A stretch of 64,000 nucleotides of DNA from Paludibacteraceae bacterium (GTDB lineage Bacteria > Bacteroidota > Bacteroidia > Bacteroidales > Paludibacteraceae), in contig JAFUVS010000013.1 in NCBI GenBank assembly GCA_017471175.1, positions 53,347 through 117,346 on the forward strand, in the 5' to 3' direction. The position numbers were made by a program, and so were the translations under genes. Numbering within the stretch: the stretch's first letter is position 1; each line of letters begins with the position of its first letter. This document shows positions 1-64,000 of this stretch, one piece after another. The notes beneath the pieces are model-generated. The model saw nothing but the letters and a program-made list of their open reading frames with translations, had not been told where the DNA came from and did not search any database.

Positions 1-2640
1 TCTATCCGGACTCTGAGCGAGACTCCGCCTGCAACTACTCTGGCGGGTACTTTCCAATATATCAACAAATCCACGTGTGTTCTTTATGTGCCGGCAGGCA
101 GCCTGAGTGCCTATCAAACCGCTGACGGATGGAAGGAATTCAAGAACATCCAGGAAAAAGGCGTAAACGAGAAAATCAAATACGGCAAACTCTATTACCA
201 ACTCAATGAAAACCTCACGGCATATGTGACCTGCGAGAAGAACGAACCTGGCAACTACGCCGCCCTTAATGGCGAAATTACAGTTGAAAAGACCGTTACA
301 TACCAAGGACTGGATTACACCGTGAATGATATCGGGTCCAATGCGTTCCGATATGCTACCGGCATCACCAAAGTGAACCTGCCTGCTATCATGGACGAGA
401 TACGGTCCATGGCATTCAACGGATGTTCCAACCTCGCACAAATCAATATCCCGGCTACGCTTACATGGCTGGACGATGACGCATTCGGTGGCACCAAACT
501 GTTCAATGACAACAAAGATGCCAACGGTGCGGTGTACTATGACGGCTGTCTCTTGGCGTTGACTGAGAAACTCTCAGGCGATTATACTGTTAAGGAAGGT
601 ACTTGGCTCATTGCTTCCAACGTCTTTATGGACCAAGACAATCTCACTTCCATCACCCTGCCCGAAGGACTGCAAGTGCTATGCAACAGTGCACTCTCGG
701 ATATGCTCAACTTAGAGACCGTTACATTGCCCTCATCGCTTCAATATATCGGCGGAGGATTCTTGCATAACTGTTATATGTTGGGTACGATATACAACTA
801 TGCCGAGGTGCCATACAACTTGTCGGATACCTATTGCTTCGACGGGGTGAATCAGGCGATGTGTACGCTCTACGTGCCCAAAGGCAGCAAGAACGGTTAT
901 TCCAATGCTGCCGAGTGGAAAAACTTCCCGATGATGGAGATGGAGCCTAAGTCCTTTACCGTTACCTTTGTGGACTACGACGGTACGGAACTGAAGACGG
1001 AGACCGTCGAGGTGGGAAATGCTGCAATTGAACCCTATGACCCGACACGGGAGGGATACACCTTCACCGGATGGGACAAAGAATTCGACAATATACAAGC
1101 CGACCAGACCGTTACCGCTCAATATGAGCAAAAGAAATATATTGTCATCTTCCTTGACTGGAACGGCAATCCGATAGATACGCAGGAAGTGCTGCACGGC
1201 GAGAGTGCCGTGGCACCTGCCGACCCGACACGAGAGGGACACACTTTCATCGGATGGGACAAAGAGTTCGACATCGTCAACGGCAGCATGAACGTGACAG
1301 CACAATACGCCGCCAAGGTATGGACTGTCACTTATCTCAACTGGGACGACTCGCTCATCGGCACCGAGCAGGTCGTCAACGGAGAAGATGCCAAGGGTAT
1401 GGTGGCCACGCGCGTCGGATGGATCTTCGGACAGTGGTACAATACCAAGAACTTCGAATATGTGGACCTGAAGAACATTACATCTGACTTGACCGTCAAA
1501 GCTGAATACAGCGGAGAAATCCTGTTCGACGTCACCTACCGCGTCAATGGGGAGACGACATTCCAGATTCAGGCTGTCTATGGCTTCGATGCACGCACCA
1601 TCTATTATAACCCGACCGAGTATCCGAAGATTCCTGAAAAAGAGTCCGACGACATGTACGACTACACTTTTGCCGGCTGGGAACCCGAAGTGACTTACGT
1701 CACGGATAACATCGTGCTCACGGCCGTCTTCGAGGCTACACCGCGCAAATTCACCGTCTCCTTCTACGACTGGGACGACAGCCTCATCGAGGAGCAGGAA
1801 GTGGCGTACGGCTCGGCAGCCGAGGCACCGACCCCCGAACGCACCGGCTACACCTTCACCGGTTGGGACAAGTCCGTTGGTTACATCACCGGCAACCTTA
1901 TCGTCAAAGCGCAGTACACCATCAACAGCTATTCCGTCACGTTCGTCGATTGGGACGATGCCGTACTGCGCACAGCGCAGATAGTGGAGTACGGCAGTGC
2001 CGCCGTTCCGCCTGCCGACCCTGTTCGCACAGGCTACACCTTCACCGGCTGGGATCAGGACTACAAGAACGTCACAGGCGACATGACCGTCAAAGCGCAA
2101 TACACCATCAACCAATACACTGTCCGTTTCCTCAACTGGGACGGCACGGTGCTGCAGAGCTCCGAATGGGAGTATAACAGCACGCCGGTCTATAGCGGCG
2201 AGACACCCGTCCGCTCTGAGGACGAGGAGAATACCTACGCCTTTGCCGGTTGGGACAAGGAGATAGCCGTTGCCACCGCTGCCGCCGACTACACCGCACA
2301 GTTCACCGCTACGACGAAAGCCGTCTATTTCACCGTCACCTACTATGACTGGGACCTAACCATCCTCGGCACGGAGCAAGTGGAGGAAGGGCATGACGCG
2401 CAGGGCTTGAACCCCGAACCGACCCGCGACGGCTATATCTTCACCGGCTGGTCCAAGCCGCTGACGAACATCACCTCCGACCTCAACGTACAAGCCACCT
2501 ACAAGGAGAACCCTGTAACGGGCATTGACGAAGCCGAAGCTGCCAAGATTGGCTGCTCCATAAAGGTACTCCGCGACGGCGTGCTCTACATTCTGCGCAA
2601 CGGAAAGACCTACAACGCCCAAGGACAAGTAGTGCAGTAA
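1..2640 (+). CDS. BspA-like secreted LRR / Listeria-Bacteroides-repeat protein (5' end outside window)
   Basis: The frame is open from base 1, so the 5' end with the signal peptide lies outside the window; the first codons already read as the end of a BspA-type leucine-rich repeat (CVLYVPAGSLSAY). A second LRR_5 block follows to about base 950 (repeated NIPATL, LPEGLQVL, LPSSLQYIG turns). From about 957 to 2500 there are eight copies of a ~60-residue beta-grasp B-repeat (Flg_new / Listeria-Bacteroides type) with the signature TxxGYTFTGWD and ending VKAQY. The C-terminus is a short module, VLRDGVLYILRNGKTYNAQG. Such proteins are usually exported and exposed at the surface, where they bind host or matrix ligands; the ligand here is unknown. 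Family call is firm, function is inferred. Confidence 0.9.
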   Translation, partial: SIRTLSETPPATTLAGTFQYINKSTCVLYVPAGSLSAYQTADGWKEFKNIQEKGVNEKIKYGKLYYQLNENLTAYVTCEKNEPGNYAALNGEITVEKTVTYQGLDYTVNDIGSNAFRYATGITKVNLPAIMDEIRSMAFNGCSNLAQINIPATLTWLDDDAFGGTKLFNDNKDANGAVYYDGCLLALTEKLSGDYTVKEGTWLIASNVFMDQDNLTSITLPEGLQVLCNSALSDMLNLETVTLPSSLQYIGGGFLHNCYMLGTIYNYAEVPYNLSDTYCFDGVNQAMCTLYVPKGSKNGYSNAAEWKNFPMMEMEPKSFTVTFVDYDGTELKTETVEVGNAAIEPYDPTREGYTFTGWDKEFDNIQADQTVTAQYEQKKYIVIFLDWNGNPIDTQEVLHGESAVAPADPTREGHTFIGWDKEFDIVNGSMNVTAQYAAKVWTVTYLNWDDSLIGTEQVVNGEDAKGMVATRVGWIFGQWYNTKNFEYVDLKNITSDLTVKAEYSGEILFDVTYRVNGETTFQIQAVYGFDARTIYYNPTEYPKIPEKESDDMYDYTFAGWEPEVTYVTDNIVLTAVFEATPRKFTVSFYDWDDSLIEEQEVAYGSAAEAPTPERTGYTFTGWDKSVGYITGNLIVKAQYTINSYSVTFVDWDDAVLRTAQIVEYGSAAVPPADPVRTGYTFTGWDQDYKNVTGDMTVKAQYTINQYTVRFLNWDGTVLQSSEWEYNSTPVYSGETPVRSEDEENTYAFAGWDKEIAVATAAADYTAQFTATTKAVYFTVTYYDWDLTILGTEQVEEGHDAQGLNPEPTRDGYIFTGWSKPLTNITSDLNVQATYKENPVTGIDEAEAAKIGCSIKVLRDGVLYILRNGKTYNAQGQVVQ

Positions 2641-2653
2641 CCTTGGAAGGACT

Positions 2654-2704
2654 AAATCAATCAGCCCTGACGGAAAATGTTTTGCTGTCGGGGCTGATTG
2701 ATTT
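2654..2704. terminator. Bidirectional terminator hairpin
   Basis: Perfect 14-bp arms (AAATCAATCAGCCC at 2654-2667 and its complement at 2691-2704), with further TGAC/GTC pairing inside. It lies 14 nt after the stop of the LRR protein and also at the 3' end of the minus-strand ATPase remnant, so it can serve both strands. Confidence 0.75.
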
Positions 2705-2823
2705 ACATAAACAGGTCGTCAAGCACCACCTCACTTTGTACATCTCCTGCATACTCGTTAGGTAGCAGTCCGAACGTGGTAATCATCGTCAGATACAGTG
2801 CTTTTTTTATGACTTACGGCGCA
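2703..2823 (-). pseudogene. C-terminal remnant of an AAA+ ATPase (DUF4143/ATPase_2-like)
   Basis: The minus strand reads [20 protein letters not shown], then VQSEVVLDDLFM and a TAA at 2703-2705. From memory, this Thr-Thr-x-Gly-Leu...QSxVxLDDLF ending is typical of the AAA+ ATP-binding proteins abundant in Bacteroidales, often near mobile DNA. Only about 35 residues remain; upstream of a run of seven A the frame meets a stop, and shifting by one base would extend it. There is no start and no Walker motif, so it is a fragment. The family assignment rests on the terminal motif only. Confidence 0.55.
2721..2823. repeat. 103-bp direct repeat, copy A
   Basis: 103 bp that recur at 8357-8459 in the same orientation with four substitutions and no gap. 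It covers most of the ATPase C-terminal remnant, but unlike copy B it keeps the natural DDLFM-stop ending just outside the repeat, so copy A is the more complete one. Confidence 0.9.
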
Positions 2824-2830
2824 ACACTAC

Positions 2831-3290
2831 TGTCCACTAAAAAATGGACGATTAAAAATTTAAGTCAGACAATAACGGTTCACTTGAATCAAGACGTTCT
2901 TTGTCATTTTGAAAATTAGTTCTGTTGAGCAACTCCGTAAGGTGCATTTTGTTCGTCAGTGATACACTCAAAACGTGTAAAAGTTCATACGTTGTCAGCT
3001 TAAGTTTCATATCGTGTTGCACAATCGCCACCAAACAATAAGCGTAAGTAACTGATTCCAACAGGTATAATGCTTGATATAATGGTCACCGTTATACCTG
3101 GCTACTATACGTCTGAACTTATCCTCGTTGATAAACTCTATAATTTGTGAGAAGATGTATTTGACTTGATTCATAAGTAGATGTGATTTTATCTACAAGA
3201 TTACAAAATCAAATCGTCGCGCACAAATTATCGCTGTAACAAACTAATTTTCAATACGTCAAAGAACAATGTCTAAATTTTTAGTGGACA
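2831..3290 (-). mobile_element. Internally deleted IS4-family (DUF4372-type) insertion element
   Basis: A 460-bp segment bounded by perfect 13-bp inverted repeats (TGTCCACTAAAAA at 2831-2843, its complement at 3278-3290). On the minus strand an ATG at 3174 opens MNQVKYIFSQIIEFINEDKF, continuing with YIKHYTCWNQLL, the typical N-terminus of Bacteroidota IS4 transposases with a DUF4372 domain. It then jumps, with a change of frame, to YCLVAIVQHDMKLKLTTYEL and an ending KERLDSSEPLLSDLNF (stop at 2852), the typical C-terminus. The central catalytic part, roughly 0.9 kb in full-length relatives, is missing. No clear target-site duplication is visible. It cannot encode a working transposase but keeps both ends, so it could be mobilised in trans. 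Confidence 0.85.
2852..3174 (-). pseudogene. IS4-family transposase, central part deleted
   Basis: N-terminal ~45 residues (start ATG at 3174) and C-terminal ~60 residues of a DUF4372/IS4 transposase joined by an out-of-frame deletion near base 3055. The DDE catalytic core is absent. Confidence 0.8.
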
Positions 3291-3313
3291 CTAATGATAT
3301 TACTAACATAATG

Positions 3314-3347
3314 AAAGAACGCGTGTAAATGTGTACGCGCGTTCTTT
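3314..3347. terminator. Terminator hairpin
   Basis: Perfect 10-bp arms AAAGAACGCG (3314-3323) and CGCGTTCTTT (3338-3347), followed on the plus strand by TCGTTTTG. It lies just 3' of the minus-strand gene remnant ending at 3377 and is best read as that gene's old terminator. Confidence 0.6.
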
Positions 3348-3376
3348 TCGTTTTGCCCTGTATGTATCCAATTAGA

Positions 3377-3547
3377 TTATTTCACCTCTTGTCCTTGTAG
3401 CGTGTAGGTCTTGTCACCACGGAGGATGTAGATTTGACCGTCACGGACAAGTTTGTTTGTCATGTTGTGTGCATTCCCACTATTGACTATCTCTATTGCC
3501 TCGCTTGCTTCCAACGGCCACACAACAGACAAAACAAGAGCGGCAAA
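3377..3547 (-). pseudogene. C-terminal remnant of a secreted protein with the YILRGDKTYTLQGQ module
   Basis: Read on the minus strand from 3547 to a TAA at 3377-3379, the frame ends NKLVRDGQIYILRGDKTYTL then QGQEVK. This is the same short C-terminal module as in the 5'-partial LRR protein (end 2640) and in the decayed gene ending at 18925. Upstream, the frame gives a hydrophobic stretch (AALVLSVVWPLEA), then a TGA at 3548-3550, and there is no ATG. Either the rest was lost by deletion, or a very short secreted protein has lost its start. A terminator hairpin still stands downstream. Confidence 0.6.
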
Positions 3548-3636
3548 TCAGATTTGCCGGGAAAGGAAAAAGACTCCAACCTGCTCGGTGGTGGAGCAGG
3601 CTGGAGAGAAGAATGTGGCTCGGCAAATGTGCCGAG
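3541..3636. repeat. Cluster of three short hairpins
   Basis: Three inverted repeats in a row: 3541-3559 (CGGCAAAT / ATTTGCCG, loop of 3), 3576-3604 (CCTGCTC / GAGCAGG extended by CCA/TGG, loop of 7) and 3619-3636 (CTCGGCA / TGCCGAG, loop of 4). The first and third share the octamer CGGCAAAT. No gene covers them. From 3637 to 3725 I see only weaker foldback sequence. Confidence 0.6.
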
Positions 3637-3725
3637 AGTTAAACCGACACATCGGGTTATCGATAGAGCGAAAGGGGGATCGAAAAATCCAGAGAGTTTT
3701 GACAGCTGGCACTAATCCAAAAGAT

Positions 3726-4319
3726 TTAATGAGTTCCTATTAAAGAAGGGTGAATTTCTGCGAGTGAACGCTCAAATAGTTCCATAATTGGTTTGCATTC
3801 TTGCGGAAAAACATACACATGTAGTTTAAATACCATCTTATGGTTTCCAGCCCACATATCAAGATGTAAACCATGTTGGTCTGTTTGTTCATGATACCCA
3901 AGATGATTCATTATTCTACTAACTATATTATCAGATTTACCCACATACAAAGTATTGTCTTTAGGGAAAGCATATTTGACAGTTCTCGGTGTTTGAATAG
4001 TTGTATTTTCTTTTATGCTCTTGACCTCATTTTTAATAGTTTCTACCAATTCTTTCGACAGAATATCTGGCGATATGATTTCCCAACGATATAGACATGG
4101 AAAAGCATCATAATGTTTCAGCCATCCAAACATATCTTTGAATGGGGCAGCTGTCCGCACATCAATACCGTCCGTTAGATTAGGTAGATATTGGTGATTT
4201 AGATTCTCACTCTTTATTTCAAATGTATTAGTGTCTACGATGCCGCATTTAGCGACCAATTGAAATAAAGTGCTGTAATATTCAGCATTGATTTTGAAGA
4301 TTTCTTCCGGTGTTTTCAT
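3726..4319 (-). CDS. GIY-YIG-like domain protein, partner of the upstream membrane protein
   Basis: 197 aa. The C-terminal half (about residues 115-195) fits a divergent GIY-YIG nuclease fold: a first strand VKYAFP, then TLYVGKS in place of YIG, an alpha helix with Arg and His (SRIMNHLG), and a late helix with Glu and Pro (ELFERSLAEIHPSLIG). In the family the Tyr, Arg and Glu are catalytic and cut DNA with a metal ion. The N-terminal ~110 residues match nothing I recognise. Its ATG overlaps the stop of the upstream gene by 4 bases (ATGA), implying translational coupling and a joint function. No signal peptide or membrane segment. Nuclease activity is plausible, not shown. Confidence 0.6.
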   Translation of the reverse strand: MKTPEEIFKINAEYYSTLFQLVAKCGIVDTNTFEIKSENLNHQYLPNLTDGIDVRTAAPFKDMFGWLKHYDAFPCLYRWEIISPDILSKELVETIKNEVKSIKENTTIQTPRTVKYAFPKDNTLYVGKSDNIVSRIMNHLGYHEQTDQHGLHLDMWAGNHKMVFKLHVYVFPQECKPIMELFERSLAEIHPSLIGTH

Positions 4320-5755
4320 ATTAAAATCCTTTCTATTTCTTCTGGCGTTGGGAAACTCTGCAAATCATTTTCGTCAAGGAACAATACTTTGGTGTTTTTT
4401 AAGTTTGTCTGTTCCCGTTCAATGTTGATACGGTCTGTTTTATTAGAATTATCTACTATGCGTGAGAATTCATGAGGAATAATTGCGGAACAAGTCAAAT
4501 ATCTATACCCCATCCATGTGTATTCCGGGAGTTTTCCGAAATATGCCCATGTGTCTTTATTGAGAATAATGATTACTTTAGGTCTAATCACTTCTTCAAT
4601 CATATTTTGGGATAGACACACTTGCTCTATAATATAGTTAAACATTTGCGGATTCAGTACTACTTGTTGATTAGCTATTTGATGGTTACTTTCTCTAAAA
4701 CTGAACAAATCAATATATGCAGCCCTATCACGCAGATCTGTTTGAGAAGAGACTAACATCTTTTTAATAGCCTCTCTATCAGGCAATTGGTATACTTGCT
4801 GATTTCCTACTTTTTCACCTTTATCGAAAGAAGGGTTATAGCCAACAAGTAAAATGTCCTTTTGTGTTGAATTGTGGCATATATGATATCCACGTCGCAT
4901 AATTTCATTAGAGTTACCATATTTATCCCACAAGTAATCATGTTCAGTTTGCATAATTTCATTGGGATCTATAGTGGCTTCTTCTTCGGATGTTTGTGTC
5001 TCAACAGCTATAGCAGGTGCTATTTCTCCCGATTTCTGTACCATTTGCTGTTTTTTCTCTTTCCGTTTTTTATGCACATTAGAAATTAAGGCGTTCACCT
5101 GGTAAAAGAATGCGATATATATTCTTAAGGCTATTACACATATAACACCGAACCAAAACAAACAAATATACAGATAATTATCATATGTAATTTGATCTTG
5201 ATACCATTCGTATGCAGATTCTATTCCTAAATAAATTAATCCTATTACTATCGGTAGTATCATTAGTAGGAGAAATGATAATTTTCCAATAATTTTGCGC
5301 CAGGTAGCAATGTATTGCACCCATTTGAAATACCATATGTCACGATGGAATGGATTTTGACGTTCCAGCAATGTAACACCATGCTTGAATTTGGAAAAGA
5401 GAGTATCAGTGAATTGATTTCGCATTCTATTTTCTTTCCCTTCTTCATCAGATGCAATAATAGTATTCCAACTCTCCGCTTTTAACTGGATAGCCATATC
5501 GTGTAATTGTTCCACAAGATTTTTCTCATCTTCAGCAAACTCAACACTACGTACAGAATCGGCATTTCCTAATATGGCGGAATGTAGAGAATTCAATTGT
5601 GCCTCTTCAGCGAGGTGTTGACGACGACTTGCAGTCTCTGCACGAATGTGCTTAATCGGTCTTGCCCAGTTCTCTCCAAAAACTGCATTACTTAATCTGT
5701 CTGCTGTGTTCTGACCTGCTCTGCGCCAGAAACCGCGTGAAAAACTATTACTCAT
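4316..5755 (-). CDS. Two-helix membrane protein with possible uracil-DNA-glycosylase-like C-terminal domain
   Basis: 479 aa from the ATG at 5755; an upstream in-frame GTG at 5782 is possible but adds only a hydrophobic tail. A charged N-terminal region (~1-155) precedes two strong membrane helices at about 160-185 (FLLLMILPIVIGLIYLGI) and 197-222 (YLYICLFWFGVICVIALRIY), then a basic stretch (KKRKEKKQQ). The C-terminal ~190 residues look like a soluble alpha/beta domain: KDILLVGYNPSFD resembles the first motif of uracil-DNA-glycosylases, followed by AAYIDLFSFRE and RPKVIIILNKDTWAYFG. The glycosylase link is tentative. The downstream GIY-YIG-like gene overlaps by 4 bases. The topology suggests a DNA- or nucleotide-binding domain tethered inside the membrane. 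Confidence 0.5.
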   Translation of the reverse strand: MSNSFSRGFWRRAGQNTADRLSNAVFGENWARPIKHIRAETASRRQHLAEEAQLNSLHSAILGNADSVRSVEFAEDEKNLVEQLHDMAIQLKAESWNTIIASDEEGKENRMRNQFTDTLFSKFKHGVTLLERQNPFHRDIWYFKWVQYIATWRKIIGKLSFLLLMILPIVIGLIYLGIESAYEWYQDQITYDNYLYICLFWFGVICVIALRIYIAFFYQVNALISNVHKKRKEKKQQMVQKSGEIAPAIAVETQTSEEEATIDPNEIMQTEHDYLWDKYGNSNEIMRRGYHICHNSTQKDILLVGYNPSFDKGEKVGNQQVYQLPDREAIKKMLVSSQTDLRDRAAYIDLFSFRESNHQIANQQVVLNPQMFNYIIEQVCLSQNMIEEVIRPKVIIILNKDTWAYFGKLPEYTWMGYRYLTCSAIIPHEFSRIVDNSNKTDRINIEREQTNLKNTKVLFLDENDLQSFPTPEEIERILI

Positions 5756-5804
5756 ATTGATTATTAATAAAAGTGTGAACACTCTGTTTATTGGTATATT
5801 CGGG

Positions 5805-5897
5805 CTTCGACTCCCATGGTTTCCAATATATGCAGAAAGTCCACACTCACGGTGTGAACATTCGCTATATTAGGAAAACCATTACAATGTGTCGAAG
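5805..5897. repeat. Imperfect long inverted repeat (MITE-like or cruciform)
   Basis: The gene-free stretch 5756-6055 holds a 93-bp imperfect palindrome. CTTCGAC (5805-5811) and ATGGTTTCCAATATAT (5816-5831) pair with ATATTAGGAAAACCAT (5867-5882) and GTCGAAG (5891-5897), and a small CACAC/GTGTG hairpin sits at the centre. Nothing coding is visible in it. Confidence 0.5.
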
Positions 5898-5997
5898 ATT
5901 GAATATATCCTTAATAAAGCAAATGCTTATTTTATATGTTGTTTGTCTTTTGTTTTATGCCATAGGCAGATTTTTGTTTGTTGTATATTTGTTTTTA

Positions 5998-6017
5998 ATC
6001 GACCAAATGTGGTCGAT
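5998..6017. other. Perfect 8-bp hairpin 3' of the DUF1016 gene
   Basis: ATCGACCA and TGGTCGAT around a 4-base loop, 38 bases beyond the stop of the minus-strand nuclease. There is no U-run on the minus strand, so it may be a transcript-stabilising hairpin rather than a terminator. Confidence 0.4.
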
Positions 6018-6055
6018 ACTTTCTCTGTCGGTGTTTGTCAGAGAGGGACGTGTAT

Positions 6056-7141
6056 TTAGTTATCTTGTTGCAGGCGATAGATTTCTTTCTGCCGTTCGAT
6101 CTCACGACGGAGTTCTTCTTCTGTTGGCATATAGGTCAGATATTTCGCCGCATACAGCTGTTTGCTGTCATTCAAAATGGAATACCGCGCAATATCTTTA
6201 CTTGTTTCCGCACAAAGCAATAAACCAATTGTAGGATTGTCACCCTCCGTGCGCCGCAAGTCATCAAACATACGGATGTACATATCCATCTGACCTATAT
6301 CTTGGTGCGTAATAGTGGTCGTTTTCAGGTCCACAAGGAAATAACATTTAAGAACCACATTGTAGAACACCAAGTCCACATAATAATCTCCGGTATCGGT
6401 TGCTATATGATATTGCTCGCTCATAAACGCGAACCCGCGTCCCATCTCAAGCAGAAACTCCTTTAAGTGCTGAATGATTGCTCGTTCAAGATCTGATTCA
6501 GTATAGTTCGTATTTGCCGGCAGTTGCAGAAATTCAGCCACCATCGGGTTCTTGATAAACTCGTCTTTATCTTGCTGAAACGGTGCTGTCAGTTGCTGCA
6601 TTTCCGCTATAACATCGTTTTTCGTCGGAGCTTGCAGCAGACGGTAGTAATACTGCGAACCGATGTTTCTATCCAACGTGCGCGTACTCCACATTTCTTG
6701 CGAGGCTTCTCTCAAATACCAATAACGGGCATTCTCATCCGCTACCCGCAACAGGCTTCGGAAATGTGTCCATTTTAGATTTGGTACGCGTGCGTGCCAA
6801 ATTTCCAAATCGCTGAAATACAGATATAATTGCCGATAGTTACGCAAGTCGCGTGCCGTAAACCCCGACGCATACTCAAGCGACAAATCTTTTGCCAATG
6901 AATTCAGCAGTTGCGTTCCGTACTCGGCGCGTTTTTCTCCGTGTTGTTCCTCCTCTACAATGCGCCTGCCGATCTGCCAATAGGTATTGACCATCACCAT
7001 ATCTACCTCTTGGTACGCCTTGCGTAATCCGTCTTCTATAATACGGCGGACATCCGTAAGCAAGGCTTCGAAAGATTTGGTACGCGTGTGTGCCAAATCT
7101 TGGAGAAGAGGTGTTTGATTGGATATGTCTGATGATTTCAT
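6056..7141 (-). CDS. DUF1016 (YhcG-like) PD-(D/E)XK nuclease
   Basis: 361 aa. The N-terminal domain is the DUF1016_N helical region (YWQIGRRIVEEEQHGEKRAEYG, shortened here, then LSLEYASGFTARDLRNYRQLY). The C-terminal half is the YhcG nuclease core: DYYVDLVFYN, FLVDLKTTTITHQDIGQMDMY and PTIGLLLCAE, placing a candidate Asp...(D)xK active site around residues 250-280. Relatives travel with restriction systems and mobile DNA; their biological target is not settled. The gene starts 22 bases after the broken small gene 7164-7460 and probably shared its promoter. Length is normal for the family and no lesions are visible. Confidence 0.85.
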   Translation of the reverse strand: MKSSDISNQTPLLQDLAHTRTKSFEALLTDVRRIIEDGLRKAYQEVDMVMVNTYWQIGRRIVEEEQHGEKRAEYGTQLLNSLAKDLSLEYASGFTARDLRNYRQLYLYFSDLEIWHARVPNLKWTHFRSLLRVADENARYWYLREASQEMWSTRTLDRNIGSQYYYRLLQAPTKNDVIAEMQQLTAPFQQDKDEFIKNPMVAEFLQLPANTNYTESDLERAIIQHLKEFLLEMGRGFAFMSEQYHIATDTGDYYVDLVFYNVVLKCYFLVDLKTTTITHQDIGQMDMYIRMFDDLRRTEGDNPTIGLLLCAETSKDIARYSILNDSKQLYAAKYLTYMPTEEELRREIERQKEIYRLQQDN

Positions 7142-7163
7142 AGGCGGTAATTGTTTTCGTTAT

Positions 7164-7460
7164 TTATTTGTTCCTTGTATTATCTGCATCATATTGTTGT
7201 CTTTCTTGCCGTGCTTGACGGATTTCATCATTGATGTCCTCAAGCGTCATTTCGGAATTACCGTTTAACTCACTTATACGCCTCATTGAAGCGACAGCTG
7301 CACGCGCGTTGCGTCTGACTGTCTGTTGCGCCGTGTTGTACTCAATCAACAATGCCTCGACTTGTCTTTGCAGTCAAGCCGTCATATCCGTCTCGTTCGC
7401 AAACGACCGGCGTGTGCGCTGAACGAGTTCGTCGTCTAATGATAGATTGTACATACACAT
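7164..7460 (-). pseudogene. Small antitoxin-like gene interrupted by an in-frame TGA
   Basis: From the ATG at 7460 (or a second at 7454) the frame reads MYNLSLDDELVQRTRRSFAN, then ETDMTA, an in-frame TGA at 7374-7376, then continues without change of frame LQRQVEALLIEYNTAQQ to a stop at 7164. One base change from TGG (Trp) to TGA explains it. The whole would be about 98 aa, with a start like a ribbon-helix-helix strand and a charged helical tail, as in many type II antitoxins; that class is a guess. A good promoter lies upstream. The downstream half (62 aa) could still be made from an internal start. Confidence 0.65.
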
Positions 7461-7493
7461 ACGTTATTTCCTCCTATTTAGATAATTACGCTG

Positions 7494-7525
7494 CAAATGT
7501 ACGACTTTTTTGGCATATTTGCAAA
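7494..7525 (-). promoter_or_regulatory. Bacteroidota-type promoter for the 7460-6056 gene pair
   Basis: On the minus strand, TACATTTG (7501-7494) is preceded after 20 bases by TTTG (7525-7522). This matches the TTTG / TAnnTTTG consensus, 34 bases upstream of the first ATG. Confidence 0.7.
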
Positions 7526-7568
7526 TAATTAGTTAATTTTCTTGAATTTTTAATGGTTTAAGTCGGTT

Positions 7569-8132
7569 TTATTGTTGCTGAGTTGTTTTTAACTCTTGGT
7601 AAATCATGGCACGTATGAAGGCTGGGAGTTGGAGGTAACGCTTGGGGTTGCCTGTTTGAGGGTCGATGGGGGCTTGCGGGTCGGGGTGTCTGCCACGGAT
7701 ATTGGGGAGCTGTTGCGTGTAGCGAGCACGGAAGTCGTTGTAGAGTTGCAGGGCTTCTTCGGGAGTGTAGTAGTCGGGAATATGGCTGGTCAGTTTGATA
7801 ACGCGTTCCACTTCGGCATGGGCTTGACGTTCCTCGGGCGTGAGGTCCGGGTCTTGGCTTGTGCCTTTGACGCTCTTGGGCTGACCGGCGGCGAGTATCT
7901 GAGAGGTGCGGTGGCACGCTTCACGCCAGCGGTTGTGGTGCTTCAGTTCTTCGCCCTTGGGTGGGTTCTTCTTGAAATCGCGAGGATGACGGACAGCATA
8001 CGCTTCTTGCTTGCCTTCGTGTATGATTCTGCCTTTTTCGTCCCGGTACTTCTTCTGACGGCTGATAATGCCGTGTTTTTCAATCGCTTCGTGAATCTCG
8101 TCGAACGGAATTTGTAGTTTGACTTCTGCCAT
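7569..8132 (-). CDS. Hypothetical 187-aa charged protein
   Basis: 187 aa, hydrophilic, no signal peptide and no membrane segment. The N-terminal half is basic (RQKKYRDEKGRIIHEGKQEA, then FKKNPPKGEELKHHNRW); the C-terminal half is Pro- and Gln-rich (YYTPEEALQLYNDFRARYTQ, DPQAPIDPQTGNP). I do not recognise a domain. The lysine-rich start could suit nucleic-acid or ribosome binding, but that is a guess. It is monocistronic, with its own promoter about 135 bases upstream and a paired 12-bp direct repeat between promoter and ATG. An antisense open frame of similar length exists and is taken to be a shadow. Confidence 0.6.
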   Translation of the reverse strand: MAEVKLQIPFDEIHEAIEKHGIISRQKKYRDEKGRIIHEGKQEAYAVRHPRDFKKNPPKGEELKHHNRWREACHRTSQILAAGQPKSVKGTSQDPDLTPEERQAHAEVERVIKLTSHIPDYYTPEEALQLYNDFRARYTQQLPNIRGRHPDPQAPIDPQTGNPKRYLQLPAFIRAMIYQELKTTQQQ

Positions 8133-8203
8133 ATTGATAGGTTGTTTGGGTTTGTCGGATGCTATTCTGTCGGTATGGTGGAGTGTCGGTGTGATTAGCC
8201 GAG

Positions 8204-8298
8204 TAACATACGAATATCATAGGAATAACATACGAATCACATAAGATATGTTGCTGCAATATGGCTGCAAAGATACTGCTTTTTTGCGAGAGATGCAA
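8204..8298 (-). promoter_or_regulatory. Promoter with a paired 12-bp direct repeat
   Basis: On the minus strand TATCTTTG (8275-8268) has TTG (8298-8296) 20 bases upstream, a good Bacteroidota promoter for the 8132 gene. Between it and the gene lie two copies of TAACATACGAAT (plus-strand 8204-8215 and 8226-8237), 22 bp apart, about two helical turns, as for an operator or tandem regulator site. Confidence 0.5.
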
Positions 8299-8356
8299 TA
8301 GGTTTGGCGGAGTTTTGTGCTTGATTGAGTGATTTTTGTGTGGATTTGTTATAGAA

Positions 8357-8459
8357 AAGCACCACCTCACTTTGTACATCAACTGCATACTCGTTAGGTA
8401 GCAGTCCAAACGTGGTAATCATCGTCAGATGCAGTGCTTTTTTTATGACTTACGGCGCA
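8357..8459. repeat. 103-bp direct repeat, copy B
   Basis: 99 of 103 bases equal copy A at 2721-2823, in the same orientation. Here the ATPase-like reading is cut right after EVVL and the following bases are unrelated, so the repeat was placed or truncated here independently. Confidence 0.9.
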
Positions 8460-8468
8460 GGTATAAAA

Positions 8469-8497
8469 AAAGATGTGCCTTTGGTTGGCACATCTTT
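8469..8497 (-). terminator. Terminator after tRNA-Ser(UGA)
   Basis: Perfect 11-bp arms AAAGATGTGCC (8469-8479) and GGCACATCTTT (8487-8497), followed on the minus strand by TTTTATAC. A near-identical hairpin core recurs at 56559-56580. Confidence 0.75.
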
Positions 8498-8498
8498 G

Positions 8499-8583
8499 CG
8501 GAAAGAGAGGGATTCGAACCCCCGGACCCGTTAAGGTCAACGGTTTTCAAGACCGCCGCGATCGACCACTCCGCCATCTTTCC
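8499..8583 (-). tRNA. tRNA-Ser(UGA)
   Basis: 85-nt class II tRNA on the minus strand. The acceptor GGAAAGA pairs with TCTTTCC, the anticodon loop reads TCTTGAAAA (anticodon TGA), a long variable arm is present and GGTTCGAATCC forms the T arm. CCA is not encoded. Confidence 0.95.
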
Positions 8584-8586
8584 CTA

Positions 8587-8618
8587 AAGAAGGATTGCCG
8601 GACGGGCAATCACTTCTT
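8587..8618 (-). terminator. Hairpin between the small lipoprotein gene and tRNA-Ser
   Basis: AAGAAGGATTGCC (8587-8599) can pair with GGCAATCACTTCTT (8605-8618). It ends 4 bases before the tRNA 5' end on the minus strand, so it is either a leaky terminator or a processing element in a shared transcript. Confidence 0.5.
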
Positions 8619-8664
8619 TATTCAATTCAGCATAGAAACTGAAGATTGGTGTAAAAACCGAAGA

Positions 8665-8892
8665 TTATTGAGCAACAGCTTCTTGAACAGCCTCAGCAGC
8701 CTCAACGGTTTGCTCTACGGCGTTAACGACAGCGTTCTCTTCTTCAGCGGGTTGTTCCTCAACAGGAGCAGCAACTTCTTCCACTTGAGCAGCCTCTTGT
8801 TGGCAAGCTTCGGTGTTCTCCGTGTTTTCAGCCTTCTTACCGCAGCTCATAACGCACATTGCGATAGCTGCAACGAATAACAATTTCTTCAT
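8665..8892 (-). CDS. Small acidic Ala/Glu-rich lipoprotein
   Basis: 75 aa. A lipoprotein signal (MKKLLFVAAIAMCVMSCGKK) puts the lipid-modified Cys at residue 17. The mature ~58 residues are almost only Glu, Ala, Gln, Val and Asn (EEVAAPVEEQPAEEENAVV), so it is probably disordered or a helical spacer in the periplasm or outer membrane. The same style of Ala/Glu/Val stretch appears at the N-terminus of the ExbB-like protein at 59.8 kb. Nothing in it points to a specific role. Its own promoter lies about 65 bases upstream, and tRNA-Ser(UGA) follows on the same strand. Confidence 0.8.
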   Translation of the reverse strand: MKKLLFVAAIAMCVMSCGKKAENTENTEACQQEAAQVEEVAAPVEEQPAEEENAVVNAVEQTVEAAEAVQEAVAQ

Positions 8893-8954
8893 TGTTTTGT
8901 TATTTTTAATGGGTTAATTATGTTGTTTTTCAAGTATCTTCTCAAAAAACCGCG

Positions 8955-8985
8955 CAAAAGTACGCTGTTTTTTTATCGTGTGCAA
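8955..8985 (-). promoter_or_regulatory. Promoter of the small lipoprotein gene
   Basis: Minus-strand TACTTTTG (8962-8955) with TTG (8985-8983) 20 bases upstream. Confidence 0.7.
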
Positions 8986-8994
8986 AAAAAAATG

Positions 8995-9002
8995 TACTTT
9001 TG
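8995..9002 (+). promoter_or_regulatory. -7 box for the PASTA-rluD-porX operon
   Basis: TACTTTTG, 48 bases before the ATG at 9051, back to back with the lipoprotein promoter. The -33 element is poor. Confidence 0.55.
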
Positions 9003-9050
9003 CCCGATTTTTGACGTTTTGACAACTCTACATTTAATTTTCCTGACTAA

Positions 9051-9893
9051 ATGGCTACAAAACAGACTTATAAGACCGACAAAGAGGGTATGCCCTTTTG
9101 GAAGGTCATTCTCATTAACCTTGGTATAGCCCTTATCATAGTGGTTGTGCTGTTGGTTGTGCTCAAGGGTTGGCTCAACCGTTACACGGAGCACGGGGTG
9201 GAGGTGGAGGTGCCTCAAATCACGGGGTTGACCGTGGAAGAGGCGCAGATTCTGCTGCAAGGCGAATCGCTGCGGATAGAGGTGATTGACTCCACGTACT
9301 CATCGAAGGTGCCGCTCGGCACGGTGGTAGAGCAGTCGCCCGCGCCGGTGAGCCACGTGAAAAAAGGACGTACTATTTATGTGGTGATGAATGCCCGCCA
9401 GCGTCGGAAAGTGGCTGTGCCTCAACTTGCGGATGTACCTTACCGTCAGGCAGAAAGCACATTGCGCCAAGTAGGTTTGATTCCCACCGGACTGGTTTAT
9501 CAGCCTTCTGCTTACCGCGACCTTGTACTTGATATTCTCTCGGAAGACAGCACATCTATTCCTGCCGGAACGATGCTCACGGAGAACACGCCCGTCATCC
9601 TTGTAGTAGGTCAGGGTTTGGGTACGGCGCAGGTCATCACGCCTGATTTGAGAGGATTGAGCCTGCAAGACTGCCGTTCACTGCTTTTGGCTGCACATCT
9701 GACGCTCGGCACCGTCACTTACGACATTGAGCCTACGGACGAGAACAGGAACTTGTACGTGGTCTATGACCAGCAACCGGCATCGGGCAGTCGGCTGACG
9801 GAAGGAGAAACGGTGAACATCAACCTCTCAACCGACCGCGATAAAGCCGCCACCGTCAAACCGGCGGAGGACTCGGAGGAAGAGTTTTTCTAA
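9051..9893 (+). CDS. Membrane-anchored PASTA-domain protein
   Basis: 280 aa. A short cytoplasmic N-terminus, one membrane helix (about 18-41, VILINLGIALIIVVVLLVVL) and three PASTA domains (about 50-115, 118-190, 195-265) with the usual VPxLxGLxxxEAxxLL turns and QxPxxGxxLxxGxxV endings. PASTA domains bind muropeptides or unlinked peptidoglycan in penicillin-binding proteins and Ser/Thr kinases; here there is neither a kinase nor a transpeptidase domain, so it is probably a periplasmic wall sensor or scaffold. It leads a run of four genes (38 bases to rluD) going on to porX, a co-occurrence I have seen in Bacteroidales genomes. The acidic tail EDSEEEFF is notable. Confidence 0.9.
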   Translation: MATKQTYKTDKEGMPFWKVILINLGIALIIVVVLLVVLKGWLNRYTEHGVEVEVPQITGLTVEEAQILLQGESLRIEVIDSTYSSKVPLGTVVEQSPAPVSHVKKGRTIYVVMNARQRRKVAVPQLADVPYRQAESTLRQVGLIPTGLVYQPSAYRDLVLDILSEDSTSIPAGTMLTENTPVILVVGQGLGTAQVITPDLRGLSLQDCRSLLLAAHLTLGTVTYDIEPTDENRNLYVVYDQQPASGSRLTEGETVNINLSTDRDKAATVKPAEDSEEEFF

Positions 9894-9931
9894 CCGCTTA
9901 TTTTACATTTCTACAGACAGAAAGAGAGACG

Positions 9932-10957
9932 ATGGACGACTTGTGGGAGCGCTTCCATATTGAAGTGGACAAGGGGCAGACCCCTGTGCGAATCGACAAG
10001 TACCTGACCGAACACATGGCAGGTACTTCGCGCAACCGCATCCAAGCCGCAGCGGAGAGCGAGCATATCACCGTGAACGGTACGCCCGTGCGCTCCAACT
10101 ACAAGGTGAAGCCGTTTGACGACATACGCATATTGTTAGACCACGAGCCGATAGACCCGACCATCACGCCCGAAAACATACCGCTCACGGTCGTCTATGA
10201 GGATGACGATGTATTGGTCATCAACAAGCAGGCGGGGTTGGTGGTTCATCCGGGACACGGCAATTACGAGCATACACTGCTGCACGCGTTAGCCTACTAT
10301 TTTGAGCAAAAGAACGCATCGCTTGACATTAACAATCCCGAAATAGGTCTGGTTCACCGTATCGACAAGGACACGTCGGGTCTGTTGCTGATAGCCAAGA
10401 CACCGGATGCGAAGACACGGTTAGGGCAGCAGTTCTTTGACCATACGACGGAGCGGACGTACCAAGCGCTTGTATGGGGGACATTCCGCGAAGAGGAGGG
10501 GACGGTGAGCGGCGCGTTGGCACGGGATTTGAGTGATCGTACACGATACCGTATCTACAGCCTTGAAGATAATCCGGAAGCCAAAGCCGCTGTAACACAT
10601 TGGCGCGTGGCAGAACGCTTTCCATACGTTACATTGGTCGAATGCAGGCTTGAGACGGGACGGACGCATCAGATACGCGTGCACATGCAGAGTCTCGGAC
10701 ACCCGCTGTTCAACGACGAGAAATACGGCGGAACGGAAATATTGAAAGGGCTGCCAACGCAAAAGTATAAACAGTTTATTCACAACTGTTTCGAGATTTG
10801 TCCTCGTCAGGCGTTGCACGCCAAGACGCTCGGCTTTACCCACCCTCGGACGGGCGAACGGATGTTTTTCAACAGCGACTTGCCCGAGGATATGTCTAAC
10901 CTACTAAACAAATGGCGCAACTATGGAACCTACACTCAAACAGATACTTTGGGCTGA
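9932..10957 (+). CDS. rluD: RluD-family 23S rRNA pseudouridine synthase
   Basis: 341 aa. N-terminal S4 RNA-binding domain (about 17-70: VRIDKYLTEHM, ITVNGTPVRSNYKVK), then the pseudouridine synthase fold with the catalytic motif HRIDKDTSGLLLIAKT, Asp at residue 145, plus GRTHQIRVHMQSLGHPLFND. It converts uridines in the 23S rRNA helix 69 region to pseudouridine. Length and domain order match RluD/RluC/RluA family II enzymes; the S4 domain favours RluD or RluC. The last 35 bases overlap the start of porX in another frame, so the two are tightly linked. Confidence 0.9.
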   Translation: MDDLWERFHIEVDKGQTPVRIDKYLTEHMAGTSRNRIQAAAESEHITVNGTPVRSNYKVKPFDDIRILLDHEPIDPTITPENIPLTVVYEDDDVLVINKQAGLVVHPGHGNYEHTLLHALAYYFEQKNASLDINNPEIGLVHRIDKDTSGLLLIAKTPDAKTRLGQQFFDHTTERTYQALVWGTFREEEGTVSGALARDLSDRTRYRIYSLEDNPEAKAAVTHWRVAERFPYVTLVECRLETGRTHQIRVHMQSLGHPLFNDEKYGGTEILKGLPTQKYKQFIHNCFEICPRQALHAKTLGFTHPRTGERMFFNSDLPEDMSNLLNKWRNYGTYTQTDTLG

Positions 10958-12479
10958 CGATGAGATTCAGCTATTGCAACCGTATGTGCTTTTTCTTCGC
11001 GAGAAAGGCTACGAAGTGACTCCTGTCTGCAGCGGTCAGGATGCGATTGACGCGTGTGAGGAGCGGACGTTTGACATCGTGTTCTTGGACGAGCAGATGC
11101 CCGGAATGAGCGGTATTGAGACACTGCAGGAACTCAAACGGCTGCATCCCGAAACGCCTGTGGTGATGATAACCAAGAGCGAAGAAGAGAACATAATGGA
11201 GCAAGCTATCGGGCAACAGATAGCCGACTACCTGATTAAGCCGGTCAATCCGAATCAGATATTGCTCTGCCTGAAGAAGCATATTCAGAGCCGTCAGTTG
11301 GTGGCAGAGCAGACGAACAAGACGTACAGGGAGGAGTTTACGGACATCGCTTATATGATTGATACGGCGCGCACGTTTGAGGAGTTTGTGAGCATCCATA
11401 AATCACTGAATCGATGGGACTTGCAGTTGCAGGACGTGCAGTCGCCGATGCGCGATATGCTGCTGCAGCAACGCGAGCAAGCCAATACGGCGTGGGCTAA
11501 ATGGGTGATCAGGAACTATGAGTCGTGGTTTACTACTCCCGTTCCTGCCGACCGTCCGCTGTTGTCGCCCGATGTGTTCAAACGCAAAGTCTTTCCGCTG
11601 TTGGACAAGGGTGAGAAAGTATTTGTGATTGTGATTGACAATTTCCGCTACGACCAATGGAAAACTATTCAGCCGCTGCTTAACGAGCTGTTTACCGTAG
11701 ATGAGGAGCAGATTTATTGTTCTATTCTGCCCACGGCGACCCAGTATGCGCGCAATGCGATTTTCTCGGGGCTGATGCCGGAACAAATCCGCCAGATGCA
11801 CCCCGACCTATGGGTGTCAGAAGAGGACGAAGAGGGCAAGAACCTGAACGAGAAAGAACTCATACAGAACCAATTAGACCGATTCCGCAAGCGGTACGGA
11901 AATACGTACTATAAGATTAACGAGAGCGACTTCTGCGAGAAGATTACCAAGCAGATCGGCGGGCTGCAAACGCCTCTGAACGTGGCGGTAATCAACTTTA
12001 TTGATATGCTTTCGCACGCGCGAACCGACTCGAAGATGATGCGTGAGTTGTGCAACAACGAGAGTGCCTACCGGTCGCTGACGTTGTCGTGGTTTCAACA
12101 TTCTCCCACAAAGGCTTTTCTTGCTCGCATAGCGCGTTTGGGGTACAAAGTGGTGCTGACTACGGACCACGGTACGGTGCGCGTGACGAATCCCGTACCT
12201 ATCGTGGGAGACAAGAACACGAACACGAACCTGCGTTACAAGGAGGGCAAGGCACTCTCTTGTCAGTCGAAGAACGTGTATGAGGTCAAGCAGCCGCTTC
12301 GGATAGGTTTGCCGTGTCCGAATGTGAGTACGAGTTACGTTTTCTGCACGGGGAACGACTTTTTCGGGTATCCGAACAACTTCAACTACTATGCGCAGAT
12401 TTATCGCAACACGTTCCAGCACGGCGGTATATCGATGGAGGAGATGCTCATTCCGCTTGTAACGCTGTCGCCGAAATAA
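10923..12479 (+). CDS. porX: PorX-type response regulator with alkaline-phosphatase-like effector domain
   Basis: 518 aa. Residues 1-120 are a CheY receiver (ADDE at 11-14, phosphoacceptor Asp56 in FLDEQMPG, Lys106 in YLIKPVNP). A helical linker follows, then an alkaline-phosphatase superfamily (PglZ-like) domain from about 215: FVIVIDNFRYDQW, ILPTATQYARNAIFSGLMP, VAVINFIDMLSHART and VVLTTDHGTVRV supply the metal-binding residues. PorX is the response-regulator partner of PorY and works with the sigma factor SigP in control of the type IX secretion system; the effector domain hydrolyses (oligo)nucleotides in studied members. porY and sigP are not in the window. Presence here implies the organism has a T9SS, in line with the CTD proteins at 33.7-38.2 kb. 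Confidence 0.93.
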   Translation: MEPTLKQILWADDEIQLLQPYVLFLREKGYEVTPVCSGQDAIDACEERTFDIVFLDEQMPGMSGIETLQELKRLHPETPVVMITKSEEENIMEQAIGQQIADYLIKPVNPNQILLCLKKHIQSRQLVAEQTNKTYREEFTDIAYMIDTARTFEEFVSIHKSLNRWDLQLQDVQSPMRDMLLQQREQANTAWAKWVIRNYESWFTTPVPADRPLLSPDVFKRKVFPLLDKGEKVFVIVIDNFRYDQWKTIQPLLNELFTVDEEQIYCSILPTATQYARNAIFSGLMPEQIRQMHPDLWVSEEDEEGKNLNEKELIQNQLDRFRKRYGNTYYKINESDFCEKITKQIGGLQTPLNVAVINFIDMLSHARTDSKMMRELCNNESAYRSLTLSWFQHSPTKAFLARIARLGYKVVLTTDHGTVRVTNPVPIVGDKNTNTNLRYKEGKALSCQSKNVYEVKQPLRIGLPCPNVSTSYVFCTGNDFFGYPNNFNYYAQIYRNTFQHGGISMEEMLIPLVTLSPK

Positions 12480-12489
12480 TCACGTCACC

Positions 12490-13371
12490 TTGCGCAAGTT
12501 TTTCAAGATATTGTTTGTGTGTGCGTTCGTCTGTCTGATAGGTGCATGTTTTCTGCTTGTGTCGCACGGTTTTTTGTACGGAAAGCAGACCGCACCTGTC
12601 AGCCATAGACTGAGCATCATGACGTACAACACGCACGGAATGGGTATGGCTCGCAAAACGGCGAAGAACGCTGTGATTCAGTTTCTTCAGAAGGCTGATG
12701 CCGATGTGCTGTGCTTGCAGGAGGTGGATGTATATAAGAGCAGCGAACACCTGACGCTCAACGAATTGAGGAAGGCTTTGGCGCATTATCCATATACGTA
12801 TTTCGACTTCAAGGTGTATAACAGCCGCCATCAGTTCGGGAATGCCGTATTTTCGCGTTACCCGCTGATAAACAAGCATACGATACGTTATCCGTCGCGC
12901 GCCAATATCAGCAGTTGCTGCGATGTGGTGGTAGAAGGGGACACGATTCGTCTGTTTACCAATCATTTGGAGTCGTATCGGTTCAGTCAGAGCGAGATGG
13001 ATTCGGTGGCGGCACATCCTTTTCGTTCGGACTCTGCTTTGCAGCACAAGGTATGGTCGGCGAGTCGCAGCCGCTTTCGTCAAGCACGCATCGTGGCGGA
13101 CTCCATAGCCGTTTCGCCCTATCCTGTTCTTTTGGTCGGGGACTTGAACTCGACACCAGTATCACCCACGTATCTGCTATTACGCCGGCATTTACGGGAC
13201 GCTTTTTTGGAATGTTCATCGCTGCGCTTGGGCAACACATTCAAGAAGGGGAGATTCGGCGTAAGAATTGACTATATCCTTCATTCGGAGGGGCTGCATC
13301 CTGTTTCCTGCCGTACGCTCCACACGGATGCATCAGATCATTTGCCGGTGCGAGCGGAGTTGGTGTGGTAA
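12490..13371 (+). CDS. Membrane-anchored endonuclease/exonuclease/phosphatase (EEP) family protein
   Basis: 293 aa. An N-terminal membrane segment (about 5-27) leads into a periplasmic or cytosol-facing EEP domain with all hallmark motifs: MTYNTHG, LQEVD (metal Glu), TNHLES (Asn/His), GDLNSTPVS (Asp/Asn) and the terminal SDHLPV (Asp/His). Family members hydrolyse phosphodiesters in DNA, lipids or inositol phosphates; the substrate cannot be read from sequence. The start is taken at TTG 12490, ten bases after porX, because the hydrophobic N-terminus begins there and no ATG precedes it in frame nearby. It is probably last in the PASTA-rluD-porX operon; a terminator follows at 13396. Confidence 0.85.
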   Translation: MRKFFKILFVCAFVCLIGACFLLVSHGFLYGKQTAPVSHRLSIMTYNTHGMGMARKTAKNAVIQFLQKADADVLCLQEVDVYKSSEHLTLNELRKALAHYPYTYFDFKVYNSRHQFGNAVFSRYPLINKHTIRYPSRANISSCCDVVVEGDTIRLFTNHLESYRFSQSEMDSVAAHPFRSDSALQHKVWSASRSRFRQARIVADSIAVSPYPVLLVGDLNSTPVSPTYLLLRRHLRDAFLECSSLRLGNTFKKGRFGVRIDYILHSEGLHPVSCRTLHTDASDHLPVRAELVW

Positions 13372-13395
13372 GGTCATAGGGCATAAGAGATAGGC

Positions 13396-13431
13396 AAAAA
13401 ACACATTCGAAGAGATGGGAATGTGTTTTTT
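13396..13431 (+). terminator. Intrinsic terminator of the porX operon
   Basis: AAAAAACACATTC (13396-13408) pairs with GAATGTGTTTTTT (13419-13431); the run of eight T completes a classic terminator. Confidence 0.85.
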
Positions 13432-13485
13432 TTAGTTTGCAAAGTGAAAATTGCAAATTTATTTTTTTATACCGAAAAGTCGCCG

Positions 13486-13493
13486 TACTTTTG
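13486..13493 (+). promoter_or_regulatory. -7 box of gdhA
   Basis: TACTTTTG followed by GCGG, 45 bases upstream of the gdhA ATG. No convincing -33 TTTG at normal spacing. Confidence 0.6.
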
Positions 13494-13538
13494 CGGTGTT
13501 GTTAACCAAATAACCAACATTATTAACTTATTTTTAGC

Positions 13539-14882
13539 ATGAAAACAGCTGAAATTATGCAGCGTCTTGCTGCGAAGCATCCGGGCGAGGCAGAGTATCT
13601 GCAGGCCGTTCAGGAAGTTCTCGAGTCAATCGAGGAAGTGTATAACCAGCACCCTGAATTTGAGAAGGCTCAGATTGTAGAGCGTATGGTGGAGCCGGAT
13701 CGTATCTTTACGTTCCGTGTAACTTGGGTAGATGACAAGGGTCAGGTACAGACAAACCTCGGCTACCGTGTTCAGTTCAACAGCGCGATTGGTCCGTACA
13801 AGGGCGGTTTGCGTTTCCACAAGGCTGTTACACCGAGTATGCTGAAGTTCTTGGGCTTTGAGCAGACGTTCAAGAACGCTCTGACGACTCTCCCGATGGG
13901 CGGCGGCAAAGGCGGTTCGGACTTCGACCCCGTAGGCAAATCAGATGCTGAGATTATGCGTTTCTGCCAGGCGTTTATGCTGGAGTTGTGGCGTTGCATC
14001 GGTCCTGACCAGGACGTACCTGCCGGTGACGTAGGTGTAGGCGGTCGCGAGATCGGTTTCCTGAACGGTATGTATCAGAAGCTGGCTCGTCAGTATCATA
14101 CGGGCGTTCTGACCGGCAAGGGCATGACTTTCGGCGGTTCGGTACTTCGTCCTGAGGCTACCGGTTTCGGTGCGCTGTACTTCACGCAGCACATGCTTCA
14201 CAAAGCAGGCAAGGATATCAAGGGTATGCGCGTAGCATTGTCCGGCTTCGGTAATGTGGCTTGGGGTGCTGCAACGAAGGCTGTTCAACTTGGTGCGAAA
14301 GTTGTAGCTATCTCGGGTCCGGACGGCGTATGCGAAATCAAGGACGGAATCACTCCCGAAATGATTGACTATATGCTGGATATGCGTGCTTCGAACCACA
14401 ACAAAGTGGAAGAGATGGCACAGAAATTCCCCGCACAGGCCAAGTTCACCGCCGGTAAGAAATCGTGGTCTATTCCTTGCGACATCGCTATGCCGTCAGC
14501 ATTCCAGAACGAGTTGAGCCTCGAGGATGCGAAGGAGTTGGAGAAGAACGGCTGCAAGATCTGCGCTGAGATTTCGAATATGGGTTGCCAAGCCGATGCT
14601 ATTCACTATATGCAGAAACAAGGCTTCCTGTTTGCTCCGGGTAAAGCCGTTAACGCAGGCGGCGTAGCGACCTCCGGCTTGGAGATGACGCAGAACGCCG
14701 AGCACCTGACATGGAAAGGCGAGGAAGTAGATGAGCGTCTGCACCACATCATGGAGTCGATTCACGAGCAGTGCGTTAAGTTCGGCACACAAGCCGACGG
14801 TCACGTGGACTACGTGAAGGGCGCGAACATCGCGGGCTTTATGAAAGTGGCTACCGCTATGCTTGAGCAAGGCATCATCTAA
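13539..14882 (+). CDS. gdhA: NADP-type glutamate dehydrogenase
   Basis: 447 aa, the standard length of the bacterial hexameric GDH. It catalyses 2-oxoglutarate + NH4+ + NAD(P)H to glutamate, the main ammonium entry route in Bacteroidota. The substrate domain shows IGPYKGGLRFH and LPMGGGKGGSDFDP with the catalytic-site Lys at about residue 124; the dinucleotide domain has VALSGFGNVAWGAA (GxGxxxxxA). The C-terminus KVATAMLEQGII is normal. NADP versus dual coenzyme use cannot be decided by eye. Single-gene transcription unit with its own -7 box and terminator. Confidence 0.96.
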   Translation: MKTAEIMQRLAAKHPGEAEYLQAVQEVLESIEEVYNQHPEFEKAQIVERMVEPDRIFTFRVTWVDDKGQVQTNLGYRVQFNSAIGPYKGGLRFHKAVTPSMLKFLGFEQTFKNALTTLPMGGGKGGSDFDPVGKSDAEIMRFCQAFMLELWRCIGPDQDVPAGDVGVGGREIGFLNGMYQKLARQYHTGVLTGKGMTFGGSVLRPEATGFGALYFTQHMLHKAGKDIKGMRVALSGFGNVAWGAATKAVQLGAKVVAISGPDGVCEIKDGITPEMIDYMLDMRASNHNKVEEMAQKFPAQAKFTAGKKSWSIPCDIAMPSAFQNELSLEDAKELEKNGCKICAEISNMGCQADAIHYMQKQGFLFAPGKAVNAGGVATSGLEMTQNAEHLTWKGEEVDERLHHIMESIHEQCVKFGTQADGHVDYVKGANIAGFMKVATAMLEQGII

Positions 14883-14907
14883 TCCAAGACGATAGCAGAA
14901 AAGAAGG

Positions 14908-14946
14908 CTGCTTAATGACTTTCGGGTCGTTAAGCAGTTTTCTTTT
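14908..14946 (+). terminator. Terminator of gdhA
   Basis: CTGCTTAATGAC (14908-14919) and GTCGTTAAGCAG (14926-14937) pair with one wobble, then TTTTCTTTTT. Confidence 0.85.
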
Positions 14947-14977
14947 TGCAAGAGAAAAAACAGCAGTAGCAGAAAAA

Positions 14978-15010
14978 TTGCGTATGATTTGGAAAATATG
15001 CTTATCTTTG
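14978..15010 (+). promoter_or_regulatory. Promoter of the BspA-like gene
   Basis: TTG (14978-14980), 22 bases, then TATCTTTG (15003-15010), 21 bases before the ATG. Confidence 0.65.
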
Positions 15011-15031
15011 CGGCGTTAAAAAAGAAAAGAT

Positions 15032-16801
15032 ATGAAGAGAATTGTATGGTTAGCCCTTGCTTTATTCGGGGCGATGTGGACTTGCGATGGGCAAGAGAAG
15101 ACGCTTTACAACGAGATTTACTACGTGCTTGACCCTATCGAGGGGACAGCACAAGTGACGGAAACTCCCAAACTGTACGGGGATGTGGTTATCCCGTCGG
15201 AAATCAAAGTGGGCAACCGGACGTATCGCGTCAATGAGATAGGCGAGAAAGCGTTCAAAGGCAACAAGAACATCGATGCCATCGTCATTCCGTCGAGCAT
15301 CGAACATATCTACCGCAGCGCGTTTGACGGGACGGGGCTGATGAAAAACAAAGCGTTCTGGGAGAACGGGGTGCTGATTATAGACAGTTGTCTGATAGCG
15401 ACCGCCAAGGATATATCGCCCAAATACGAGGTGCCGGAAGGCGTGCGACTGATTGCCGCCGGTGCGTTCGAGAACAACAAAACCGTCACACGGGTTATCC
15501 TGCCGGAAGGGCTGCGCGAGATAGACCACGACACGTTCAAGGGCTGCAAGAACCTGACCAAAATCAATATCCCCTCATCGGTACGGCACATCGGCGAGGA
15601 CATACTGACCGGCACGGCTCTGTACCTTGACGAAAGCCACTGGAAAAGAGGTTCGCTGATAGTGGACGGCTGCCTGATTGCCACGAACGCGACCATCAAG
15701 AGCAAATACACGTTCTCAAGCAAGAAGCCCGTCCGCCTGATTGCCAGCGGGGCATTCAAAGACAACCAGATGCTGACTTCCATTGTCTTACCAGACAGTC
15801 TATGGGAGATACCTGCGGGTACTTTTATGGGTTGTACGGAGTTGCGCGAGGCGACTATTCCTGCTACGGTTACGAAGGTGGGGATGTACGCTTTCTACGG
15901 CTGCGAAAGGCTGACGCAAGCGACTCTTCCGACTACGTTGCAGTCATTGGGTGCGGGGGCTTTCTACGGCTGCCTGAACCTCGAGTCGCAAGTGCTGTCG
16001 GACAACTTGAAGGGTATTCCGATGGCTTGCTTCTACGCTTGCAGGAAGTTCAAACAGATTCAGCTGCCCAAAGAGGTGGAGCGCATCGATGACGGCGCAT
16101 TCTACGGGTGCTCGCAGTTGGAGAACATCGTTTTCCCGAATACAGTGGAATACTTAGGCGAGGTGGCTTTTGCGGGCTGTCAGACGCTGTTCAAGGTAGA
16201 AGTGCCTTACGCCGTTACGCAAATAGGCAAAGGCTGCTTCAAGGACTGCAACCGATTGTATGGCGTAAAACTGCCGGAAGGGCTGTATTCGATAGATGAT
16301 GAAGCTTTTATGGGCTGCCTGATGCTCGAGAAAATCAATATCCCGAAAGACTTGTTCCGCATCGGTAAGAACGCTTTTACCAACTGCCAGACCTTGGAGC
16401 GGATTGCGATGAACGAACACGTACACATTATCGAAAACGAGGCATTCCTGCACTGCATCAAACTATCGGAAATCAGTTTGCCGAAAGAGTTGGAGACACT
16501 TGGCGAACGGGCTTTTGAGCAGTGCATCAATCTTCGCAGAGTGTATATGAACGCCACGCTGGAAAAAGTGGGCGACCGTGCTTTTGCCACGTGCAAGAGC
16601 CTGCAAGAAGTCAAACTGTCAAAGGGGCTGTTAGTAATCGGCGAAAGCGCGTTTGCAGACTGCAAGAACCTACAGAAAGTGGAGTGGCCCGACGGCTTGG
16701 AAGAGGTAGGCAAAGAGGCATTCCGCGACTGTATCAAGTTGCAGACACCCGATTTGAGCGGGATACGGGTAGGTAAGAACGCTTTTAAGAACTGCAGATA
16801 G
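15032..16801 (+). CDS. BspA-like secreted leucine-rich-repeat (LRR_5) protein
   Basis: 589 aa. A cleavable signal peptide (MKRIVWLALALFGAMWTCDG) precedes about 19 LRR_5 units of 22-24 residues with the pattern AFxxCxxLxxIxLPxxLxxIG, running unbroken to the last residues (GKNAFKNC). There is no C-terminal sorting domain or GPI-like tail, and a cysteine recurs in nearly every repeat. BspA-type proteins bind fibronectin, fibrinogen or other bacteria; export without a CTD suggests a periplasmic or outer-membrane-associated role. It ends at 16801, immediately before the ATG of the SpmAB-like permease, so the two form one operon of unclear logic. Confidence 0.88.
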   Translation: MKRIVWLALALFGAMWTCDGQEKTLYNEIYYVLDPIEGTAQVTETPKLYGDVVIPSEIKVGNRTYRVNEIGEKAFKGNKNIDAIVIPSSIEHIYRSAFDGTGLMKNKAFWENGVLIIDSCLIATAKDISPKYEVPEGVRLIAAGAFENNKTVTRVILPEGLREIDHDTFKGCKNLTKINIPSSVRHIGEDILTGTALYLDESHWKRGSLIVDGCLIATNATIKSKYTFSSKKPVRLIASGAFKDNQMLTSIVLPDSLWEIPAGTFMGCTELREATIPATVTKVGMYAFYGCERLTQATLPTTLQSLGAGAFYGCLNLESQVLSDNLKGIPMACFYACRKFKQIQLPKEVERIDDGAFYGCSQLENIVFPNTVEYLGEVAFAGCQTLFKVEVPYAVTQIGKGCFKDCNRLYGVKLPEGLYSIDDEAFMGCLMLEKINIPKDLFRIGKNAFTNCQTLERIAMNEHVHIIENEAFLHCIKLSEISLPKELETLGERAFEQCINLRRVYMNATLEKVGDRAFATCKSLQEVKLSKGLLVIGESAFADCKNLQKVEWPDGLEEVGKEAFRDCIKLQTPDLSGIRVGKNAFKNCR

Positions 16802-18034
16802 ATGGTACTTAACTACATTTGGATCGGGCTGATACTGATCGGTGTCGTAGTAGGACTCGTCCATTGGATAGTGACGGGTCAAGCGGAAGTGTTCAACGAG
16901 ATGCTGAACTCTACCTTTTCGAGCGCAAAGACAGGTTTTGAGATTTCGATTGGCTTGACGGGCGTGTTATCGCTTTGGATGGGCATAATGAAAATCGGCG
17001 AGCGCAGCGGCGTGGTCAATCAGATGTCGCGCTTAGTAAGTCCGTTTTTTACGCGAATGTTCCCCGAACTGCCCAAGGGTCATCCGGCTTTCGGCAGTAT
17101 GCTGATGAACCTGAGTGCCACGATGTTAGGTATAGATAATGCCGCCACGCCGTTAGGTCTGCAAGCCATGCGCGAGATGCAGGAGACGAACAAGGACAAG
17201 GAACGCGCATCGAACTCGATGATTATGTTCCTCGTATTAGTAACGAGCGGTCTGACGCTGGTGCCGGTGAGCATAATGACGTACCGTGCGCAGTTAGGTG
17301 CTGCCAACCCTGCGGATGTTTTTCTGCCTATTCTTTTAGCTACCTATTTTGCAGCGATGGCGGGTATAATCAGCGTGGCGATAGCACAAAAAATCAACCT
17401 CTTCAACCGCGTGGTATTGGGCACGTTAGGCGGTCTGACGCTGTTCGTAGGATTAGTTATATGGGGTGCGATGAGTCTGCCGCAAGAAACGGTGGCTAAG
17501 TGGTCGGGCGTACTGGCGGCTGTGCTTCTGCTGAGCGTGATTGTGTGGTTCATCGTGACAGGAATGGTGAAGAAACTGAATGTCTATGACGCTTTTATAG
17601 ACGGTGCGAAAGACGGATTTCAGACGGCAATCGGCATTATACCTTACCTGATAGCGATATTGGTGGCGATAGGTATATTCCGTTCGAGCGGTGCGATGGA
17701 CTATGTGGTAGGCGGGGTAACGTGGTTCGTGTCGCTGTTAGGGCTGAATGCGGATTGGGTACCGGCTCTTCCGACGGCGTTGATGCGCCCGCTGAGTGGC
17801 GGCGGTGCAAGAGGAATGATGGTCGATGCGATGGTGCAGTACGGCGTGGATTCGTTTGTCGGCAGGTTGGTAAGCATCGTACAGGGCAGTACGGATACCA
17901 CGTTCTATATCATAGCCGTCTATTTCGGCAGCGTGCATATCAAAGACACCCGTTATGCCGTTGTGTGCGGACTGATAGCCGACTTCTTCGGTATTCTCGC
18001 CGCCATCCTGTTGGGCTACCTGTTCTTCCATTAA
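16802..18034 (+). CDS. SpmA-SpmB fusion (nucleoside-recognition/Gate domain membrane protein)
   Basis: 410 aa, very hydrophobic with 9-10 membrane helices. The first half is SpmA-like (FEISIGLTGVLSLWMGIMKI, SATMLGIDNAATPLG) and the second SpmB-like (AIGIIPYLIAILVAIGIFRS, RPLSGGGARGMM, GSTDTTFYIIAVYFG). The name comes from Bacillus spore maturation, but Bacteroidota do not sporulate and the fused form is common there; it is probably a transporter of a small solute. The duplicated Gate domain contains conserved Asn and Gly typical of nucleoside-recognition proteins. The gene begins directly after the BspA-like stop codon, so translation is probably coupled. Confidence 0.9.
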   Translation: MVLNYIWIGLILIGVVVGLVHWIVTGQAEVFNEMLNSTFSSAKTGFEISIGLTGVLSLWMGIMKIGERSGVVNQMSRLVSPFFTRMFPELPKGHPAFGSMLMNLSATMLGIDNAATPLGLQAMREMQETNKDKERASNSMIMFLVLVTSGLTLVPVSIMTYRAQLGAANPADVFLPILLATYFAAMAGIISVAIAQKINLFNRVVLGTLGGLTLFVGLVIWGAMSLPQETVAKWSGVLAAVLLLSVIVWFIVTGMVKKLNVYDAFIDGAKDGFQTAIGIIPYLIAILVAIGIFRSSGAMDYVVGGVTWFVSLLGLNADWVPALPTALMRPLSGGGARGMMVDAMVQYGVDSFVGRLVSIVQGSTDTTFYIIAVYFGSVHIKDTRYAVVCGLIADFFGILAAILLGYLFFH

Positions 18035-18119
18035 GGGGCGATGTGATTGAAAAAAGGATATGCCTCTATGAGTTAGACGCAAACAGCCACTTGCTGCTGG
18101 GCTTAAAGAGCAGCCATCC

Positions 18120-18225
18120 CTTATGATGTAAAAAGGGGGACTGATTCCGGCAGTCAGAAAAAGCGGTAACATAATAAAAAGGCGTTTATTGACGCTTGTT
18201 TTGGCAAATAGAAATCCTGAAAATA
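18120..18225 (+). other. Gene-free stretch resembling the 5' part of the RNA at 62.2 kb
   Basis: 18035-18297 has no gene. Bases ~18155-18225 (AACATAAT, GCGTTTAT, ACGCTTGTT, GAAATC, AAAT) follow the same order and spacing as 62279-62332 inside the candidate RNA, at roughly 70% identity by eye over 45 bases, including the GCGT/ACGC foldback. No promoter is evident before it. A paralogue or a relic of that RNA. Confidence 0.4.
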
Positions 18226-18297
18226 CTCCACCCTCATTTTAGGAAAGTTAGTTTTTGAAAATGTGGTCAAATCCATTCCGCTTTTTATCCCGATTGA

Positions 18298-18925
18298 GTT
18301 GATGCATCCAAAGTTGCTGACCAGTGGAAAGATTTCAATGTACAGGCGGATTGTTTGATAGAGACTACCGATGGCGCAACAATGTGGGAGAGTGAACTAC
18401 CCTATATGTGGGAAGGTTTGAGTCAGACGGTTGCTTTTGATACGCTCCACCGTCAGTCCACACAAGGTAAGTGGTCCACTCTTTGCCTGCCGTTCAACGT
18501 GAATAAGAGCCAGACGATAGTCCTCGGACTGAATGGGCGTGTGTATGCGTTCCGGCAAGCGGATTTATGGGCGATGCAGCACAAATCTATTTTGCTACCG
18601 CACAGTCCATCGAGGCGGGAAAAGGCTATATCGTAAATGCCAACGCCAAATTGGCACTCAAAACATCGTTCGTATTTCCGAATGTAACCATCAATACGGA
18701 TTCCGATACGGGAGACATCACCGCATTGACAGGCTAAAATGACGGGACGGATAACCTCTACTTGGTGGGCTGCTCCGAACGGGTTCGCTGCAGGGGTCAG
18801 CTGACGGGGATGGTTGCGCTCCAAGTAGCGATGCTCCTCAAGCCCGTAAGTACATCCGCAACGGCATCTTCTATATCGAAAGAGACAGCAAAACCTATAA
18901 CGCACAAGGACAGCGTGTTAACTAA
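18298..18925 (+). pseudogene. Decayed gene for a secreted protein with the KTYNAQGQ module
   Basis: A frame without a start (after a TGA at 18295) reads ASKVADQWKDFNVQADC, the usual end of a BspA-type block, and then GKWSTLCLPFNVNKSQT, a motif common in Bacteroidales surface proteins. Near 18580 the reading moves to another frame (AQSIEAGKGYIVNANAKLAL ... ALTG, then TAA), continues as NDGTDNLYLVG, and the last 26 codons in that frame again after scrambled bases read KYIRNGIFYIERDSKTYNAQ then GQRVN-stop at 18923-18925. At least one frameshift, one stop and a disrupted stretch show it is dead; the 5' part is gone. A strong terminator still follows. Confidence 0.8.
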
Positions 18926-18934
18926 TCATTGGCA

Positions 18935-18985
18935 GATGAACAACAAGCCGCCTGATACGTGGTATCAGGCGGCTTATTGTTCATC
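18935..18985. terminator. Long bidirectional terminator hairpin
   Basis: 24-bp arms (18935-18958 and 18962-18985, core AAGCCGCCTGATAC) with one mismatch and a 3-base loop, between the decayed gene and the convergent rhamnosidase gene. Confidence 0.8.
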
Positions 18986-18994
18986 TATGATTTA

Positions 18995-21319
18995 TCAGGG
19001 ATTGACAGTACAGGTGAAGGATTCGGTGAAGGACTGTCTTGACTGTCCGGGGAGTTGAACGATGGCTGTTACACCTTCGGGCAGGGTGACGCTCCAGCGG
19101 ATGGTATTGTCGTCTTGGCGTTCCCATTCGCTGCGAATCAGTCCGTTGACCGAACGATATGATGCTTTGACGTAGTTCAGTTCGGGAACGAAACAGGGTT
19201 GCATATAAAGTTGCTTATACGCATCACAAGCCGGTCGGATGCCTGCCAAGTCTTCGTACATCCACAAGAGTACATCGCCCAAGAGCATCACGTGATTGCC
19301 GGAGTTCATAGCCGGATTGGCGGTGTCGCCGTTCCATAGTTCCCAGATGGTGGTTGCTCCGTGGTTGAGCATATAGCCCCACGAGGGATAGGTGGTGTTG
19401 GTGGCAATCTTGTATGCCAAATCGGGATGCCCCATACGGGTGAGCGTGCGCATCAGGTGCTGAATACCGAGAACGCCTACACTGACGTGGCTATTGAAGC
19501 GGTTGACGGTTACGTCCACGATGTTCGCCATCACGCGCGCTTCCTTCCCCTCGGGTACCAGTCCAAGCGCGAGGGATAGGATATTGGCAGTAACGGTATT
19601 GTTGCTATACTGCGCCGTTTCGGCGTTGAAATATCGCGCATTGTAGGCATCCTTGATGGTAGCTGCGAGAGCGACATATTCCTGCTCGTCTTCGGTTTTC
19701 CCCATACGGTGTGCAAACTCCTGCATATAGCCCAAGAGTTGGTAGAACACGGTGGTGGAGAGGACGGCTTTTTCGGTGATGCGCGAGGGGTCTTTACTAT
19801 GTATCAGTTCCTGACTTTCGGGGGGCATACACCAATCGCCGTAGGTGTCCTTCACCACGATGTGGTCTTCCATCGCATTATTGACAATGAACTGCACCCA
19901 GCGGCGCATTGAGTCATAATGGAGGCGGAAACCGCGCTCGTCCCCATAGCGTTGCATCAGCATATAAGCGATGCTGATATACGTGCCGCACCACGTGACG
20001 TTGGCAGAGCGCAGCCGCAGCCAATACTGCGGAGCGATATGCGCCACCTGACCTGTCGAGTCTTGGGTATCTTCAATGTCTTGCAGCCATTTGAGGTAGA
20101 GGTCGCGGTTATCAAAGAGATAGCTCTCGCCGTATGCGCCCGTGAAACGGTCGCCAAGCCAGCCGAGTCGCTCGTCGCGCTGCGGGCAGTCGGTAGGCAT
20201 ACCGTGGTAGTTGCCGCGAATACCATTGTAGGCGGCTTGGTGCAGACGGTTAAGAATCGGATTAGAACACTCGAACGTGGAGGTCGAAGCCATACGATCG
20301 TATATCACTAATCCGACCATATTATTCAGTTCGGGCATTCCGTCCAAGCCCTCAATATCCACATAGCGGAAGCCCTGATAGACGGTAGTAGGACAATAGG
20401 TAAATTCACCGTCCTCGGCAGGGATATACGTATTGGTGCAACGTGCATCGCGCAGGTTGTCTGTGTATATAGTCATTGAGTCGGCTTGCAATGTTTCAGC
20501 AAAACGCATTACGACAGGTTGCTCTGCTTTGCCTTTGGCGGTAAGAGCAAACCAGCCGACCATATTCTGCCCCATATCCACTAAATAGTGTCCGGTTTCC
20601 ATCTGCTTGTTCTTTTCTTTCCGCATCACCTGTCGTACCGACAACGGACGCACCGTGTCCATCACCGCCATAGAGGGTGCGGGTTGAGGCAAGAGATTGC
20701 CTGCCGGAGCAGGAAGGACTTGTGCCTGCTGCCATTCAGCCGCATATTCGAGTCGTGCATCATAGGTCTCGCCATCGTAGAGGTCGCTGCGGGTGATAGG
20801 ACCTTGGTCAGTCATTATCCACGTAGTGTCCGTTACGATATGCTGCTCGCTCCATTGACTCTGTATGCGTAAATCGGCTGCCATACGCGGTGCTCCGAAA
20901 AGAGCCATACCTTTCTGCATCCCCACCGCATAGCCGCTTGTCAGCATCACCGCAATAATGTTCTCTCCTTCTGCCAAATAGGGAGCGACATCATAGGAAA
21001 GGTAGTAAATCGTGTGGTCATATTCGGTAGGGAGGTTTCCGAACACATCGTTACCGACTTTCTCGCCGTTGATATACACTTCACTCCATCCCATCGCGCT
21101 GATATACAACTGCGCCTCCTTTACCGCTTTGTCTATCACAAACTCGCATTGCAAGTATAGAGCCGGTACTTGGGAATGGTCATTGGCATCGTACAAAGCC
21201 GAATCGGGTATGGACTTGCCTATCCATTCGGCATTGGCAAAAGGTATTACGGCGGCTTTTCGCCCGCAACCGGTCAGAGCCGACAGAAAGACAAACAAAA
21301 AGAAAAGGGTCTTTTTCAT
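18995..21319 (-). CDS. Alpha-L-rhamnosidase (GH78), lipoprotein
   Basis: 774 aa. A lipoprotein signal (FVFLSALTGCGRK) places it in the periplasm or at the outer membrane. Domain order fits GH78: an N-terminal beta-sandwich (YISAMGWSEVYINGEKVG), a concanavalin-like domain (FAETLQADSMTIYTDNLRDA), the (alpha/alpha)6 barrel with PTDCPQRDERLGWLGDRF, which carries the catalytic acid region, NWGYMLNHGATTIWELWNG-like motif near residue 660, and a C-terminal beta domain (ASYRSVNGLIRSEWE). It cleaves terminal alpha-L-rhamnose from plant glycosides or polysaccharides such as RG-I or flavonoids. No SusC/SusD partner lies nearby, so it is not part of a full polysaccharide locus. It follows ftsY by 44 bases and may be read from the same transcript. 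Confidence 0.92.
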   Translation of the reverse strand: MKKTLFFLFVFLSALTGCGRKAAVIPFANAEWIGKSIPDSALYDANDHSQVPALYLQCEFVIDKAVKEAQLYISAMGWSEVYINGEKVGNDVFGNLPTEYDHTIYYLSYDVAPYLAEGENIIAVMLTSGYAVGMQKGMALFGAPRMAADLRIQSQWSEQHIVTDTTWIMTDQGPITRSDLYDGETYDARLEYAAEWQQAQVLPAPAGNLLPQPAPSMAVMDTVRPLSVRQVMRKEKNKQMETGHYLVDMGQNMVGWFALTAKGKAEQPVVMRFAETLQADSMTIYTDNLRDARCTNTYIPAEDGEFTYCPTTVYQGFRYVDIEGLDGMPELNNMVGLVIYDRMASTSTFECSNPILNRLHQAAYNGIRGNYHGMPTDCPQRDERLGWLGDRFTGAYGESYLFDNRDLYLKWLQDIEDTQDSTGQVAHIAPQYWLRLRSANVTWCGTYISIAYMLMQRYGDERGFRLHYDSMRRWVQFIVNNAMEDHIVVKDTYGDWCMPPESQELIHSKDPSRITEKAVLSTTVFYQLLGYMQEFAHRMGKTEDEQEYVALAATIKDAYNARYFNAETAQYSNNTVTANILSLALGLVPEGKEARVMANIVDVTVNRFNSHVSVGVLGIQHLMRTLTRMGHPDLAYKIATNTTYPSWGYMLNHGATTIWELWNGDTANPAMNSGNHVMLLGDVLLWMYEDLAGIRPACDAYKQLYMQPCFVPELNYVKASYRSVNGLIRSEWERQDDNTIRWSVTLPEGVTAIVQLPGQSRQSFTESFTCTVNP

Positions 21320-21363
21320 AATTGTAAGAGATTGGAATTGCTGTGTATCAAACGGATTAAAAC

Positions 21364-22329
21364 CTAATCCATTCCTAAAATACTGCGCACGAACGGTTCG
21401 CGCTGGAAATGTTGCAGGTCTTCCATTTTTTCGCCGAGACCTATGTATCGGACGGGCACTTTCATCTCGTTGCTTATACCGATGACCACACCGCCTTTGG
21501 CAGTGCCGTCCAATTTGGTAACGGCAAGGGAGGTGATCTGTGTAGCGGCGGCGAACTGACGTGCCTGTTCAAAGGCGTTCTGACCGGTAGAGCCGTCCAA
21601 GACAAGCAATACCTCGTGGGGTGCATCCGGCACCACTTTCTTCATCACCTGCTTGATTTTGGTCAGTTCGTTCATCAGGTTCACTTTGTTGTGGAGTCTG
21701 CCTGCCGTATCAATAAGAACGACATCGGCATTGTTTGCCTTGGCAGACTGTAGCGTATCGTAAGCCACGGATGCGGGGTCAGAGCCTTGCTGCTGCTTGA
21801 CCACAGGGACACCTACGCGTTCACCCCAGATGCAAAGCTGCTCAATGGCGGCGGCACGGAATGTATCGGCTGCACCGAGATAGACGCTCTTGCCCGCCTG
21901 CTTGTACTGCCAAGCTAACTTGCCGATAGTGGTCGTTTTGCCTACGCCGTTCACGCCGACCACCATCACCACGTATGGTTTCTGAATGGCGGCTTCATCT
22001 GTTTCGGGGTCTTTGCCGCCGGCGTTCTCGTCTAACATTTGGCAAATCTCGTCCACCATTATTCGGTTCAGTTCATCGGTGCCGACATACTTGTCGCGCT
22101 TGACACGGGCTTGCAGGCGTTCAATGATTTGCAGGGTTGTTTCTACGCCCACGTCAGAAGCGATGAGTGCTTCTTCCAGATTGTCAAGTACATCGTCATC
22201 GATGGTCGTTTTGCCGGCTATGGCGTGTCCGATGCGCGACAGAAGCGACTGCTTGCTCTTGTCCAACCCTTGGTCAAGCGTCTTTTGCTCCTCTTCTTTG
22301 GAGCGTTTGAAAAATGAGAAAAAAGCCAC
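21364..22329 (-). CDS. ftsY: Signal recognition particle receptor FtsY
   Basis: 321 aa, started by GTG at 22329. The short N-terminal A region is followed by the helical N domain (about 25-100) and the GTPase G domain: GVNGVGKTTTIGKLAW (G1, residues 125-140), DTFRAAA, DTAGRLHNK (G3), TKLDGTAKGG (G4) and the closing GLGEKMEDLQHF. It docks SRP-ribosome complexes at the inner membrane for co-translational insertion. The acidic N-terminal extension of enteric FtsY is absent, as is normal in this phylum. The SIMPL gene lies 56 bases upstream on the same strand. Confidence 0.95.
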   Translation of the reverse strand: MAFFSFFKRSKEEEQKTLDQGLDKSKQSLLSRIGHAIAGKTTIDDDVLDNLEEALIASDVGVETTLQIIERLQARVKRDKYVGTDELNRIMVDEICQMLDENAGGKDPETDEAAIQKPYVVMVVGVNGVGKTTTIGKLAWQYKQAGKSVYLGAADTFRAAAIEQLCIWGERVGVPVVKQQQGSDPASVAYDTLQSAKANNADVVLIDTAGRLHNKVNLMNELTKIKQVMKKVVPDAPHEVLLVLDGSTGQNAFEQARQFAAATQITSLAVTKLDGTAKGGVVIGISNEMKVPVRYIGLGEKMEDLQHFQREPFVRSILGMD

Positions 22330-22385
22330 GGTCTTTTGGAAAGTTGAGAGTTTAGTGTTTAGAGAAGTTTATGAGTTCATAAGTT

Positions 22386-23069
22386 TTACTTCAGATAGTA
22401 CTGGAAGGTAGAAACGACGCGCACTTTAATCATCCACGGCTGGTCGGAGTCATTCTCCATTGAGAACTGTCCCTGATTGGCTTGGCGGATGGTACCCAAA
22501 TCGCAAGCGGCATCATCCGCGAATTTCTGCGCCACCACACGGGCGTTCTTCGTAGCCTCGGCAATCATTTCGGGCTTGAGGTCGGTGAAGGCTTTGTACT
22601 GGAAGTCCATCCAGCCGGACTCCACCACGATGCCTTTTTCCAACAGTTCGTTCAGGCAGTTCTGATTGGCAACCACATTGTCCACATTAGCGGTATTGAG
22701 TACGAGCGTAGTGGAGAGGGTATAGTGGTATTCAGGGCGTTGTGTGGAGTAATAACTGCTCCAGTTGTTGTTGAAATTGACAGAACCCGCCTGCATCTCT
22801 TCGGTCGTAAATCCTTTGGTTTTTAAGAAATCTTTTAACGATTCGGTAAAACGAGCGCAGTCCGAAGTGAGTTGCTTCAAGTCGTTACCTGAGACCGAAT
22901 AGTGCATCGACCAATTGACGTGATCGGCTTTCACTTCGCGTTCTGACAGACCTTTGACCGTTACAAAACGGTCACGGTCAGCGATTTTCTTGAATCCTAA
23001 CTGCACCATACAACCGGCACATACCAAACCTGCCGCTACAATGAGGGCTACAATAATGTCTTTTTTCAT
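22386..23069 (-). CDS. SIMPL-domain (DUF541) protein
   Basis: 227 aa from the ATG at 23069. The 35 codons upstream of it read nothing protein-like and lie at or before the promoter, so they are excluded. An N-terminal hydrophobic anchor or signal (IIVALIVAAGLVCAGCMV, with a possible lipobox) leads to a SIMPL domain: FVTVKGLSEREVKADHVNW, then NNWSSYYSTQRPEYHYTLS, NELLEKGIVV and ATKNARVVAQKFAD. DUF541 proteins are periplasmic or surface proteins of unknown biochemistry, linked in some species to oxidative-stress protection or signalling. A promoter with -7 box at 23123-23130 precedes it. Confidence 0.88.
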   Translation of the reverse strand: MKKDIIVALIVAAGLVCAGCMVQLGFKKIADRDRFVTVKGLSEREVKADHVNWSMHYSVSGNDLKQLTSDCARFTESLKDFLKTKGFTTEEMQAGSVNFNNNWSSYYSTQRPEYHYTLSTTLVLNTANVDNVVANQNCLNELLEKGIVVESGWMDFQYKAFTDLKPEMIAEATKNARVVAQKFADDAACDLGTIRQANQGQFSMENDSDQPWMIKVRVVSTFQYYLK

Positions 23070-23122
23070 ATCTGTATTTTTTTGAAATTCAACAAACGAT
23101 GCGTAGCACATCGTATCGGCGG

Positions 23123-23130
23123 CAAAGGTA
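23123..23130 (-). promoter_or_regulatory. -7 box of the SIMPL-ftsY unit
   Basis: Minus-strand TACCTTTG, 54 bases upstream of the ATG at 23069; this supports the shorter start. Confidence 0.65.
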
Positions 23131-23189
23131 CAATAAAAAGCCGAAAAGAAATAATTCGTATTAAAAATACTCAAAGATTCGTTACTGAG

Positions 23190-23220
23190 TTGTGCAATTA
23201 GAAGTGTTGGTGTATTTTTG
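23190..23220 (+). promoter_or_regulatory. Promoter of comEC-xseA
   Basis: TTG (23190-23192), 20 bases, TATTTTTG (23213-23220); 65 bases before the ATG. Confidence 0.7.
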
Positions 23221-23285
23221 CGGCTGAAATTGTACCTATTATACTACGTAATTTTCTGCTTTTTGGTGATGCGTTAGTTTTTCTG

Positions 23286-24647
23286 ATGGTGCGCAAGTTT
23301 CCCATATTATTTCTTCTCGTGCCGTGGATAGTGCTTATTGTGTGTGCCGACCGGCTGAATTGGCATCGTTTTTTGGGTATGCCCGAGCCGTTGGATTCAA
23401 TTCCCCGTCTTTACTACGCTGTTGTTCAGGATTACCCCAAGCCTTGTCCCCGTTCTTGGCGTGTAGAGGTGGAGATGATGCCTGACCGTCGGCACGCTTA
23501 CCTGTACTTGCAGAAAGACACGACACGTCTGCTGCCTGCATTGGGGGATACGCTTACGGTTCATGCACGGTTCAGTCAAGGCAGTCTGTTGGGCGATTTC
23601 GACTATGGTCGTTACCTGCTACGCAATGGGATAGCGGGGACGGCTTATGTACGAAGCAGCGAGTGGAAGATGACGGGGCAGGCTGTTCGTATCCCGTGGC
23701 ATCTGCGTCCAAAAGCATGGCAACACGCTGCTTATGAACGGTATAAAGAAGCAGGGCTGAGCGGCGATGCATTAGCCACAACCGCAGCTCTCACGTTAGG
23801 TTACAAGGACGATCTTGACCCGCAACTCAAGAGCCATTTTCAAAAAGCGGGGGCAGCACATATCCTCGCAGTCAGCGGATTGCATACGGGTATTGTGTAT
23901 GGAGTGCTGTTTTTTCTGCTGACTCTCTTCGGACTGTTCCCCCCTTTATATGAAGCGCGACGACATCAAGTGCTGTTAAGCGGTGTGATTATTATCGCAC
24001 TGATTGCGTACGCGTTGCTGACAGGCGGCAGTCCGTCGGTGGTACGAAGTGTACTCTTTATCGTCCTGTTAGAGACAGCCAAGGTGTGGCATCGCCAACC
24101 TATGTCCATCAATACTGTGTTCGTTACCGCATTTCTGATTCTCTTTTTCCGTCCGCTTGACTTGTTCTCGGTCAGTTTTCAACTCAGTTTTGCAGCCGTG
24201 GCGGGAATTCTGCTGTTTGAGCCTTCGCTGCGTCGCCTGTTTCCATTGCCTTTGCGTTCAAGCGGATTCGGTTTCCGGGTAGCGGAATATATACGCGGAT
24301 TACTAATTGTTTCGATAGCAGCGCAGGTGTTTACGCTCCCTCTCACGTTGTACTATTTCTCGCAAACGAGCAACCTGTTTTTCGTGACCAATCTGTTAGT
24401 TATTCCGTTGGCTTTTCTTCTGATGGTCAGCGCATTGCTTCTCCTGACAGCAGGATGGTTTCCTATAGCAGAGCAGCTATTCGCCTTCACTACCGGGCGG
24501 TTAGCGGACACAATGAACCGCTCCGTACAGTGGGTGGAAAATCTACCTCATTCCGTAACCGCTGCCGCTATGCCGCCATCGGCTATGGTTGCTATGTACT
24601 TGCTTATATTTCTTTTTGTTAAACTTCTTAACCGCATTACAGCATGA
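23286..24647 (+). CDS. comEC: ComEC/Rec2-family DNA-uptake channel, short form
   Basis: 453 aa. An N-terminal membrane segment and DUF4131-like OB region (about 30-140) lead to the Competence domain (about 165-440), with the family motif KAGAAHILAVSGLHTGIVYG and GGSPSVVRS, followed by about eight membrane helices. In naturally competent bacteria this protein passes single-stranded DNA across the inner membrane. The C-terminal metallo-beta-lactamase-like domain of long ComEC proteins is missing, as in many Bacteroidota homologues. Its stop overlaps the xseA start (ATGA), linking DNA uptake and single-strand DNA degradation in one operon. Confidence 0.93.
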   Translation: MVRKFPILFLLVPWIVLIVCADRLNWHRFLGMPEPLDSIPRLYYAVVQDYPKPCPRSWRVEVEMMPDRRHAYLYLQKDTTRLLPALGDTLTVHARFSQGSLLGDFDYGRYLLRNGIAGTAYVRSSEWKMTGQAVRIPWHLRPKAWQHAAYERYKEAGLSGDALATTAALTLGYKDDLDPQLKSHFQKAGAAHILAVSGLHTGIVYGVLFFLLTLFGLFPPLYEARRHQVLLSGVIIIALIAYALLTGGSPSVVRSVLFIVLLETAKVWHRQPMSINTVFVTAFLILFFRPLDLFSVSFQLSFAAVAGILLFEPSLRRLFPLPLRSSGFGFRVAEYIRGLLIVSIAAQVFTLPLTLYYFSQTSNLFFVTNLLVIPLAFLLMVSALLLLTAGWFPIAEQLFAFTTGRLADTMNRSVQWVENLPHSVTAAAMPPSAMVAMYLLIFLFVKLLNRITA

Positions 24648-25732
24648 CACCTTACACCCTCTCTCAGCTGACCGCTTATATAGACCAATCGCTCGCGATG
24701 CTCACCTCGCAGACTTTTTGGGTGCGGGCAGAGATAGCCTCCTTGAGCCATAAGAACGGGCACGGCTACTTGGAATTAGTAGAAAAAGCACCATCGGGTC
24801 AGTTGGCAGCCAAGATGCGCGCCACCTGCTGGAGCAATCTGTATCCTATGCTGTGTGCATACTTCGAGCGCGAGACGGGGCAAACTCTGCAAGCGGGAAT
24901 GCAGGTATTGGTGGAGGCGGAAGTCAGTTTTCACCCTGTCTATTCGTTGAGTCTCAATATCCTGTCCATTGACCCGACCTTCACCGTTGGCGACTTGGCT
25001 CGTCAGCGTCAGGAGACTTTACGACGGTTGCAAGAGGAAGGATTGATGGAATTGCAGCAACGCTTGACCTTGCCGACCCTGCCACTGCGGTTGGCTGTTA
25101 TCTCTTCGGAACAGGCTGCCGGTTACGGCGACTTTATGGACGAACTGAAGCAGAGCGGCTTTGCTTTCCGTTGCAGTCTGTTTCCTGCTCTGATGCAAGG
25201 CGACAAGGCGGAAGGCTCTATCGTTGATGCGCTGCAACTGATTGGTTCGTATGCCGATACATTTGATGCGGTAGTGCTTATTCGCGGCGGGGGAGCGACC
25301 ACCGACCTCGGCTGCTTCGACTCGTATGCTTTAGCCGCTGCCTGCGCACGATGCAGCCTGCCCGTTCTGACAGGCATCGGACACACACGGGATGTGAGCA
25401 TTGTGGACCAAGTGGTTTATCTGCCGCTGAAAACGCCGACAGCCGTGGCTGCCTTCCTTGTGGAGCGGCTGCAAGAACAAGCGGAACGCCTGCAACGTCT
25501 GCGACTGCGACTTCAGAAAACAGCTGAGATACAAGTGCTTATCCGCCGCCACCAAATCGAGTTGCTACGCCAGCGATTGGCAGCCTGCTCGCCGCAGCGA
25601 ATCTACCAAATGGGCTACTCGTTAGCCACCTACAAAGGGCGACCGCTTCATTCGGTAAGCGAACTGCCTGTCGGGCAACTATTTGAAACACACCTGTCGG
25701 ACGGCACTATGACTGCCATCCGACAGGGCTGA
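24644..25732 (+). CDS. xseA: Exodeoxyribonuclease VII large subunit
   Basis: 362 aa. N-terminal OB-fold (about 10-100: FWVRAEIASLSHKNGHGYLE, MQVLVEAEVSFHPVYSLSL), then the Exonuc_VII_L core (PLRLAVISSEQAAGYGDFMD, VLIRGGGATTDLGCFD, PVLTGIGHTRDVSIVDQVVY, KTPTAVAAFL). The enzyme degrades single-stranded DNA together with XseB. It is about 80-90 residues shorter than the E. coli subunit, mainly in the C-terminal coiled coil; the terminal strand (GYSLATYKGRPLHSVSEL) is kept. No xseB gene is visible next to it. Confidence 0.93.
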   Translation: MTPYTLSQLTAYIDQSLAMLTSQTFWVRAEIASLSHKNGHGYLELVEKAPSGQLAAKMRATCWSNLYPMLCAYFERETGQTLQAGMQVLVEAEVSFHPVYSLSLNILSIDPTFTVGDLARQRQETLRRLQEEGLMELQQRLTLPTLPLRLAVISSEQAAGYGDFMDELKQSGFAFRCSLFPALMQGDKAEGSIVDALQLIGSYADTFDAVVLIRGGGATTDLGCFDSYALAAACARCSLPVLTGIGHTRDVSIVDQVVYLPLKTPTAVAAFLVERLQEQAERLQRLRLRLQKTAEIQVLIRRHQIELLRQRLAACSPQRIYQMGYSLATYKGRPLHSVSELPVGQLFETHLSDGTMTAIRQG

Positions 25733-25755
25733 AAAAACGGAAATAAGCAAAGTTA

Positions 25756-26457
25756 TTACGCCGCAGTGGGTCGTAATTGGCTGACTATGAGTTTGGATAT
25801 GCACGCCTGACCGGCTTCGTTCGGATGAATGCCATCTTCACAAAGATAAGCATCATAGTTGCGCCCTGTCAGAAAACCGGATGTGATGTCAAGGATACGC
25901 ACCTGCTCGTCGGCGGCAATCTTATAGAGCGCGAGGTTGTAGAGTTCGTGTCCGGAAGTGATGGGAGCGGTCGAACCGCCGAGCCAACTGAGGATGTTCT
26001 TCTTATGCCAGTCACTCAGGTTGCGCGTAAAGAAACGGAAATAGCGGTCGGCATTCATCGGGGGCATAGAGAGCATCACGGGGGTGGCACCCGCCTTACG
26101 AATCTTGTCTATGATACGATGGTAAGCCGCCACAAAATCCTCCATGCGCGTGCGGGGGAGATGCGTATCAGTAGGATGGTCGGCTATGGCATCCCAGTCG
26201 TAATCACTATCGTTGCCACCGTAGCCGATTAGTACTGTTTCGCCTGCGTTGAGCCGAGACTCATACCGCTCCACTAATTTTTCGCCCATCGGAGCCGTGC
26301 AACCGAATCGCGCGAAATTGCTGACGGGTACACCTAATTGTTCACCGCATCGGTCTATAATAGACTGTTTACTGAGTTCATACTCGGGACGACCTTCCTT
26401 CAATGCGCTACGAAGCATCACCCCTTTCATAATCGAATCACCAAATCCTGCTAACAT
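25756..26457 (-). CDS. SGNH/GDSL-type hydrolase
   Basis: 233 aa, no signal peptide. Block I FGDSIMKG (nucleophile Ser8), block III YGGNDSDYDWD (Gly/Asn oxyanion) and block V DGIHPNEAG (Asp/His) are all present, giving a complete Ser-His-Asp hydrolase. Substrates in the family are acyl or acetyl esters; the lack of an export signal suggests a cytosolic esterase. It is convergent with xseA, and a -7 box (minus-strand TACTTTTG, 26539-26532) lies 75 bases upstream. The spacing of its -33 element is poor. Confidence 0.85.
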   Translation of the reverse strand: MLAGFGDSIMKGVMLRSALKEGRPEYELSKQSIIDRCGEQLGVPVSNFARFGCTAPMGEKLVERYESRLNAGETVLIGYGGNDSDYDWDAIADHPTDTHLPRTRMEDFVAAYHRIIDKIRKAGATPVMLSMPPMNADRYFRFFTRNLSDWHKKNILSWLGGSTAPITSGHELYNLALYKIAADEQVRILDITSGFLTGRNYDAYLCEDGIHPNEAGQACISKLIVSQLRPTAA

Positions 26458-26608
26458 AGGAATAAAAAATTTATTAGGTCAATACATCGTTTATTATCGT
26501 ATCGAGACAAATTCTATCTCGAATGGCGGTGCAAAAGTAGGGTGTGCGACGGACGCAAAAAAACAATCGTGATTAAGTGGCATAATTTTTGCAGTAAATG
26601 AAAATATA

Positions 26609-26683
26609 GGGACTAAAAACGTTATTTTGGGACGAAAAACGGTGTATCTCGCTTTCGTCCCACCAAAATAAGGGACAAAAAAG
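26609..26683 (+). promoter_or_regulatory. Repeated operator-like elements before the LytTR regulator
   Basis: GGGACTAAAAAC (26609-26620), GGGACGAAAAAC (26629-26640) and GGGACAAAAAAG (26672-26683) are direct repeats 20 and 43 bp apart, and CTTTCGTCCC (26652-26661) is an inverted copy. The last touches the ATG at 26684. LytTR proteins are known to bind paired direct repeats spaced by helical turns, so autoregulation is a natural reading. The 9-bp GGGACGAAA/TTTCGTCCC arms could also fold in the RNA. Confidence 0.6.
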
Positions 26684-27505
26684 ATGGCTGAATCACCCAA
26701 AATTTCTCCGATTTTCACGCGAATCAAGTGCCTTCTGTACTACGTGATAGGCATACCGGCTTTTTTTCTTATTTTTACTACGCTGTACCGCCCGATGCGG
26801 GTCTATGACCTGTTTAATATGGTAGCCGTCAAGCCGGACGGACTGTTCTCGTTCAATGTGACGATAGTGAGTTGCATCCTGCTCGGCGTAATGGCTATTT
26901 CGCGCACGCTGATGGCTATCACATACCATCGCTCGCGGATGACAAGAATGAGCTGGTGGTTGTGGCAAGTGGCAGAATTGGTCGGGATGAGCTTGTTCGT
27001 GTCGCTCTATCTGACGCTGATGTACAAGGGGCAATACACCTACTATGGTATGGCAGGCATCAGTATGGGCGTATTAGTGATGACGTTAGTTTATCCGTAC
27101 ACGATTCTTTACCTGATTTGGTCGGCTATGGCAGCCAAAGAAGAGGCACCCGTAGAGGACGACTCGCTGATGCGTTTCCGCGACCAGCAAAAGCAAGTGA
27201 AACTCATCATCGCATCGGCTGCCGTCCTGTACATAGAGGCAAAAGATAACTATGTCATTATCAAGTATAAAGACGGCGACATAGTGAAAGAATATACGTT
27301 GCGCTCGTCTATGGTTGCCCTTCAGGAACTCATGCACAAACACGGCTTGGTGCGCTGCCAAAGGAGTTACTATATCAACCCCGCGCACGTCAAAGTCCTT
27401 CGCAAAGACAAGGAAGGCATCATTACCGCCGAACTGACCACGCCCAACCTCAAGGCAATACCTGTATCTCCCCGCTATTACGATGCACTCGCTAATCTGC
27501 TATGA
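26684..27505 (+). CDS. Membrane-bound LytTR-family transcription regulator
   Basis: 273 aa. Four membrane helices (about 13-32, 50-72, 87-108, 116-144) are followed by a LytTR DNA-binding domain (about 165-270): VLYIEAKDNYVIIKYKDG, LRSSMVALQELM, LVRCQRSYYINPAHV. There is no receiver domain, so the signal is likely sensed in the membrane part itself, as in the LytTR membrane regulators of streptococci. Repeats of GGGACnAAAAA stand just upstream. The stop TGA overlaps an ATG of the addA-like gene, suggesting that it shares a transcript with the nuclease-helicase pair. Confidence 0.88.
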   Translation: MAESPKISPIFTRIKCLLYYVIGIPAFFLIFTTLYRPMRVYDLFNMVAVKPDGLFSFNVTIVSCILLGVMAISRTLMAITYHRSRMTRMSWWLWQVAELVGMSLFVSLYLTLMYKGQYTYYGMAGISMGVLVMTLVYPYTILYLIWSAMAAKEEAPVEDDSLMRFRDQQKQVKLIIASAAVLYIEAKDNYVIIKYKDGDIVKEYTLRSSMVALQELMHKHGLVRCQRSYYINPAHVKVLRKDKEGIITAELTTPNLKAIPVSPRYYDALANLL

Positions 27506-30500
27506 CATACAGGATTACATACACAACCGAACAACAGAAAAACGACCATACAACCAATAATCACCCAAGGATGAAAACGTCAGTAAATGAACTTCGTCCG
27601 ATGACGATTTACAAAGCGTCTGCGGGCAGCGGAAAGACCTTTACGCTTGCGGCACAGTACATCAGCATTGTGCTGTACGAGGCTTGGAAATACCGCAACT
27701 ACAAATCGTTTGAGCATATCGTGGCGATGACTTTCACAGTCAAGGCTACCAAAGAGATGAAAGACCGTATCTTGTCGTATCTGTACGACCTCGGTCAGGG
27801 ACGGGCGGACAAGTCATTTCTCGGTTTTAAGACGAAACTGAACGAACTGCTGCAACTCCGCGATTCGACCATCAACATTCTTGCGCCCGAATCGCAAGAC
27901 AGACTGCAGACCTGCGCCAAAGAAGTGCTGCGCGCCATACTGAACAACTACGCCCGCTTTAATGTAACTACCATCGACTCGTTCTTTCAGTCGGTACTGC
28001 AAGGCGTACTGTACGAGTTAGGTCTGCCTGCCGAACAGCAACTGCTCTTGGACGAGACGGATATACACAACAAGAGTGTGGACAGAATGATTGATAATCT
28101 GCGCGATGACGCGGAGGGGAAAGCCATCCTGAAACCTATTTTAGATTTCGCCAAAGACAGTCTGACCGACAACAAAAGCGTCTGGGACATACGCAAAGAA
28201 CTGAAGAAAGCGGCGAATAAACTCAGCGAAGAGGTCTATAAGTTTCACGCCGAAGCCATTGAGACAGAGAGCGATGAGGGACGATACGACACCCTGCGAA
28301 AGACCTTCATTATCAGAAGGAAGCAACTCATATCGCATATCGAAGAGGCCTGCGACCGATTTACGCAACGCGTCACCCTTCACCCGCAGGCAGAGAAAAA
28401 ACCGGTTTCCGTCCTCCTGACCGCAGCGAAAAAGATGCGCGAACTCAAGCAGGAGAAACCCAACCAGACCGTGCAGAAAGTGCTGAACGGCGAAATAGCA
28501 GGCGAGAGCATCTTCGATGATTTTATCGCATTGTACAACGCCTTTATCCACGATATGCACCTACTGAACACGCTTCTTGTCGTTCTTCCTAATCTCTACA
28601 CTATCACGCTATTGACCAACATCGAGCGCAATATGAAGGCTATTCAGAAAGAGAACATGCAGATGCTACTCTCCAATGCCAACCTGTTTTTGCGCGACTT
28701 GTTGGAAGGCGATGCCCGCAGTTTTGTCTATAGCAAGGTCGGACCGAAGATGGAACACCTGCTTATCGACGAGTTTCAAGACACCTCGCAAATGCAATGG
28801 AATAACCTGCAGCCATTAGTGGACGAACTGCACAGTGCCGGTCACCAATGTATCATCGTAGGCGACATCAAGCAGAGTATCTACCGATTCCGCAACGGCA
28901 AATGGAAACTCCTCGCCGACCTCGCGAACCAACATCAGTTCGTTACGCTCGGCGACAACTTCCGCAGCACACGAGCCGTCGTAGAAACCAACAACGCCCT
29001 GTTCCCGCTGTTAGCCGCTGAGATGGATTATATTCTTGCCGATAACGGCTACGGGACGACCTACCTGTCGCCCGTCTATGAAAAAGACGTGGAGGTGCAC
29101 CAGAACGTCAACAAGGAAGGTGGAAACGTCCGATTCTATCTCTACCCCAAGAAAACGGGCGATGCCAAAACAGAGACGGAAGAAGCATTGCGAACAGATT
29201 TCTGCGAGCAGTTCAAGTCTATCCGACGGCAGATAACAGCGCAAAACCAATCCGCCTCCATCGCCATCCTGGTACGCACCAAAAACGAGGGACAGACAGT
29301 TCTGGACTGGATGCAGCAGGACGATGAGTTGCAGCACCTGTCGGTAGAGACGGAAGACTCTTACCAATTAGCTTCTTCCCAAGCGGTACAATTCATCGTC
29401 GCTATGCTCAAGTACCTCGCCGAACCCAATCAGGAAGCACGCCTTCATAGTATTGACAGGCAATACATTACCGACATATTAGGCGAACAGATAGCGGACG
29501 AACTGGAAGCCCGCCGCGACGAATGGTTAAGCCATCCGCTCTATGAACTCAACGACCGCCTGATGAAGCATTTCCGCTTGACTCAACGGAACGAAGACGA
29601 GTTCTTGGAGAAGTACCTCTCGTGCGTGAAAGCGTATATGACATCGGATATCAACTCTTCGTCCGACCTGAACCGATTCATCGACTTCTGGGACAACAAT
29701 TTAGGCGAAGTGAAGGTCAACAAAACGCCCGAAAAGGATTCTGTAACGCTAATGACCATCCATAAGTCGAAAGGCTTGGCTTTTGATTACGTATTAGTTC
29801 CGCTCTTCAGCAGCACGATGAACAAAGAACCGAAGACGACCCTGCTATGGGAAACGCAGGTAATGGCAGACGACGGGAACGGAGGCATCAGTCGCGAGGC
29901 GCAATCCGTGTCCGTCCTGTCGGTTACGTCCACCAAGAGCCGGACCTATCAGTCGCTGTGGGCTGAACCGTATGGCGAGGAAGTCCGCCTGCGTTTTATG
30001 GATGCCATCAACACCGTCTATGTGGCTTTCACCCGAGCCAAACAAGCCTATTACTGCTGGTGTGCCTACTCGAAGAAACCGGCTTCCACCGACACCGACT
30101 CCATCGGAACACCCCTGCTCAAAGCCCTCCAACAGATACCTGACTTGCAGAAAGAAGAACAAGGCGAAGACGAAGTGGTGTTCACCCGAGAATGTCCGCT
30201 TGAAGAAGTGCTACAATCCGCTGAAAAAGAAACATATATAGAGCGTCTCAACATCACCGGCAACGCTAAACGGAATCCCATTCAGGCACCTATGTTCCCC
30301 GACACGGACACCCTGCCCATCGAGATTGTCAACAGCAACCGCGCCCTGCAACTCTTCCGCGATATACAAGCAGATGCACAGCCGCTTCAAGAGCAAAAAT
30401 CGTTCATCGAGAACGGACTGATTTACCACGCCCTCTTTGAGCACATCACTTCGCTAACCGATCGCGACGTACAGCAATCGATTGACCTGTATCGCCTTAC

Positions 30501-30891
30501 GCACGAGTTGGACGCAAAGCACGAACAGACCTTCCGCCGCTATGTGACTGCCGGTCAGTCGCACGCCATTCTGCGGGAAGCCTTCTCGCCTGACGCACAA
30601 ACGCTGACCGAAGCTGCCTTTATCGTAACCACCGACAACGGCGTGGAGACCCTTCGACCCGACCGCGTGGCTTTCTTGGGCGACCGCGCCATCGTCATAG
30701 ACTACAAGTTCTCGTCCTATCGGCACCTGCTGCTCAACGACGAGAAACACCGGCAACAGCGCAGACAGTACTACCAACAACTTCGCGGATACGTAGCGAT
30801 GATTGAGCGTTTCTACCACGTGCCTGCCGAAGGCTGGTTCTGGTTCCTGCGTGATAACGAAGTCATTAACGTCAATAGCCTCCTCAATTGA
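27502..30891 (+). CDS. addA: AddA-like UvrD-family helicase/nuclease subunit
   Basis: 1129 aa if the ATG overlapping the LytTR stop is used; ATG 27571 or 27601 are alternatives, as the family usually begins a few residues before YKASAGSGKTFTL (Walker A). Superfamily 1 motifs follow: LLIDEFQDTSQMQW (Walker B), IIVGDIKQSIYRFR, LGDNFRS, LMTIHKSKGLAFDYVLVPLF and YVAFTRAK. The C-terminus is a RecB/AddA-type PD-(D/E)XK nuclease: GLIYHALFEH, LRPDRVAF, IVIDYKFSS, QLRGYVAM. With AddB it unwinds and resects broken DNA ends for RecA. In Bacteroidota both subunits are usually divergent, as here. Confidence 0.92.
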   Translation: MTYRITYTTEQQKNDHTTNNHPRMKTSVNELRPMTIYKASAGSGKTFTLAAQYISIVLYEAWKYRNYKSFEHIVAMTFTVKATKEMKDRILSYLYDLGQGRADKSFLGFKTKLNELLQLRDSTINILAPESQDRLQTCAKEVLRAILNNYARFNVTTIDSFFQSVLQGVLYELGLPAEQQLLLDETDIHNKSVDRMIDNLRDDAEGKAILKPILDFAKDSLTDNKSVWDIRKELKKAANKLSEEVYKFHAEAIETESDEGRYDTLRKTFIIRRKQLISHIEEACDRFTQRVTLHPQAEKKPVSVLLTAAKKMRELKQEKPNQTVQKVLNGEIAGESIFDDFIALYNAFIHDMHLLNTLLVVLPNLYTITLLTNIERNMKAIQKENMQMLLSNANLFLRDLLEGDARSFVYSKVGPKMEHLLIDEFQDTSQMQWNNLQPLVDELHSAGHQCIIVGDIKQSIYRFRNGKWKLLADLANQHQFVTLGDNFRSTRAVVETNNALFPLLAAEMDYILADNGYGTTYLSPVYEKDVEVHQNVNKEGGNVRFYLYPKKTGDAKTETEEALRTDFCEQFKSIRRQITAQNQSASIAILVRTKNEGQTVLDWMQQDDELQHLSVETEDSYQLASSQAVQFIVAMLKYLAEPNQEARLHSIDRQYITDILGEQIADELEARRDEWLSHPLYELNDRLMKHFRLTQRNEDEFLEKYLSCVKAYMTSDINSSSDLNRFIDFWDNNLGEVKVNKTPEKDSVTLMTIHKSKGLAFDYVLVPLFSSTMNKEPKTTLLWETQVMADDGNGGISREAQSVSVLSVTSTKSRTYQSLWAEPYGEEVRLRFMDAINTVYVAFTRAKQAYYCWCAYSKKPASTDTDSIGTPLLKALQQIPDLQKEEQGEDEVVFTRECPLEEVLQSAEKETYIERLNITGNAKRNPIQAPMFPDTDTLPIEIVNSNRALQLFRDIQADAQPLQEQKSFIENGLIYHALFEHITSLTDRDVQQSIDLYRLTHELDAKHEQTFRRYVTAGQSHAILREAFSPDAQTLTEAAFIVTTDNGVETLRPDRVAFLGDRAIVIDYKFSSYRHLLLNDEKHRQQRRQYYQQLRGYVAMIERFYHVPAEGWFWFLRDNEVINVNSLLN

Positions 30892-30892
30892 T

Positions 30893-33625
30893 ATGGAAAC
30901 ATTCTTAAGCAGGGTTGCCGCCCGTTTGTATGACTCTTTCGGCAACGATATGCGCCGTGTGATTGTCGTTTTTCCCAATAAACGTATCGGTCTGTTCTTG
31001 AACAAGGCGTTAGCCAAGCAAAGCGGTGGCGAGCCTGTTCTTGCGCCGCAGTATCGCACCATTGACGAGCTCTTTGCCTCCTATAGCGACAAACACCTTG
31101 CCGACCCCGTGACGACTGTCTGTATGGCGTATCAGGCTTACTGCGATGCTCGTCTCTCTTATACGATGTCGCTCGATGACTTCTTCGGCTGGGGCGAGAT
31201 TATGGTAGGCGACTTCAACGAGATTGACCAGCAGATGGTGGATGCCGACCGCCTGTTTCAGAACGCCAAAGACCTCGAAGAGATTGACACGCGCTTCTTC
31301 CCCGATGCTTTTGACGAAAAGACAGAAGCCGTCTTGAGCCAATTCCGTAGCACCCGCTTTGCCAAGAACCAACTCCGCCGATGGTTGGAACTATGGACCA
31401 AGATGCCGTTCATCTACCACCGGCTCAATGAGTTACTCACTTCAGCACAAGAAACGGCAGGTTTCCCGATGGCGTACAAAGGTGCATTGCAACGCGAAGT
31501 GATTGAGCAGGGGAAAGTCATTCCCAAAGAGGGTTGCCACTATGTGTTTGTCGGCTTTAACGTGCTGACCGAGACGGAGAAAGCCCTGATGGATGCCCTG
31601 CGCGATGTATCAACCGTTATCAACGACGACGAGGAAGAGAACACCCATACCCCCGAAATCCGTATCATCCAAGCCACCACCGACATACAGCAGGCGGAAT
31701 ACGTGCATACGTGGATAGACGACAATATGCGCAGCCATCGTATCACCCCCGACCGACTCACCCATACCGCTGTCGTTTTAGCGGACGAGGGACTGCTCCT
31801 GCCTGTCATCTCTTCGCTCCCACCCGTCAAGACCAACATCACGATGGGCTATCCGATGGCGCAAACGCCCTTGTTGCCCTATATCAACACCTTACGGGAA
31901 ACATTTAACGCTACTACCCCGAACGCTACGGCGGAAGACTACCTGCAATACGTTACGGATGCCATCCGCGAGCGCATGCAACAAGGACCGGCGGACAAAG
32001 ACGCCCCCTATTTCTACCACCTGATGGACGAGGCTTTGGCGCAAGCCCTCTTTGAGACGGATAAACTGCTACAGAACATCCGCACCGGCGTGCTAAGGAG
32101 CCTGACCGGTCTGTCGCTTCCTTTGGTGCAGCGTATCTTGGTCCGTATGCTCGCTGCCCATTCCATCGCTTTCCACGGCGAACCGGCTCACGGACTGCAA
32201 GTGATGGGCGTACTCGAAACACGCTCCTTGGACTTCGACAACCTGCTTATCCTCTCCGCCAACGAAGGCGTACTGCCCAAGAACGAGCGCGGTAAGTCTA
32301 TGATTCCATACGTCATACGCAAGCACTACCACCTCGCCGACGAAGAGAAGAAAGTGATGATCTATGCCAACAATTTCTTCCGTCTCTTCCGCCGAGCCAA
32401 GCATATCGACATCGTATATTCACTCTACAACGCATCCGGCGAAGCGGAGGAGTCACGATTCATCCGCCAACTGCTTGCCCAAACCGATTGGCAGGTAACG
32501 TACGCCAAACTCGTTCCCGCCGGCACCGCCGCCCCTGAAAAAGAACGCATACCCGTCCCGAAAACGGAGGAAACGGTACAGACGATGCTATCTCGCACCC
32601 TTTCGCCTTCCGCACTGAACACATATATCAACTGTCCCCGTGCCTATTTCTATTCGCGCGTGCGCGGACTGAAAAAGGAGCAGGCCGTCTCTGCGGACTT
32701 GCAAGTGGATCAAATCGGTACACTATTCCACAAGGCGGCTGAATGCCTGTATCGCCCTTATTGGAAGGCGGACACCGAGATAACGGCTGCCCTGTTAGAC
32801 AAGATAAAGACCTCGGGTGAGATAGAGCGCGCTATGGATGCCGCGTTTGACGAAGTGATCTATCAGAACAACACACAACTGCAAGCCAATCCTGGCTTCC
32901 TGTTAGTGGTGCGCAGCGTACTGAGCGAGATGATGCTCCGTATGATTGACTTGGACAAAGCCGTTACGCCCTTTAAGATTTTCTCGTTAGAGCAGGACTA
33001 CTACTGCACCATAGACATTAACGGCAAGCCGCTTCGCATCGGCGGTCGTTTCGACCGTATAGACAATCTCTTTACCACCAACGCGTTGCGTATCGTGGAC
33101 TACAAGACTGGCAGCAAGGAGAAAGCCGAAAAGTCCGCCTACGCCGCGTTGGAAGACCTTTGCAACATAGATGTCTATAAGCAGGCTGCACACTATCAGA
33201 CCCAACTGCTTTTCTACGCCTTCGTGCTGCAACGCTTATACCCCGACAAGACCATCATCCCCGCTCTCTGCTTCCCCCTTAGCGGCAAAGAGGAAGACTA
33301 TGAACCGCGCGTGCGGTACATCGACGAGGAAGGACAGTTGGCTGCCGTCCGCTCGTACAAGGACGTGCAAGACGCTTTCGAGCATGCGTTTGAATCGCTC
33401 TTGAAAAACGAGATGCACAATGTTAATCAGCCCTTCGCCTCGCCGTTAGACACAAGGCACCAACAAGACGCATCCCCATTAGATACGCAGCACCGACAAG
33501 ACACCTCACCGTCCGACGCCGCAAGGGAACGGGATGCAAGTTTCTACGACAAACCCGACACCACACGCTGCCGCTACTGCGACTTCCGCCCCCTCTGCGG
33601 ATTAGGCAAACCACAAGAATACTAA
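30893..33625 (+). CDS. addB: AddB-like nuclease subunit with iron-sulphur staple
   Basis: 910 aa from the ATG at 30893, one base after the addA stop; the reading extended upstream lies inside addA. The N-terminal half is an inactivated helicase fold (VIVVFPNKRIGLFLNKAL), with ETRSLDFDNLLILSANEGVLP in the middle. The C-terminal nuclease begins LSPSALNTYINCPRAYFYS and has LRIVDYKTGS with the catalytic Asp and Lys. The Cys of INCPRA plus CRYCDFRPLC at the end give the four cysteines that hold a [4Fe-4S] cluster in AddB. Just before the last three cysteines there is a threefold 11-residue repeat (SPLDTRHQQDA type). It forms the resection complex with the upstream gene. Confidence 0.9.
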   Translation: METFLSRVAARLYDSFGNDMRRVIVVFPNKRIGLFLNKALAKQSGGEPVLAPQYRTIDELFASYSDKHLADPVTTVCMAYQAYCDARLSYTMSLDDFFGWGEIMVGDFNEIDQQMVDADRLFQNAKDLEEIDTRFFPDAFDEKTEAVLSQFRSTRFAKNQLRRWLELWTKMPFIYHRLNELLTSAQETAGFPMAYKGALQREVIEQGKVIPKEGCHYVFVGFNVLTETEKALMDALRDVSTVINDDEEENTHTPEIRIIQATTDIQQAEYVHTWIDDNMRSHRITPDRLTHTAVVLADEGLLLPVISSLPPVKTNITMGYPMAQTPLLPYINTLRETFNATTPNATAEDYLQYVTDAIRERMQQGPADKDAPYFYHLMDEALAQALFETDKLLQNIRTGVLRSLTGLSLPLVQRILVRMLAAHSIAFHGEPAHGLQVMGVLETRSLDFDNLLILSANEGVLPKNERGKSMIPYVIRKHYHLADEEKKVMIYANNFFRLFRRAKHIDIVYSLYNASGEAEESRFIRQLLAQTDWQVTYAKLVPAGTAAPEKERIPVPKTEETVQTMLSRTLSPSALNTYINCPRAYFYSRVRGLKKEQAVSADLQVDQIGTLFHKAAECLYRPYWKADTEITAALLDKIKTSGEIERAMDAAFDEVIYQNNTQLQANPGFLLVVRSVLSEMMLRMIDLDKAVTPFKIFSLEQDYYCTIDINGKPLRIGGRFDRIDNLFTTNALRIVDYKTGSKEKAEKSAYAALEDLCNIDVYKQAAHYQTQLLFYAFVLQRLYPDKTIIPALCFPLSGKEEDYEPRVRYIDEEGQLAAVRSYKDVQDAFEHAFESLLKNEMHNVNQPFASPLDTRHQQDASPLDTQHRQDTSPSDAARERDASFYDKPDTTRCRYCDFRPLCGLGKPQEY
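33440..33538 (+). repeat. Three tandem 33-bp units inside addB
   Basis: Units at 33440-33472, 33473-33505 and 33506-33538 encode SPLDTRHQQDA, SPLDTQHRQDT and SPSDAARERDA, in frame. Confidence 0.8.
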
Positions 33626-33707
33626 TCATCAACAGCAAGAAAAGGGGTGTAAAGTATCAAAAAAGAGCGTATCGTATCGTAAAAGTTAAAAAAATACGGT
33701 ATCTATG

Positions 33708-33738
33708 TTGCGTATTTGTATTTTTTGCTATACTTTTG
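33708..33738 (+). promoter_or_regulatory. Promoter of the cell-surface locus
   Basis: TTG (33708-33710), 20 bases, TACTTTTG (33731-33738). It lies 27 bases before ATG 33766 and overlaps the upstream TTG reading, which it therefore rules out. Confidence 0.75.
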
Positions 33739-33765
33739 CCCGCAAATCGGAAATTTCTTTTACTT

Positions 33766-35952
33766 ATGAATAGGACAAAGCATTTTTCCAACCTACTACT
33801 CATTAGTCTTTTGGGGTTGGCATTGTCAAGTACTGTTTTTGCGCAAGAGGGGACGCGTACTATCATAGATATGATGCAGCAAGGGAGTATCGTACAAGGC
33901 TACTACGACTTCGATATAGCGCAAACCACTTACATTGACGGCAGAGAAGCCAATATCTGGGGCTGGGTGCCATACGATGCATACGATCAGTTGCGCATCA
34001 AACGTATTACCGACAAATCGACTACCGACCCCCATATCAAAATCAAAGCCATTCCCGACAACCATTCTTCTTCCGTCCGACTTGCTACCGCCAATTATCA
34101 AATGACGTATGATGCGTACGGAAACATCATTTCCAGCCAGTCTGCCGCAGGCGGGCGCGTAGGATACGTGTTTACAGTTACCGAGCAGAACGCTATCGCC
34201 ATCTTGGACTACGCTGTAATGTTAGAATATCCCGCATCGCATAATATAGTGGTGGACGGAAACGGCTGGAAATACTACCAACCGTGGGTGCAGATGTTTA
34301 TTTCCGTTGTGGACGGGAACGGTAATGACTACGCCCAAGAGCCTACCCGAATCGTACATGCATACGCAGCACCTAACGGACAGTCGGGGTGGAAACAACT
34401 GACCCAAGCAGACGGTTGGGAGCAGATTAATGACGTACCGCTATATGATGCTACCACCGGCAGTCCTGTGCGCTCAATGTACCTTTTGAAAAAAGACTGG
34501 TCATCGGTCGGCTACGATTTGCGTGCCGCCATCGGACAAACGGTCGTTATCTGGTGCGAATACTACGATTGCGCCATCAGTTACAAAGCAGGCGATGAAA
34601 GCGACCCTGAAATATGCTGGGATCACCACATGGCACGCCTCTATTCATCGCTTAATTGTACACAGCCCGTACTCCAAAAAGAAGAAGAAACCTGCGGACC
34701 GGCTACCGTTACCTACTCCGCTCCCGAAGGATTCTCTTACCGTTGGTACACCACCTCCCAACCCGGCAGAATACTCTCTACCGACCGTACCTGCACCTAT
34801 GAATTTACCGCTGTCGGCGAACAGGCCACCCTCGTCTGCGAGTTGCAGTCTCCCTCATCCATGAGTCCGACTACCCTCTCCGTGGACATCGCTAACCGCT
34901 GCGAACTGCAAGTATTGGAAGCCGGCTGTACGCCCCAACCCTATTACACCGTTTCGGCTCCGGAAGGCTTCAACTACAGTTGGCACACATCTTCCAATCC
35001 CAACGTCATCATCTCTACACAGCAGACATGCACCTACTATATGACCTGCGGTGAAAAAACAGACCTCGTTTGCGACCTCACCACCAACTTGCCCTCGCGC
35101 AACGGCGGTTCGCTTAGTCTTTATATAGAAGACAACTGCCCTATTGAAGGCTCATTCACGTTCCCAACCTACGTTTGTGCCGATGCTGCTACATTGGATA
35201 TTCCTTTTGAATACACATCCGGCGCACCAAGCAGTTACGACATCACGTTCGATGCTAACGCATTGGCAAACGGTTTCACAAACCAGACCAATCAGGCAAT
35301 CCCTGCAGGAGCGACATCTATATCCGTGCCTATGCCTCCATCGAGCGGAACGCAATACTCACGGCCGAACTACTATTCCTATACCTTGCGCGTACACCAG
35401 TGCGACAATAACGATTTGGTTTATTCGCAAGCCATAGAGGTACGCTACCCCTCGTGGCTCATCCAGCAACGCTGGAACGATGTATTGGCTCTCTATAACC
35501 AGAACTACAACGGCGGATACGTATTCTCCAATATCGAATGGTATCAAGACGGCGCACCCGCTTGGTCCTCCGCTCCATACAATACGTATATCTACCAACC
35601 CGGCGGCTTGAATCCCGAATCGGAGTATTGGGCGGTACTGACCCGTACGTTAGACGGTTTGTCGTTCTGCACCTGTCCTATCCGACCCGTCATCCAACAG
35701 GAAGGCGCAGAGTCCTCACCTGAACGCATCCAACTCACAGCCGACCAAACCGACAGCCGCACCGTGCGCGTGAACACCGATCTGTCAGGTCTCTATACCT
35801 TGTATAGTATTGATGGTAAGAAAATCAGTCAAGGCTACTATGGAGCAGATTACGGCTCGCCCGCAATCACGCTGCCCGCCGTCGGCATCTACCTCATTCG
35901 CTTCGAAAACAGCGAACAGGGCATCGAAGCCATCAAATGGATTGCTGAATAA
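33766..35952 (+). CDS. Secreted T9SS cargo protein with Ig-like repeats (paralogue 1)
   Basis: 728 aa. Signal peptide at 1-26 (LLLISLLGLALSSTVFA). A globular region (about 30-310) has paired cysteines (ICWDHHMARLYSSLNC); two Ig-like repeats follow with APEGFSYRWYTTSQPG and APEGFNYSWHTSSNP; then a beta-rich segment (YPSWLIQQRWNDVLALYNQN) and a T9SS type A-like sorting domain at the end (GLYTLYSIDGKKISQGYYG ... GIYLIRF ... KWIAE). It is predicted to cross the outer membrane by T9SS and remain on the surface. The next gene encodes a paralogue with the same architecture. No enzyme motif seen; a role in adhesion, a surface layer or a fibre is inferred. Confidence 0.8.
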   Translation: MNRTKHFSNLLLISLLGLALSSTVFAQEGTRTIIDMMQQGSIVQGYYDFDIAQTTYIDGREANIWGWVPYDAYDQLRIKRITDKSTTDPHIKIKAIPDNHSSSVRLATANYQMTYDAYGNIISSQSAAGGRVGYVFTVTEQNAIAILDYAVMLEYPASHNIVVDGNGWKYYQPWVQMFISVVDGNGNDYAQEPTRIVHAYAAPNGQSGWKQLTQADGWEQINDVPLYDATTGSPVRSMYLLKKDWSSVGYDLRAAIGQTVVIWCEYYDCAISYKAGDESDPEICWDHHMARLYSSLNCTQPVLQKEEETCGPATVTYSAPEGFSYRWYTTSQPGRILSTDRTCTYEFTAVGEQATLVCELQSPSSMSPTTLSVDIANRCELQVLEAGCTPQPYYTVSAPEGFNYSWHTSSNPNVIISTQQTCTYYMTCGEKTDLVCDLTTNLPSRNGGSLSLYIEDNCPIEGSFTFPTYVCADAATLDIPFEYTSGAPSSYDITFDANALANGFTNQTNQAIPAGATSISVPMPPSSGTQYSRPNYYSYTLRVHQCDNNDLVYSQAIEVRYPSWLIQQRWNDVLALYNQNYNGGYVFSNIEWYQDGAPAWSSAPYNTYIYQPGGLNPESEYWAVLTRTLDGLSFCTCPIRPVIQQEGAESSPERIQLTADQTDSRTVRVNTDLSGLYTLYSIDGKKISQGYYGADYGSPAITLPAVGIYLIRFENSEQGIEAIKWIAE

Positions 35953-36050
35953 GGACTGGCTTTTAAGCAAATATAGAAACTCTATTCTCTATAAGCAGGG
36001 GAAAGAAAAGGTTGAATGATAAGAAAATAGACTAAAAAAATACTATAACC

Positions 36051-38234
36051 GTGAAAAACGTAAGAAAAAATCTTTTTGTTGCCACTACTTTGCTTATGGG
36101 CGCAACATCTATGATGCGTGCACAATGCGTGGATATGAGTAGTTTTGACACAGGGAAAAAGAGTTTTGTCAATGCAGACATCACCCTTTATGGGCAGGAG
36201 AAAAAGATTGTAGGAGGAACGGAATTGACCATCTCCACGTATGGCTGGGGGTATGCAAATGCACCCGCATCCCATCCTCGAGTAACACTAATGACAGAGC
36301 CGGGTACTGATGATTTATGCGAAGAGTTGTCTGTATTACCGCCCAATCAGCCAACAAGTATTCGGTTGATGAGTGACAACTATCAAGAACTGGATTCTGC
36401 CAAAGGGTCTCTTATTTTCTTAAGTTTGACGGTAGATGCAGATAATCCGCTCATATTGGTAAATTATGCCGCTGTTTTGGAGGATCCTAAACATAACGTT
36501 GCGAACAAATATCCCGACCATGCTCAACCACACTGCGGTTTCTATGCTGTGGCAGCCAATGAACAAGGTACAGGATTAGATACGATAGGGTTTTTACAGC
36601 ACTATCCGAGTGTAGCTAATTCGATAAAAGGCTGGAAAAGTTTCAATAACGAAAAACGCGGCAATATAACGACCTTTTGGAAAGACTGGTCAACGGTAGC
36701 TTTAGACTTGTCTGAATATGCCGGCAAATTAGTTAACATTCGCCTCGAAACGTATGACTGCGCAGTACGAACTGAAGATCAGAAAGAGGGTCCCATATTG
36801 TGTTTTGACCGCCACCTTGGTCGTATGTATGCACACGTAACCTGCGCACCGAAAGAACTCGTCTTCCGTAAGGACTGCGAAGGCAAAGAAGACAGCGTCT
36901 TCATTACCGCTCCCGAAGGATTCTCCTACCGCTGGTATGAGAAGAAAGATAAGGAAACAACCCTCTCCACCGACCGCGAACTGCGCATACCTGCCGCTGA
37001 TGAGGATGCTACGTACGTATGCGAACTCACCAACCACGTTGGCACCTTCGAACTTGAACAAGCAGTTGATGCCGCTGAAATCATCGATGAAGGAGAAGTG
37101 AAATTAGATTTCGGTAAAAGCCATACATGGCACGGACAAGATTATTCCATCACGGGCGATTACGAATACATAGAATACTACACCGACCAAACAGACCTTG
37201 AACACTACAGCAAGTCCTGCGCCAAAAAGATTTACCGCATTCATATTGAAGGAAGCAAATTAGACTGCCCCAATACGTTGACGCTGAAAGACTCTATCTG
37301 CGGCGATGCTAAAGGTTTCAACGTGTCTTTCCACTATGACAGAGTCGTGGACGAATCTGACAAGGAGAATCCTATTACCATTGAACCGTCTGTGGTGAAT
37401 TTCACGGTGGATTTCCCCGACAACTGGAACAGCCAAGAAGGCGAAACCATCCAAATTGACGAGAACACCTCCATCGTCAAGAAAGGCTACGGCGACATCA
37501 CCAAGGCTATCGAGGTCAACGGTATCGCAATGGACAGCGTAATCAACATCCCGATGCCATTAGATTCAGTCTATTACGACCTCACTGATGAATGGGTTTA
37601 TGCCTATCCGCGTCCCGACAACTATACAATGACCCTTACCATACAAAATAGTTGCGGACAAAAAGAAACACACGAAGTTCCTTTCGCCGTCCTCTATCCC
37701 TCCAACGTTATCTACCAACGCTGGAACGACATCCTCTCCGTTAAGAACGAGCACTTCAACGGCGGCAACCCCATAGCCACCGTCCGCTGGTTCCGCAACA
37801 ATCAGGAAGTAATAGGACGTGGCGAACACCATTCCTATATCCACTCCGGCGATTTCAGTAGCGACAAAAACGAAAAACTTAATTCCAACGACTCTTTCTA
37901 TGCCGAACTGACCCGCTCTACCGATGGCAAGACATTCTGCACCTGCCACTTCCGTCCTACCGACCTCGGCAGAGATGAAAAACCGGAATTCAAGGGTGAA
38001 TTTAATTTAGCACCCCGCCGCAACGATAACCGCCAAGTGGAAGTTATCTCAACCACCTCCGGTCAATACACACTCTACGACCTCACAGGTCGCCCGCTCC
38101 AAAACGGACTATACGGCGAGCTTTACGGCGCACCCGACATCCTTATTGATGCTACCATTACACGCGGCACATACCTTCTCCTCTTCCGCTCCGATGAAGG
38201 CGAACAAGTAACAAAGAAATGGATCGTAAAATAA
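36051..38234 (+). CDS. Secreted T9SS cargo protein with Ig-like repeat (paralogue 2)
   Basis: 727 aa, GTG start. Signal peptide at 1-24 (LFVATTLLMGATSMMRA). It shares with the preceding gene the cysteine-flanked block (LCFDRHLGRMYAHVTC), the repeat APEGFSYRWYEKKD, the segment YPSNVIYQRWNDILSVKNEH, the pair FCTCHFRP and the C-terminal sorting domain (GQYTLYDLTGRPLQNGLYG ... GTYLLLF ... KKWIVK). Identity is low between these islands, so the duplication is old. The middle part is richer in Asp, Glu and Lys. Probably exported through T9SS with its partner and the two envelope proteins encoded downstream. Confidence 0.8.
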   Translation: MKNVRKNLFVATTLLMGATSMMRAQCVDMSSFDTGKKSFVNADITLYGQEKKIVGGTELTISTYGWGYANAPASHPRVTLMTEPGTDDLCEELSVLPPNQPTSIRLMSDNYQELDSAKGSLIFLSLTVDADNPLILVNYAAVLEDPKHNVANKYPDHAQPHCGFYAVAANEQGTGLDTIGFLQHYPSVANSIKGWKSFNNEKRGNITTFWKDWSTVALDLSEYAGKLVNIRLETYDCAVRTEDQKEGPILCFDRHLGRMYAHVTCAPKELVFRKDCEGKEDSVFITAPEGFSYRWYEKKDKETTLSTDRELRIPAADEDATYVCELTNHVGTFELEQAVDAAEIIDEGEVKLDFGKSHTWHGQDYSITGDYEYIEYYTDQTDLEHYSKSCAKKIYRIHIEGSKLDCPNTLTLKDSICGDAKGFNVSFHYDRVVDESDKENPITIEPSVVNFTVDFPDNWNSQEGETIQIDENTSIVKKGYGDITKAIEVNGIAMDSVINIPMPLDSVYYDLTDEWVYAYPRPDNYTMTLTIQNSCGQKETHEVPFAVLYPSNVIYQRWNDILSVKNEHFNGGNPIATVRWFRNNQEVIGRGEHHSYIHSGDFSSDKNEKLNSNDSFYAELTRSTDGKTFCTCHFRPTDLGRDEKPEFKGEFNLAPRRNDNRQVEVISTTSGQYTLYDLTGRPLQNGLYGELYGAPDILIDATITRGTYLLLFRSDEGEQVTKKWIVK

Positions 38235-38312
38235 AGAACGGGAGGAAAGAAAATGACAAACAGCAATAATAGGACATCTGTTCGTTTGAACTCAAAATTT
38301 GTTTCGACAATA

Positions 38313-39863
38313 ATGAAAAAACACATTGCTTTGCTGCTTTTGGCAGTCGTACCAATGGGGTTATGGGCTGAAAAAACAACATCAGTTACCAACCGAGCTT
38401 GGACACAAGCCAAGAAAACCTACACCAAACCCATACACTACCTCGGTTTAAGTCCGAAGATTGGTTACAGCCAATTCCCTATCTCCGGTTCAGAGCTCTC
38501 TTTCCCGGGGGGCATAAACGCCGGACTTGAGTTCCGCTACAAGATGGAATACAACCGTTTCCGTATGACCGTTGGTATTGATGGTACTTACTCCGGCAAC
38601 TTGGCTAAAGGAAGCATCGTCAAGTCGTTTGAACTCACCTACCCGGACTTGAGTACCTACAATTTCGACTTCTCGTCTATCAAGGAGAACCAGTCCACAT
38701 TTGAGGTAGGCGTACCCATCCTCTTTGGTGCCGACATCTACAAAGGACTCTATGCTATGGCAGGTTTCCGAGTAGGCATACCCGTTATGTCATCCTATAA
38801 CGTTAAGACCGATTTTACACGCTGGATTCAAGACGGCAAAGGTATTGACCCTTACACCGATTTGGGCAACCACCAACTCTTCTCCGACTCCAAAGACGAC
38901 AAGGGGAAAATGGCTCTCAAGAAATTCAACCCGCAAGTCGCTATTGAGATAGGATACAACCTTGACCCCTATATGGCATCCAAAGCGGCTATTCCCGCTC
39001 CTCCGAAAGCCAACGGCAACAAGGTAGCGAAGCAGAAACTGCCCTTCGCTCAATTGTTGCACTACGAGGTGGCTCTCTATGCCAATATCGGCGTGATGGA
39101 CTACCACGAAACACCCGCCGCTAATGCCGCTTTCTTTGAACACCCCGACCCGCAAGGGGTCATTCCCGCAATCCATTCGGTAACCACCGATGAACAATTG
39201 GCATCCGGCAAGATGCTGCCGTGGAACGTGGGCGTTCGCTTCAACGTGTATTACGAGTTCTACGAGCAACCGCCCGTAAAGAAGGAGAGAAAGAAGAAAA
39301 AGAAAGTTAAACCTGTCGTAGTGGATACGGTAGTGGTAGAAGAGCCGGAAATCATCCCGCAAGACACCATCGTTTATAACGGCGACACCATCCAAGCCGG
39401 CGATACCATCGTAATGGAGAACCTCTTCTTCGACAACAACAAGACCAATATTCGCCACATCAGCGACCAGACACTTGACGAACTGGCAGACCTGCTGCAA
39501 CGCCACGCCACCGTTAAGATTACGCTTATCGGACACACCGATAACGTAGGTACCGCCGAGTATAACCAAAAACTATCCGAAGGACGTGTCAATTCCGTAA
39601 AAGCAGAACTGGTTAAACGCGGTATAGATCCGAACCGAATCAACACAATCGGTAAGGGCGAAACGGAACCTGTTGCAGACAACTCAACGGCAGAAGGTCG
39701 CGCTGAAAACCGCCGAGTTGAGGTCATCTTCGATGAAATCATCGTAGAGAATATTGAGACCATCATCACTCCTGCAACAGAGGATACCACACCTGAAGCA
39801 ACCCCGACTAACGGGGATGCTTCAGGTAGCAATACCCCTGCAGTCGTTACAGAGCAACCCTAA
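38313..39863 (+). CDS. OmpA-family outer-membrane protein
   Basis: 516 aa from ATG 38313; the 20 codons upstream are not signal-like. Signal peptide at 1-20 (IALLLLAVVPMGLWA). The N-terminal ~320 residues alternate in a beta-barrel manner (SPKIGYSQFPISGSELSFPG, GLEFRYKMEYNRFRMTVGI). A basic linker (KKERKKKKK) precedes an OmpA C-terminal domain (about 370-480): ENLFFDNNKTNIR, ITLIGHTDNVGTAEYNQKLS, GRAENRRVEVIF, including the Asp and Arg that bind diaminopimelate. The tail is Thr/Pro-rich. It would tie the surface proteins encoded upstream to peptidoglycan. Confidence 0.88.
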   Translation: MKKHIALLLLAVVPMGLWAEKTTSVTNRAWTQAKKTYTKPIHYLGLSPKIGYSQFPISGSELSFPGGINAGLEFRYKMEYNRFRMTVGIDGTYSGNLAKGSIVKSFELTYPDLSTYNFDFSSIKENQSTFEVGVPILFGADIYKGLYAMAGFRVGIPVMSSYNVKTDFTRWIQDGKGIDPYTDLGNHQLFSDSKDDKGKMALKKFNPQVAIEIGYNLDPYMASKAAIPAPPKANGNKVAKQKLPFAQLLHYEVALYANIGVMDYHETPAANAAFFEHPDPQGVIPAIHSVTTDEQLASGKMLPWNVGVRFNVYYEFYEQPPVKKERKKKKKVKPVVVDTVVVEEPEIIPQDTIVYNGDTIQAGDTIVMENLFFDNNKTNIRHISDQTLDELADLLQRHATVKITLIGHTDNVGTAEYNQKLSEGRVNSVKAELVKRGIDPNRINTIGKGETEPVADNSTAEGRAENRRVEVIFDEIIVENIETIITPATEDTTPEATPTNGDASGSNTPAVVTEQP

Positions 39864-39924
39864 ACTATAAGATTGCCTTGTAACTTACCCAACAGATTGA
39901 ATAAACTTCACACCAACCAATTAT

Positions 39925-40878
39925 ATGAAACACTCACACCTTATCGTTGCGCTGTTCGCCTTGCTGCCACTTACTATGTCAGCAAACGACAACCTCGGAG
40001 CCCACGGCTTTGTTATTTGGGCTAATGGTGGTATCTCTAACTATGTAGGCTCTACGCCGGGTGCCAAGATGGGCATCGGCGGCGGAGGCGCAGTAGGCTT
40101 GGGATACGAATGGCGCGGCTCGGCGTTCCTGCTCCAAACAGGTTTGGCGGGTAAGTATGCACAGTCAGGACTTCGCATCAACGATGCTACCTACTTGTTA
40201 CCCAATCAGATAGACCCGCAAGCAGTGGACGGTATGTTCGACTATGCATACATCCAGAAAAACCGCAAAGATAGCTATACCACCATCACAATGCAGATTC
40301 CGTTGATGGTAGGTGCGCATATCAATCGTTTCTATTTCCTTGCCGGCGCGAAGGTCAATCTGAACGTTGTCAACTCTTTCAAAGCACAAGCCACTTTCTC
40401 TGCGGTAGGTCTTTATAAGGAGTTCTTCGACCCATTCGAGAATATGCCTAACCACGGTTTCTTCTCCGATTACAACCTATCTACAAGCGACAAAACCACG
40501 ATGAAAGTGAACGTAGCAGGCTCGGTGGAATTGGGTGCTGAGATACCTTTGGCAAGTTCATCACGCTCCGGTTCGGACAACTTCTTCCGTATCGCAGTAT
40601 TCGCCGATATGAACATCCTTGACGACCGTATGAAGTCGGACAAACCGATGTTAAGTTACCCGCAGCAGTACGCAAGCAATGCCGATATGACTGCCGGTCT
40701 GAAGATGGTGGATTATCTCTCATCCAATGCCGCCACTTCGCCCGTTCGCAATCTCTTTGCCGGTGTCAAACTCACCTTCGTACTCTCCTCCGGAGTTAAA
40801 TACGGATGCGTAATGTGCCAATCCGGCTACCCGACCCGCCGCGACCGCCGTCGCGGAAGCCGCGTAATGATTTACTAA
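39925..40878 (+). CDS. Outer-membrane beta-barrel protein of the cell-surface locus
   Basis: 317 aa. Signal peptide at 1-19 (LIVALFALLPLTMSA). The remainder shows amphipathic strands (GFVIWANGGISNYVGSTPG, AVGLGYEWRGSAFLLQTGLAG, TITMQIPLMVGAHI, RFYFLAGAKVNLNVV) ending VRNLFAGVKLTFVLSS, typical of a porin-like or PorT-like barrel. The last 25 residues are basic with two cysteines (YGCVMCQSGYPTRRDRRRG), likely periplasmic. It resembles the N-terminal barrel of the preceding OmpA-domain gene, so the two may be barrel paralogues. Fourth gene of the unit. Confidence 0.75.
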   Translation: MKHSHLIVALFALLPLTMSANDNLGAHGFVIWANGGISNYVGSTPGAKMGIGGGGAVGLGYEWRGSAFLLQTGLAGKYAQSGLRINDATYLLPNQIDPQAVDGMFDYAYIQKNRKDSYTTITMQIPLMVGAHINRFYFLAGAKVNLNVVNSFKAQATFSAVGLYKEFFDPFENMPNHGFFSDYNLSTSDKTTMKVNVAGSVELGAEIPLASSSRSGSDNFFRIAVFADMNILDDRMKSDKPMLSYPQQYASNADMTAGLKMVDYLSSNAATSPVRNLFAGVKLTFVLSSGVKYGCVMCQSGYPTRRDRRRGSRVMIY

Positions 40879-40900
40879 ACGTTTAACAACATAAAATCTC

Positions 40901-40929
40901 GAAGCGGCGACTAAAAGCCGCTTCATTTT
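40901..40929 (+). terminator. Hairpin terminator or attenuator before proS
   Basis: GAAGCGGC (40901-40908) and GCCGCTTC (40917-40924) then ATTTT. It ends only 7 bases before the proS ATG, with no separate proS promoter seen, so part of the upstream transcript may read through. Confidence 0.6.
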
Positions 40930-40935
40930 GCAAAA

Positions 40936-42426
40936 ATGGCAAATTTTCAAAAACTTACTTCCCGTCAAGAAGATTATAGCAAGTGGTATAACGAACTGGT
41001 CGTTAAAGCCGACCTCGCCGAACAGTCGGCAGTCAGAGGCTGTATGGTCATCAAGCCCTACGGCTACGCCATCTGGGAAACTATTCAGCGCGAATTAGAC
41101 CGCCGCTTCAAAGAACAAGGCGTACAGAACGCCTATTTCCCCCTGCTAATCCCCAAGTCGTTCCTCAGCCGCGAGGCGGAACACGTAGAGGGCTTTGCTA
41201 AAGAGTGCGCCGTAGTAACACACCATCGCCTGATGAACGACCCGAACGGGAAAGGCGTAGTGGTAGATCCGAATGCGCGTTTGGAAGAGGAACTGATTGT
41301 ACGTCCCACCTCCGAAACCATCATTTGGTCCACCTACAAGAACTGGATTTCGTCCTACCGCGACCTGCCCATACTGTGCAACCAGTGGTGCAACGTGATG
41401 CGCTGGGAGATGCGCACACGCCTGTTCCTGCGTACCGCCGAGTTCCTCTGGCAGGAAGGGCATACGGCTCACGCCACCAAAGAAGAAGCCGAAAACTACG
41501 CACGCCGTATGTTAGACGTGTATGCCGACTTTGCAGAAAACATTATGGCGATCCCTGTCATCAAGGGCGTTAAGTCAGCCAACGAGCGTTTTGCCGGCGC
41601 ACTCAATACCTACTGCATCGAGGCTATGATGCAGGACGGCAAGGCACTGCAGGCCGGTACGTCCCATTTCTTGGGACAGAACTTCGCCAAGTCATTTGAC
41701 GTGCAATTCCTCTCCAAAGAGAATAAATACGAATACGTATGGGCAACCTCATGGGGTGTATCGACTCGCCTGATGGGTGCGCTCATTATGACCCACTCTG
41801 ATGACAACGGCTTGGTATTACCTCCTGCCTTGGCTCCGACTCAGGTGGTTATCGTACCTATCTTCAAGAAAGCGGAAGACCTCGCCGAGCTGATGACTAA
41901 ATTAGAACCCTTGGCAGCAGAACTACGCAGCCGCAATATCCGCGTCAAAGTAGATACCTCCGACCAGTCCTCGCCCGGCTTCAAGTTCGCTAACTACGAA
42001 CTGAAAGGTGTTCCCGTGCGTTTGGCTATGGGAGGCCGCGACCTTGAGAACGGCACCATCGAGGTGGCACGCCGCGACACACTAACCAAAGAGACGCTGC
42101 CTTTGGAGGGTATCGTAGAGCATATTGAGCAACTGCTTGCTGACATCCAGCGCAACTGCTATCAGAAAGCCCTTGATTTCCGCACGGCGCATATCCGCAC
42201 TTGCGACTCCTACGAAGAGTTCAAGACCGAGATACAGAAAGGCGGCTTCTTGCTTTGCCACTGGGACGGCACTCCCGAGACGGAAGAGCGCATCAAGGAA
42301 GAAACGAAAGCCACTATCCGCTGCATTCCTATGAACCCGCTCCCGGGCTTCAAAGAGGAAACAGGCAAGTGTATGGTAACGGGCAAGCCGTCCGAACGCC
42401 GCGTTGTCTTCGCTATCGCATACTGA
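40936..42426 (+). CDS. proS: Prolyl-tRNA synthetase, eukaryote/archaea-like type
   Basis: 496 aa, charging tRNA-Pro with proline. Class II motif 1 lies around [17 protein letters not shown], motif 2 in [23 protein letters not shown] (shown in part) and motif 3 in [17 protein letters not shown]. An anticodon-binding domain follows (about 290-390), then the Zn-domain-like C-terminus typical of the ProS type 3 of Archaea, eukaryotes and many Bacteroidota ([20 protein letters not shown], ending in the conserved AIAY). The bacterial-type editing insertion is absent, consistent with length. It follows the cell-surface locus by 57 bases. Confidence 0.95.
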
Positions 42427-42456
42427 TCAAAACTTCAATATATTTGTATTTCGTTA

Positions 42457-42520
42457 TTTCGACATTTCGGTATCTCGTTATCCCGAAATTTAGATATTTG
42501 GATATACCGACATATCGAAA
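42457..42520. repeat. Inverted repeat after proS
   Basis: 17-bp arms at 42457-42473 and 42504-42520 (TTTCGACATTTCGGTAT against its near-complement), three mismatches, in a low-complexity stretch rich in TTTCG/GATAT words. The gene-free region 42427-42655 otherwise holds only the tRNA promoter. Confidence 0.5.
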
Positions 42521-42581
42521 ACTATAAAAATTTTATTAACAGCACATTACAAGTTTTCTTGCAAGATTTTTGCGAAAAAAT

Positions 42582-42612
42582 TTTGTCAGTCTCGAAAAAG
42601 GCTGTACCTTTG
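42582..42612 (+). promoter_or_regulatory. Promoter of tRNA-Arg
   Basis: TTTG (42582-42585), 19 bases, TACCTTTG (42605-42612); a near-perfect Bacteroidota consensus 43 bases before the tRNA. Confidence 0.8.
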
Positions 42613-42655
42613 CGCCCGCTTTTGAGATAAAAGATAGGTTATAGCGAAAGCGAAT

Positions 42656-42732
42656 GGTCCATTAGCTCAACTGAATAGAGTACCACACTACGGATGTGGG
42701 GGTTGCAGGTTTGAATCCTGCATGGATCACCA
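42656..42732 (+). tRNA. tRNA-Arg(ACG), CCA encoded
   Basis: 77 nt. Acceptor GGTCCAT pairs with ATGGATC (one G-T), the anticodon stem CCACA/TGTGG closes the loop CTACGGA (anticodon ACG), the T arm reads GGTTTGAATCC, and CCA is encoded at 42730-42732. Confidence 0.95.
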
Positions 42733-42739
42733 CCTTATG

Positions 42740-42776
42740 ACGATAGTCCGCTGAATTTCAGCGGACTATCGTTTTT
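42740..42776 (+). terminator. Terminator of tRNA-Arg
   Basis: 15-bp perfect arms around 42740-42754 and 42758-42772 (core CGATAGTCCGCTGA) followed by TTTTT. Confidence 0.9.
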
Positions 42777-42812
42777 GTATATTCAAAATTGATGCGATAT
42801 TAAAGGAAAGGA

Positions 42813-42844
42813 TTTGCGGAAAAGAGACGGTTGTAGTACTTTTG
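42813..42844 (+). promoter_or_regulatory. Promoter of priA
   Basis: TTTG (42813-42816), 20 bases, TACTTTTG (42837-42844), 74 bases before ATG 42919. Confidence 0.8.
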
Positions 42845-42858
42845 CACCCTAATTGCGT

Positions 42859-42923
42859 GGTATATAATTCAGTTAAAGTAGGTATATAATTCAATTACAG
42901 TCGGTATATAATTCAGCTATGTC
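42859..42923 (+). repeat. 22-bp tandem repeat in the priA leader
   Basis: GGTATATAATTCAGTTAAAG.. (42859-42880), then 42881-42902 and a 21-bp unit at 42903-42923, all beginning GGTATATAATTCA. The third unit contains the priA ATG, and a fourth partial unit (GGTATATATAGATG) runs into the coding sequence. It lies wholly in the transcribed leader. Confidence 0.85.
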
Positions 42924-45060
42924 GGTATATATAGATGTCATATTGCCTCTTGCTATAGAGGATACCTATACTTATCGTGCGCCGGAGGAATGGGTTCGGG
43001 GCAGGAGGAGTGCTGTTCCTTCGGACGGTTCGGAGTTATCTGCGGGTTCGTCTTTCGCGCAAGCACAGGAGTGTTCGGAGGCTGTGGATGGGGTTGGTTT
43101 GGAAGCGGGGAGTCGTGTGTTGGTGCCGCTGATGAAGAAAGAGGTGGTGGGTATAGTGTGCGAGATACGAACGGAAACACCTGCGGGGATAGCAGAGGAC
43201 AAGATACGTCCGATAATAGCCGTATTGGATGCGGAGCCTGTGGTTACGGCTGAACAGTTGCGCTTGTGGCGATGGATGAGCGAATACTATGTCTGTCCTA
43301 TCGGCGATGTGTTGGTTGCGGCTTTGCCCAAGAAAGTGCTGGACAGGCAATACTCGTTCACGGCAGAGAGGCGACGCGGCAAAAAGGCAGTGCGAGGCGT
43401 TGTGAAGACCCATCCGCCTTTTCCTTTGACCGAGCAGCAAAGGCGCGCAAGCGAAACGATACGAAGCAGTTGGGAAGAGAAACGGGTGGTGCTGCTGCAC
43501 GGGGTTACGTCATCGGGAAAAACAGAAGTGTATATTCACCTGATAGAGGAGCAGTTGCGGGCAGGCAAACAGGTGCTGTATTTAGTGCCTGAGATTGCGC
43601 TGACGACACAACTGACCGACCGATTGGAGGGCGTGTTCGGCGACAGGCTGATGGTGTATCACTCGCGTGTGAGCGACGGTAAGCGTGCGGATGCGTACAA
43701 GCAGGTGCTGGCGCATCCGAAGGACGTCACATCGGGCGGCGGGCAACTGATAGTGGGTGCGCGGTCGGCGGTGTTCCTGCCATTCAAGGAGTTGGGGTTG
43801 GTGATTGTGGATGAAGAACATGAATCGAGCTACAAGCAGCAAGACCCTGCTCCGCGTTACCATGCGCGGTCGGTAGCCATTATGTTAGCCACACAGATGA
43901 ACGCTCGTGTTCTTTTAGGGACGGCGACCCCCTCGATAGAGACGCAATATAATGTGGAGACGGGGAAGTACGGCTACAGCAGGATGGCGGAACGTTTTGC
44001 GGGCTTGCAACTGCCGCGCATCACACTCATTGACCTCAATCGGCAGTACCACAGAAAAGAGATGTACGGGCATTTGAGCGACCCGTTGGTGGCACAAATG
44101 CAAGACGAGTTAGCGAAAGGGAAGCAGGTTATACTGTTTCAGAATCGCAGGGGGTATGCACCTTATATACAATGTACGAAGTGCGGAAGTGTTCCGAAGT
44201 GTCCGAGTTGCGATGTGGCATTGACGGCTCATCGGAATGTGCGGGGGAGTTATATGCAGTGCCACTACTGCGGTTTTGAGACGGGTGTGCCTCTGACTTG
44301 CGGCGAATGCGGGGGCGAGATGCGTATCCACGGCTTTGGTACGGAGCGATTAGAAGACGAGGTGGCGCAACTGTTCCCGAAGGCACGCGTGGCACGAATG
44401 GATTTGGACTCCACGCGCAGGAAAGATGCGTATCAAGAGATTATACGGTCGTTCTCGAACAAGGAAGTAGATATACTGATCGGGACGCAGATGGTGACGA
44501 AAGGTCTGCACTTTGACGATGTGAGTCTGGTGGCGGTACTGAATGCCGATTCGCTGTTCAACCAGCCGTCGTTCCGCAGCTATGAGCGGGCTTTTCAGAT
44601 GTTGGAACAGGTGGCAGGGCGCGCCGGAAGGAAAGGCGGTCAAGGGGAGGTTATCATCCAGACGTTCGATACGAAACACCCTATCTTCGACTATCTTATG
44701 AGGCACGATACCGACGACTTCTACCGCTGGCAAATACAGGAGCGTGAGCAGTTCCGCTTTCCTCCTTTCGTCCATTTGGTGACGCTGACAATCAAACACC
44801 GCGATGTGAGCAAGGCGGAAGCGGGTGCGGCAGCGTTGCAGGCGATGCTTCAAGCCGCATTCGGCACGCGATGCTCCGGGGTGCTTCGTCCGTCTGTGAC
44901 GCGCATACAGAACCTGCATATACGGCAACTGCAACTGCGCATAGAACGCACAGCATCAATCAATAAGGCAAAAGAAATGCTCCGTAGGATAGTCGAAGAT
45001 GCCACCAAACAAGGGATCTGCAAAGGCGTAATCATACAGCCTGACATCGACCCGATGTGA
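42919..45060 (+). CDS. priA: Primosomal helicase PriA
   Basis: 713 aa. The 3'-end-binding domain (1-~130) is interrupted at about residues 24-62 by a Ser/Gly/Ala-rich stretch (SDGSELSAGSSFAQAQECSE) not usual in PriA. The helicase core has LHGVTSSGKTEVYIHL (Walker A), IVDEEHESSYKQQ (DEEH) and LGTATPSIET. The eight-cysteine zinc region is intact (CTKCGSVPKCPSCDVAL, CHYC, CGECGG), and motif V/VI reads IGTQMVTKGLHFDDVSLV and QVAGRAGRKGGQGEV. It restarts stalled replication forks by unwinding lagging-strand DNA and loading the replicative helicase. The start ATG sits in a tandem repeat array. Confidence 0.95.
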   Translation: MSVYIDVILPLAIEDTYTYRAPEEWVRGRRSAVPSDGSELSAGSSFAQAQECSEAVDGVGLEAGSRVLVPLMKKEVVGIVCEIRTETPAGIAEDKIRPIIAVLDAEPVVTAEQLRLWRWMSEYYVCPIGDVLVAALPKKVLDRQYSFTAERRRGKKAVRGVVKTHPPFPLTEQQRRASETIRSSWEEKRVVLLHGVTSSGKTEVYIHLIEEQLRAGKQVLYLVPEIALTTQLTDRLEGVFGDRLMVYHSRVSDGKRADAYKQVLAHPKDVTSGGGQLIVGARSAVFLPFKELGLVIVDEEHESSYKQQDPAPRYHARSVAIMLATQMNARVLLGTATPSIETQYNVETGKYGYSRMAERFAGLQLPRITLIDLNRQYHRKEMYGHLSDPLVAQMQDELAKGKQVILFQNRRGYAPYIQCTKCGSVPKCPSCDVALTAHRNVRGSYMQCHYCGFETGVPLTCGECGGEMRIHGFGTERLEDEVAQLFPKARVARMDLDSTRRKDAYQEIIRSFSNKEVDILIGTQMVTKGLHFDDVSLVAVLNADSLFNQPSFRSYERAFQMLEQVAGRAGRKGGQGEVIIQTFDTKHPIFDYLMRHDTDDFYRWQIQEREQFRFPPFVHLVTLTIKHRDVSKAEAGAAALQAMLQAAFGTRCSGVLRPSVTRIQNLHIRQLQLRIERTASINKAKEMLRRIVEDATKQGICKGVIIQPDIDPM

Positions 45061-45088
45061 GAACAAATGACGGTTTTTTGAAAAAAAG

Positions 45089-45119
45089 TTGTATCAATCA
45101 AATAAAGAGGTTACTTTTG
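45089..45119 (+). promoter_or_regulatory. Promoter of the TPR-ribH unit
   Basis: TTG (45089-45091), 20 bases, TACTTTTG (45112-45119), 53 bases before ATG 45173. Confidence 0.75.
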
Positions 45120-45172
45120 CGCGCTTTTTGCACCAAAGAGCACCTATCGAAATAACTAATACAAAACATATT

Positions 45173-45856
45173 ATGGCAAAGAAAGAAGACTTTACGAAAC
45201 AAGACCAGAATCTTGAGAATGTCGAAGAGGCAATGTCCACGACCAGTGTATGGATTGAAGAACACAGCACGATGCTCACGTGGATAGTCGTAGCGATAGT
45301 AGCCGTTGTGATGGGTTGCATTGCTATCAATCAATACGTATTCAAGCCCAAAGCTTTGGAAGCGAGCAACGAGAATGCCAAGGCGGTTGTTTATTTCACG
45401 GCAGGCGAATGGCAGAAGGCGTTGTCGGGCGACGATGCAGAGTGCATCGGATTTGAGGCAATAGCCGATGAGTACAGTCACTATCAAGAGGGCGAGTTGG
45501 CAGCGTTGTATGCCGGTATCTGCCACTATAAGTTGGGCGAATACGATGAAGCTGCCAAGTACCTGAAGAAATTCTCCGCCGACGATATGACCATCGATCC
45601 GGCAGCCCGTCAGTTGCTCGGCGATGCCTACGTTCAGATGGACGAATTAGAAAAAGCCGCTACCGCATTCCGCTCTGCCGCCAACTCAGAAAACGAGATT
45701 GTAGCTCCGATGAGCCTTAAGAAAGCAGGCTTCGTCTATCTCGAACTCGGCGACAAGAAAGAAGCCAAGAAAGTGTTTGAGATGATACGCCAACAGTATC
45801 CTAACTCATCAGAGGCTTCTGACATTGAGAAGTACATTGCGCTGACGGAGGAATAG
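45173..45856 (+). CDS. Membrane-anchored TPR protein (YfgM-like)
   Basis: 227 aa from ATG 45173; the 28 codons before it overlap the promoter and are rejected. One membrane helix (about 35-57, LTWIVVAIVAVVMGCIAINQ) follows a cytoplasmic ~34-residue tail, then a periplasmic domain with at least three TPR units (YAGICHYKLGEYDEAAKYLK, LLGDAYVQMDELEKAATAF, KAGFVYLELGDKKEAKKVF). The arrangement resembles YfgM, a SecYEG-associated periplasmic chaperone helper, and this Bacteroidota protein often sits beside ribH, as here (gap of 2 bases). Confidence 0.85.
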   Translation: MAKKEDFTKQDQNLENVEEAMSTTSVWIEEHSTMLTWIVVAIVAVVMGCIAINQYVFKPKALEASNENAKAVVYFTAGEWQKALSGDDAECIGFEAIADEYSHYQEGELAALYAGICHYKLGEYDEAAKYLKKFSADDMTIDPAARQLLGDAYVQMDELEKAATAFRSAANSENEIVAPMSLKKAGFVYLELGDKKEAKKVFEMIRQQYPNSSEASDIEKYIALTEE

Positions 45857-45858
45857 AC

Positions 45859-46350
45859 GTGAGAGCCAACTTGTCGAAGTATGATGTTACGAAACTTCCT
45901 GACAAGGAGATCGTAGCAGAGCAACACTACGCCATCGTGGTAGCCGACTGGAACGCCGACATCACGTATAAACTGTCGAACGGCGCACTACATACGCTCC
46001 ACAAGAACGGCGTGCCGGACAGCCATATCCGCGTGGTACATGTTCCCGGGACCGTCGAGTTGACCTATGCGGCGGCGCGCCTGATAGGCAAGGTGGATGC
46101 TATCATCGTCATCGGATGCGTCATCAAAGGCGATACCCCCCATTTTGACTACGTATGCCAGTCTGTTACTGAAGGCGTTACGCGCCTGAACGTGATGGGC
46201 AGGACACCTGTTATCTTTTCCGTGCTAACCGTTACGGACAAGGAGCAGGCTCGCGAACGTGCCGGCGGCGAGTTAGGCAACAAGGGCGTAGAAGGTGCCG
46301 TAACAGCCATCCGAATGGCAAATCTGCAAGACAGTCATGCGCGTCTTTAA
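45859..46350 (+). CDS. ribH: 6,7-dimethyl-8-ribityllumazine synthase
   Basis: 163 aa, GTG start 2 bases after the TPR gene. It condenses 5-amino-6-ribitylaminouracil with dihydroxybutanone phosphate, the penultimate riboflavin step. Motifs: VVADWNADIT (substrate pocket), HVPGTVELTYAA, IVIGCVIKGDTPHFDYVC (catalytic His) and the C-terminal GNKGVEGAVTAIRMANL. Length fits the family. No FMN riboswitch is visible, since it is inside an operon. It overlaps the downstream kinase gene by 14 bases. Confidence 0.95.
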   Translation: MRANLSKYDVTKLPDKEIVAEQHYAIVVADWNADITYKLSNGALHTLHKNGVPDSHIRVVHVPGTVELTYAAARLIGKVDAIIVIGCVIKGDTPHFDYVCQSVTEGVTRLNVMGRTPVIFSVLTVTDKEQARERAGGELGNKGVEGAVTAIRMANLQDSHARL

Positions 46351-47068
46351 GTTTGGCGGAGCGTCCGTCCGCGATGCGGAAGGGATACGCAATATCGGTC
46401 GCATTATCGGTCAGACTGACGATACGCTGATGGTGGTCGTGTCCGCGATGGGTAAGACCACCAATGCTTTAGAGGGTCTGACGAGAGCCTTGTGCGGGTA
46501 CGACCTGACAGGTTTTGACGAGTTGTACGACCAAGTGGTCAGCACGGGCGAGTTGCAATCAACGCGCATCGTGAGCGCGTACCTAAACCACTGCGGCATC
46601 GCCAATGAATGGGTCGATATAACCCGCCTGATGGTAACCGACTACACATATCGTCAAGCCAATGTCGATACCGACCTGACGCGGCGGCAACTGAACGCTT
46701 ACCTCAAAACCCATCCTTCGCGCGTGTACGTAACACAAGGTTTCATAGCCGGAACGCCTGACGGCAGACGCACTACGCTCGGACGCGAGGGATCGGACTA
46801 CACGGCAGCCCTATTGGCTAATCTGCTGAATGCCGAGTCGGTAACGCTATGGAAAGACGTGCCGGGCGTGATGAGTGCCGACCCGCTGCAAGACAGCAAC
46901 GCACATCTGTTGCCGCAACTCACCTACGATGAGACGGAACAAATCCTGAAAGGCGGTGCGCAAATCATTCATCCGAAAACGATAGCACCACTTCGCGAGA
47001 AAAACATCCCCTTGTATGTCAAACCGTTCCTGCACCCCGAAGCAGAAGGAACGGTAATAAAAGATTGA
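46337..47068 (+). CDS. Aspartokinase catalytic domain without ACT domains
   Basis: 243 aa. The amino-acid-kinase fold carries aspartokinase motifs: VFKFGGASVRDAEGIRNI at the N-terminus, VVVSAMGKTTN, STGELQSTRIVSAYL, TQGFIAGTPDGRRTTLGREG, SDYTAALLA and WKDVPGVMSADP, GGAQIIHPKTIAPL. It phosphorylates L-aspartate in the lysine, threonine and methionine pathway. Usual enzymes have ~400-450 residues with two C-terminal ACT domains for feedback control; here the protein stops right where they would begin (EAEGTVIKD), with no trace of ACT sequence downstream. So it is either a feedback-insensitive isoform or a related amino-acid kinase. It overlaps ribH and abuts the nucleotidyltransferase gene. Confidence 0.85.
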   Translation: MRVFKFGGASVRDAEGIRNIGRIIGQTDDTLMVVVSAMGKTTNALEGLTRALCGYDLTGFDELYDQVVSTGELQSTRIVSAYLNHCGIANEWVDITRLMVTDYTYRQANVDTDLTRRQLNAYLKTHPSRVYVTQGFIAGTPDGRRTTLGREGSDYTAALLANLLNAESVTLWKDVPGVMSADPLQDSNAHLLPQLTYDETEQILKGGAQIIHPKTIAPLREKNIPLYVKPFLHPEAEGTVIKD

Positions 47069-47082
47069 AATCCAACGAACTT

Positions 47083-47982
47083 ATGCAACCTACTTTATTT
47101 GTATTGGCAGCCGGAATGGGCAGCCGCTACGGAGGTCTGAAACAGATTGACGGTCTGGGTCCGAACGGCGAAACGATAATGGATTACAGCGTGTTTGACG
47201 CACTGCGTGCCGGATTCGGCAAGATTGTGTTTGTCATCCGCAAAGATTTTGAAGCCGAATTCCGAAAAGTCGTTTTGGCGAAATACGCGCAGAAAGTGGA
47301 CTGCCAAGTCTGCTTTCAGTCGGTGGACAAAGTGCCTACAGGCTATTCGTACAACAAAGAACGCACCAAGCCCTGGGGTACCAACCACGCCGTGCTGATG
47401 GGCAAAGACCTGATTAACGAGCCGTTTGCCGTTATTAACGCCGACGATTTCTACGGGAAAGAGTCGTTTGCTGTGTTGGCAGAATTCTTGCAGCAAGCAG
47501 ACGGACAAAAAGGCAAGTATTGTATGGTGGGTTATCAAGTGGCTAACACATTGAGTGCCAACGGAAGCGTCAGTCGCGGGGTCTGCACAACGAATAAAGA
47601 AGGCTACCTGACCGATGTAGTAGAGCGCACGCATATCGAAGCCGTGGGCAACAAAGTAGTCTTCACCGAAAACGGGGAAGATACGGAGCTTGACCCGATG
47701 ACCCCTGTGTCAATGAATATGTGGGGCTTCACACCCGACTATTTCACCTATACCGAAGACGCTTTCAAACAGTTCCTTACCGCGTATGGACAGGAATTGA
47801 AAAAGGAATTTTATATACCCACTTTGGTCAACGACCTTATTCGCGCCAAAGAGGTAACTTGCAAAGTGCTGAAGACCCCATCCAAGTGGTTCGGCGTTAC
47901 GTATGCCGAGGACCGCGAGCAGGTCATTATGCAACTCAATCAGCTGATTAAACAAGGAGTTTACCCCCAACGTCTTTTCTAA
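47083..47982 (+). CDS. Sugar-1-phosphate nucleotidyltransferase-like protein
   Basis: 299 aa from ATG 47083 (a TTG at 47065 overlapping the previous stop is possible). The N-terminal signature FVLAAGMGSRYGGLKQIDGL is the nucleotide-binding loop of NTP_transferase enzymes, with FAVINADDFYGKESF as the metal-binding Asp strand and VSMNMWGFTPDYF as the sugar-site region. Members activate sugar phosphates to NDP-sugars. The substrate cannot be read, but galE and manA downstream suggest a cell-envelope sugar supply role. Length is normal for the hypothetical Bacteroidota subgroup. Confidence 0.85.
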   Translation: MQPTLFVLAAGMGSRYGGLKQIDGLGPNGETIMDYSVFDALRAGFGKIVFVIRKDFEAEFRKVVLAKYAQKVDCQVCFQSVDKVPTGYSYNKERTKPWGTNHAVLMGKDLINEPFAVINADDFYGKESFAVLAEFLQQADGQKGKYCMVGYQVANTLSANGSVSRGVCTTNKEGYLTDVVERTHIEAVGNKVVFTENGEDTELDPMTPVSMNMWGFTPDYFTYTEDAFKQFLTAYGQELKKEFYIPTLVNDLIRAKEVTCKVLKTPSKWFGVTYAEDREQVIMQLNQLIKQGVYPQRLF

Positions 47983-47984
47983 CT

Positions 47985-49040
47985 ATGAAACGAATACTGG
48001 TAACAGGCGGTGCCGGCTACATCGGTTCACATACCGTAGTCTGCCTGCAGGAAAGCGGCTACGAAGTAGTTGTAGTGGACAACTTGAGCAATTCCAACCG
48101 CGAAGTGATGGACGGCATAGCGGCGATAACAGGTATCCGTCCTGCGTTGGAAGAGGTCGATTGTTTAGACAAAGCCGCTCTGCAAAAGGTATTCGAGAAA
48201 TATGCCCCTCTTGACGCAGTGATTCATTTTGCTGCAAGCAAGGCGGTGGGCGAGTCGGTGGAGAAACCGCTGCTGTACTACCGCAACAATATCGGTTCGC
48301 TGCTCAATGTCTTGGACTTGATGCTTGCGCAAGGCGTACATCATATCGTCTTCTCGTCATCTTGCACGGTCTATGGGCAGCCCGACAAGGAGCATCTGCC
48401 TGTCGATGAGACGGCTCCCATTCAGAAAGCCTTGTCGCCATACGGACATACCAAACAGGTGAACGAGGATATTCTGTATGCAGCCACCAAAGCGCACAAA
48501 GAATTACGTACCACCATTTTACGTTACTTCAACCCCATTGGAGCGCATCCGAGCGGCAAGATAGGCGAACTGCCTAACGGCGTGCCGAACAACTTACTGC
48601 CGTTCGTTACACAAACCGCTGCAGGCTTGCGCGATAAGTTGCGTGTGTTTGGCGATGACTACAACACGCCGGACGGGTCGTGCATCCGCGACTATATCTA
48701 TGTGATGGACTTGGCGCGAGCCCACGTCAAAGCCGTTGAGAGGATGCTCAACACGCCTGCACCGATCGAATACGCCTACCCCGATGCCGAACGCGTGGAA
48801 GTGTTCAATTTGGGTACGGGACGCGGCTTGTCGGTACTGGAGATTGTGCGCACGTTTATCCGCGTGACCGGTCAGAACATCCCCTACGAGATAGTCGGTC
48901 GGCGCGAAGGGGACATCGAGCAGGTATGGGCATCGCCCGAAAAAGCCAATAACGTTCTTGGCTGGCGCGCCGACACCCCCGTGGAAGACATCTTACTATC
49001 CGCGTGGAACTGGGAGAAGCACCTGCGGGGCATACAATAA
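47985..49040 (+). CDS. galE: UDP-glucose 4-epimerase
   Basis: 351 aa, 2 bases after the nucleotidyltransferase gene. Extended SDR: ILVTGGAGYIGSHTVV (NAD+ loop), VDNLSNSN, HFAASKAVGESVEKPLLYY, FSSSCTVYG (Ser/Thr), YGHTKQVNED (catalytic Tyr and Lys as YxxxK), RYFNPIGAHPSG and GDDYNTPDGSCIRDYI are all typical of GalE. It interconverts UDP-glucose and UDP-galactose for envelope polysaccharides and galactose use. Confidence 0.95.
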   Translation: MKRILVTGGAGYIGSHTVVCLQESGYEVVVVDNLSNSNREVMDGIAAITGIRPALEEVDCLDKAALQKVFEKYAPLDAVIHFAASKAVGESVEKPLLYYRNNIGSLLNVLDLMLAQGVHHIVFSSSCTVYGQPDKEHLPVDETAPIQKALSPYGHTKQVNEDILYAATKAHKELRTTILRYFNPIGAHPSGKIGELPNGVPNNLLPFVTQTAAGLRDKLRVFGDDYNTPDGSCIRDYIYVMDLARAHVKAVERMLNTPAPIEYAYPDAERVEVFNLGTGRGLSVLEIVRTFIRVTGQNIPYEIVGRREGDIEQVWASPEKANNVLGWRADTPVEDILLSAWNWEKHLRGIQ

Positions 49041-49076
49041 TCTTTTTCCTTAAGGTAGGAAAATCAACGTACTCTT

Positions 49077-50012
49077 ATGTTATATCCTCTTCTTTTTCAT
49101 ACAATTACCAAGCCGAAAGTATGGGGCAGGGAATTATGGTTGCTCTCCGGCTACGGCGATGAGCAGTCGGTGGTTGCCAACGGTTTTTTGAAAGGTAACA
49201 CCGTCGGCGAGGTGCTTGAGGTTTATATGGACGAACTGGTCGGCGGCAAAGTCTATGACCGCTATGGCACGTTATTTCCCTTGCTCTTCAAGGTCATTGA
49301 TGCCAACGATAATCTCAGCATTCAGGTTCACCCCAACGATGAGCAGGCGGCTGAAATGCTTTCTGAAGATGATGTGCTCCAATTAGGCAAAACGGAGATG
49401 TGGGTAGTAACCAAGGCGACCCAAGAAGCGTCTATTATTTTAGGTTTCACGCGTCAGACCGATGCGCAGGAGGTAAAAAACAGCCTTGAACAAAACACGG
49501 TTATGGACTTGATGCAGGTCGTACCCGTGAAGAAGGACGATGTGGCTCTTATCCCTGCCGGTACGGTGCACGCACTTTGTAAAGGTACGCAAGTGGTTGA
49601 GATTCAAGAGACGAGCGACATCACTTTCCGCCTCTACGACTATAATCGCCCCGGTATGGACGGCAAGTTGCGCGAGTTGCATATCCCGCAGGCACTGCAA
49701 GTATTGGATTACGCAGCGATGCCCCAACCGCTATTAGACGTAAAAGACACGCGCCCTGTCGCCAATGTAGTCAATGACATTCACTTCACTACCAATCGGT
49801 TGCGTTTCACCGGTTTGCTGCATCGTGACTATGCGCCTTACGACTCGTTTGTGGTCTATATCTGTTTGAGCGGGCAGACGGACATCGTTTATGAAGATGG
49901 AGTAGAAACGCTCAAAGCCCATCAAGTCTGCCTTATTCCCGCCGGTTTGCCGGATATCCAGCTGGTTCCAAAAGGCGAATGCGACCTGTTGGAAACGCTC
50001 ATAATGAACTAA
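49077..50012 (+). CDS. manA: Mannose-6-phosphate isomerase, class I (short form)
   Basis: 311 aa. Cupin-type zinc enzyme: PKVWGRELW near the start, FKVIDANDNLSIQVHPND (zinc ligands Gln and His), KTEMWVV (Glu) and IPAGTVHALCKG (His), then a second cupin-like half ending VCLIPAGLPDIQL. It interconverts mannose-6-P and fructose-6-P, feeding GDP-mannose synthesis or mannose use. The length matches the short Firmicutes/Bacteroidota ManA rather than the ~390-residue enteric form. It follows galE by 36 bases. Confidence 0.93.
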   Translation: MLYPLLFHTITKPKVWGRELWLLSGYGDEQSVVANGFLKGNTVGEVLEVYMDELVGGKVYDRYGTLFPLLFKVIDANDNLSIQVHPNDEQAAEMLSEDDVLQLGKTEMWVVTKATQEASIILGFTRQTDAQEVKNSLEQNTVMDLMQVVPVKKDDVALIPAGTVHALCKGTQVVEIQETSDITFRLYDYNRPGMDGKLRELHIPQALQVLDYAAMPQPLLDVKDTRPVANVVNDIHFTTNRLRFTGLLHRDYAPYDSFVVYICLSGQTDIVYEDGVETLKAHQVCLIPAGLPDIQLVPKGECDLLETLIMN

Positions 50013-50020
50013 TTGGACGG

Positions 50021-51241
50021 ATGATGCAGCCTCTTCTGATTGACCGATTTGACTATCCCCTGACCGATGAGCGCATAGCCAAGTACCCTCTATCCGAGCG
50101 CGACCACAGCAAACTGCTCGTCTATCACAACGGTACCATCGAGGAAGACCATTTTTACCATATCGGTCAGTACATTGCCCCTCACTCGCTGTTGGTCTAT
50201 AACAACACCCGCGTCATACAAGCCCGCATCGTCTTTCATAAATCTTCCGGCGCGCGTATTGAAGTCTTTTGCCTCGAACCGATTGAACCACGTGATTATC
50301 AACTCTCTTTAAGTGGTACTCACGGCTGTACGTGGAAGTGTATGGTGGGCAATCTCAAGAAATGGAAACAAGGCGTACTGACCTTGCCTTTCACCATCAG
50401 CGATACCACCTGCACCTTGACGGCGGAACGTCTTTCCACGCAAGGCAACACCCATCATATACGCTTCTCTTGGGACGCACCTGACACCTCGTTCGCCGAG
50501 ATACTCAATCTGTTAGGTGAATTGCCCATACCGCCTTACCTTAATCGCGCCACCGAGGAAAGCGACAAACAGACCTATCAAACCGTCTATTCGCGCATAC
50601 AAGGCTCCGTGGCGGCACCCACTGCCGGTCTGCATTTCACAACCCCGCTCCTCGACAGCCTGCGTGCCGATGGAATCCAAATGGCAGAAGTAACACTTCA
50701 CGTCGGAGCAGGCACCTTCCAGCCCGTCAAAGTAGAGGATGCCAACCAACACGTGATGCACACCGAAATCATTGCCGTACCCATAGATACGCTGCGCACC
50801 TTACGACAGAACATAGGTCACATCGTAGCTGTCGGCACCACCTCTATGCGCACATTGGAGTCACTCTATTGGCTCGGACTACGCGTAATGAACGCACCTG
50901 ACGATGACATAGACATGCACGTGGAACAGTTCGAGCCCTATCAAACCGTCTGCAACGTCCCCACAGCAGACACCTTAGACGCGCTGATTGCCTATTTGGA
51001 GCGTACCGGGCAGAACACCCTTCACGCCGAGACGCAGATAATGATTCGCCCCGGATATATCTTCCGCTTGGTGGACCAACTCATTACCAATTTTCACCAA
51101 CCGCGTTCCACGCTCCTTCTCCTCGTCAGTGCCTTTGTCGGAGGCGATTGGCAAACGATTTACCGCTACGCGCTTTCGCACGACTTTCGCTTCCTCAGTT
51201 ATGGCGACAGTTCCATCTTGACGAGAGCCGAAACTCACTGA
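50021..51241 (+). CDS. queA: tRNA preQ1(34) S-adenosylmethionine ribosyltransferase-isomerase
   Basis: 406 aa from ATG 50021, 8 bases after manA (a second ATG at 50024). Conserved blocks: FDYPLTDERIAKYPLSERDH, LLVYNNTRVIQARI, LLGELPIPPYLNR, YQTVYSRIQGSVAAPTAGLH, TLHVGAGTFQPVK, VAVGTTSMRTLES and NFHQPRSTLLLLVSAF. It transfers the ribose of SAM to preQ1 in tRNA, giving epoxyqueuosine. No other queuosine gene is present in the window. A slightly extended insertion around 'NLHxx/ALRVMNAPDDDIDMH' (about 290-330) separates two of these blocks, a known variable region. Confidence 0.94.
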   Translation: MMQPLLIDRFDYPLTDERIAKYPLSERDHSKLLVYHNGTIEEDHFYHIGQYIAPHSLLVYNNTRVIQARIVFHKSSGARIEVFCLEPIEPRDYQLSLSGTHGCTWKCMVGNLKKWKQGVLTLPFTISDTTCTLTAERLSTQGNTHHIRFSWDAPDTSFAEILNLLGELPIPPYLNRATEESDKQTYQTVYSRIQGSVAAPTAGLHFTTPLLDSLRADGIQMAEVTLHVGAGTFQPVKVEDANQHVMHTEIIAVPIDTLRTLRQNIGHIVAVGTTSMRTLESLYWLGLRVMNAPDDDIDMHVEQFEPYQTVCNVPTADTLDALIAYLERTGQNTLHAETQIMIRPGYIFRLVDQLITNFHQPRSTLLLLVSAFVGGDWQTIYRYALSHDFRFLSYGDSSILTRAETH

Positions 51242-51259
51242 TTTAATTTATTTTCCCCC

Positions 51260-52042
51260 ATGATTGATACCCACTGTCATTTGGATGACGAACTGTATGC
51301 CGCTGATTTTGATAGTGTTCTGTCAGCGCAGAAAGCCGCAGGTGTGGAGCGTATTCTCGTCCCGGGCGTGGATGCCGCTAATATAGATGCTGTCTTACGC
51401 GTTTGCAACCGAAGCAACGGCTACCTTCTGCCCGCTATCGGACTGCACCCCGAAAATGTGCAAGACGACTGGAAAGAGCAGTTAGACACCATTCACAGCC
51501 GCTTGTTTGCGGACTCTTCACCCTATATCGCCGTCGGTGAAATAGGTTTGGACTACCATTTCGACACCACCTTCAAGGCTGAACAGATACAGGCATTTCG
51601 CCTCCAACTCCTTTGGGCGCAGGAGAAGAACCTCCCCGTGATGATTCATAGCCGCGAAGCCACAGAGGACTGCCTCAGCACGATTCGCCAAGTCAATGCA
51701 CAAAGTCCGTCCCCCTTGCGTGGCGTGATGCACTGCTTCAGCGGTAGCCGCGAAACAGCACAGCAGATCATAGATATGGGTCTCTATCTCGGCATCGGGG
51801 GTGTTATCACCTTTAAGAACTGCCGCCTCAAGGACAACCTGCAAGGCATCCCGTTGGAGCGGTTAGTCTTGGAAACAGACGCACCCTATATGACACCCGT
51901 TCCCTTCCGTGGTAAGCGCAACGAGAGCCGCTTTATGACCTACGTAATAGATGTCTTGAGCCAGGTCTATGGTCTCCCCGCCGAAGAAATTGACAGGCAA
52001 ACTACCCGCAACGCCCAAGCCCTCTTCACCCTGTCCGCGTAA
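51260..52042 (+). CDS. tatD: TatD-family metal-dependent DNase
   Basis: 260 aa. TIM-barrel amidohydrolase-like nuclease: MIDTHCHLDDELYAADFD (metal His pair), PAIGLHPENV, VGEIGLDYHFDTT (Glu), LPVMIHSREATEDC (His), MHCFSGSRETAQ (His) and LVLETDAPYMTP (Asp) give the full metal site. TatD enzymes are 3'-5' exonucleases implicated in DNA repair and degradation. Last gene of the galE-manA-queA run. It does not depend on the Tat system despite the name. Confidence 0.94.
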   Translation: MIDTHCHLDDELYAADFDSVLSAQKAAGVERILVPGVDAANIDAVLRVCNRSNGYLLPAIGLHPENVQDDWKEQLDTIHSRLFADSSPYIAVGEIGLDYHFDTTFKAEQIQAFRLQLLWAQEKNLPVMIHSREATEDCLSTIRQVNAQSPSPLRGVMHCFSGSRETAQQIIDMGLYLGIGGVITFKNCRLKDNLQGIPLERLVLETDAPYMTPVPFRGKRNESRFMTYVIDVLSQVYGLPAEEIDRQTTRNAQALFTLSA

Positions 52043-52088
52043 GTCCTTCTTATCCTCTTTCCTTCTTCCCTACCAACCCGATGCTGCC

Positions 52089-52110
52089 TCTATATTATAC
52101 CGTATATAGA
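52089..52110. other. Small hairpin after tatD
   Basis: TCTATAT (52089-52095) and ATATAGA (52104-52110), perfect 7-bp arms, no T-run; it abuts the 11-bp tandem repeats. Confidence 0.4.
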
Positions 52111-52164
52111 GCGGGTGATTAGCGGGTGATTAGCGCGTTATTCACGGGTCATTAGCCCATTATT
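52110..52164 (+). repeat. Five tandem 11-bp repeats
   Basis: AGCGGGTGATT, AGCGGGTGATT, AGCGCGTTATT, CACGGGTCATT and AGCCCATTATT in direct succession between the convergent tatD and tdh genes. The first two units are identical; later ones drift. Confidence 0.8.
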
Positions 52165-52191
52165 CCCGAATGTACATACATAAAAAAGAAA

Positions 52192-52218
52192 TTGCTTATC
52201 GAAACAACCGATAAGCAA
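52192..52218. terminator. Terminator shared by tdh and tatD
   Basis: TTGCTTATCG (52192-52201) and CGATAAGCAA (52209-52218); T-rich on both sides, the better run (TTTCTTTTTT) being on the minus strand for tdh. Confidence 0.75.
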
Positions 52219-52241
52219 CCTCTCTTTCTTTTACATGTTAA

Positions 52242-53264
52242 TTACCACTCCAACATCACTTTACCGCACTGTCCGCTTACCATCACATCGAAACCTTTCT
52301 GGAAGTCATCGAACTTGAAGCGGTGGGTAATAACAGGACTCAGATCCAGTCCGCCAAGTATCATCTGCTCCATCTGATACCAAGTCTCCCACATACGTCT
52401 TCCCGTAATACCTTTGATAGTCAGCGCATTGAAAATCACATCGCTCCAGTTCACTTTCGTGTCCGAAGGCAGAATACCTAATTGGGCAATGTTCGAGCCT
52501 TTGTACATGTGCTCAATCATATCGTTGAACGCACTCGGCGCACCCGACATCTCCAATCCTACATCAAAGCCGCGGATACCCAACTGCTCCATCGCACCCT
52601 GTATCGTCTCGCCCTTCGAGCCGTCCACCGTCATCGTCGCACCCATACGCTTGGCTATATCCAAACGAAGCGGATTAAAGTCGGTAACCACGATGTTCTT
52701 CGCTCCGGCGTAGCGGCAGATTCCTGCTGCCATCGTACCTATCAGTCCGGCACCCGTAATCAGCACATCCTCACCCAAAAGCGGGAAAGCCAAAGCCGTA
52801 TGCGTTGCGTTTCCGAACGGATCCATAATTGCCGCAAAATCGTCAGGTATCTCATCGCGCAACTTAACGATATTCGACTCCGGAATGCTCACAAATTCAG
52901 CAAAAGCACCATCGCGCGTGATTCCGACGCTCACCGTGTTCTCGCATACGTGACCCATTCCGCGACGGCAGTTACGGCACTGACCGCACACGATATGTCC
53001 CTCGGCGGTAACGCGGTCGCCCACCTTGATGTTGCGCACCCCATCACCTATCTCAGCCACTACACCGACGAACTCATGTCCCTGTATATAAGGCGGATTG
53101 CAGTGCTGCTGCGACCACTCGTCCCACTTGTACATGTGCAAGTCCGTTCCGCATATCGCTGCCTTTTTCACCTTGATTAACACATCGTTCACACCTACTT
53201 GAGGCATGGGCACTTCTTCCATCCAGATGCCGTATTCCGGCTTTCTTTTTACTAATGCTTTCAT
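52242..53264 (-). CDS. tdh: L-threonine 3-dehydrogenase
   Basis: 340 aa from ATG 53264, the usual length; a longer reading to 53300 runs into the promoter. Zinc medium-chain dehydrogenase: AAICGTDLHMYKWDEWS (catalytic zinc Cys), GHEFVGVV, CGQCRNCRRGMGHVC (structural zinc, four Cys), VLITGAGLIGTMAAG (NAD+ loop) and IKGITGRRMWETWYQM. It oxidises threonine to 2-amino-3-ketobutyrate, leading to glycine. The partner kbl is not adjacent. Threonine-type residues (HMYKWDEW) favour Tdh over sorbitol dehydrogenases. Confidence 0.94.
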   Translation of the reverse strand: MKALVKRKPEYGIWMEEVPMPQVGVNDVLIKVKKAAICGTDLHMYKWDEWSQQHCNPPYIQGHEFVGVVAEIGDGVRNIKVGDRVTAEGHIVCGQCRNCRRGMGHVCENTVSVGITRDGAFAEFVSIPESNIVKLRDEIPDDFAAIMDPFGNATHTALAFPLLGEDVLITGAGLIGTMAAGICRYAGAKNIVVTDFNPLRLDIAKRMGATMTVDGSKGETIQGAMEQLGIRGFDVGLEMSGAPSAFNDMIEHMYKGSNIAQLGILPSDTKVNWSDVIFNALTIKGITGRRMWETWYQMEQMILGGLDLSPVITHRFKFDDFQKGFDVMVSGQCGKVMLEW

Positions 53265-53297
53265 TGTGTTAGAATTTTTTAATTCTGAAATGACGTG

Positions 53298-53328
53298 CAA
53301 AAATACTTTCTTTTTGATACCCTAACAA
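53298..53328 (-). promoter_or_regulatory. Promoter of tdh
   Basis: Minus-strand TATTTTTG (53305-53298) with TTG (53328-53326) 20 bases upstream, 33 bases before ATG 53264. Confidence 0.75.
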
Positions 53329-53380
53329 GAAAATCGAAAACAAAAACGCTTTTTTCACGCCAAATCCCTATTTTTTGGGA

Positions 53381-53411
53381 TTGTGGCAGCGGTTTGGACA
53401 CCGTACTTTTG
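53381..53411 (+). promoter_or_regulatory. Promoter of the candidate small RNA
   Basis: TTG (53381-53383), 20 bases, TACTTTTG (53404-53411), pointing into a gene-free stretch. Confidence 0.7.
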
Positions 53412-53417
53412 CAGCGT

Positions 53418-53532
53418 TTTAAGAAAGTGAGTAAATTAAGTTTGTGAGTTTTTATGTAGCCCTACGGAGTCGGCTTTGCTCCAACGGGTAAAAAGAACTG
53501 CCTGACCGCGCAAGCGGAAGGCAGTTTTTTTT
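53418..53532 (+). ncRNA. Candidate ~115-nt small RNA with two hairpins
   Basis: Between tdh and a convergent lipoprotein gene, a good promoter drives a stretch with no plausible reading frame that ends in a terminator. Hairpin 1 pairs CCCTACGGAG (53460-53469) with CTCCAACGGG (53479-53488, two mismatched bases). Hairpin 2 is the terminator: AACTGCCT (53496-53503) with AGGCAGTT (53519-53526), an inner CGC/GCG, and eight T. The 5' start is placed about 7 bases after the -7 box. It lacks the GGAA-loop motif of SRP RNA and any tmRNA or RNase P signature. Function unknown. Confidence 0.55.
53496..53532 (+). terminator. Terminator of the candidate small RNA
   Basis: 8-bp arms AACTGCCT/AGGCAGTT with T8 at 53525-53532. 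Confidence 0.8.
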
Positions 53533-53543
53533 ATCGGAGGCAG

Positions 53544-54329
53544 TCAAAACCGCTCGGGACTTACCCAACGGGTAATGAAGTTCTGCGTCTCGTAACGTAC
53601 TTCAATATCACCGCCGTTGTTCATATACAGCACAAGAGATGTCTCTTTCGGATGACCGGTTGCCTCGCTGTTCGTATAATGTTCGTGGGCTGAATCAAGA
53701 ACATCCTTATCGGCATAACGCTGATAATCCGACCAAAAAACATTTCGTTTCTTTTGGGAATAGATATCTCGTATTTCTTCATATTCCTCCTTTGTAATAG
53801 TGCCGTTTTTATACTCCGTTTCCGCTTGTTTCAGTTGTTCGTCTATCAGACTGCCTTCGTGGTACGAATAGGATTCAATAGGGTTTCCGAACATCGGATC
53901 CTCCGAAATTTCAATGGAAATGCTTCCTTGCCACAATTCAATGGCGGAAAATGTGGACTGCGCCGTATAGTGCGACCATTTGCCGTATAGGTCGCTTGCG
54001 CTTTTCCGCGTCTGGCTGCGGTGCGTTGCGTACACTTGATGGACAGTATCATTCCCGATTCCGCAAACAAGCAGTTCGGCGGCATCGTAAGAGAACTCTT
54101 TCAAAGTCAAGTCACGTGAAAAAACATATTCGACCTGATTGGTTGCAACGTTACCGAACATAAAACGTTGTGATTCAAGATACTGCTTTGCGTTTTGATA
54201 CGTCATTCCAAGCAAATGTTCCGCCACTTCAGGGATGTTCTCATCCTGTGTTAAGGTAACAGGATCCACCTTTTTGCACGCCGTAAAAACCACTACGGCA
54301 AGCAAGATAATAAACATCTTTGCTTTCAT
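53544..54329 (-). CDS. Lipoprotein of unknown function, 261 aa
   Basis: The signal MKAKMFIILLAVVVFTACKK places the lipidated Cys at residue 18, so it is a periplasmic or surface lipoprotein. The mature part has no motif I know. It is mixed alpha/beta with a charged helical middle (EQLKQAETEYKNGTITKEEY, EIRDIYSQKKR) that reads like a short coiled coil, and a beta-rich end (GGDIEVRYETQNFITRWVSP). Minus-strand TACCTTTG at 54403-54396 stands 67 bases upstream. It is monocistronic and convergent with the candidate small RNA, whose terminator ends 12 bases away. Confidence 0.75.
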   Translation of the reverse strand: MKAKMFIILLAVVVFTACKKVDPVTLTQDENIPEVAEHLLGMTYQNAKQYLESQRFMFGNVATNQVEYVFSRDLTLKEFSYDAAELLVCGIGNDTVHQVYATHRSQTRKSASDLYGKWSHYTAQSTFSAIELWQGSISIEISEDPMFGNPIESYSYHEGSLIDEQLKQAETEYKNGTITKEEYEEIRDIYSQKKRNVFWSDYQRYADKDVLDSAHEHYTNSEATGHPKETSLVLYMNNGGDIEVRYETQNFITRWVSPERF

Positions 54330-54498
54330 TTTTTACCCACTCCTCTATTTTTATTTTATCATAAATACTGCAAATTAACTGCCATTTTGTCGCTGCAAAG
54401 GTAAAACGTTTTTTTAGTAATAAAAAATCAGTATTTGACGTACAGAAAATATATTTTTCGTGTATTTAGTGTACACCATCTGTTGAAAACGCGGATTA

Positions 54499-54732
54499 TC
54501 ATTCAACCTTCGTACCATTCTCATTATACGTGTTCCCGTTCTTGCGAATGCGGAGCATACCGTTCTCAAAGGTCTTCTGCGGTCGTGGTTCAAACAGCAG
54601 CGGATTGTCACCGGGCAGAAAGACGGCTCCAGAAATTTCTACGAGTTGAATTTCCACCTCTGTCTGGTCTGCGACCAATGCCGGTGCAACGAATGCGATG
54701 CACAGCATAAAAATAAGATTTTTAATCTTCAT
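54499..54732 (-). CDS. 77-aa secreted protein with the short C-terminal NGNTYN module
   Basis: ATG 54732 is preferred to the in-frame TTG two codons earlier. A signal peptide (MKIKNLIFMLCIAFVAPALV, cut near ADQ) leaves a mature part of about 55 residues (EVEIQLVEISGAVFLPGDNP). The end reads FENGMLRIRKNGNTYNENGT then KVE, the same pattern as the C-termini of the LRR protein at 2640 and of two decayed genes (xxNGxxYIxRNGKTYNAQGQ). So almost the whole mature protein is this module plus one beta-rich stretch. Its promoter has TAATTTTG at 54817-54810 with TTTG 21 bases upstream. Function unknown. Confidence 0.7.
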   Translation of the reverse strand: MKIKNLIFMLCIAFVAPALVADQTEVEIQLVEISGAVFLPGDNPLLFEPRPQKTFENGMLRIRKNGNTYNENGTKVE

Positions 54733-54809
54733 AAACAATAAGTTTTCCGTTAAATTTTTGTGCTGTTATATGCAATAATATGCACGAATTATTGCGAACT
54801 CTTTGCGCG

Positions 54810-54842
54810 CAAAATTACTTCAAACCTATTGCTTGGCTCAAA
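54810..54842 (-). promoter_or_regulatory. Promoter of the 77-aa secreted protein
   Basis: Minus-strand TAATTTTG (54817-54810) and TTTG (54842-54839), 21 bases apart. Confidence 0.65.
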
Positions 54843-54873
54843 AAAAGTGTGGATATTTTAAAATCGTAAAATA

Positions 54874-56469
54874 TTACAAACCAGCTATTTGATTTTTTGG
54901 TGTGTGGATATTTTCGTCCCAGTTACCGGAAATAGACTCTCCGACTGCCAAAGAAAACAGATAGGTGCGCAAATCTTTGGATGATATACCCAGTTTTTTT
55001 GCAATACGTTGTTTGTAGTTTCTTATTCCGCTTTCTGCATAACAAATCAGACGTGCAATCTGCCTATTGTCAAAACACCCTGTCATAACCAATATACATA
55101 GTCTTATTTCCTTTTCACTTAAAACTTTCTTTGCTTTAAGTTTGTCGGCTATCATAAAGAAGTGCCTGTTCGCCGTCTCACAGAATCGGTCATAATCATC
55201 CCATTCTGTTTCCTTTTGCCAGTTTTCTGATTTCATCAAGGTGTTTATGTTCCGTTCCAATTCTTGAATGATACTGTTCTTATGTTTGTTGTATTCGCTA
55301 TTCAAAATTTCCGTTTTTTCTTTTATTCGTATGTATTGCGAGATTATGACTTGTTGGTCTTCCTTAAGTTGCAAACGTTGTTTTTCTATATCTTTGGCTG
55401 ATTTTGCGTGTTTTTTCCTTATAATAATAGCAGCAACAAGCCACACAACAATGATGAAGAACAAGAAGAGAAGCAGATAAATATGATTTACAAAATAGGG
55501 TTTTCTATCCATATCTTGCCGGAGCAACATAACGGCAACAGCCAACTGTTTCTTTTCAGGTTTGATATTGTAGTTGTTTATGTCCGCTCTTTCCGAAGTC
55601 TGCTTCAGAACTTCCTGCTTGTCAATAGAAGGGTCGTAATTGGATGTGATATAGAGCATATTGTATTTGTCCACATCAGATGCATCCGGCATTTGCATAA
55701 CGTGCCTTGCATAATAAAGGGCGGAATCATTTTGTCCCAGTTCCCAGAATGCCTGTGCTTTGAGGACATAAGTTACAGCATAGGTATAACTGTTTTTGTG
55801 CAATATGTTTACACAATGTATCACCGAGTCATACTGCTCCGAGTGCATGTACATTCTTGCCTTTGTCTCCCAAATTTTGGTAAGCACCTCTGTTGATGTA
55901 CATTCCTGTTCGATCTGACCTAACAAGGAGCATGTTTCCGTTTTCTTTTTCTGTTCCGCCAGTTCGTATGCCATTGCATTTAATGCGAAATAATACATTG
56001 TCGTGTCTTTGGCGGCCATGAATTGTTCTGCACACATCTCATACATTTGGTATGCCAATTCAAATTCACTTGATTTTTGACACAGTGATCCCATATTGCT
56101 GTACACTCTTCCTAAGATGTCGTGTCTTTGAGTTTCCGTATGTACAGCGTTGATGAATGTCTGCATGGCGGCGGTGTAGTTGTTCCGTTTACGGAGAAGG
56201 CATCCGTAGTAATAGCAAGCGCGCACGTAGTCGTCCGCATGGCGGCGTTGGTGACTGCCGAGAGCAGTGACTGCACGGGCAAGGGCTATACTGTCGTCAA
56301 TCAGTACCCCCTGTGCGCGCAGGCTGTCGGCAGTGCGGAGCACGGAGCATGCCTCCGCCACCTGCTGCTTATCGTCTGTCACCGTCCCGCAGGACATACA
56401 AGCTACCGCCACCAAAACAAGCGGCAACACTACGCCTGACAATCTCCTTATTTTCCGTCTTACGTCCAT
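54874..56469 (-). CDS. TPR - membrane helix - HTH sensory regulator
   Basis: 531 aa. A lipoprotein-like or signal-anchor N-terminus (VVLPLVLVAVACMSCG) is followed by periplasmic TPR units (about 60-310: ACYYYGCLLRKRNNYTAAMQ, MYEMCAEQFMAAKD, LKAQAFWELGQNDSALYY), one membrane helix (about 327-349, YLLLFLFFIIVVWLVAAIII), a cytoplasmic coiled coil (about 350-415) and a LuxR-like helix-turn-helix at the end (LSEKEIRLCILVMTGCFDNR, ARLICYAESGIRNYKQRIAK). This one-piece design, sensing outside and binding DNA inside, is frequent in Bacteroidales. The target may be its neighbours, but no shared sites were seen. The -7 box is only 7 bases from the ATG. Confidence 0.85.
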   Translation of the reverse strand: MDVRRKIRRLSGVVLPLVLVAVACMSCGTVTDDKQQVAEACSVLRTADSLRAQGVLIDDSIALARAVTALGSHQRRHADDYVRACYYYGCLLRKRNNYTAAMQTFINAVHTETQRHDILGRVYSNMGSLCQKSSEFELAYQMYEMCAEQFMAAKDTTMYYFALNAMAYELAEQKKKTETCSLLGQIEQECTSTEVLTKIWETKARMYMHSEQYDSVIHCVNILHKNSYTYAVTYVLKAQAFWELGQNDSALYYARHVMQMPDASDVDKYNMLYITSNYDPSIDKQEVLKQTSERADINNYNIKPEKKQLAVAVMLLRQDMDRKPYFVNHIYLLLFLFFIIVVWLVAAIIIRKKHAKSAKDIEKQRLQLKEDQQVIISQYIRIKEKTEILNSEYNKHKNSIIQELERNINTLMKSENWQKETEWDDYDRFCETANRHFFMIADKLKAKKVLSEKEIRLCILVMTGCFDNRQIARLICYAESGIRNYKQRIAKKLGISSKDLRTYLFSLAVGESISGNWDENIHTPKNQIAGL

Positions 56470-56476
56470 CGTGCAG

Positions 56477-56508
56477 CAAAGGTACGTCTATTTTTCGCAT
56501 ATAAGCAA
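56477..56508 (-). promoter_or_regulatory. Promoter of the TPR-HTH regulator
   Basis: Minus-strand TACCTTTG (56484-56477) and TTG (56508-56506) 21 bases apart. The expected start of transcription coincides with ATG 56469, which hints at a leaderless message. Confidence 0.7.
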
Positions 56509-56551
56509 GAGTAACAGGATTTTTTGATTGATTGTCATCTGAAAATAGTAT

Positions 56552-56580
56552 AAAAAAAGATGTGCCATTGTAGGCACATC
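56552..56580 (-). terminator. Terminator of the 56616 outer-membrane protein gene
   Basis: GATGTGCC (56559-56566) and GGCACATC (56573-56580), followed on the minus strand by TTTTTTTATAC; the same core as the hairpin at 8469-8497. Confidence 0.75.
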
Positions 56581-56615
56581 CTCTTGTCTGTCCGTTCTAA
56601 AAAACCGCATGTCGG

Positions 56616-57113
56616 TTAAAACAGGTAGCGAACACCTAATGAAATCGGTCCCCACAAGCCGTGATTATTGAATCCGTAGCCATCTGCTGTACTGCGAATA
56701 CCCAAGCTCGGACGCCAGTCTAACGACAACTGGAACGGGAACCAGAAATCGTACTCAAAACCGATATGTCCGGCTACGCCGGCATAGAACCAGTCTTTCG
56801 CATCTTTCGCCCATACGAAGCCGGCACTGCCGCCGACACCCATATACCAGTGCCACTCTCCCTGCTCATTCCATGGGAAAGTCGCTCCGAACGGATCAAT
56901 CCAGTCGTAAGTAACATGACCGCCGACACCGAAATTGCTGCCGAACGGCAAAATCACATTGGCTGCCACGTCCAACATATTGTCATCTCCGAACCCGTGT
57001 TGGTATGAGAACGACGACCATGGACCGAGGTTAATACCGATTGCGCGCGGCTGAGCAAAAGAAATTACTGTGCTGCACAGCACAACCGCTGCTACTAAAA
57101 TACTCTTTTTCAT
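56616..57113 (-). CDS. Small outer-membrane beta-barrel protein
   Basis: 165 aa from ATG 57113. Signal peptide (SILVAAVVLCSTVISFAQ), then alternating strands rich in Gly and aromatic residues (LGPWSSFSYQHGFG, GVGGHVTYDWIDPFG, WYMGVGGSAGFVWA, FYAGVAGHIGFEYDFWFPFQ), ending with the C-terminal Phe typical of barrel assembly (ISLGVRYLF). An eight-stranded OmpX/OmpW-like barrel is the likely fold. No partner gene is apparent, since the upstream 57120-57308 stretch contains only the terminator of the ExbD operon. Confidence 0.8.
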   Translation of the reverse strand: MKKSILVAAVVLCSTVISFAQPRAIGINLGPWSSFSYQHGFGDDNMLDVAANVILPFGSNFGVGGHVTYDWIDPFGATFPWNEQGEWHWYMGVGGSAGFVWAKDAKDWFYAGVAGHIGFEYDFWFPFQLSLDWRPSLGIRSTADGYGFNNHGLWGPISLGVRYLF

Positions 57114-57236
57114 AATCAAGTCTCTGTTTGTTGTTATTTAATTGTATGTTTTTAACTGTTTAACGTATAAACTTACTAATTCATGTCTTTCCATTTACAT
57201 GGAATCCCATTCAATATCCTAAATATAACTCCGCAA

Positions 57237-57272
57237 AAAAGAGGCTGCTAACGGGGTATTGCAGCCTCTTTT
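57237..57272. terminator. Terminator of the ExbB-ExbD operon
   Basis: Perfect 12-bp arms AAAAGAGGCTGC (57237-57248) and GCAGCCTCTTTT (57261-57272), T-run on both strands. Confidence 0.85.
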
Positions 57273-57308
57273 ATTGCTTTTATAGTTATCCTCGTTATTC
57301 TATACGGA

Positions 57309-57779
57309 CTAATAGTTCGTGCGCTGCGTGGCAGCATAACTAATCTTAAGTGCGTAAGCGCGACGCAATTCCTGCTTAATGTCCGAGATAACTCCCATAC
57401 GCGTTTCTTTATCAGCCTTAATCGAAACGGTCATCAGACCCTGATCCTGCTCGTTCATAGCCGAACGCTCGTTGATGATAAAGTCGCCTATCTCACTCTT
57501 ATCCGCAAAAGCATCGTCCAACTGAATACGGGTCTCCGCACCATACTGCTTGCGGAACTCGGCGGTCGGAGTACCTACATAGATGTAACGTACTAACGAC
57601 TTCTTCTCTAATTTGGTCAGTTCCGTAGCGGTAGGAGTAGTAAAACTAACCTTATACGTAACCTCCTTCATTGACGTAACCGACATAAAGAAGAAGAGCA
57701 ACATAAAGATAATATCAGGCAGCGAACTGGTGTTCAGAGCCGGCATCTCGCGCTTGTTGTTTCTACGTATCTTAGCCAT
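57309..57779 (-). CDS. ExbD/TolR-family protein (second)
   Basis: 156 aa. After a basic N-terminus (MAKIRRNNKREMPALNTSSL) comes the single membrane helix of the family (about 20-40, LPDIIFMLLFFFMSVTSM) with the conserved Asp23 that carries protons. The periplasmic part (about 45-156) contains RYIYVGTP and ends DIKQELRRAYALKISYAA. It works with an ExbB/TolQ channel to convert proton motive force into movement of a TonB-like or gliding apparatus. Two bases separate it from the preceding ExbD gene; a TonB gene is not present in the window. Confidence 0.9.
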   Translation of the reverse strand: MAKIRRNNKREMPALNTSSLPDIIFMLLFFFMSVTSMKEVTYKVSFTTPTATELTKLEKKSLVRYIYVGTPTAEFRKQYGAETRIQLDDAFADKSEIGDFIINERSAMNEQDQGLMTVSIKADKETRMGVISDIKQELRRAYALKISYAATQRTNY

Positions 57780-57781
57780 TG

Positions 57782-58363
57782 TTAGTTTCCTCCATAGTTT
57801 TTAGGTTCAGCCTCCGAGATCTTCTGAGGATAAATCTTTTGGATGCGTTTCTGCGTATCTTCATCCAGCTCGTTGTAGCTCATGTGGAAGTACTTACGGG
57901 CGCACTCGTCACGCAGCTCGTTGTATGCAGCCACCAACTCGTTCTGAACATTGAGGTACGCCTGGTAGTGCGTATCCACGTCGTTCTGAACGGAGATGAC
58001 GTGCTCCTTTGTATAGCGAATCACGCCGAAAGGCTCTCCGAAATCTTCTTCAAACAACTTGGGATAGAAAGCATCGTCATTCTCGTTAAGAATGAACTTC
58101 TTCGCCTCTTCCCGCAGTTCCTTGATGTCGCGGAGCTGCCCTTGCACCATCAACTGGTCTGCCGAGTTAATCTTAACTACTAACAGATTGCGTTTGTTAA
58201 TATCCGTATCCTCCACTTTCTGGTCGGGCGGGATAGGTGCCGGCAGACGTCTTGCCAATCCCTGATTCACGTCCATAGAGGTCGTAACAAGGAAGAAAAT
58301 GAGCAGCAAGAACGAGATGTCTGCCATTGAAGAGGCGTTTATCTGTGGAATTTTCTTTGCCAT
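57782..58363 (-). CDS. ExbD/TolR-family protein (first)
   Basis: 193 aa. The N-terminus MAKKIPQINASSMADISFLL leads into the membrane helix (about 14-34) with the proton-carrying Asp15, then a longer periplasmic domain than its neighbour, with an insertion of charged residues (KKFILNENDDAFYPKLFEED) and a C-terminal helix (DEDTQKRIQKIYPQKISE). Having two different ExbD genes behind one ExbB gene is typical of Bacteroidota and allows mixed ExbD dimers. Part of the same minus-strand operon as the flanking genes. Confidence 0.9.
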   Translation of the reverse strand: MAKKIPQINASSMADISFLLLIFFLVTTSMDVNQGLARRLPAPIPPDQKVEDTDINKRNLLVVKINSADQLMVQGQLRDIKELREEAKKFILNENDDAFYPKLFEEDFGEPFGVIRYTKEHVISVQNDVDTHYQAYLNVQNELVAAYNELRDECARKYFHMSYNELDEDTQKRIQKIYPQKISEAEPKNYGGN

Positions 58364-58429
58364 AACTTATAAGGTATAATTCACCGATGTATCGCGTTAT
58401 CGGTATGACTTATTCTTATCAGCTTTCGC

Positions 58430-58927
58430 TTATTTCTTGCGGTTGAGCATCCACGTGTAGCACCAGCCGAACACAACTGCCAGTATCGTACCGCACAGGA
58501 GAATATAACTCAAATAGATGCAAGCATCGCTCAAACGAGCCATCGTACCTACGTTGTCCGTACCTTCGTAACCGATGATATTCACTTTTTCGGGGCTTCC
58601 GAGTGCCCAGCAAATCAATACCAATACCACGAAAGCGATTACTACTACCAACTGACGAATGGCTTTCTTCGGGTCGGTCTTCAGCGTCTTTACGAACTCC
58701 CAGCATACAAAGCCGAGCGTGCAAACACAAGCCAAACCAAAGAGAATATAGTTCCAGTTAAGCATCAAGTCCGTGAACTTGGGGATATCAAGAAAATCTC
58801 CCGCTACCTCCAAAGACCCTTGCGAACCTCCGGCATAGAAGAGGAGGGAAACAAGGATACCCACTCCTAACAAAACCCAGAGGGTATATTGGGATATCTT
58901 TTTATAGTTTTGCATAATGCGAGACAT
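58430..58927 (-). CDS. Four-helix membrane protein of the ExbB-ExbD operon
   Basis: 165 aa with four membrane helices (about 13-32, 59-82, 88-109, 134-158; e.g. LWVLLGVGILVSLLFYAG, VVVIAFVVLVLICWALG). I recognise no named domain. Its fixed place between exbB (52 bases upstream) and the exbD pair suggests an accessory part of the same proton-driven complex, an arrangement I have seen in other Bacteroidales. No charged residue stands out inside the helices as a proton carrier. Confidence 0.75.
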   Translation of the reverse strand: MSRIMQNYKKISQYTLWVLLGVGILVSLLFYAGGSQGSLEVAGDFLDIPKFTDLMLNWNYILFGLACVCTLGFVCWEFVKTLKTDPKKAIRQLVVVIAFVVLVLICWALGSPEKVNIIGYEGTDNVGTMARLSDACIYLSYILLCGTILAVVFGWCYTWMLNRKK

Positions 58928-58978
58928 TAAAAAGTTAGTGAAATAATTGACAATTCATACAGCGTCTGACCGCGCACA

Positions 58979-59809
58979 TTATTGCTTTTGTGCTGCGTCG
59001 TACTCCACTACGAGGTCAAGCAGACTGATTGAACTGTCTTCCATCTCGTTTACCAAACCTTCTACGAGCGAAAGAATATAGTTGTAGAACACTTGAAGAA
59101 CGATGGCGATAATCAAACCGAGAAGGGTTGTCAACAAAGCCACCTTGATACCACCTGCTACAACGGTAGCCGAGATGTCACCTACTTGTTGAATCTTATC
59201 GAAGGCTGCAATCATACCGATGATAGTTCCCAAGAATCCCAACGAAGGAGCAATCGAAATGAAGAGCGAAATCCAGCTCAGGTTCTTCTCCAAGAGACCC
59301 ATCTGCACGCCGCCGTAGCTGGCAACAGTCTTTTCTACTACCTCTACGCCTTCATTGTAGCGGCTCAAACCCTGATAGAAAATAGAAGCTACCGGTCCGC
59401 GTGTCTCACGGCAAACCTTCAGAGCGGCTTCGATACCGCCGTTCTTAAGGGCTTTCTCTACGTCAGCGAGCAGAGCCTTGGTATTTGTTTTGGAAAGACT
59501 GAGATAGATGATACGTTCGATGCAAAGAGCCAAGCCGAAAACCAAGCACAAGAGTGTAGCCGCCATAAATCCGGCACCACCTTCAATAAATTTCGTTTTT
59601 AGAGTCTTGTGCAGAGCCACCATTCCGCCTTCTTCTTCCGCTACTTCGTTTTCTACTACTGCGGGAGCCTCAACAGCCGCTGCTTCTTCCTGCACGGTTT
59701 GTTCGGTCGTTTGTTCTGCGGTTTGGGCTTCTGCTTGTTGCGCCATTACCATTTCGTTACCGAGGAACAGCATAGCTGCTACGGTAAGGGTTGCAAATAC
59801 TTTTTTCAT
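58979..59809 (-). CDS. MotA/TolQ/ExbB proton-channel protein with N-terminal extension
   Basis: 276 aa. A signal-like first helix (VFATLTVAAMLFLGNEMVMA) and an Ala/Glu/Gln/Val-rich stretch (about 25-60, EEAAAVEAPAVVENEVAEEE) precede the ExbB domain: membrane helix at about 80-100, cytoplasmic loop with GLSRYNEGVEVVEK, and the paired helices SLGFLGTIIGMIAAFDKI and VALLTTLLGLIIAIVLQVFY that line the channel, including the conserved Thr. With the ExbD proteins it uses proton motive force to power outer-membrane transport or a related motor. The gene begins 40 bases after tRNA-Ser(GGA) on the same strand with no promoter or terminator between. Confidence 0.92.
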   Translation of the reverse strand: MKKVFATLTVAAMLFLGNEMVMAQQAEAQTAEQTTEQTVQEEAAAVEAPAVVENEVAEEEGGMVALHKTLKTKFIEGGAGFMAATLLCLVFGLALCIERIIYLSLSKTNTKALLADVEKALKNGGIEAALKVCRETRGPVASIFYQGLSRYNEGVEVVEKTVASYGGVQMGLLEKNLSWISLFISIAPSLGFLGTIIGMIAAFDKIQQVGDISATVVAGGIKVALLTTLLGLIIAIVLQVFYNYILSLVEGLVNEMEDSSISLLDLVVEYDAAQKQ

Positions 59810-59848
59810 TCTTTTGTTGAATTTAGATTGATTTTCAGAATTATTTGG

Positions 59849-59936
59849 CGGAAAGACGGGGATTCGAACCCCGGAAACCCTTTTGGAGTTTACACGCTTT
59901 CCAGGCGTGCCTCTTCAACCACTCGAGCATCTTTCC
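59849..59936 (-). tRNA. tRNA-Ser(GGA)
   Basis: 88-nt class II tRNA. Acceptor GGAAAGA/TCTTTCC, anticodon stem CACGC/GCGTG around CTGGAAA (anticodon GGA), long variable arm and GGTTCGAATCC. No encoded CCA. Confidence 0.95.
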
Positions 59937-59953
59937 TTCGCTAAAAAAGCGCG

Positions 59954-59984
59954 CAAAGGTAGGCAATAATTTGCACGCAACAAA
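59954..59984 (-). promoter_or_regulatory. Promoter of tRNA-Ser(GGA) and probably exbB
   Basis: Minus-strand TACCTTTG (59961-59954) with TTTTG (59985-59981) 19 bases upstream, 17 bases before the tRNA. Confidence 0.7.
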
Positions 59985-60060
59985 ACTTTTGTGTACTTTT
60001 TTGCTATTTTGCGGTATTTTCATTGCTTTATTGCGAAAAAATAGTCAAATTGCGCGCTAT

Positions 60061-60091
60061 TTGGAGGAGTGGTCAAGAAGCACTATTTTTG
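60061..60091 (+). promoter_or_regulatory. Promoter of the radical SAM gene
   Basis: TTG (60061-60063), 20 bases, TATTTTTG (60084-60091), 34 bases before the ATG. Confidence 0.75.
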
Positions 60092-60125
60092 CCCCGAATA
60101 ATGAAATAGAATAAACTAACATTAT

Positions 60126-61220
60126 ATGTCCGAAATCAATTTACAAGGCTATATGTCGTCCGCCATACGACGCATTATGGCGAAAGCCTACCGCAATGTG
60201 TTGAACAATCCGCGCGAGGCAAAGACCGTCTTTCGGCTGCAGAACACATTTATCAAGTCCGGGTCACGCCGCAAGGCGGTAGCCAAAGAGTGCGGTGTGG
60301 AAGTGCCGCCGTTCCTTATCTGCTCCATCTCGACGGAGTGCAACCTGTCGTGCAAAGGCTGTTACGCCCGCGCCAACGGTATAGCCGACAATCCGGGCAA
60401 GAGCACCCGACCGACACTGACACCCGAACAGTGGCGCGGTATATTCGAGGAAGCCGCTGAGATAGGCATCAACTTCGCCCTGCTCGCAGGCGGCGAACCG
60501 ATGATGCGCAAAGACATCCTCGAAGAAGTGGCGAAAGTGGAAGATATGATTTTCCCCATATTCACCAACGGTACGCTGATTGGACCATCCTATATCGCTT
60601 TTCTGAAAGAACATCTCAATCTCATTCCTGTTATCAGTATTGAGGGGGCGGAGCACGGCACGGACGACCGCCGAGGCAAAGGTATCTACAAGCGCGCGAT
60701 GCTATCCGTGGAGGAGTTGCACAAGGAAGACCTGTTCTTCGGCGTGAGTATCACCGTGACGACGGAGAACTACGCTCTCGTTACCTCCGATGAGTATGTC
60801 GACCACCTCCGTGATTTGGGCTGCAAACTCATCATCTACGTGGAGTACGTACCGACCGAGCCGGGGACGGAACACTTGGCTTTCGGTGAAGACGATCTCG
60901 AAATGATGGAAGCCGTGCAGGCACATCAGCGCGAGCGGTATGACGATATAATCATCATCTCCTTCCCGGGCGACGAGAAACACATGGGTGGCTGTTTGGC
61001 AGGCGGCAGAGGTTTCTTCCATATCGCGCCGGACGGTAATGCCGAGCCATGTCCTTTCTCGCCGTACAGCGACAGCAACGTGCTGACGCTGGGTGTACGG
61101 GATGCACTGCAGTCGCCGCTTTTCAAGAAACTGCGCGCCGTGCACTTAGTCGGCGGCGAACACTCCGGCGGTTGCGCCCTCTGGGAGCACCGCGAAGAAG
61201 TGGAAGAGATGTTACATTAG
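60126..61220 (+). CDS. Radical SAM protein with SPASM-like C-terminus
   Basis: 364 aa. The CxxxCxxC motif (ECNLSCKGCYARANG, about residues 72-79) binds the [4Fe-4S] cluster that cleaves S-adenosylmethionine; LLAGGEPMMRKDILEE and FPIFTNGTLI continue the radical SAM core. The C-terminal third has further cysteines (GGCLAGGRGFFHIAPDGNAE, CPFSPYSD, GGCALWEH) that look like a SPASM/twitch auxiliary-cluster region. Substrates in this group are often peptides or proteins; none can be named. A flavodoxin-like gene follows by 53 bases and could supply electrons. Confidence 0.9.
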   Translation: MSEINLQGYMSSAIRRIMAKAYRNVLNNPREAKTVFRLQNTFIKSGSRRKAVAKECGVEVPPFLICSISTECNLSCKGCYARANGIADNPGKSTRPTLTPEQWRGIFEEAAEIGINFALLAGGEPMMRKDILEEVAKVEDMIFPIFTNGTLIGPSYIAFLKEHLNLIPVISIEGAEHGTDDRRGKGIYKRAMLSVEELHKEDLFFGVSITVTTENYALVTSDEYVDHLRDLGCKLIIYVEYVPTEPGTEHLAFGEDDLEMMEAVQAHQRERYDDIIIISFPGDEKHMGGCLAGGRGFFHIAPDGNAEPCPFSPYSDSNVLTLGVRDALQSPLFKKLRAVHLVGGEHSGGCALWEHREEVEEMLH

Positions 61221-61273
61221 ACAGGATTACCGAAATCAGACTATACACATTTATTACATAGTCATTTATAATT

Positions 61274-61687
61274 ATGAAGTACGCAATTCGTTATTACAGC
61301 AAGTTTGGTCATTCCAAGCAGATGTCGGAGGCTATCGAGAGCCTCGTAGGAGTAAAATCAGCCACCGTAGCAGAGCCGATAGAGGAAGCGGTAGATATCC
61401 TTTTTCTCGGTGCGGGCGTTTTTCTGGGCAGCGTGAACAAGAGCGTTATGCAATTCATTGACGCGCTGACACCTGACAAGGTAGGTTGTGTCGTACTCTT
61501 CGGTTCATGCGCCATCATCGAATCGCCCGTGCCGCAGATGCGCAAGGCATTGGAAGCGCGCGGCATAAAGGTGAGTGACAAGTCATTCACGTGCAAGGGC
61601 TCGATGGGACCGGTACACAGCGGTCATCCCAATGCAGAAGACATAGAGCGTTTCCGCACTTTCGTAAAAGAGGTGGTGGAGAAATAG
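61274..61687 (+). CDS. Flavodoxin-like protein
   Basis: 137 aa. The first strand and loop AIRYYSKFGHSKQMSEAIES are a variant FMN phosphate loop (T/S-x-G-x-S/T), then ILFLGAGVFLGSVNKSVMQF and VVLFGSCAIIESPVPQM as the second and third FMN-contact regions. It is slightly shorter than long-chain flavodoxins. Flavodoxins commonly reduce radical SAM enzymes, so it is probably the electron donor of the gene upstream, with which it shares orientation and likely transcript. Confidence 0.85.
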   Translation: MKYAIRYYSKFGHSKQMSEAIESLVGVKSATVAEPIEEAVDILFLGAGVFLGSVNKSVMQFIDALTPDKVGCVVLFGSCAIIESPVPQMRKALEARGIKVSDKSFTCKGSMGPVHSGHPNAEDIERFRTFVKEVVEK

Positions 61688-61702
61688 AAAGAATCAACCT
61701 TT

Positions 61703-62119
61703 TTATTCGATGTTCTGCAAGGCAATGCGTGCAGCGTTGGCTACCTTGTCGTTGCAGGACGGATTATTGGGATTTTGCAGCAGTTCGGCGCATATAACAG
61801 AGCCGCCGTGCTGCTGCTTAAATTGTTCGAGCAGTTGCTGCACGCGGGCATAGTTGGCTTTCTTGCCGGCTATGTCGCCAGGGGTCGATGAGCCGCTGTT
61901 AAGTCCTTCTACCATACACATAGCGAGGACGGCACCGCATACGCTGCGTGTACCGCCTATGCCGCCTCCGAACGAGGCTGCGAGCCGAAGGGCTTGCTCT
62001 TGATCTATACCATACAAGTCCGCACAGGCAGCAAAAACGGCTTGCGCACAATTAAAACCGGCTCTGTGAAGTTCTCGCGCTTGTTGTATGCGCGGCTCTA
62101 TTTCTGTTTGTGTCAGCAT
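61703..62119 (-). CDS. C_GCAxxG_C_C family redox protein
   Basis: 138 aa. It carries the family's cysteine pattern: GFNCAQAVFAACADLYGI, then GGIGGTRSVCGAVLAMCMVE, and a late Cys in VICAELL and PSC. The family is small, often found near ferredoxin or radical SAM genes, and is thought to be redox active, but its chemistry is not established. It is convergent with the flavodoxin gene, 15 bases apart, so no shared transcript, though the cluster of three redox genes is suggestive. Minus-strand TATCTTTG (62150-62143) lies 24 bases upstream. Confidence 0.88.
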   Translation of the reverse strand: MLTQTEIEPRIQQARELHRAGFNCAQAVFAACADLYGIDQEQALRLAASFGGGIGGTRSVCGAVLAMCMVEGLNSGSSTPGDIAGKKANYARVQQLLEQFKQQHGGSVICAELLQNPNNPSCNDKVANAARIALQNIE

Positions 62120-62142
62120 AATGATATCTTTTGATTGGCGGG

Positions 62143-62150
62143 CAAAGATA
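62143..62150 (-). promoter_or_regulatory. -7 box of the C_GCAxxG_C_C gene
   Basis: Minus-strand TATCTTTG, 24 bases before ATG 62119. Confidence 0.6.
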
Positions 62151-62193
62151 ATTCTATATTACTGATTCAAAAAACATCGCCGCGCATTTTTTA

Positions 62194-62224
62194 TTTGTCG
62201 AATAACAAGTTTGCACTACCTTTG
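62194..62224 (+). promoter_or_regulatory. Strong promoter of the candidate structured RNA
   Basis: TTTG (62194-62197), 19 bases, TACCTTTG (62217-62224): the full Bacteroidota consensus with ideal spacing, as for tRNA-Arg. Confidence 0.8.
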
Positions 62225-62230
62225 CGGCGC

Positions 62231-62551
62231 AAGACCCGCGCCATGGGATGTCTGGTTGGCATTCTTAAAGGCGGGTTGGCAGACATAATGTAAGCGTTTA
62301 TCAACGCTTGTTCTGACGATTTGAAATCTCGCAAATTTCTCATTAAGATTCAGAACAACGCAACGATTGATGCTCTACGGGGATAAGGATGTTTCTCATC
62401 TACGGGGTATGCACAATTGGGTAATTGTGTGTATTGGTATTGGAGGTACAATCCTATTCGGCGTGGGTTTCGCGTTGCCGGTTCTAATCTTAAGGGCAAT
62501 GCGAGAGCCTCAAATCGTGGAATTGGCAAAAGTCGAATCCACGTTTTTTTT
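62231..62551 (+). ncRNA. Candidate ~320-nt structured RNA
   Basis: A consensus promoter leads into a stretch that encodes no credible protein and ends in a strong terminator. It is rich in foldbacks: TGTCTG (62250-62255) with CAGACA (62280-62285); AAGCGT/ACGCTT (62288-62303); GTTCTGA (62309-62315) with TCAGAAC (62350-62356); CACAATT/AATTGTG around GGGT (near 62411-62428); and the terminator stem. It shows neither the tmRNA, RNase P nor SRP signatures I know. Part of its 5' half resembles 18155-18225. The 5' end is placed 7 bases after the -7 box. Possibly one of the Bacteroidales-specific RNA motifs such as Bacteroidales-1 or a 6S-like RNA; not settled. Confidence 0.65.
62516..62551 (+). terminator. 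Terminator of the structured RNA
   Basis: 12-bp stem CGTGGAATTGGC / GTCGAATCCACG with one mismatch and two wobbles, loop AAAA, then nine T. Confidence 0.85.
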
Positions 62552-62800
62552 GTATGCTACAAAGCCATATATAAGCAAACAATCAGTAAGTTGTACTTCT
62601 TTGATACGAATCGCATTACTCTTTTATCAACAGCAATCCGTACGAACGGCATTTTTAAGCCGAAAAAAACGGCTGAAAGAATGACAGATTGCACATGAGA
62701 GGAAGCTTTTCAAATTCACAAGACAATACAACATCTCCTCTGCTGATAATCATGGAGTAAAACGATAGATGGGGAGCTATCACATTAACAAATCAAGAAT
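62552..62800. other. Gene-free spacer
   Basis: AT-rich, no frame that looks coding. One small hairpin, AGCCG/CGGCT around A-rich bases near 62659-62675. Nothing else seen; a promoter for the following lipoprotein gene was not recognised. Confidence 0.4.
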
Positions 62801-63112
62801 ATGAAAAAAATTAAAATGATGGTGTGCGCTGCCGTAGTGGCATTAGCAATGACCAGTTGCGAGACTGTTGGAATGATAGGTGCTATCTATACGGGTGACA
62901 CACAACCTGTTGCAGTAACATCAAATGTATTGGGAAAGAAAGTCGGAACGGCTAAATGCGCCAGTGTATTGGGTATTGCTGCCTATGGCGATGCCGGTAT
63001 CAATGCTGCCGCCAAGAACGGCGGTATCACCAAAATCAGCCATATTGACCGCAAGACTTTCAGCGTTCTCGGTATCTACTCTTCATTTGAATATATCGTT
63101 TACGGCGAGTAA
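62801..63112 (+). CDS. TRL-like family lipoprotein
   Basis: 103 aa. The lipoprotein signal (VVALAMTSCETVG) places Cys at residue 20. The rest matches the TRL-like family pattern: GMIGAIYTGDTQPVAVTSNV, LGKKVGTAKCASVLGIAAYG, DAGINAAAKNGGITKISHID and a closing strand GIYSSFEYIVYGE. The family name comes from proteins found near tRNA-linked loci; the function is unknown, but they are small Gly-rich envelope lipoproteins. A hairpin (GGAAACACC/GGGTGTTCC) stands between it and the next gene. Confidence 0.88.
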   Translation: MKKIKMMVCAAVVALAMTSCETVGMIGAIYTGDTQPVAVTSNVLGKKVGTAKCASVLGIAAYGDAGINAAAKNGGITKISHIDRKTFSVLGIYSSFEYIVYGE

Positions 63113-63122
63113 CCAATAACAA

Positions 63123-63147
63123 GAGGAAACACCACCGTTCGGGTGTT
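63123..63147 (+). terminator. Hairpin after the TRL-like gene
   Basis: GGAAACACC (63123-63131) and GGGTGTTCC (63140-63148) with one mismatch, then CTTTCTG; likely a weak terminator or attenuator before the next gene. Confidence 0.5.
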
Positions 63148-63173
63148 CCCTTTCTGTAAACAGGAACAACAAG

Positions 63174-63719
63174 ATGAAAAAATCAATTCTATTACTTGCA
63201 TTCACCCTATCGATAGCCGGTGTGAATGCCCAAAAACTGGAAGAACGGTATGTATCACGTATTTTAGAAGACGGGATATTGTTCTTCATCAAGCCGTTTG
63301 AATTACCGAATGCAGGAAAAGGGAAAACGGCAGAATTAGACCTGACCTACTTGAATACGGAAGATTCAGTGACGGCCAATATCAGCGTATATGCACCGGA
63401 TATATTGAAAACAGACTCAATATGTCTTGAGGGAGAAGGGAAGCGAATGTGCATATCCGGTTTTAAGACATTTTACATTGACAAAAAAGGGAAGAATTAT
63501 ATACACCGGTATAGTTGTACATTACCATTTTCCTATTGGAAAGAGTTGCAGAAGAACGAAAGTCCTTATACGATAAACATCTGTTCGGGAAAAGACAGAA
63601 TACAATACGGCTATACGACAAAAGCATGGAATAAGGAGCGGAGATGGATGTTACAGATTATTTATCTGATAGAGCGCAACGGTGCTATAAGGACATATAA
63701 TACCAGCACCATCAAATAG
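63174..63719 (+). CDS. Secreted protein of unknown function, 181 aa
   Basis: Signal peptide (SILLLAFTLSIAGVNAQ, cut after residue 19). The mature part is mostly beta-strand (AELDLTYLNTEDSVTANISV, KTFYIDKKGKNYIHRYSC, YTINICSGKDRIQYGYTT), with three Cys, and ends without a sorting domain. I recognise no family. It follows the TRL-like gene by 61 bases with a hairpin between, so it may be read from the same transcript at lower level. Confidence 0.7.
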   Translation: MKKSILLLAFTLSIAGVNAQKLEERYVSRILEDGILFFIKPFELPNAGKGKTAELDLTYLNTEDSVTANISVYAPDILKTDSICLEGEGKRMCISGFKTFYIDKKGKNYIHRYSCTLPFSYWKELQKNESPYTINICSGKDRIQYGYTTKAWNKERRWMLQIIYLIERNGAIRTYNTSTIK

Positions 63720-63827
63720 TACGGTTATACAACTACTTCTAACGCGTGACTATACAGATGCACAAAATAGTAGGAATCCGCTGAGTATCCATTAGAAATC
63801 GGGTGTAACTAATGTTCAAACAAACAA

Positions 63828-63859
63828 AGAACCCTTCATCATGATTGATGAAGGGTTCT
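63828..63859 (-). terminator. Terminator of the rRNA operon
   Basis: Perfect 14-bp arms AGAACCCTTCATCA (63828-63841) and its complement (63846-63859), followed on the minus strand by TTGTTTGTTTG, just after the 5S gene. Confidence 0.85.
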
Positions 63860-63862
63860 GAA

Positions 63863-63970
63863 AGTGGCGGCTACCTACTCTCCCACTTGCGCAGTACCAT
63901 CGGCGTTGCTGAGCTTAACGACCCTGTTCGGAATGGGAAGGGGTGGGACCTCAGCGCAATAACCACCTTA
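63863..63970 (-). rRNA. rrf: 5S ribosomal RNA
   Basis: Minus-strand reading AAGGTGGTTATTGCG ... GGTCCCACCCCTTCCCATTC ... CCGAACAGGGTCGTTAAGCTC ... GCGCAAGTGGGAGAGTAGGT is a standard bacterial 5S RNA of about 108 nt; the two ends pair (AAGGTGG with CCGCCACTT). It is the last gene of an rRNA operon whose 23S lies to the right of the window. Confidence 0.95.
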
Positions 63971-64000
63971 ATTAAGTAGAAAGTTATAGTTGAAAAACAA

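Follow-up and report, generated by a model that had tools for sequence, protein, structure and literature searches.

Two genes of a Paludibacteraceae bacterium, here called A and B, lie on the minus strand of the window (the whole stretch of 64,000 nucleotides that was analysed). The features at and around the pair are the following:

4316..5755, minus strand: gene A, 479 amino acids, made up of a helical N part, a pair of predicted membrane helices and, at the C terminus, the possibly UDG-like domain U1
3726..4319, minus strand: gene B, 197 amino acids, predicted GIY-YIG nuclease with Y77, Y125, R135, H139 and E183
4316..4319, minus strand: ATGA stop/start overlap of A and B
5108..5293, minus strand: region of A that spans its two predicted membrane helices (hydropathy; residues about 155-178 and 194-216)
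4319..4957, minus strand: U1 domain of A, residues 267-479 (alignments A1/A8 and profiles)
4829-4843, minus strand: motif GYNPS of A, residues 305-309
6056..7141, minus strand: gene for a DUF1016/YhcG PD-(D/E)XK protein, upstream on the same strand and in the same segment
2721..2823, no strand: left copy of a 103-nt direct repeat that bounds the segment
8357..8459, no strand: right copy of the 103-nt direct repeat, 96% identical and 38 nt from tRNA-Ser
8498..8583, minus strand: tRNA-Ser(tga), right edge of the segment
2825..3296 (about), minus strand: IS relic, its ends inverted and its transposase-like frames interrupted by stops (by eye)

Both genes are intact open reading frames on the minus strand at these coordinates. 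The TGA of A (4318-4316) overlaps the ATG of B (4319-4317) in the sequence ATGA, and the four-base overlap described in an earlier, sequence-only reading of this DNA is thus borne out at 4316-4319. The mechanically defined frame of A opens at a GTG at 5782; aligned relatives speak for a start at the ATG at 5755. The same reading had seen in A two membrane helices and a C-terminal domain with KDILLVGYNPS, and in B a pattern YVGKS...R...H...E/P. Hydropathy indeed gives two segments, the motif lies at residues 299-309 of A, and B carries LYVGKS...R...H...E. Upstream of A there are two similar 20-nt direct repeats (80% alike; window positions 5773-5792 and 5852-5871), possibly the site of a regulator or a product of chance.

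The DUF1016 nuclease that had been named as a neighbour is real (PF06250 at 6.2e-52 and PF17761 at 1.4e-40 in Pfam) and matches the PADLOC candidate PDC-S02. It is counted here as a neighbour of A and B. The IS relic nearby was likewise found, at about 2825-3296, with inverted ends and transposase-like frames that contain stops; it was matched to no family. The "broken antitoxin-like gene" (7164-7352) could not be confirmed; its Pfam matches were sub-threshold only.

The pair sits in a 5.6-kb, mostly AT-rich segment between the 103-nt direct repeats beside tRNA-Ser. The repeat occurs twice in the genome of the window (2721-2823 and 8357-8459) and in none of the 24 other genomes searched. From 2501 to 8500, ten of the 12 half-kb rows have a G+C content of 34-44%; the other two (47.6% and 51.8%) lie near YhcG and the gene of 187 amino acids. 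For comparison, the G+C content from 9001 to 14000 is 49-54%. Thirteen same-genus stretches of 6-17 kb around PASTA and RluD genes contained neither A, B or YhcG nor the ORFs of 62 and 187 amino acids or the left surface gene. tRNA-Ser was missing from them as well, hence the PASTA/RluD flank lacks synteny, and these 13 stretches yielded no empty site. An integrase-like gene was not noticed among the ORFs of the 5.6-kb segment, five of which were scanned with Pfam. Horizontal acquisition of the segment is likely rather than shown, as an empty site was not found.

By its sequence B is a GIY-YIG nuclease, for which DNA cleavage is predicted. This identity, already proposed from the pattern in B, is supported at the family level: the profile of the B family finds I-TevI first in the PDB, and the family has an invariant set of Y, Y, R, H and E residues. 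The single sequences gave PF01541 matches at E 0.0088 (B alone) and 0.00056 (the relative in L005), both under the Pfam cut-off. The B alignment has 11 rows; two weak matches with long frames (G763 and G612 of the phylum sample) were judged to be other GIY-YIG proteins and left out, and two further weak matches with stops were dropped. Eight columns are invariant in 11 of 11 rows, namely Y77, Y125, G127, R135, H139, L153, E183 and G195, and we take Y77, Y125, R135, H139 and E183 to be the catalytic set of GIY-YIG. The PDB search returned six matches at E up to 10. Two are I-TevI (1mk0, 2.4e-4, and 1ln0, 0.015); UvrC (1yd6, 0.35) and Eco29kI (3nic, 0.49) were found as well, neither significantly, and the rest are unrelated (1yv9, a hydrolase, 0.095; 6x89, a ribonucleoprotein-type chain, 0.86). 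Searched against the ORFs of the analysed loci, the profile matched L094 at 3e-7 and UvrC-type frames from 5e-4, in loci that had been pre-selected with PF01541. Aligned with a GIY-YIG set in hhalign, the B family scored 0.0006, some rows of the set being off-centre. Thus B keeps the catalytic residues of the I-TevI, UvrC and Eco29kI GIY-YIG domains but differs from them in having 48 residues between Y77 and Y125 and an N-terminal part of its own.

The two hydrophobic segments of A (about 155-178 and 194-216) carry basic residues on their outer flanks, which suggests, from hydropathy only, that the N part and the C-terminal domain are both cytoplasmic. Pfam matches of A to DUF6773, SDF and DUF4199 were at chance level and were rejected. 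A is modular, consisting of the N part and U1. The two are fused in five loci (the window, L016, L190, L244, L245) and adjoin as separate genes in L020; ten loci have U1 by itself (L007, which is a phage record, and L021, L022, L024, L046, L186, L187, L188, L189, L191), and the N part occurs without U1 in L018, L019, L241, L242 and L243. No obvious membrane helix was seen by eye in the fusion of L190. The N-terminal stretch NTGxxxSNxxFG of A also opens short proteins with hydrophobic ends (L241:1501-1896 and L242:1402-1956), one of which adjoins an ion-channel-like frame (by eye).

Is U1 a member of the UDG superfamily, as the sequence-only reading had proposed? The motif GxNP is kept; a significant profile match to UDG families is absent. 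In motif I of U1 (GxNPS), N41, P42 and S43 are conserved in at least 90% of 14 rows, the U1 of L016 lacking the motif (VGLYCNT). As a regular expression, the motif was present in 38 of 2634 mechanical ORFs of at least 100 amino acids (duplicate loci counted). Only three of these lie outside U1, two of them being MUG controls; the other four of the six MUG controls were missed. PF03167 had no match at E up to 1 in eight U1 members (window, L007, L020, L021, L022, L024, L244, L245), U1 profiles matched no UDG in the PDB, and searches of family libraries with A of the window and its relatives gave no UDG support for U1. In hhalign, U1 against six MUG proteins reached E 0.0017 with a probability of 15%, and with 16 U1 rows 0.0013 and 19% (range over runs 0.0013-0.002 and 14-19%); against Ung the value was 0.2. 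The alignment closer to MUG (A9) comprises eight of the 16 U1 rows. When U1 was compared with 280 single-sequence targets, two MUGs (0.0023 and 0.0038) ranked directly after ten family members; unrelated decoys appeared from 0.007, with the remaining MUGs among them (0.007-0.07) and a family-6 type protein at 0.1. U1 has no MUG-like motif II (NPSG); its C-terminal strand reads VLFT, VLFL or similar, without NPS or HPS (by eye). Single-sequence AlphaFold2 models, with a pLDDT of 43.9 for full A and 34.4 for the U1 domain alone, were too low for use. U1 thus has the GxNP motif in common with the MUG/TDG uracil-DNA glycosylases, two MUGs being its best non-family matches among the 280 targets, but it lacks both a PF03167 match and the NPSG second motif, and decoys score nearly as well. 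One motif and a weak MUG match are hints at a UDG-like domain that are only suggestive.

A further family was found, U2, with one member each in L016, L041, L243, L244 and L245 and two in L018 (alignments A7 and A10). Its opening motif, GxGNPxxxxLIxxKE, is loosely similar to that of U1; profiles gave no significant link to U1 or to UDGs. Homology of U1 and U2 is therefore unsupported, and U2 can be likened to UDGs by motif only. A match of U2 to BrxC (E 0.013) was rejected as chance-level. U2 directly follows the N-U1 fusion in L016, L244 and L245 (gaps of 11, 22 and 16 nt); hence B in the window occupies the position that U2 has in three other genomes. In L041 U2 comes after B, and in L243 it shares 4 nt with an N-like gene. 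Four of the six loci with both N and U1 (window, L016, L020, L190, L244, L245) have B (one locus) or U2 (three loci) directly downstream, and the gene links observed overall are N-U1, U1-U2, N-U2 and B-U2. The arrangement of fusion and U2 spans L244:2828-4943 and L245:3634-5749. PADLOC had no match for the scanned A, B, U1 and U2 proteins.

The neighbours of the relatives were assigned partly with Pfam and otherwise by eye. Ten relatives of B lie outside the window (L003, at a contig edge, L004, L005, L006, L037, L038, L039, L040, L041 and L042), and for four of them (L004, L005, L038, L042) Pfam named an R-M or Abi neighbour. The relative in L004 stands beside HsdS. In L005 (1318-1887) it overlaps the end of an HsdR-type gene (HsdR C-terminal domain) by ATGA and is followed by HsdM, as if this GIY-YIG protein were an accessory of its type I R-M system. 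A putAbiC gene directly precedes the relative in L038, where ResIII and PLD genes are found too, and the relative in L042 is near Abi_alpha, EVE and MmeI. The remaining settings include a divergent Schlafen-type helicase/GIY-YIG gene (L040), a nearby HD gene (L039) and a preceding gene without family (L037).

On the side of A, the fusion and U2 of L244 are flanked on one side by a D12 methylase and a DUF6996/6997/7226 protein and on the other by an N6_N4 methylase and a ResIII helicase, and those of L245 stand beside an NB-ARC protein and an integrase fragment. The N genes of L018 and L019 are each near a WYL gene, in L019 together with a PD-(D/E)XK gene (PF14281; PADLOC PDC-S26). Among the lone U1 genes, that of L024 has a PIN gene nearby and, at a distance of about 1 kb, a DUF4209 gene (PADLOC PDC-S39), and that of L191 occurs together with SPFH and TerB-like genes. 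Five of the ten lone U1 genes directly follow a surface-protein gene, with gaps of 1-30 nt: in L021, L186, L188 and L189 these are LRR, BACON or DUF4988-type genes, and in L187 the end of an LRR-type frame (below the cut-off). In L046 (6588-8244) U1 is followed by a gene of the endonuclease/exonuclease/phosphatase family (PF03372), an order that recalls base excision and incision. The human-faeces phage record MT835917 ends with U1 (L007:14323-15009) close behind a small membrane-protein-like ORF. The setting among defence genes claimed for the pair accordingly has a counterpart in four of ten B relatives and in the two loci L244 and L245, but most lone U1 genes are placed otherwise.

A was found beside B in the window only. 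In a sample of 393 genomes of the order, the A query matched nine genomes, three of them (G185, G274, G235) in the N part only, and the B query five. Three genomes have both, namely that of the window (G000), G184 and G221. The chance of three shared genomes is 8e-5, and of two, with the window's own genome left out, 0.002; both are hypergeometric values that assume independence, which related genomes violate. In G184 and G221 the A and B matches are on different contigs; those of G184 are weak (7.2e-5 and 5.8e-4), and B of G221 starts about 160 nt from a contig end. A profile search of genome contigs with a two-row B alignment gave one locus, that of G221. In the phylum sample U1 was found in two and B in nine of 395 genomes, two of the nine being judged other GIY-YIG proteins, and U1 and B were common only to the window's genome. 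Taking both samples, seven of ten genomes with an A-type match lack B, and ten of 13 with a B match (two doubtful) lack A. In the family of G290, U1 gave eight matches in seven of 56 genomes; the N part occurred in eight of 257 genomes, four of these matches being weak or partial. Plasmids held no match for A or B. Scans of the viral collection yielded no relative, and none was found by profile in the 76 loci picked out there by a pattern; among phages there was the one U1 of MT835917 for the A query and no match for B. As to whether the pair is inherited together, both families occur in three of 393 order genomes, with separate contigs in G184 and G221, and adjacency was seen in the window only; this neither establishes nor excludes that homologues of the two genes never go together, the outcome named earlier as a refutation.

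The A-B pair may be an undescribed defence module, its function being predicted, because some relatives of both A and B adjoin known virus-defence genes. Our preferred reading, held tentatively, is that the two genes are coupled in translation, were acquired horizontally and act as one membrane-tethered module against foreign DNA, in which A recognises and B cuts. A would be an inner-membrane protein whose two ends lie in the cytoplasm. U1, a probable descendant of the uracil-DNA glycosylases of the MUG/TDG branch, would recognise, and perhaps excise, an atypical base or structure in DNA that enters the cell. B, which A would bind or recruit, would then cut this DNA near the membrane, and the tethering could keep the nuclease off the chromosome. 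The sequence data establish the two genes with their overlap, the hydrophobic segments, the GIY-YIG family of B, the modularity of A and the gene links; we infer the UDG fold, the binding of A and B, the target and the function in defence. The ATGA overlap, the GIY-YIG profile, the links between N, U1, U2 and B, the R-M and Abi neighbours and the segment between 103-nt repeats argue for such a module. Against it stand the adjacency in the window only, the restriction of U1-B co-occurrence in the phylum sample to the window's genome, the lone U1 genes beside surface genes, the weak link between U1 and UDGs, the loss of the motif in L016 and the lack of a PADLOC match. A bolder version is excise-then-cut immunity at the inner membrane: a UDG-derived domain would remove or flip an unusual phage base, and a partner, B here and U2 elsewhere, would complete the attack, the partners being exchanged between bacteria. 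In this full form we consider it distinctly unlikely.

A and B could also be separate accessory genes that came to lie on one island by chance, U1 having a role at the envelope or surface and B being an orphan nuclease. The single case of adjacency, the surface-protein genes before five of ten lone U1 genes and the many genomes with one family only (seven of ten A-type genomes without B; ten of 13 B genomes, two doubtful, without A) fit this. It seems somewhat improbable, however, in view of the ATGA overlap, of the pairing of B with U2, itself the partner of three other A-type fusions, and of the three of 393 order genomes with both families (8e-5, or 0.002 without the window's genome, the nine A genomes including three with the N part only and kinship affecting both values). 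Another explanation, which we regard as unlikely, is a unit of toxin-guard or abortive type: B would harm host DNA, and A would be its membrane-bound restraint and sensor, releasing B when U1 binds a ligand such as a base or nucleotide. The L016 U1, without the asparagine of motif I, fits binding better than catalysis, and B relatives stand directly after putAbiC (L038) or near Abi_alpha (L042); yet others are inside type I R-M operons with no A-like gene alongside. Very improbable, finally, is a unit that serves the life of a mobile element itself (integration, exclusion of rivals) rather than host defence. The 103-nt repeats with a tRNA gene at the edge and the lone U1 gene in phage record MT835917 would be in line with this, but no integrase-like ORF was noticed in the 5.6 kb (five ORFs Pfam-scanned), and some relatives have R-M or Abi settings.

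If the preferred reading of A and B as a membrane-tethered module is true, two lines of recent work on bacterial immunity, on glycosylases against modified phage bases and on membrane-held nucleases, would meet in one exchangeable module. The analysis also marks out three protein families (N, U1 and U2) that are nameless in the libraries scanned, and B, a GIY-YIG family beside R-M and Abi genes, gains a testable role.

The literature matches listed contain no description of the A-B pairing, most subscription papers being outside their scope. Among known systems, AbiC/putAbiC (PF16872) is related by position, since a putAbiC protein directly precedes the B relative in L038; A itself, unlike these, has no putAbiC match in Pfam. 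The combination of membrane and GIY-YIG nuclease is known from SNIPE, which, according to PMC13190303, is held at the inner membrane, cuts phage DNA during injection and is toxic without its membrane anchor. As portrayed there, SNIPE combines DUF4041 and a single membrane helix close to the N terminus in one protein, and two membrane helices occur in 7% of its homologues. In the present pair anchor and nuclease are separate proteins, and the helices of A are at residues 155-216. Pfam scans of A and B at E up to 1 gave no DUF4041 match, and with two separate genes the pair was rejected as a SNIPE system. Brig1 and Brig3 are UDG-superfamily proteins that act against phages, according to PMC11078745 and PMC13160076, and base-excision restriction is reviewed in PMC10273834. 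The words "transmembrane" and "GIY-YIG" are absent from the texts of PMC11078745 and PMC13160076. By the description in PMC13160076, Brig3 forms with BapA a two-gene operon with overlapping frames. The likeness of the A-B pair to Brig lies in this layout and in a UDG-superfamily protein, here putative, in phage defence; the partner here is the nuclease B, whereas BapA is a glucosyl hydrolase. With SNIPE as a precedent for a membrane-held GIY-YIG nuclease and Brig1 and Brig3 for the UDG superfamily in defence, the A-B pair would be akin in principle to both.
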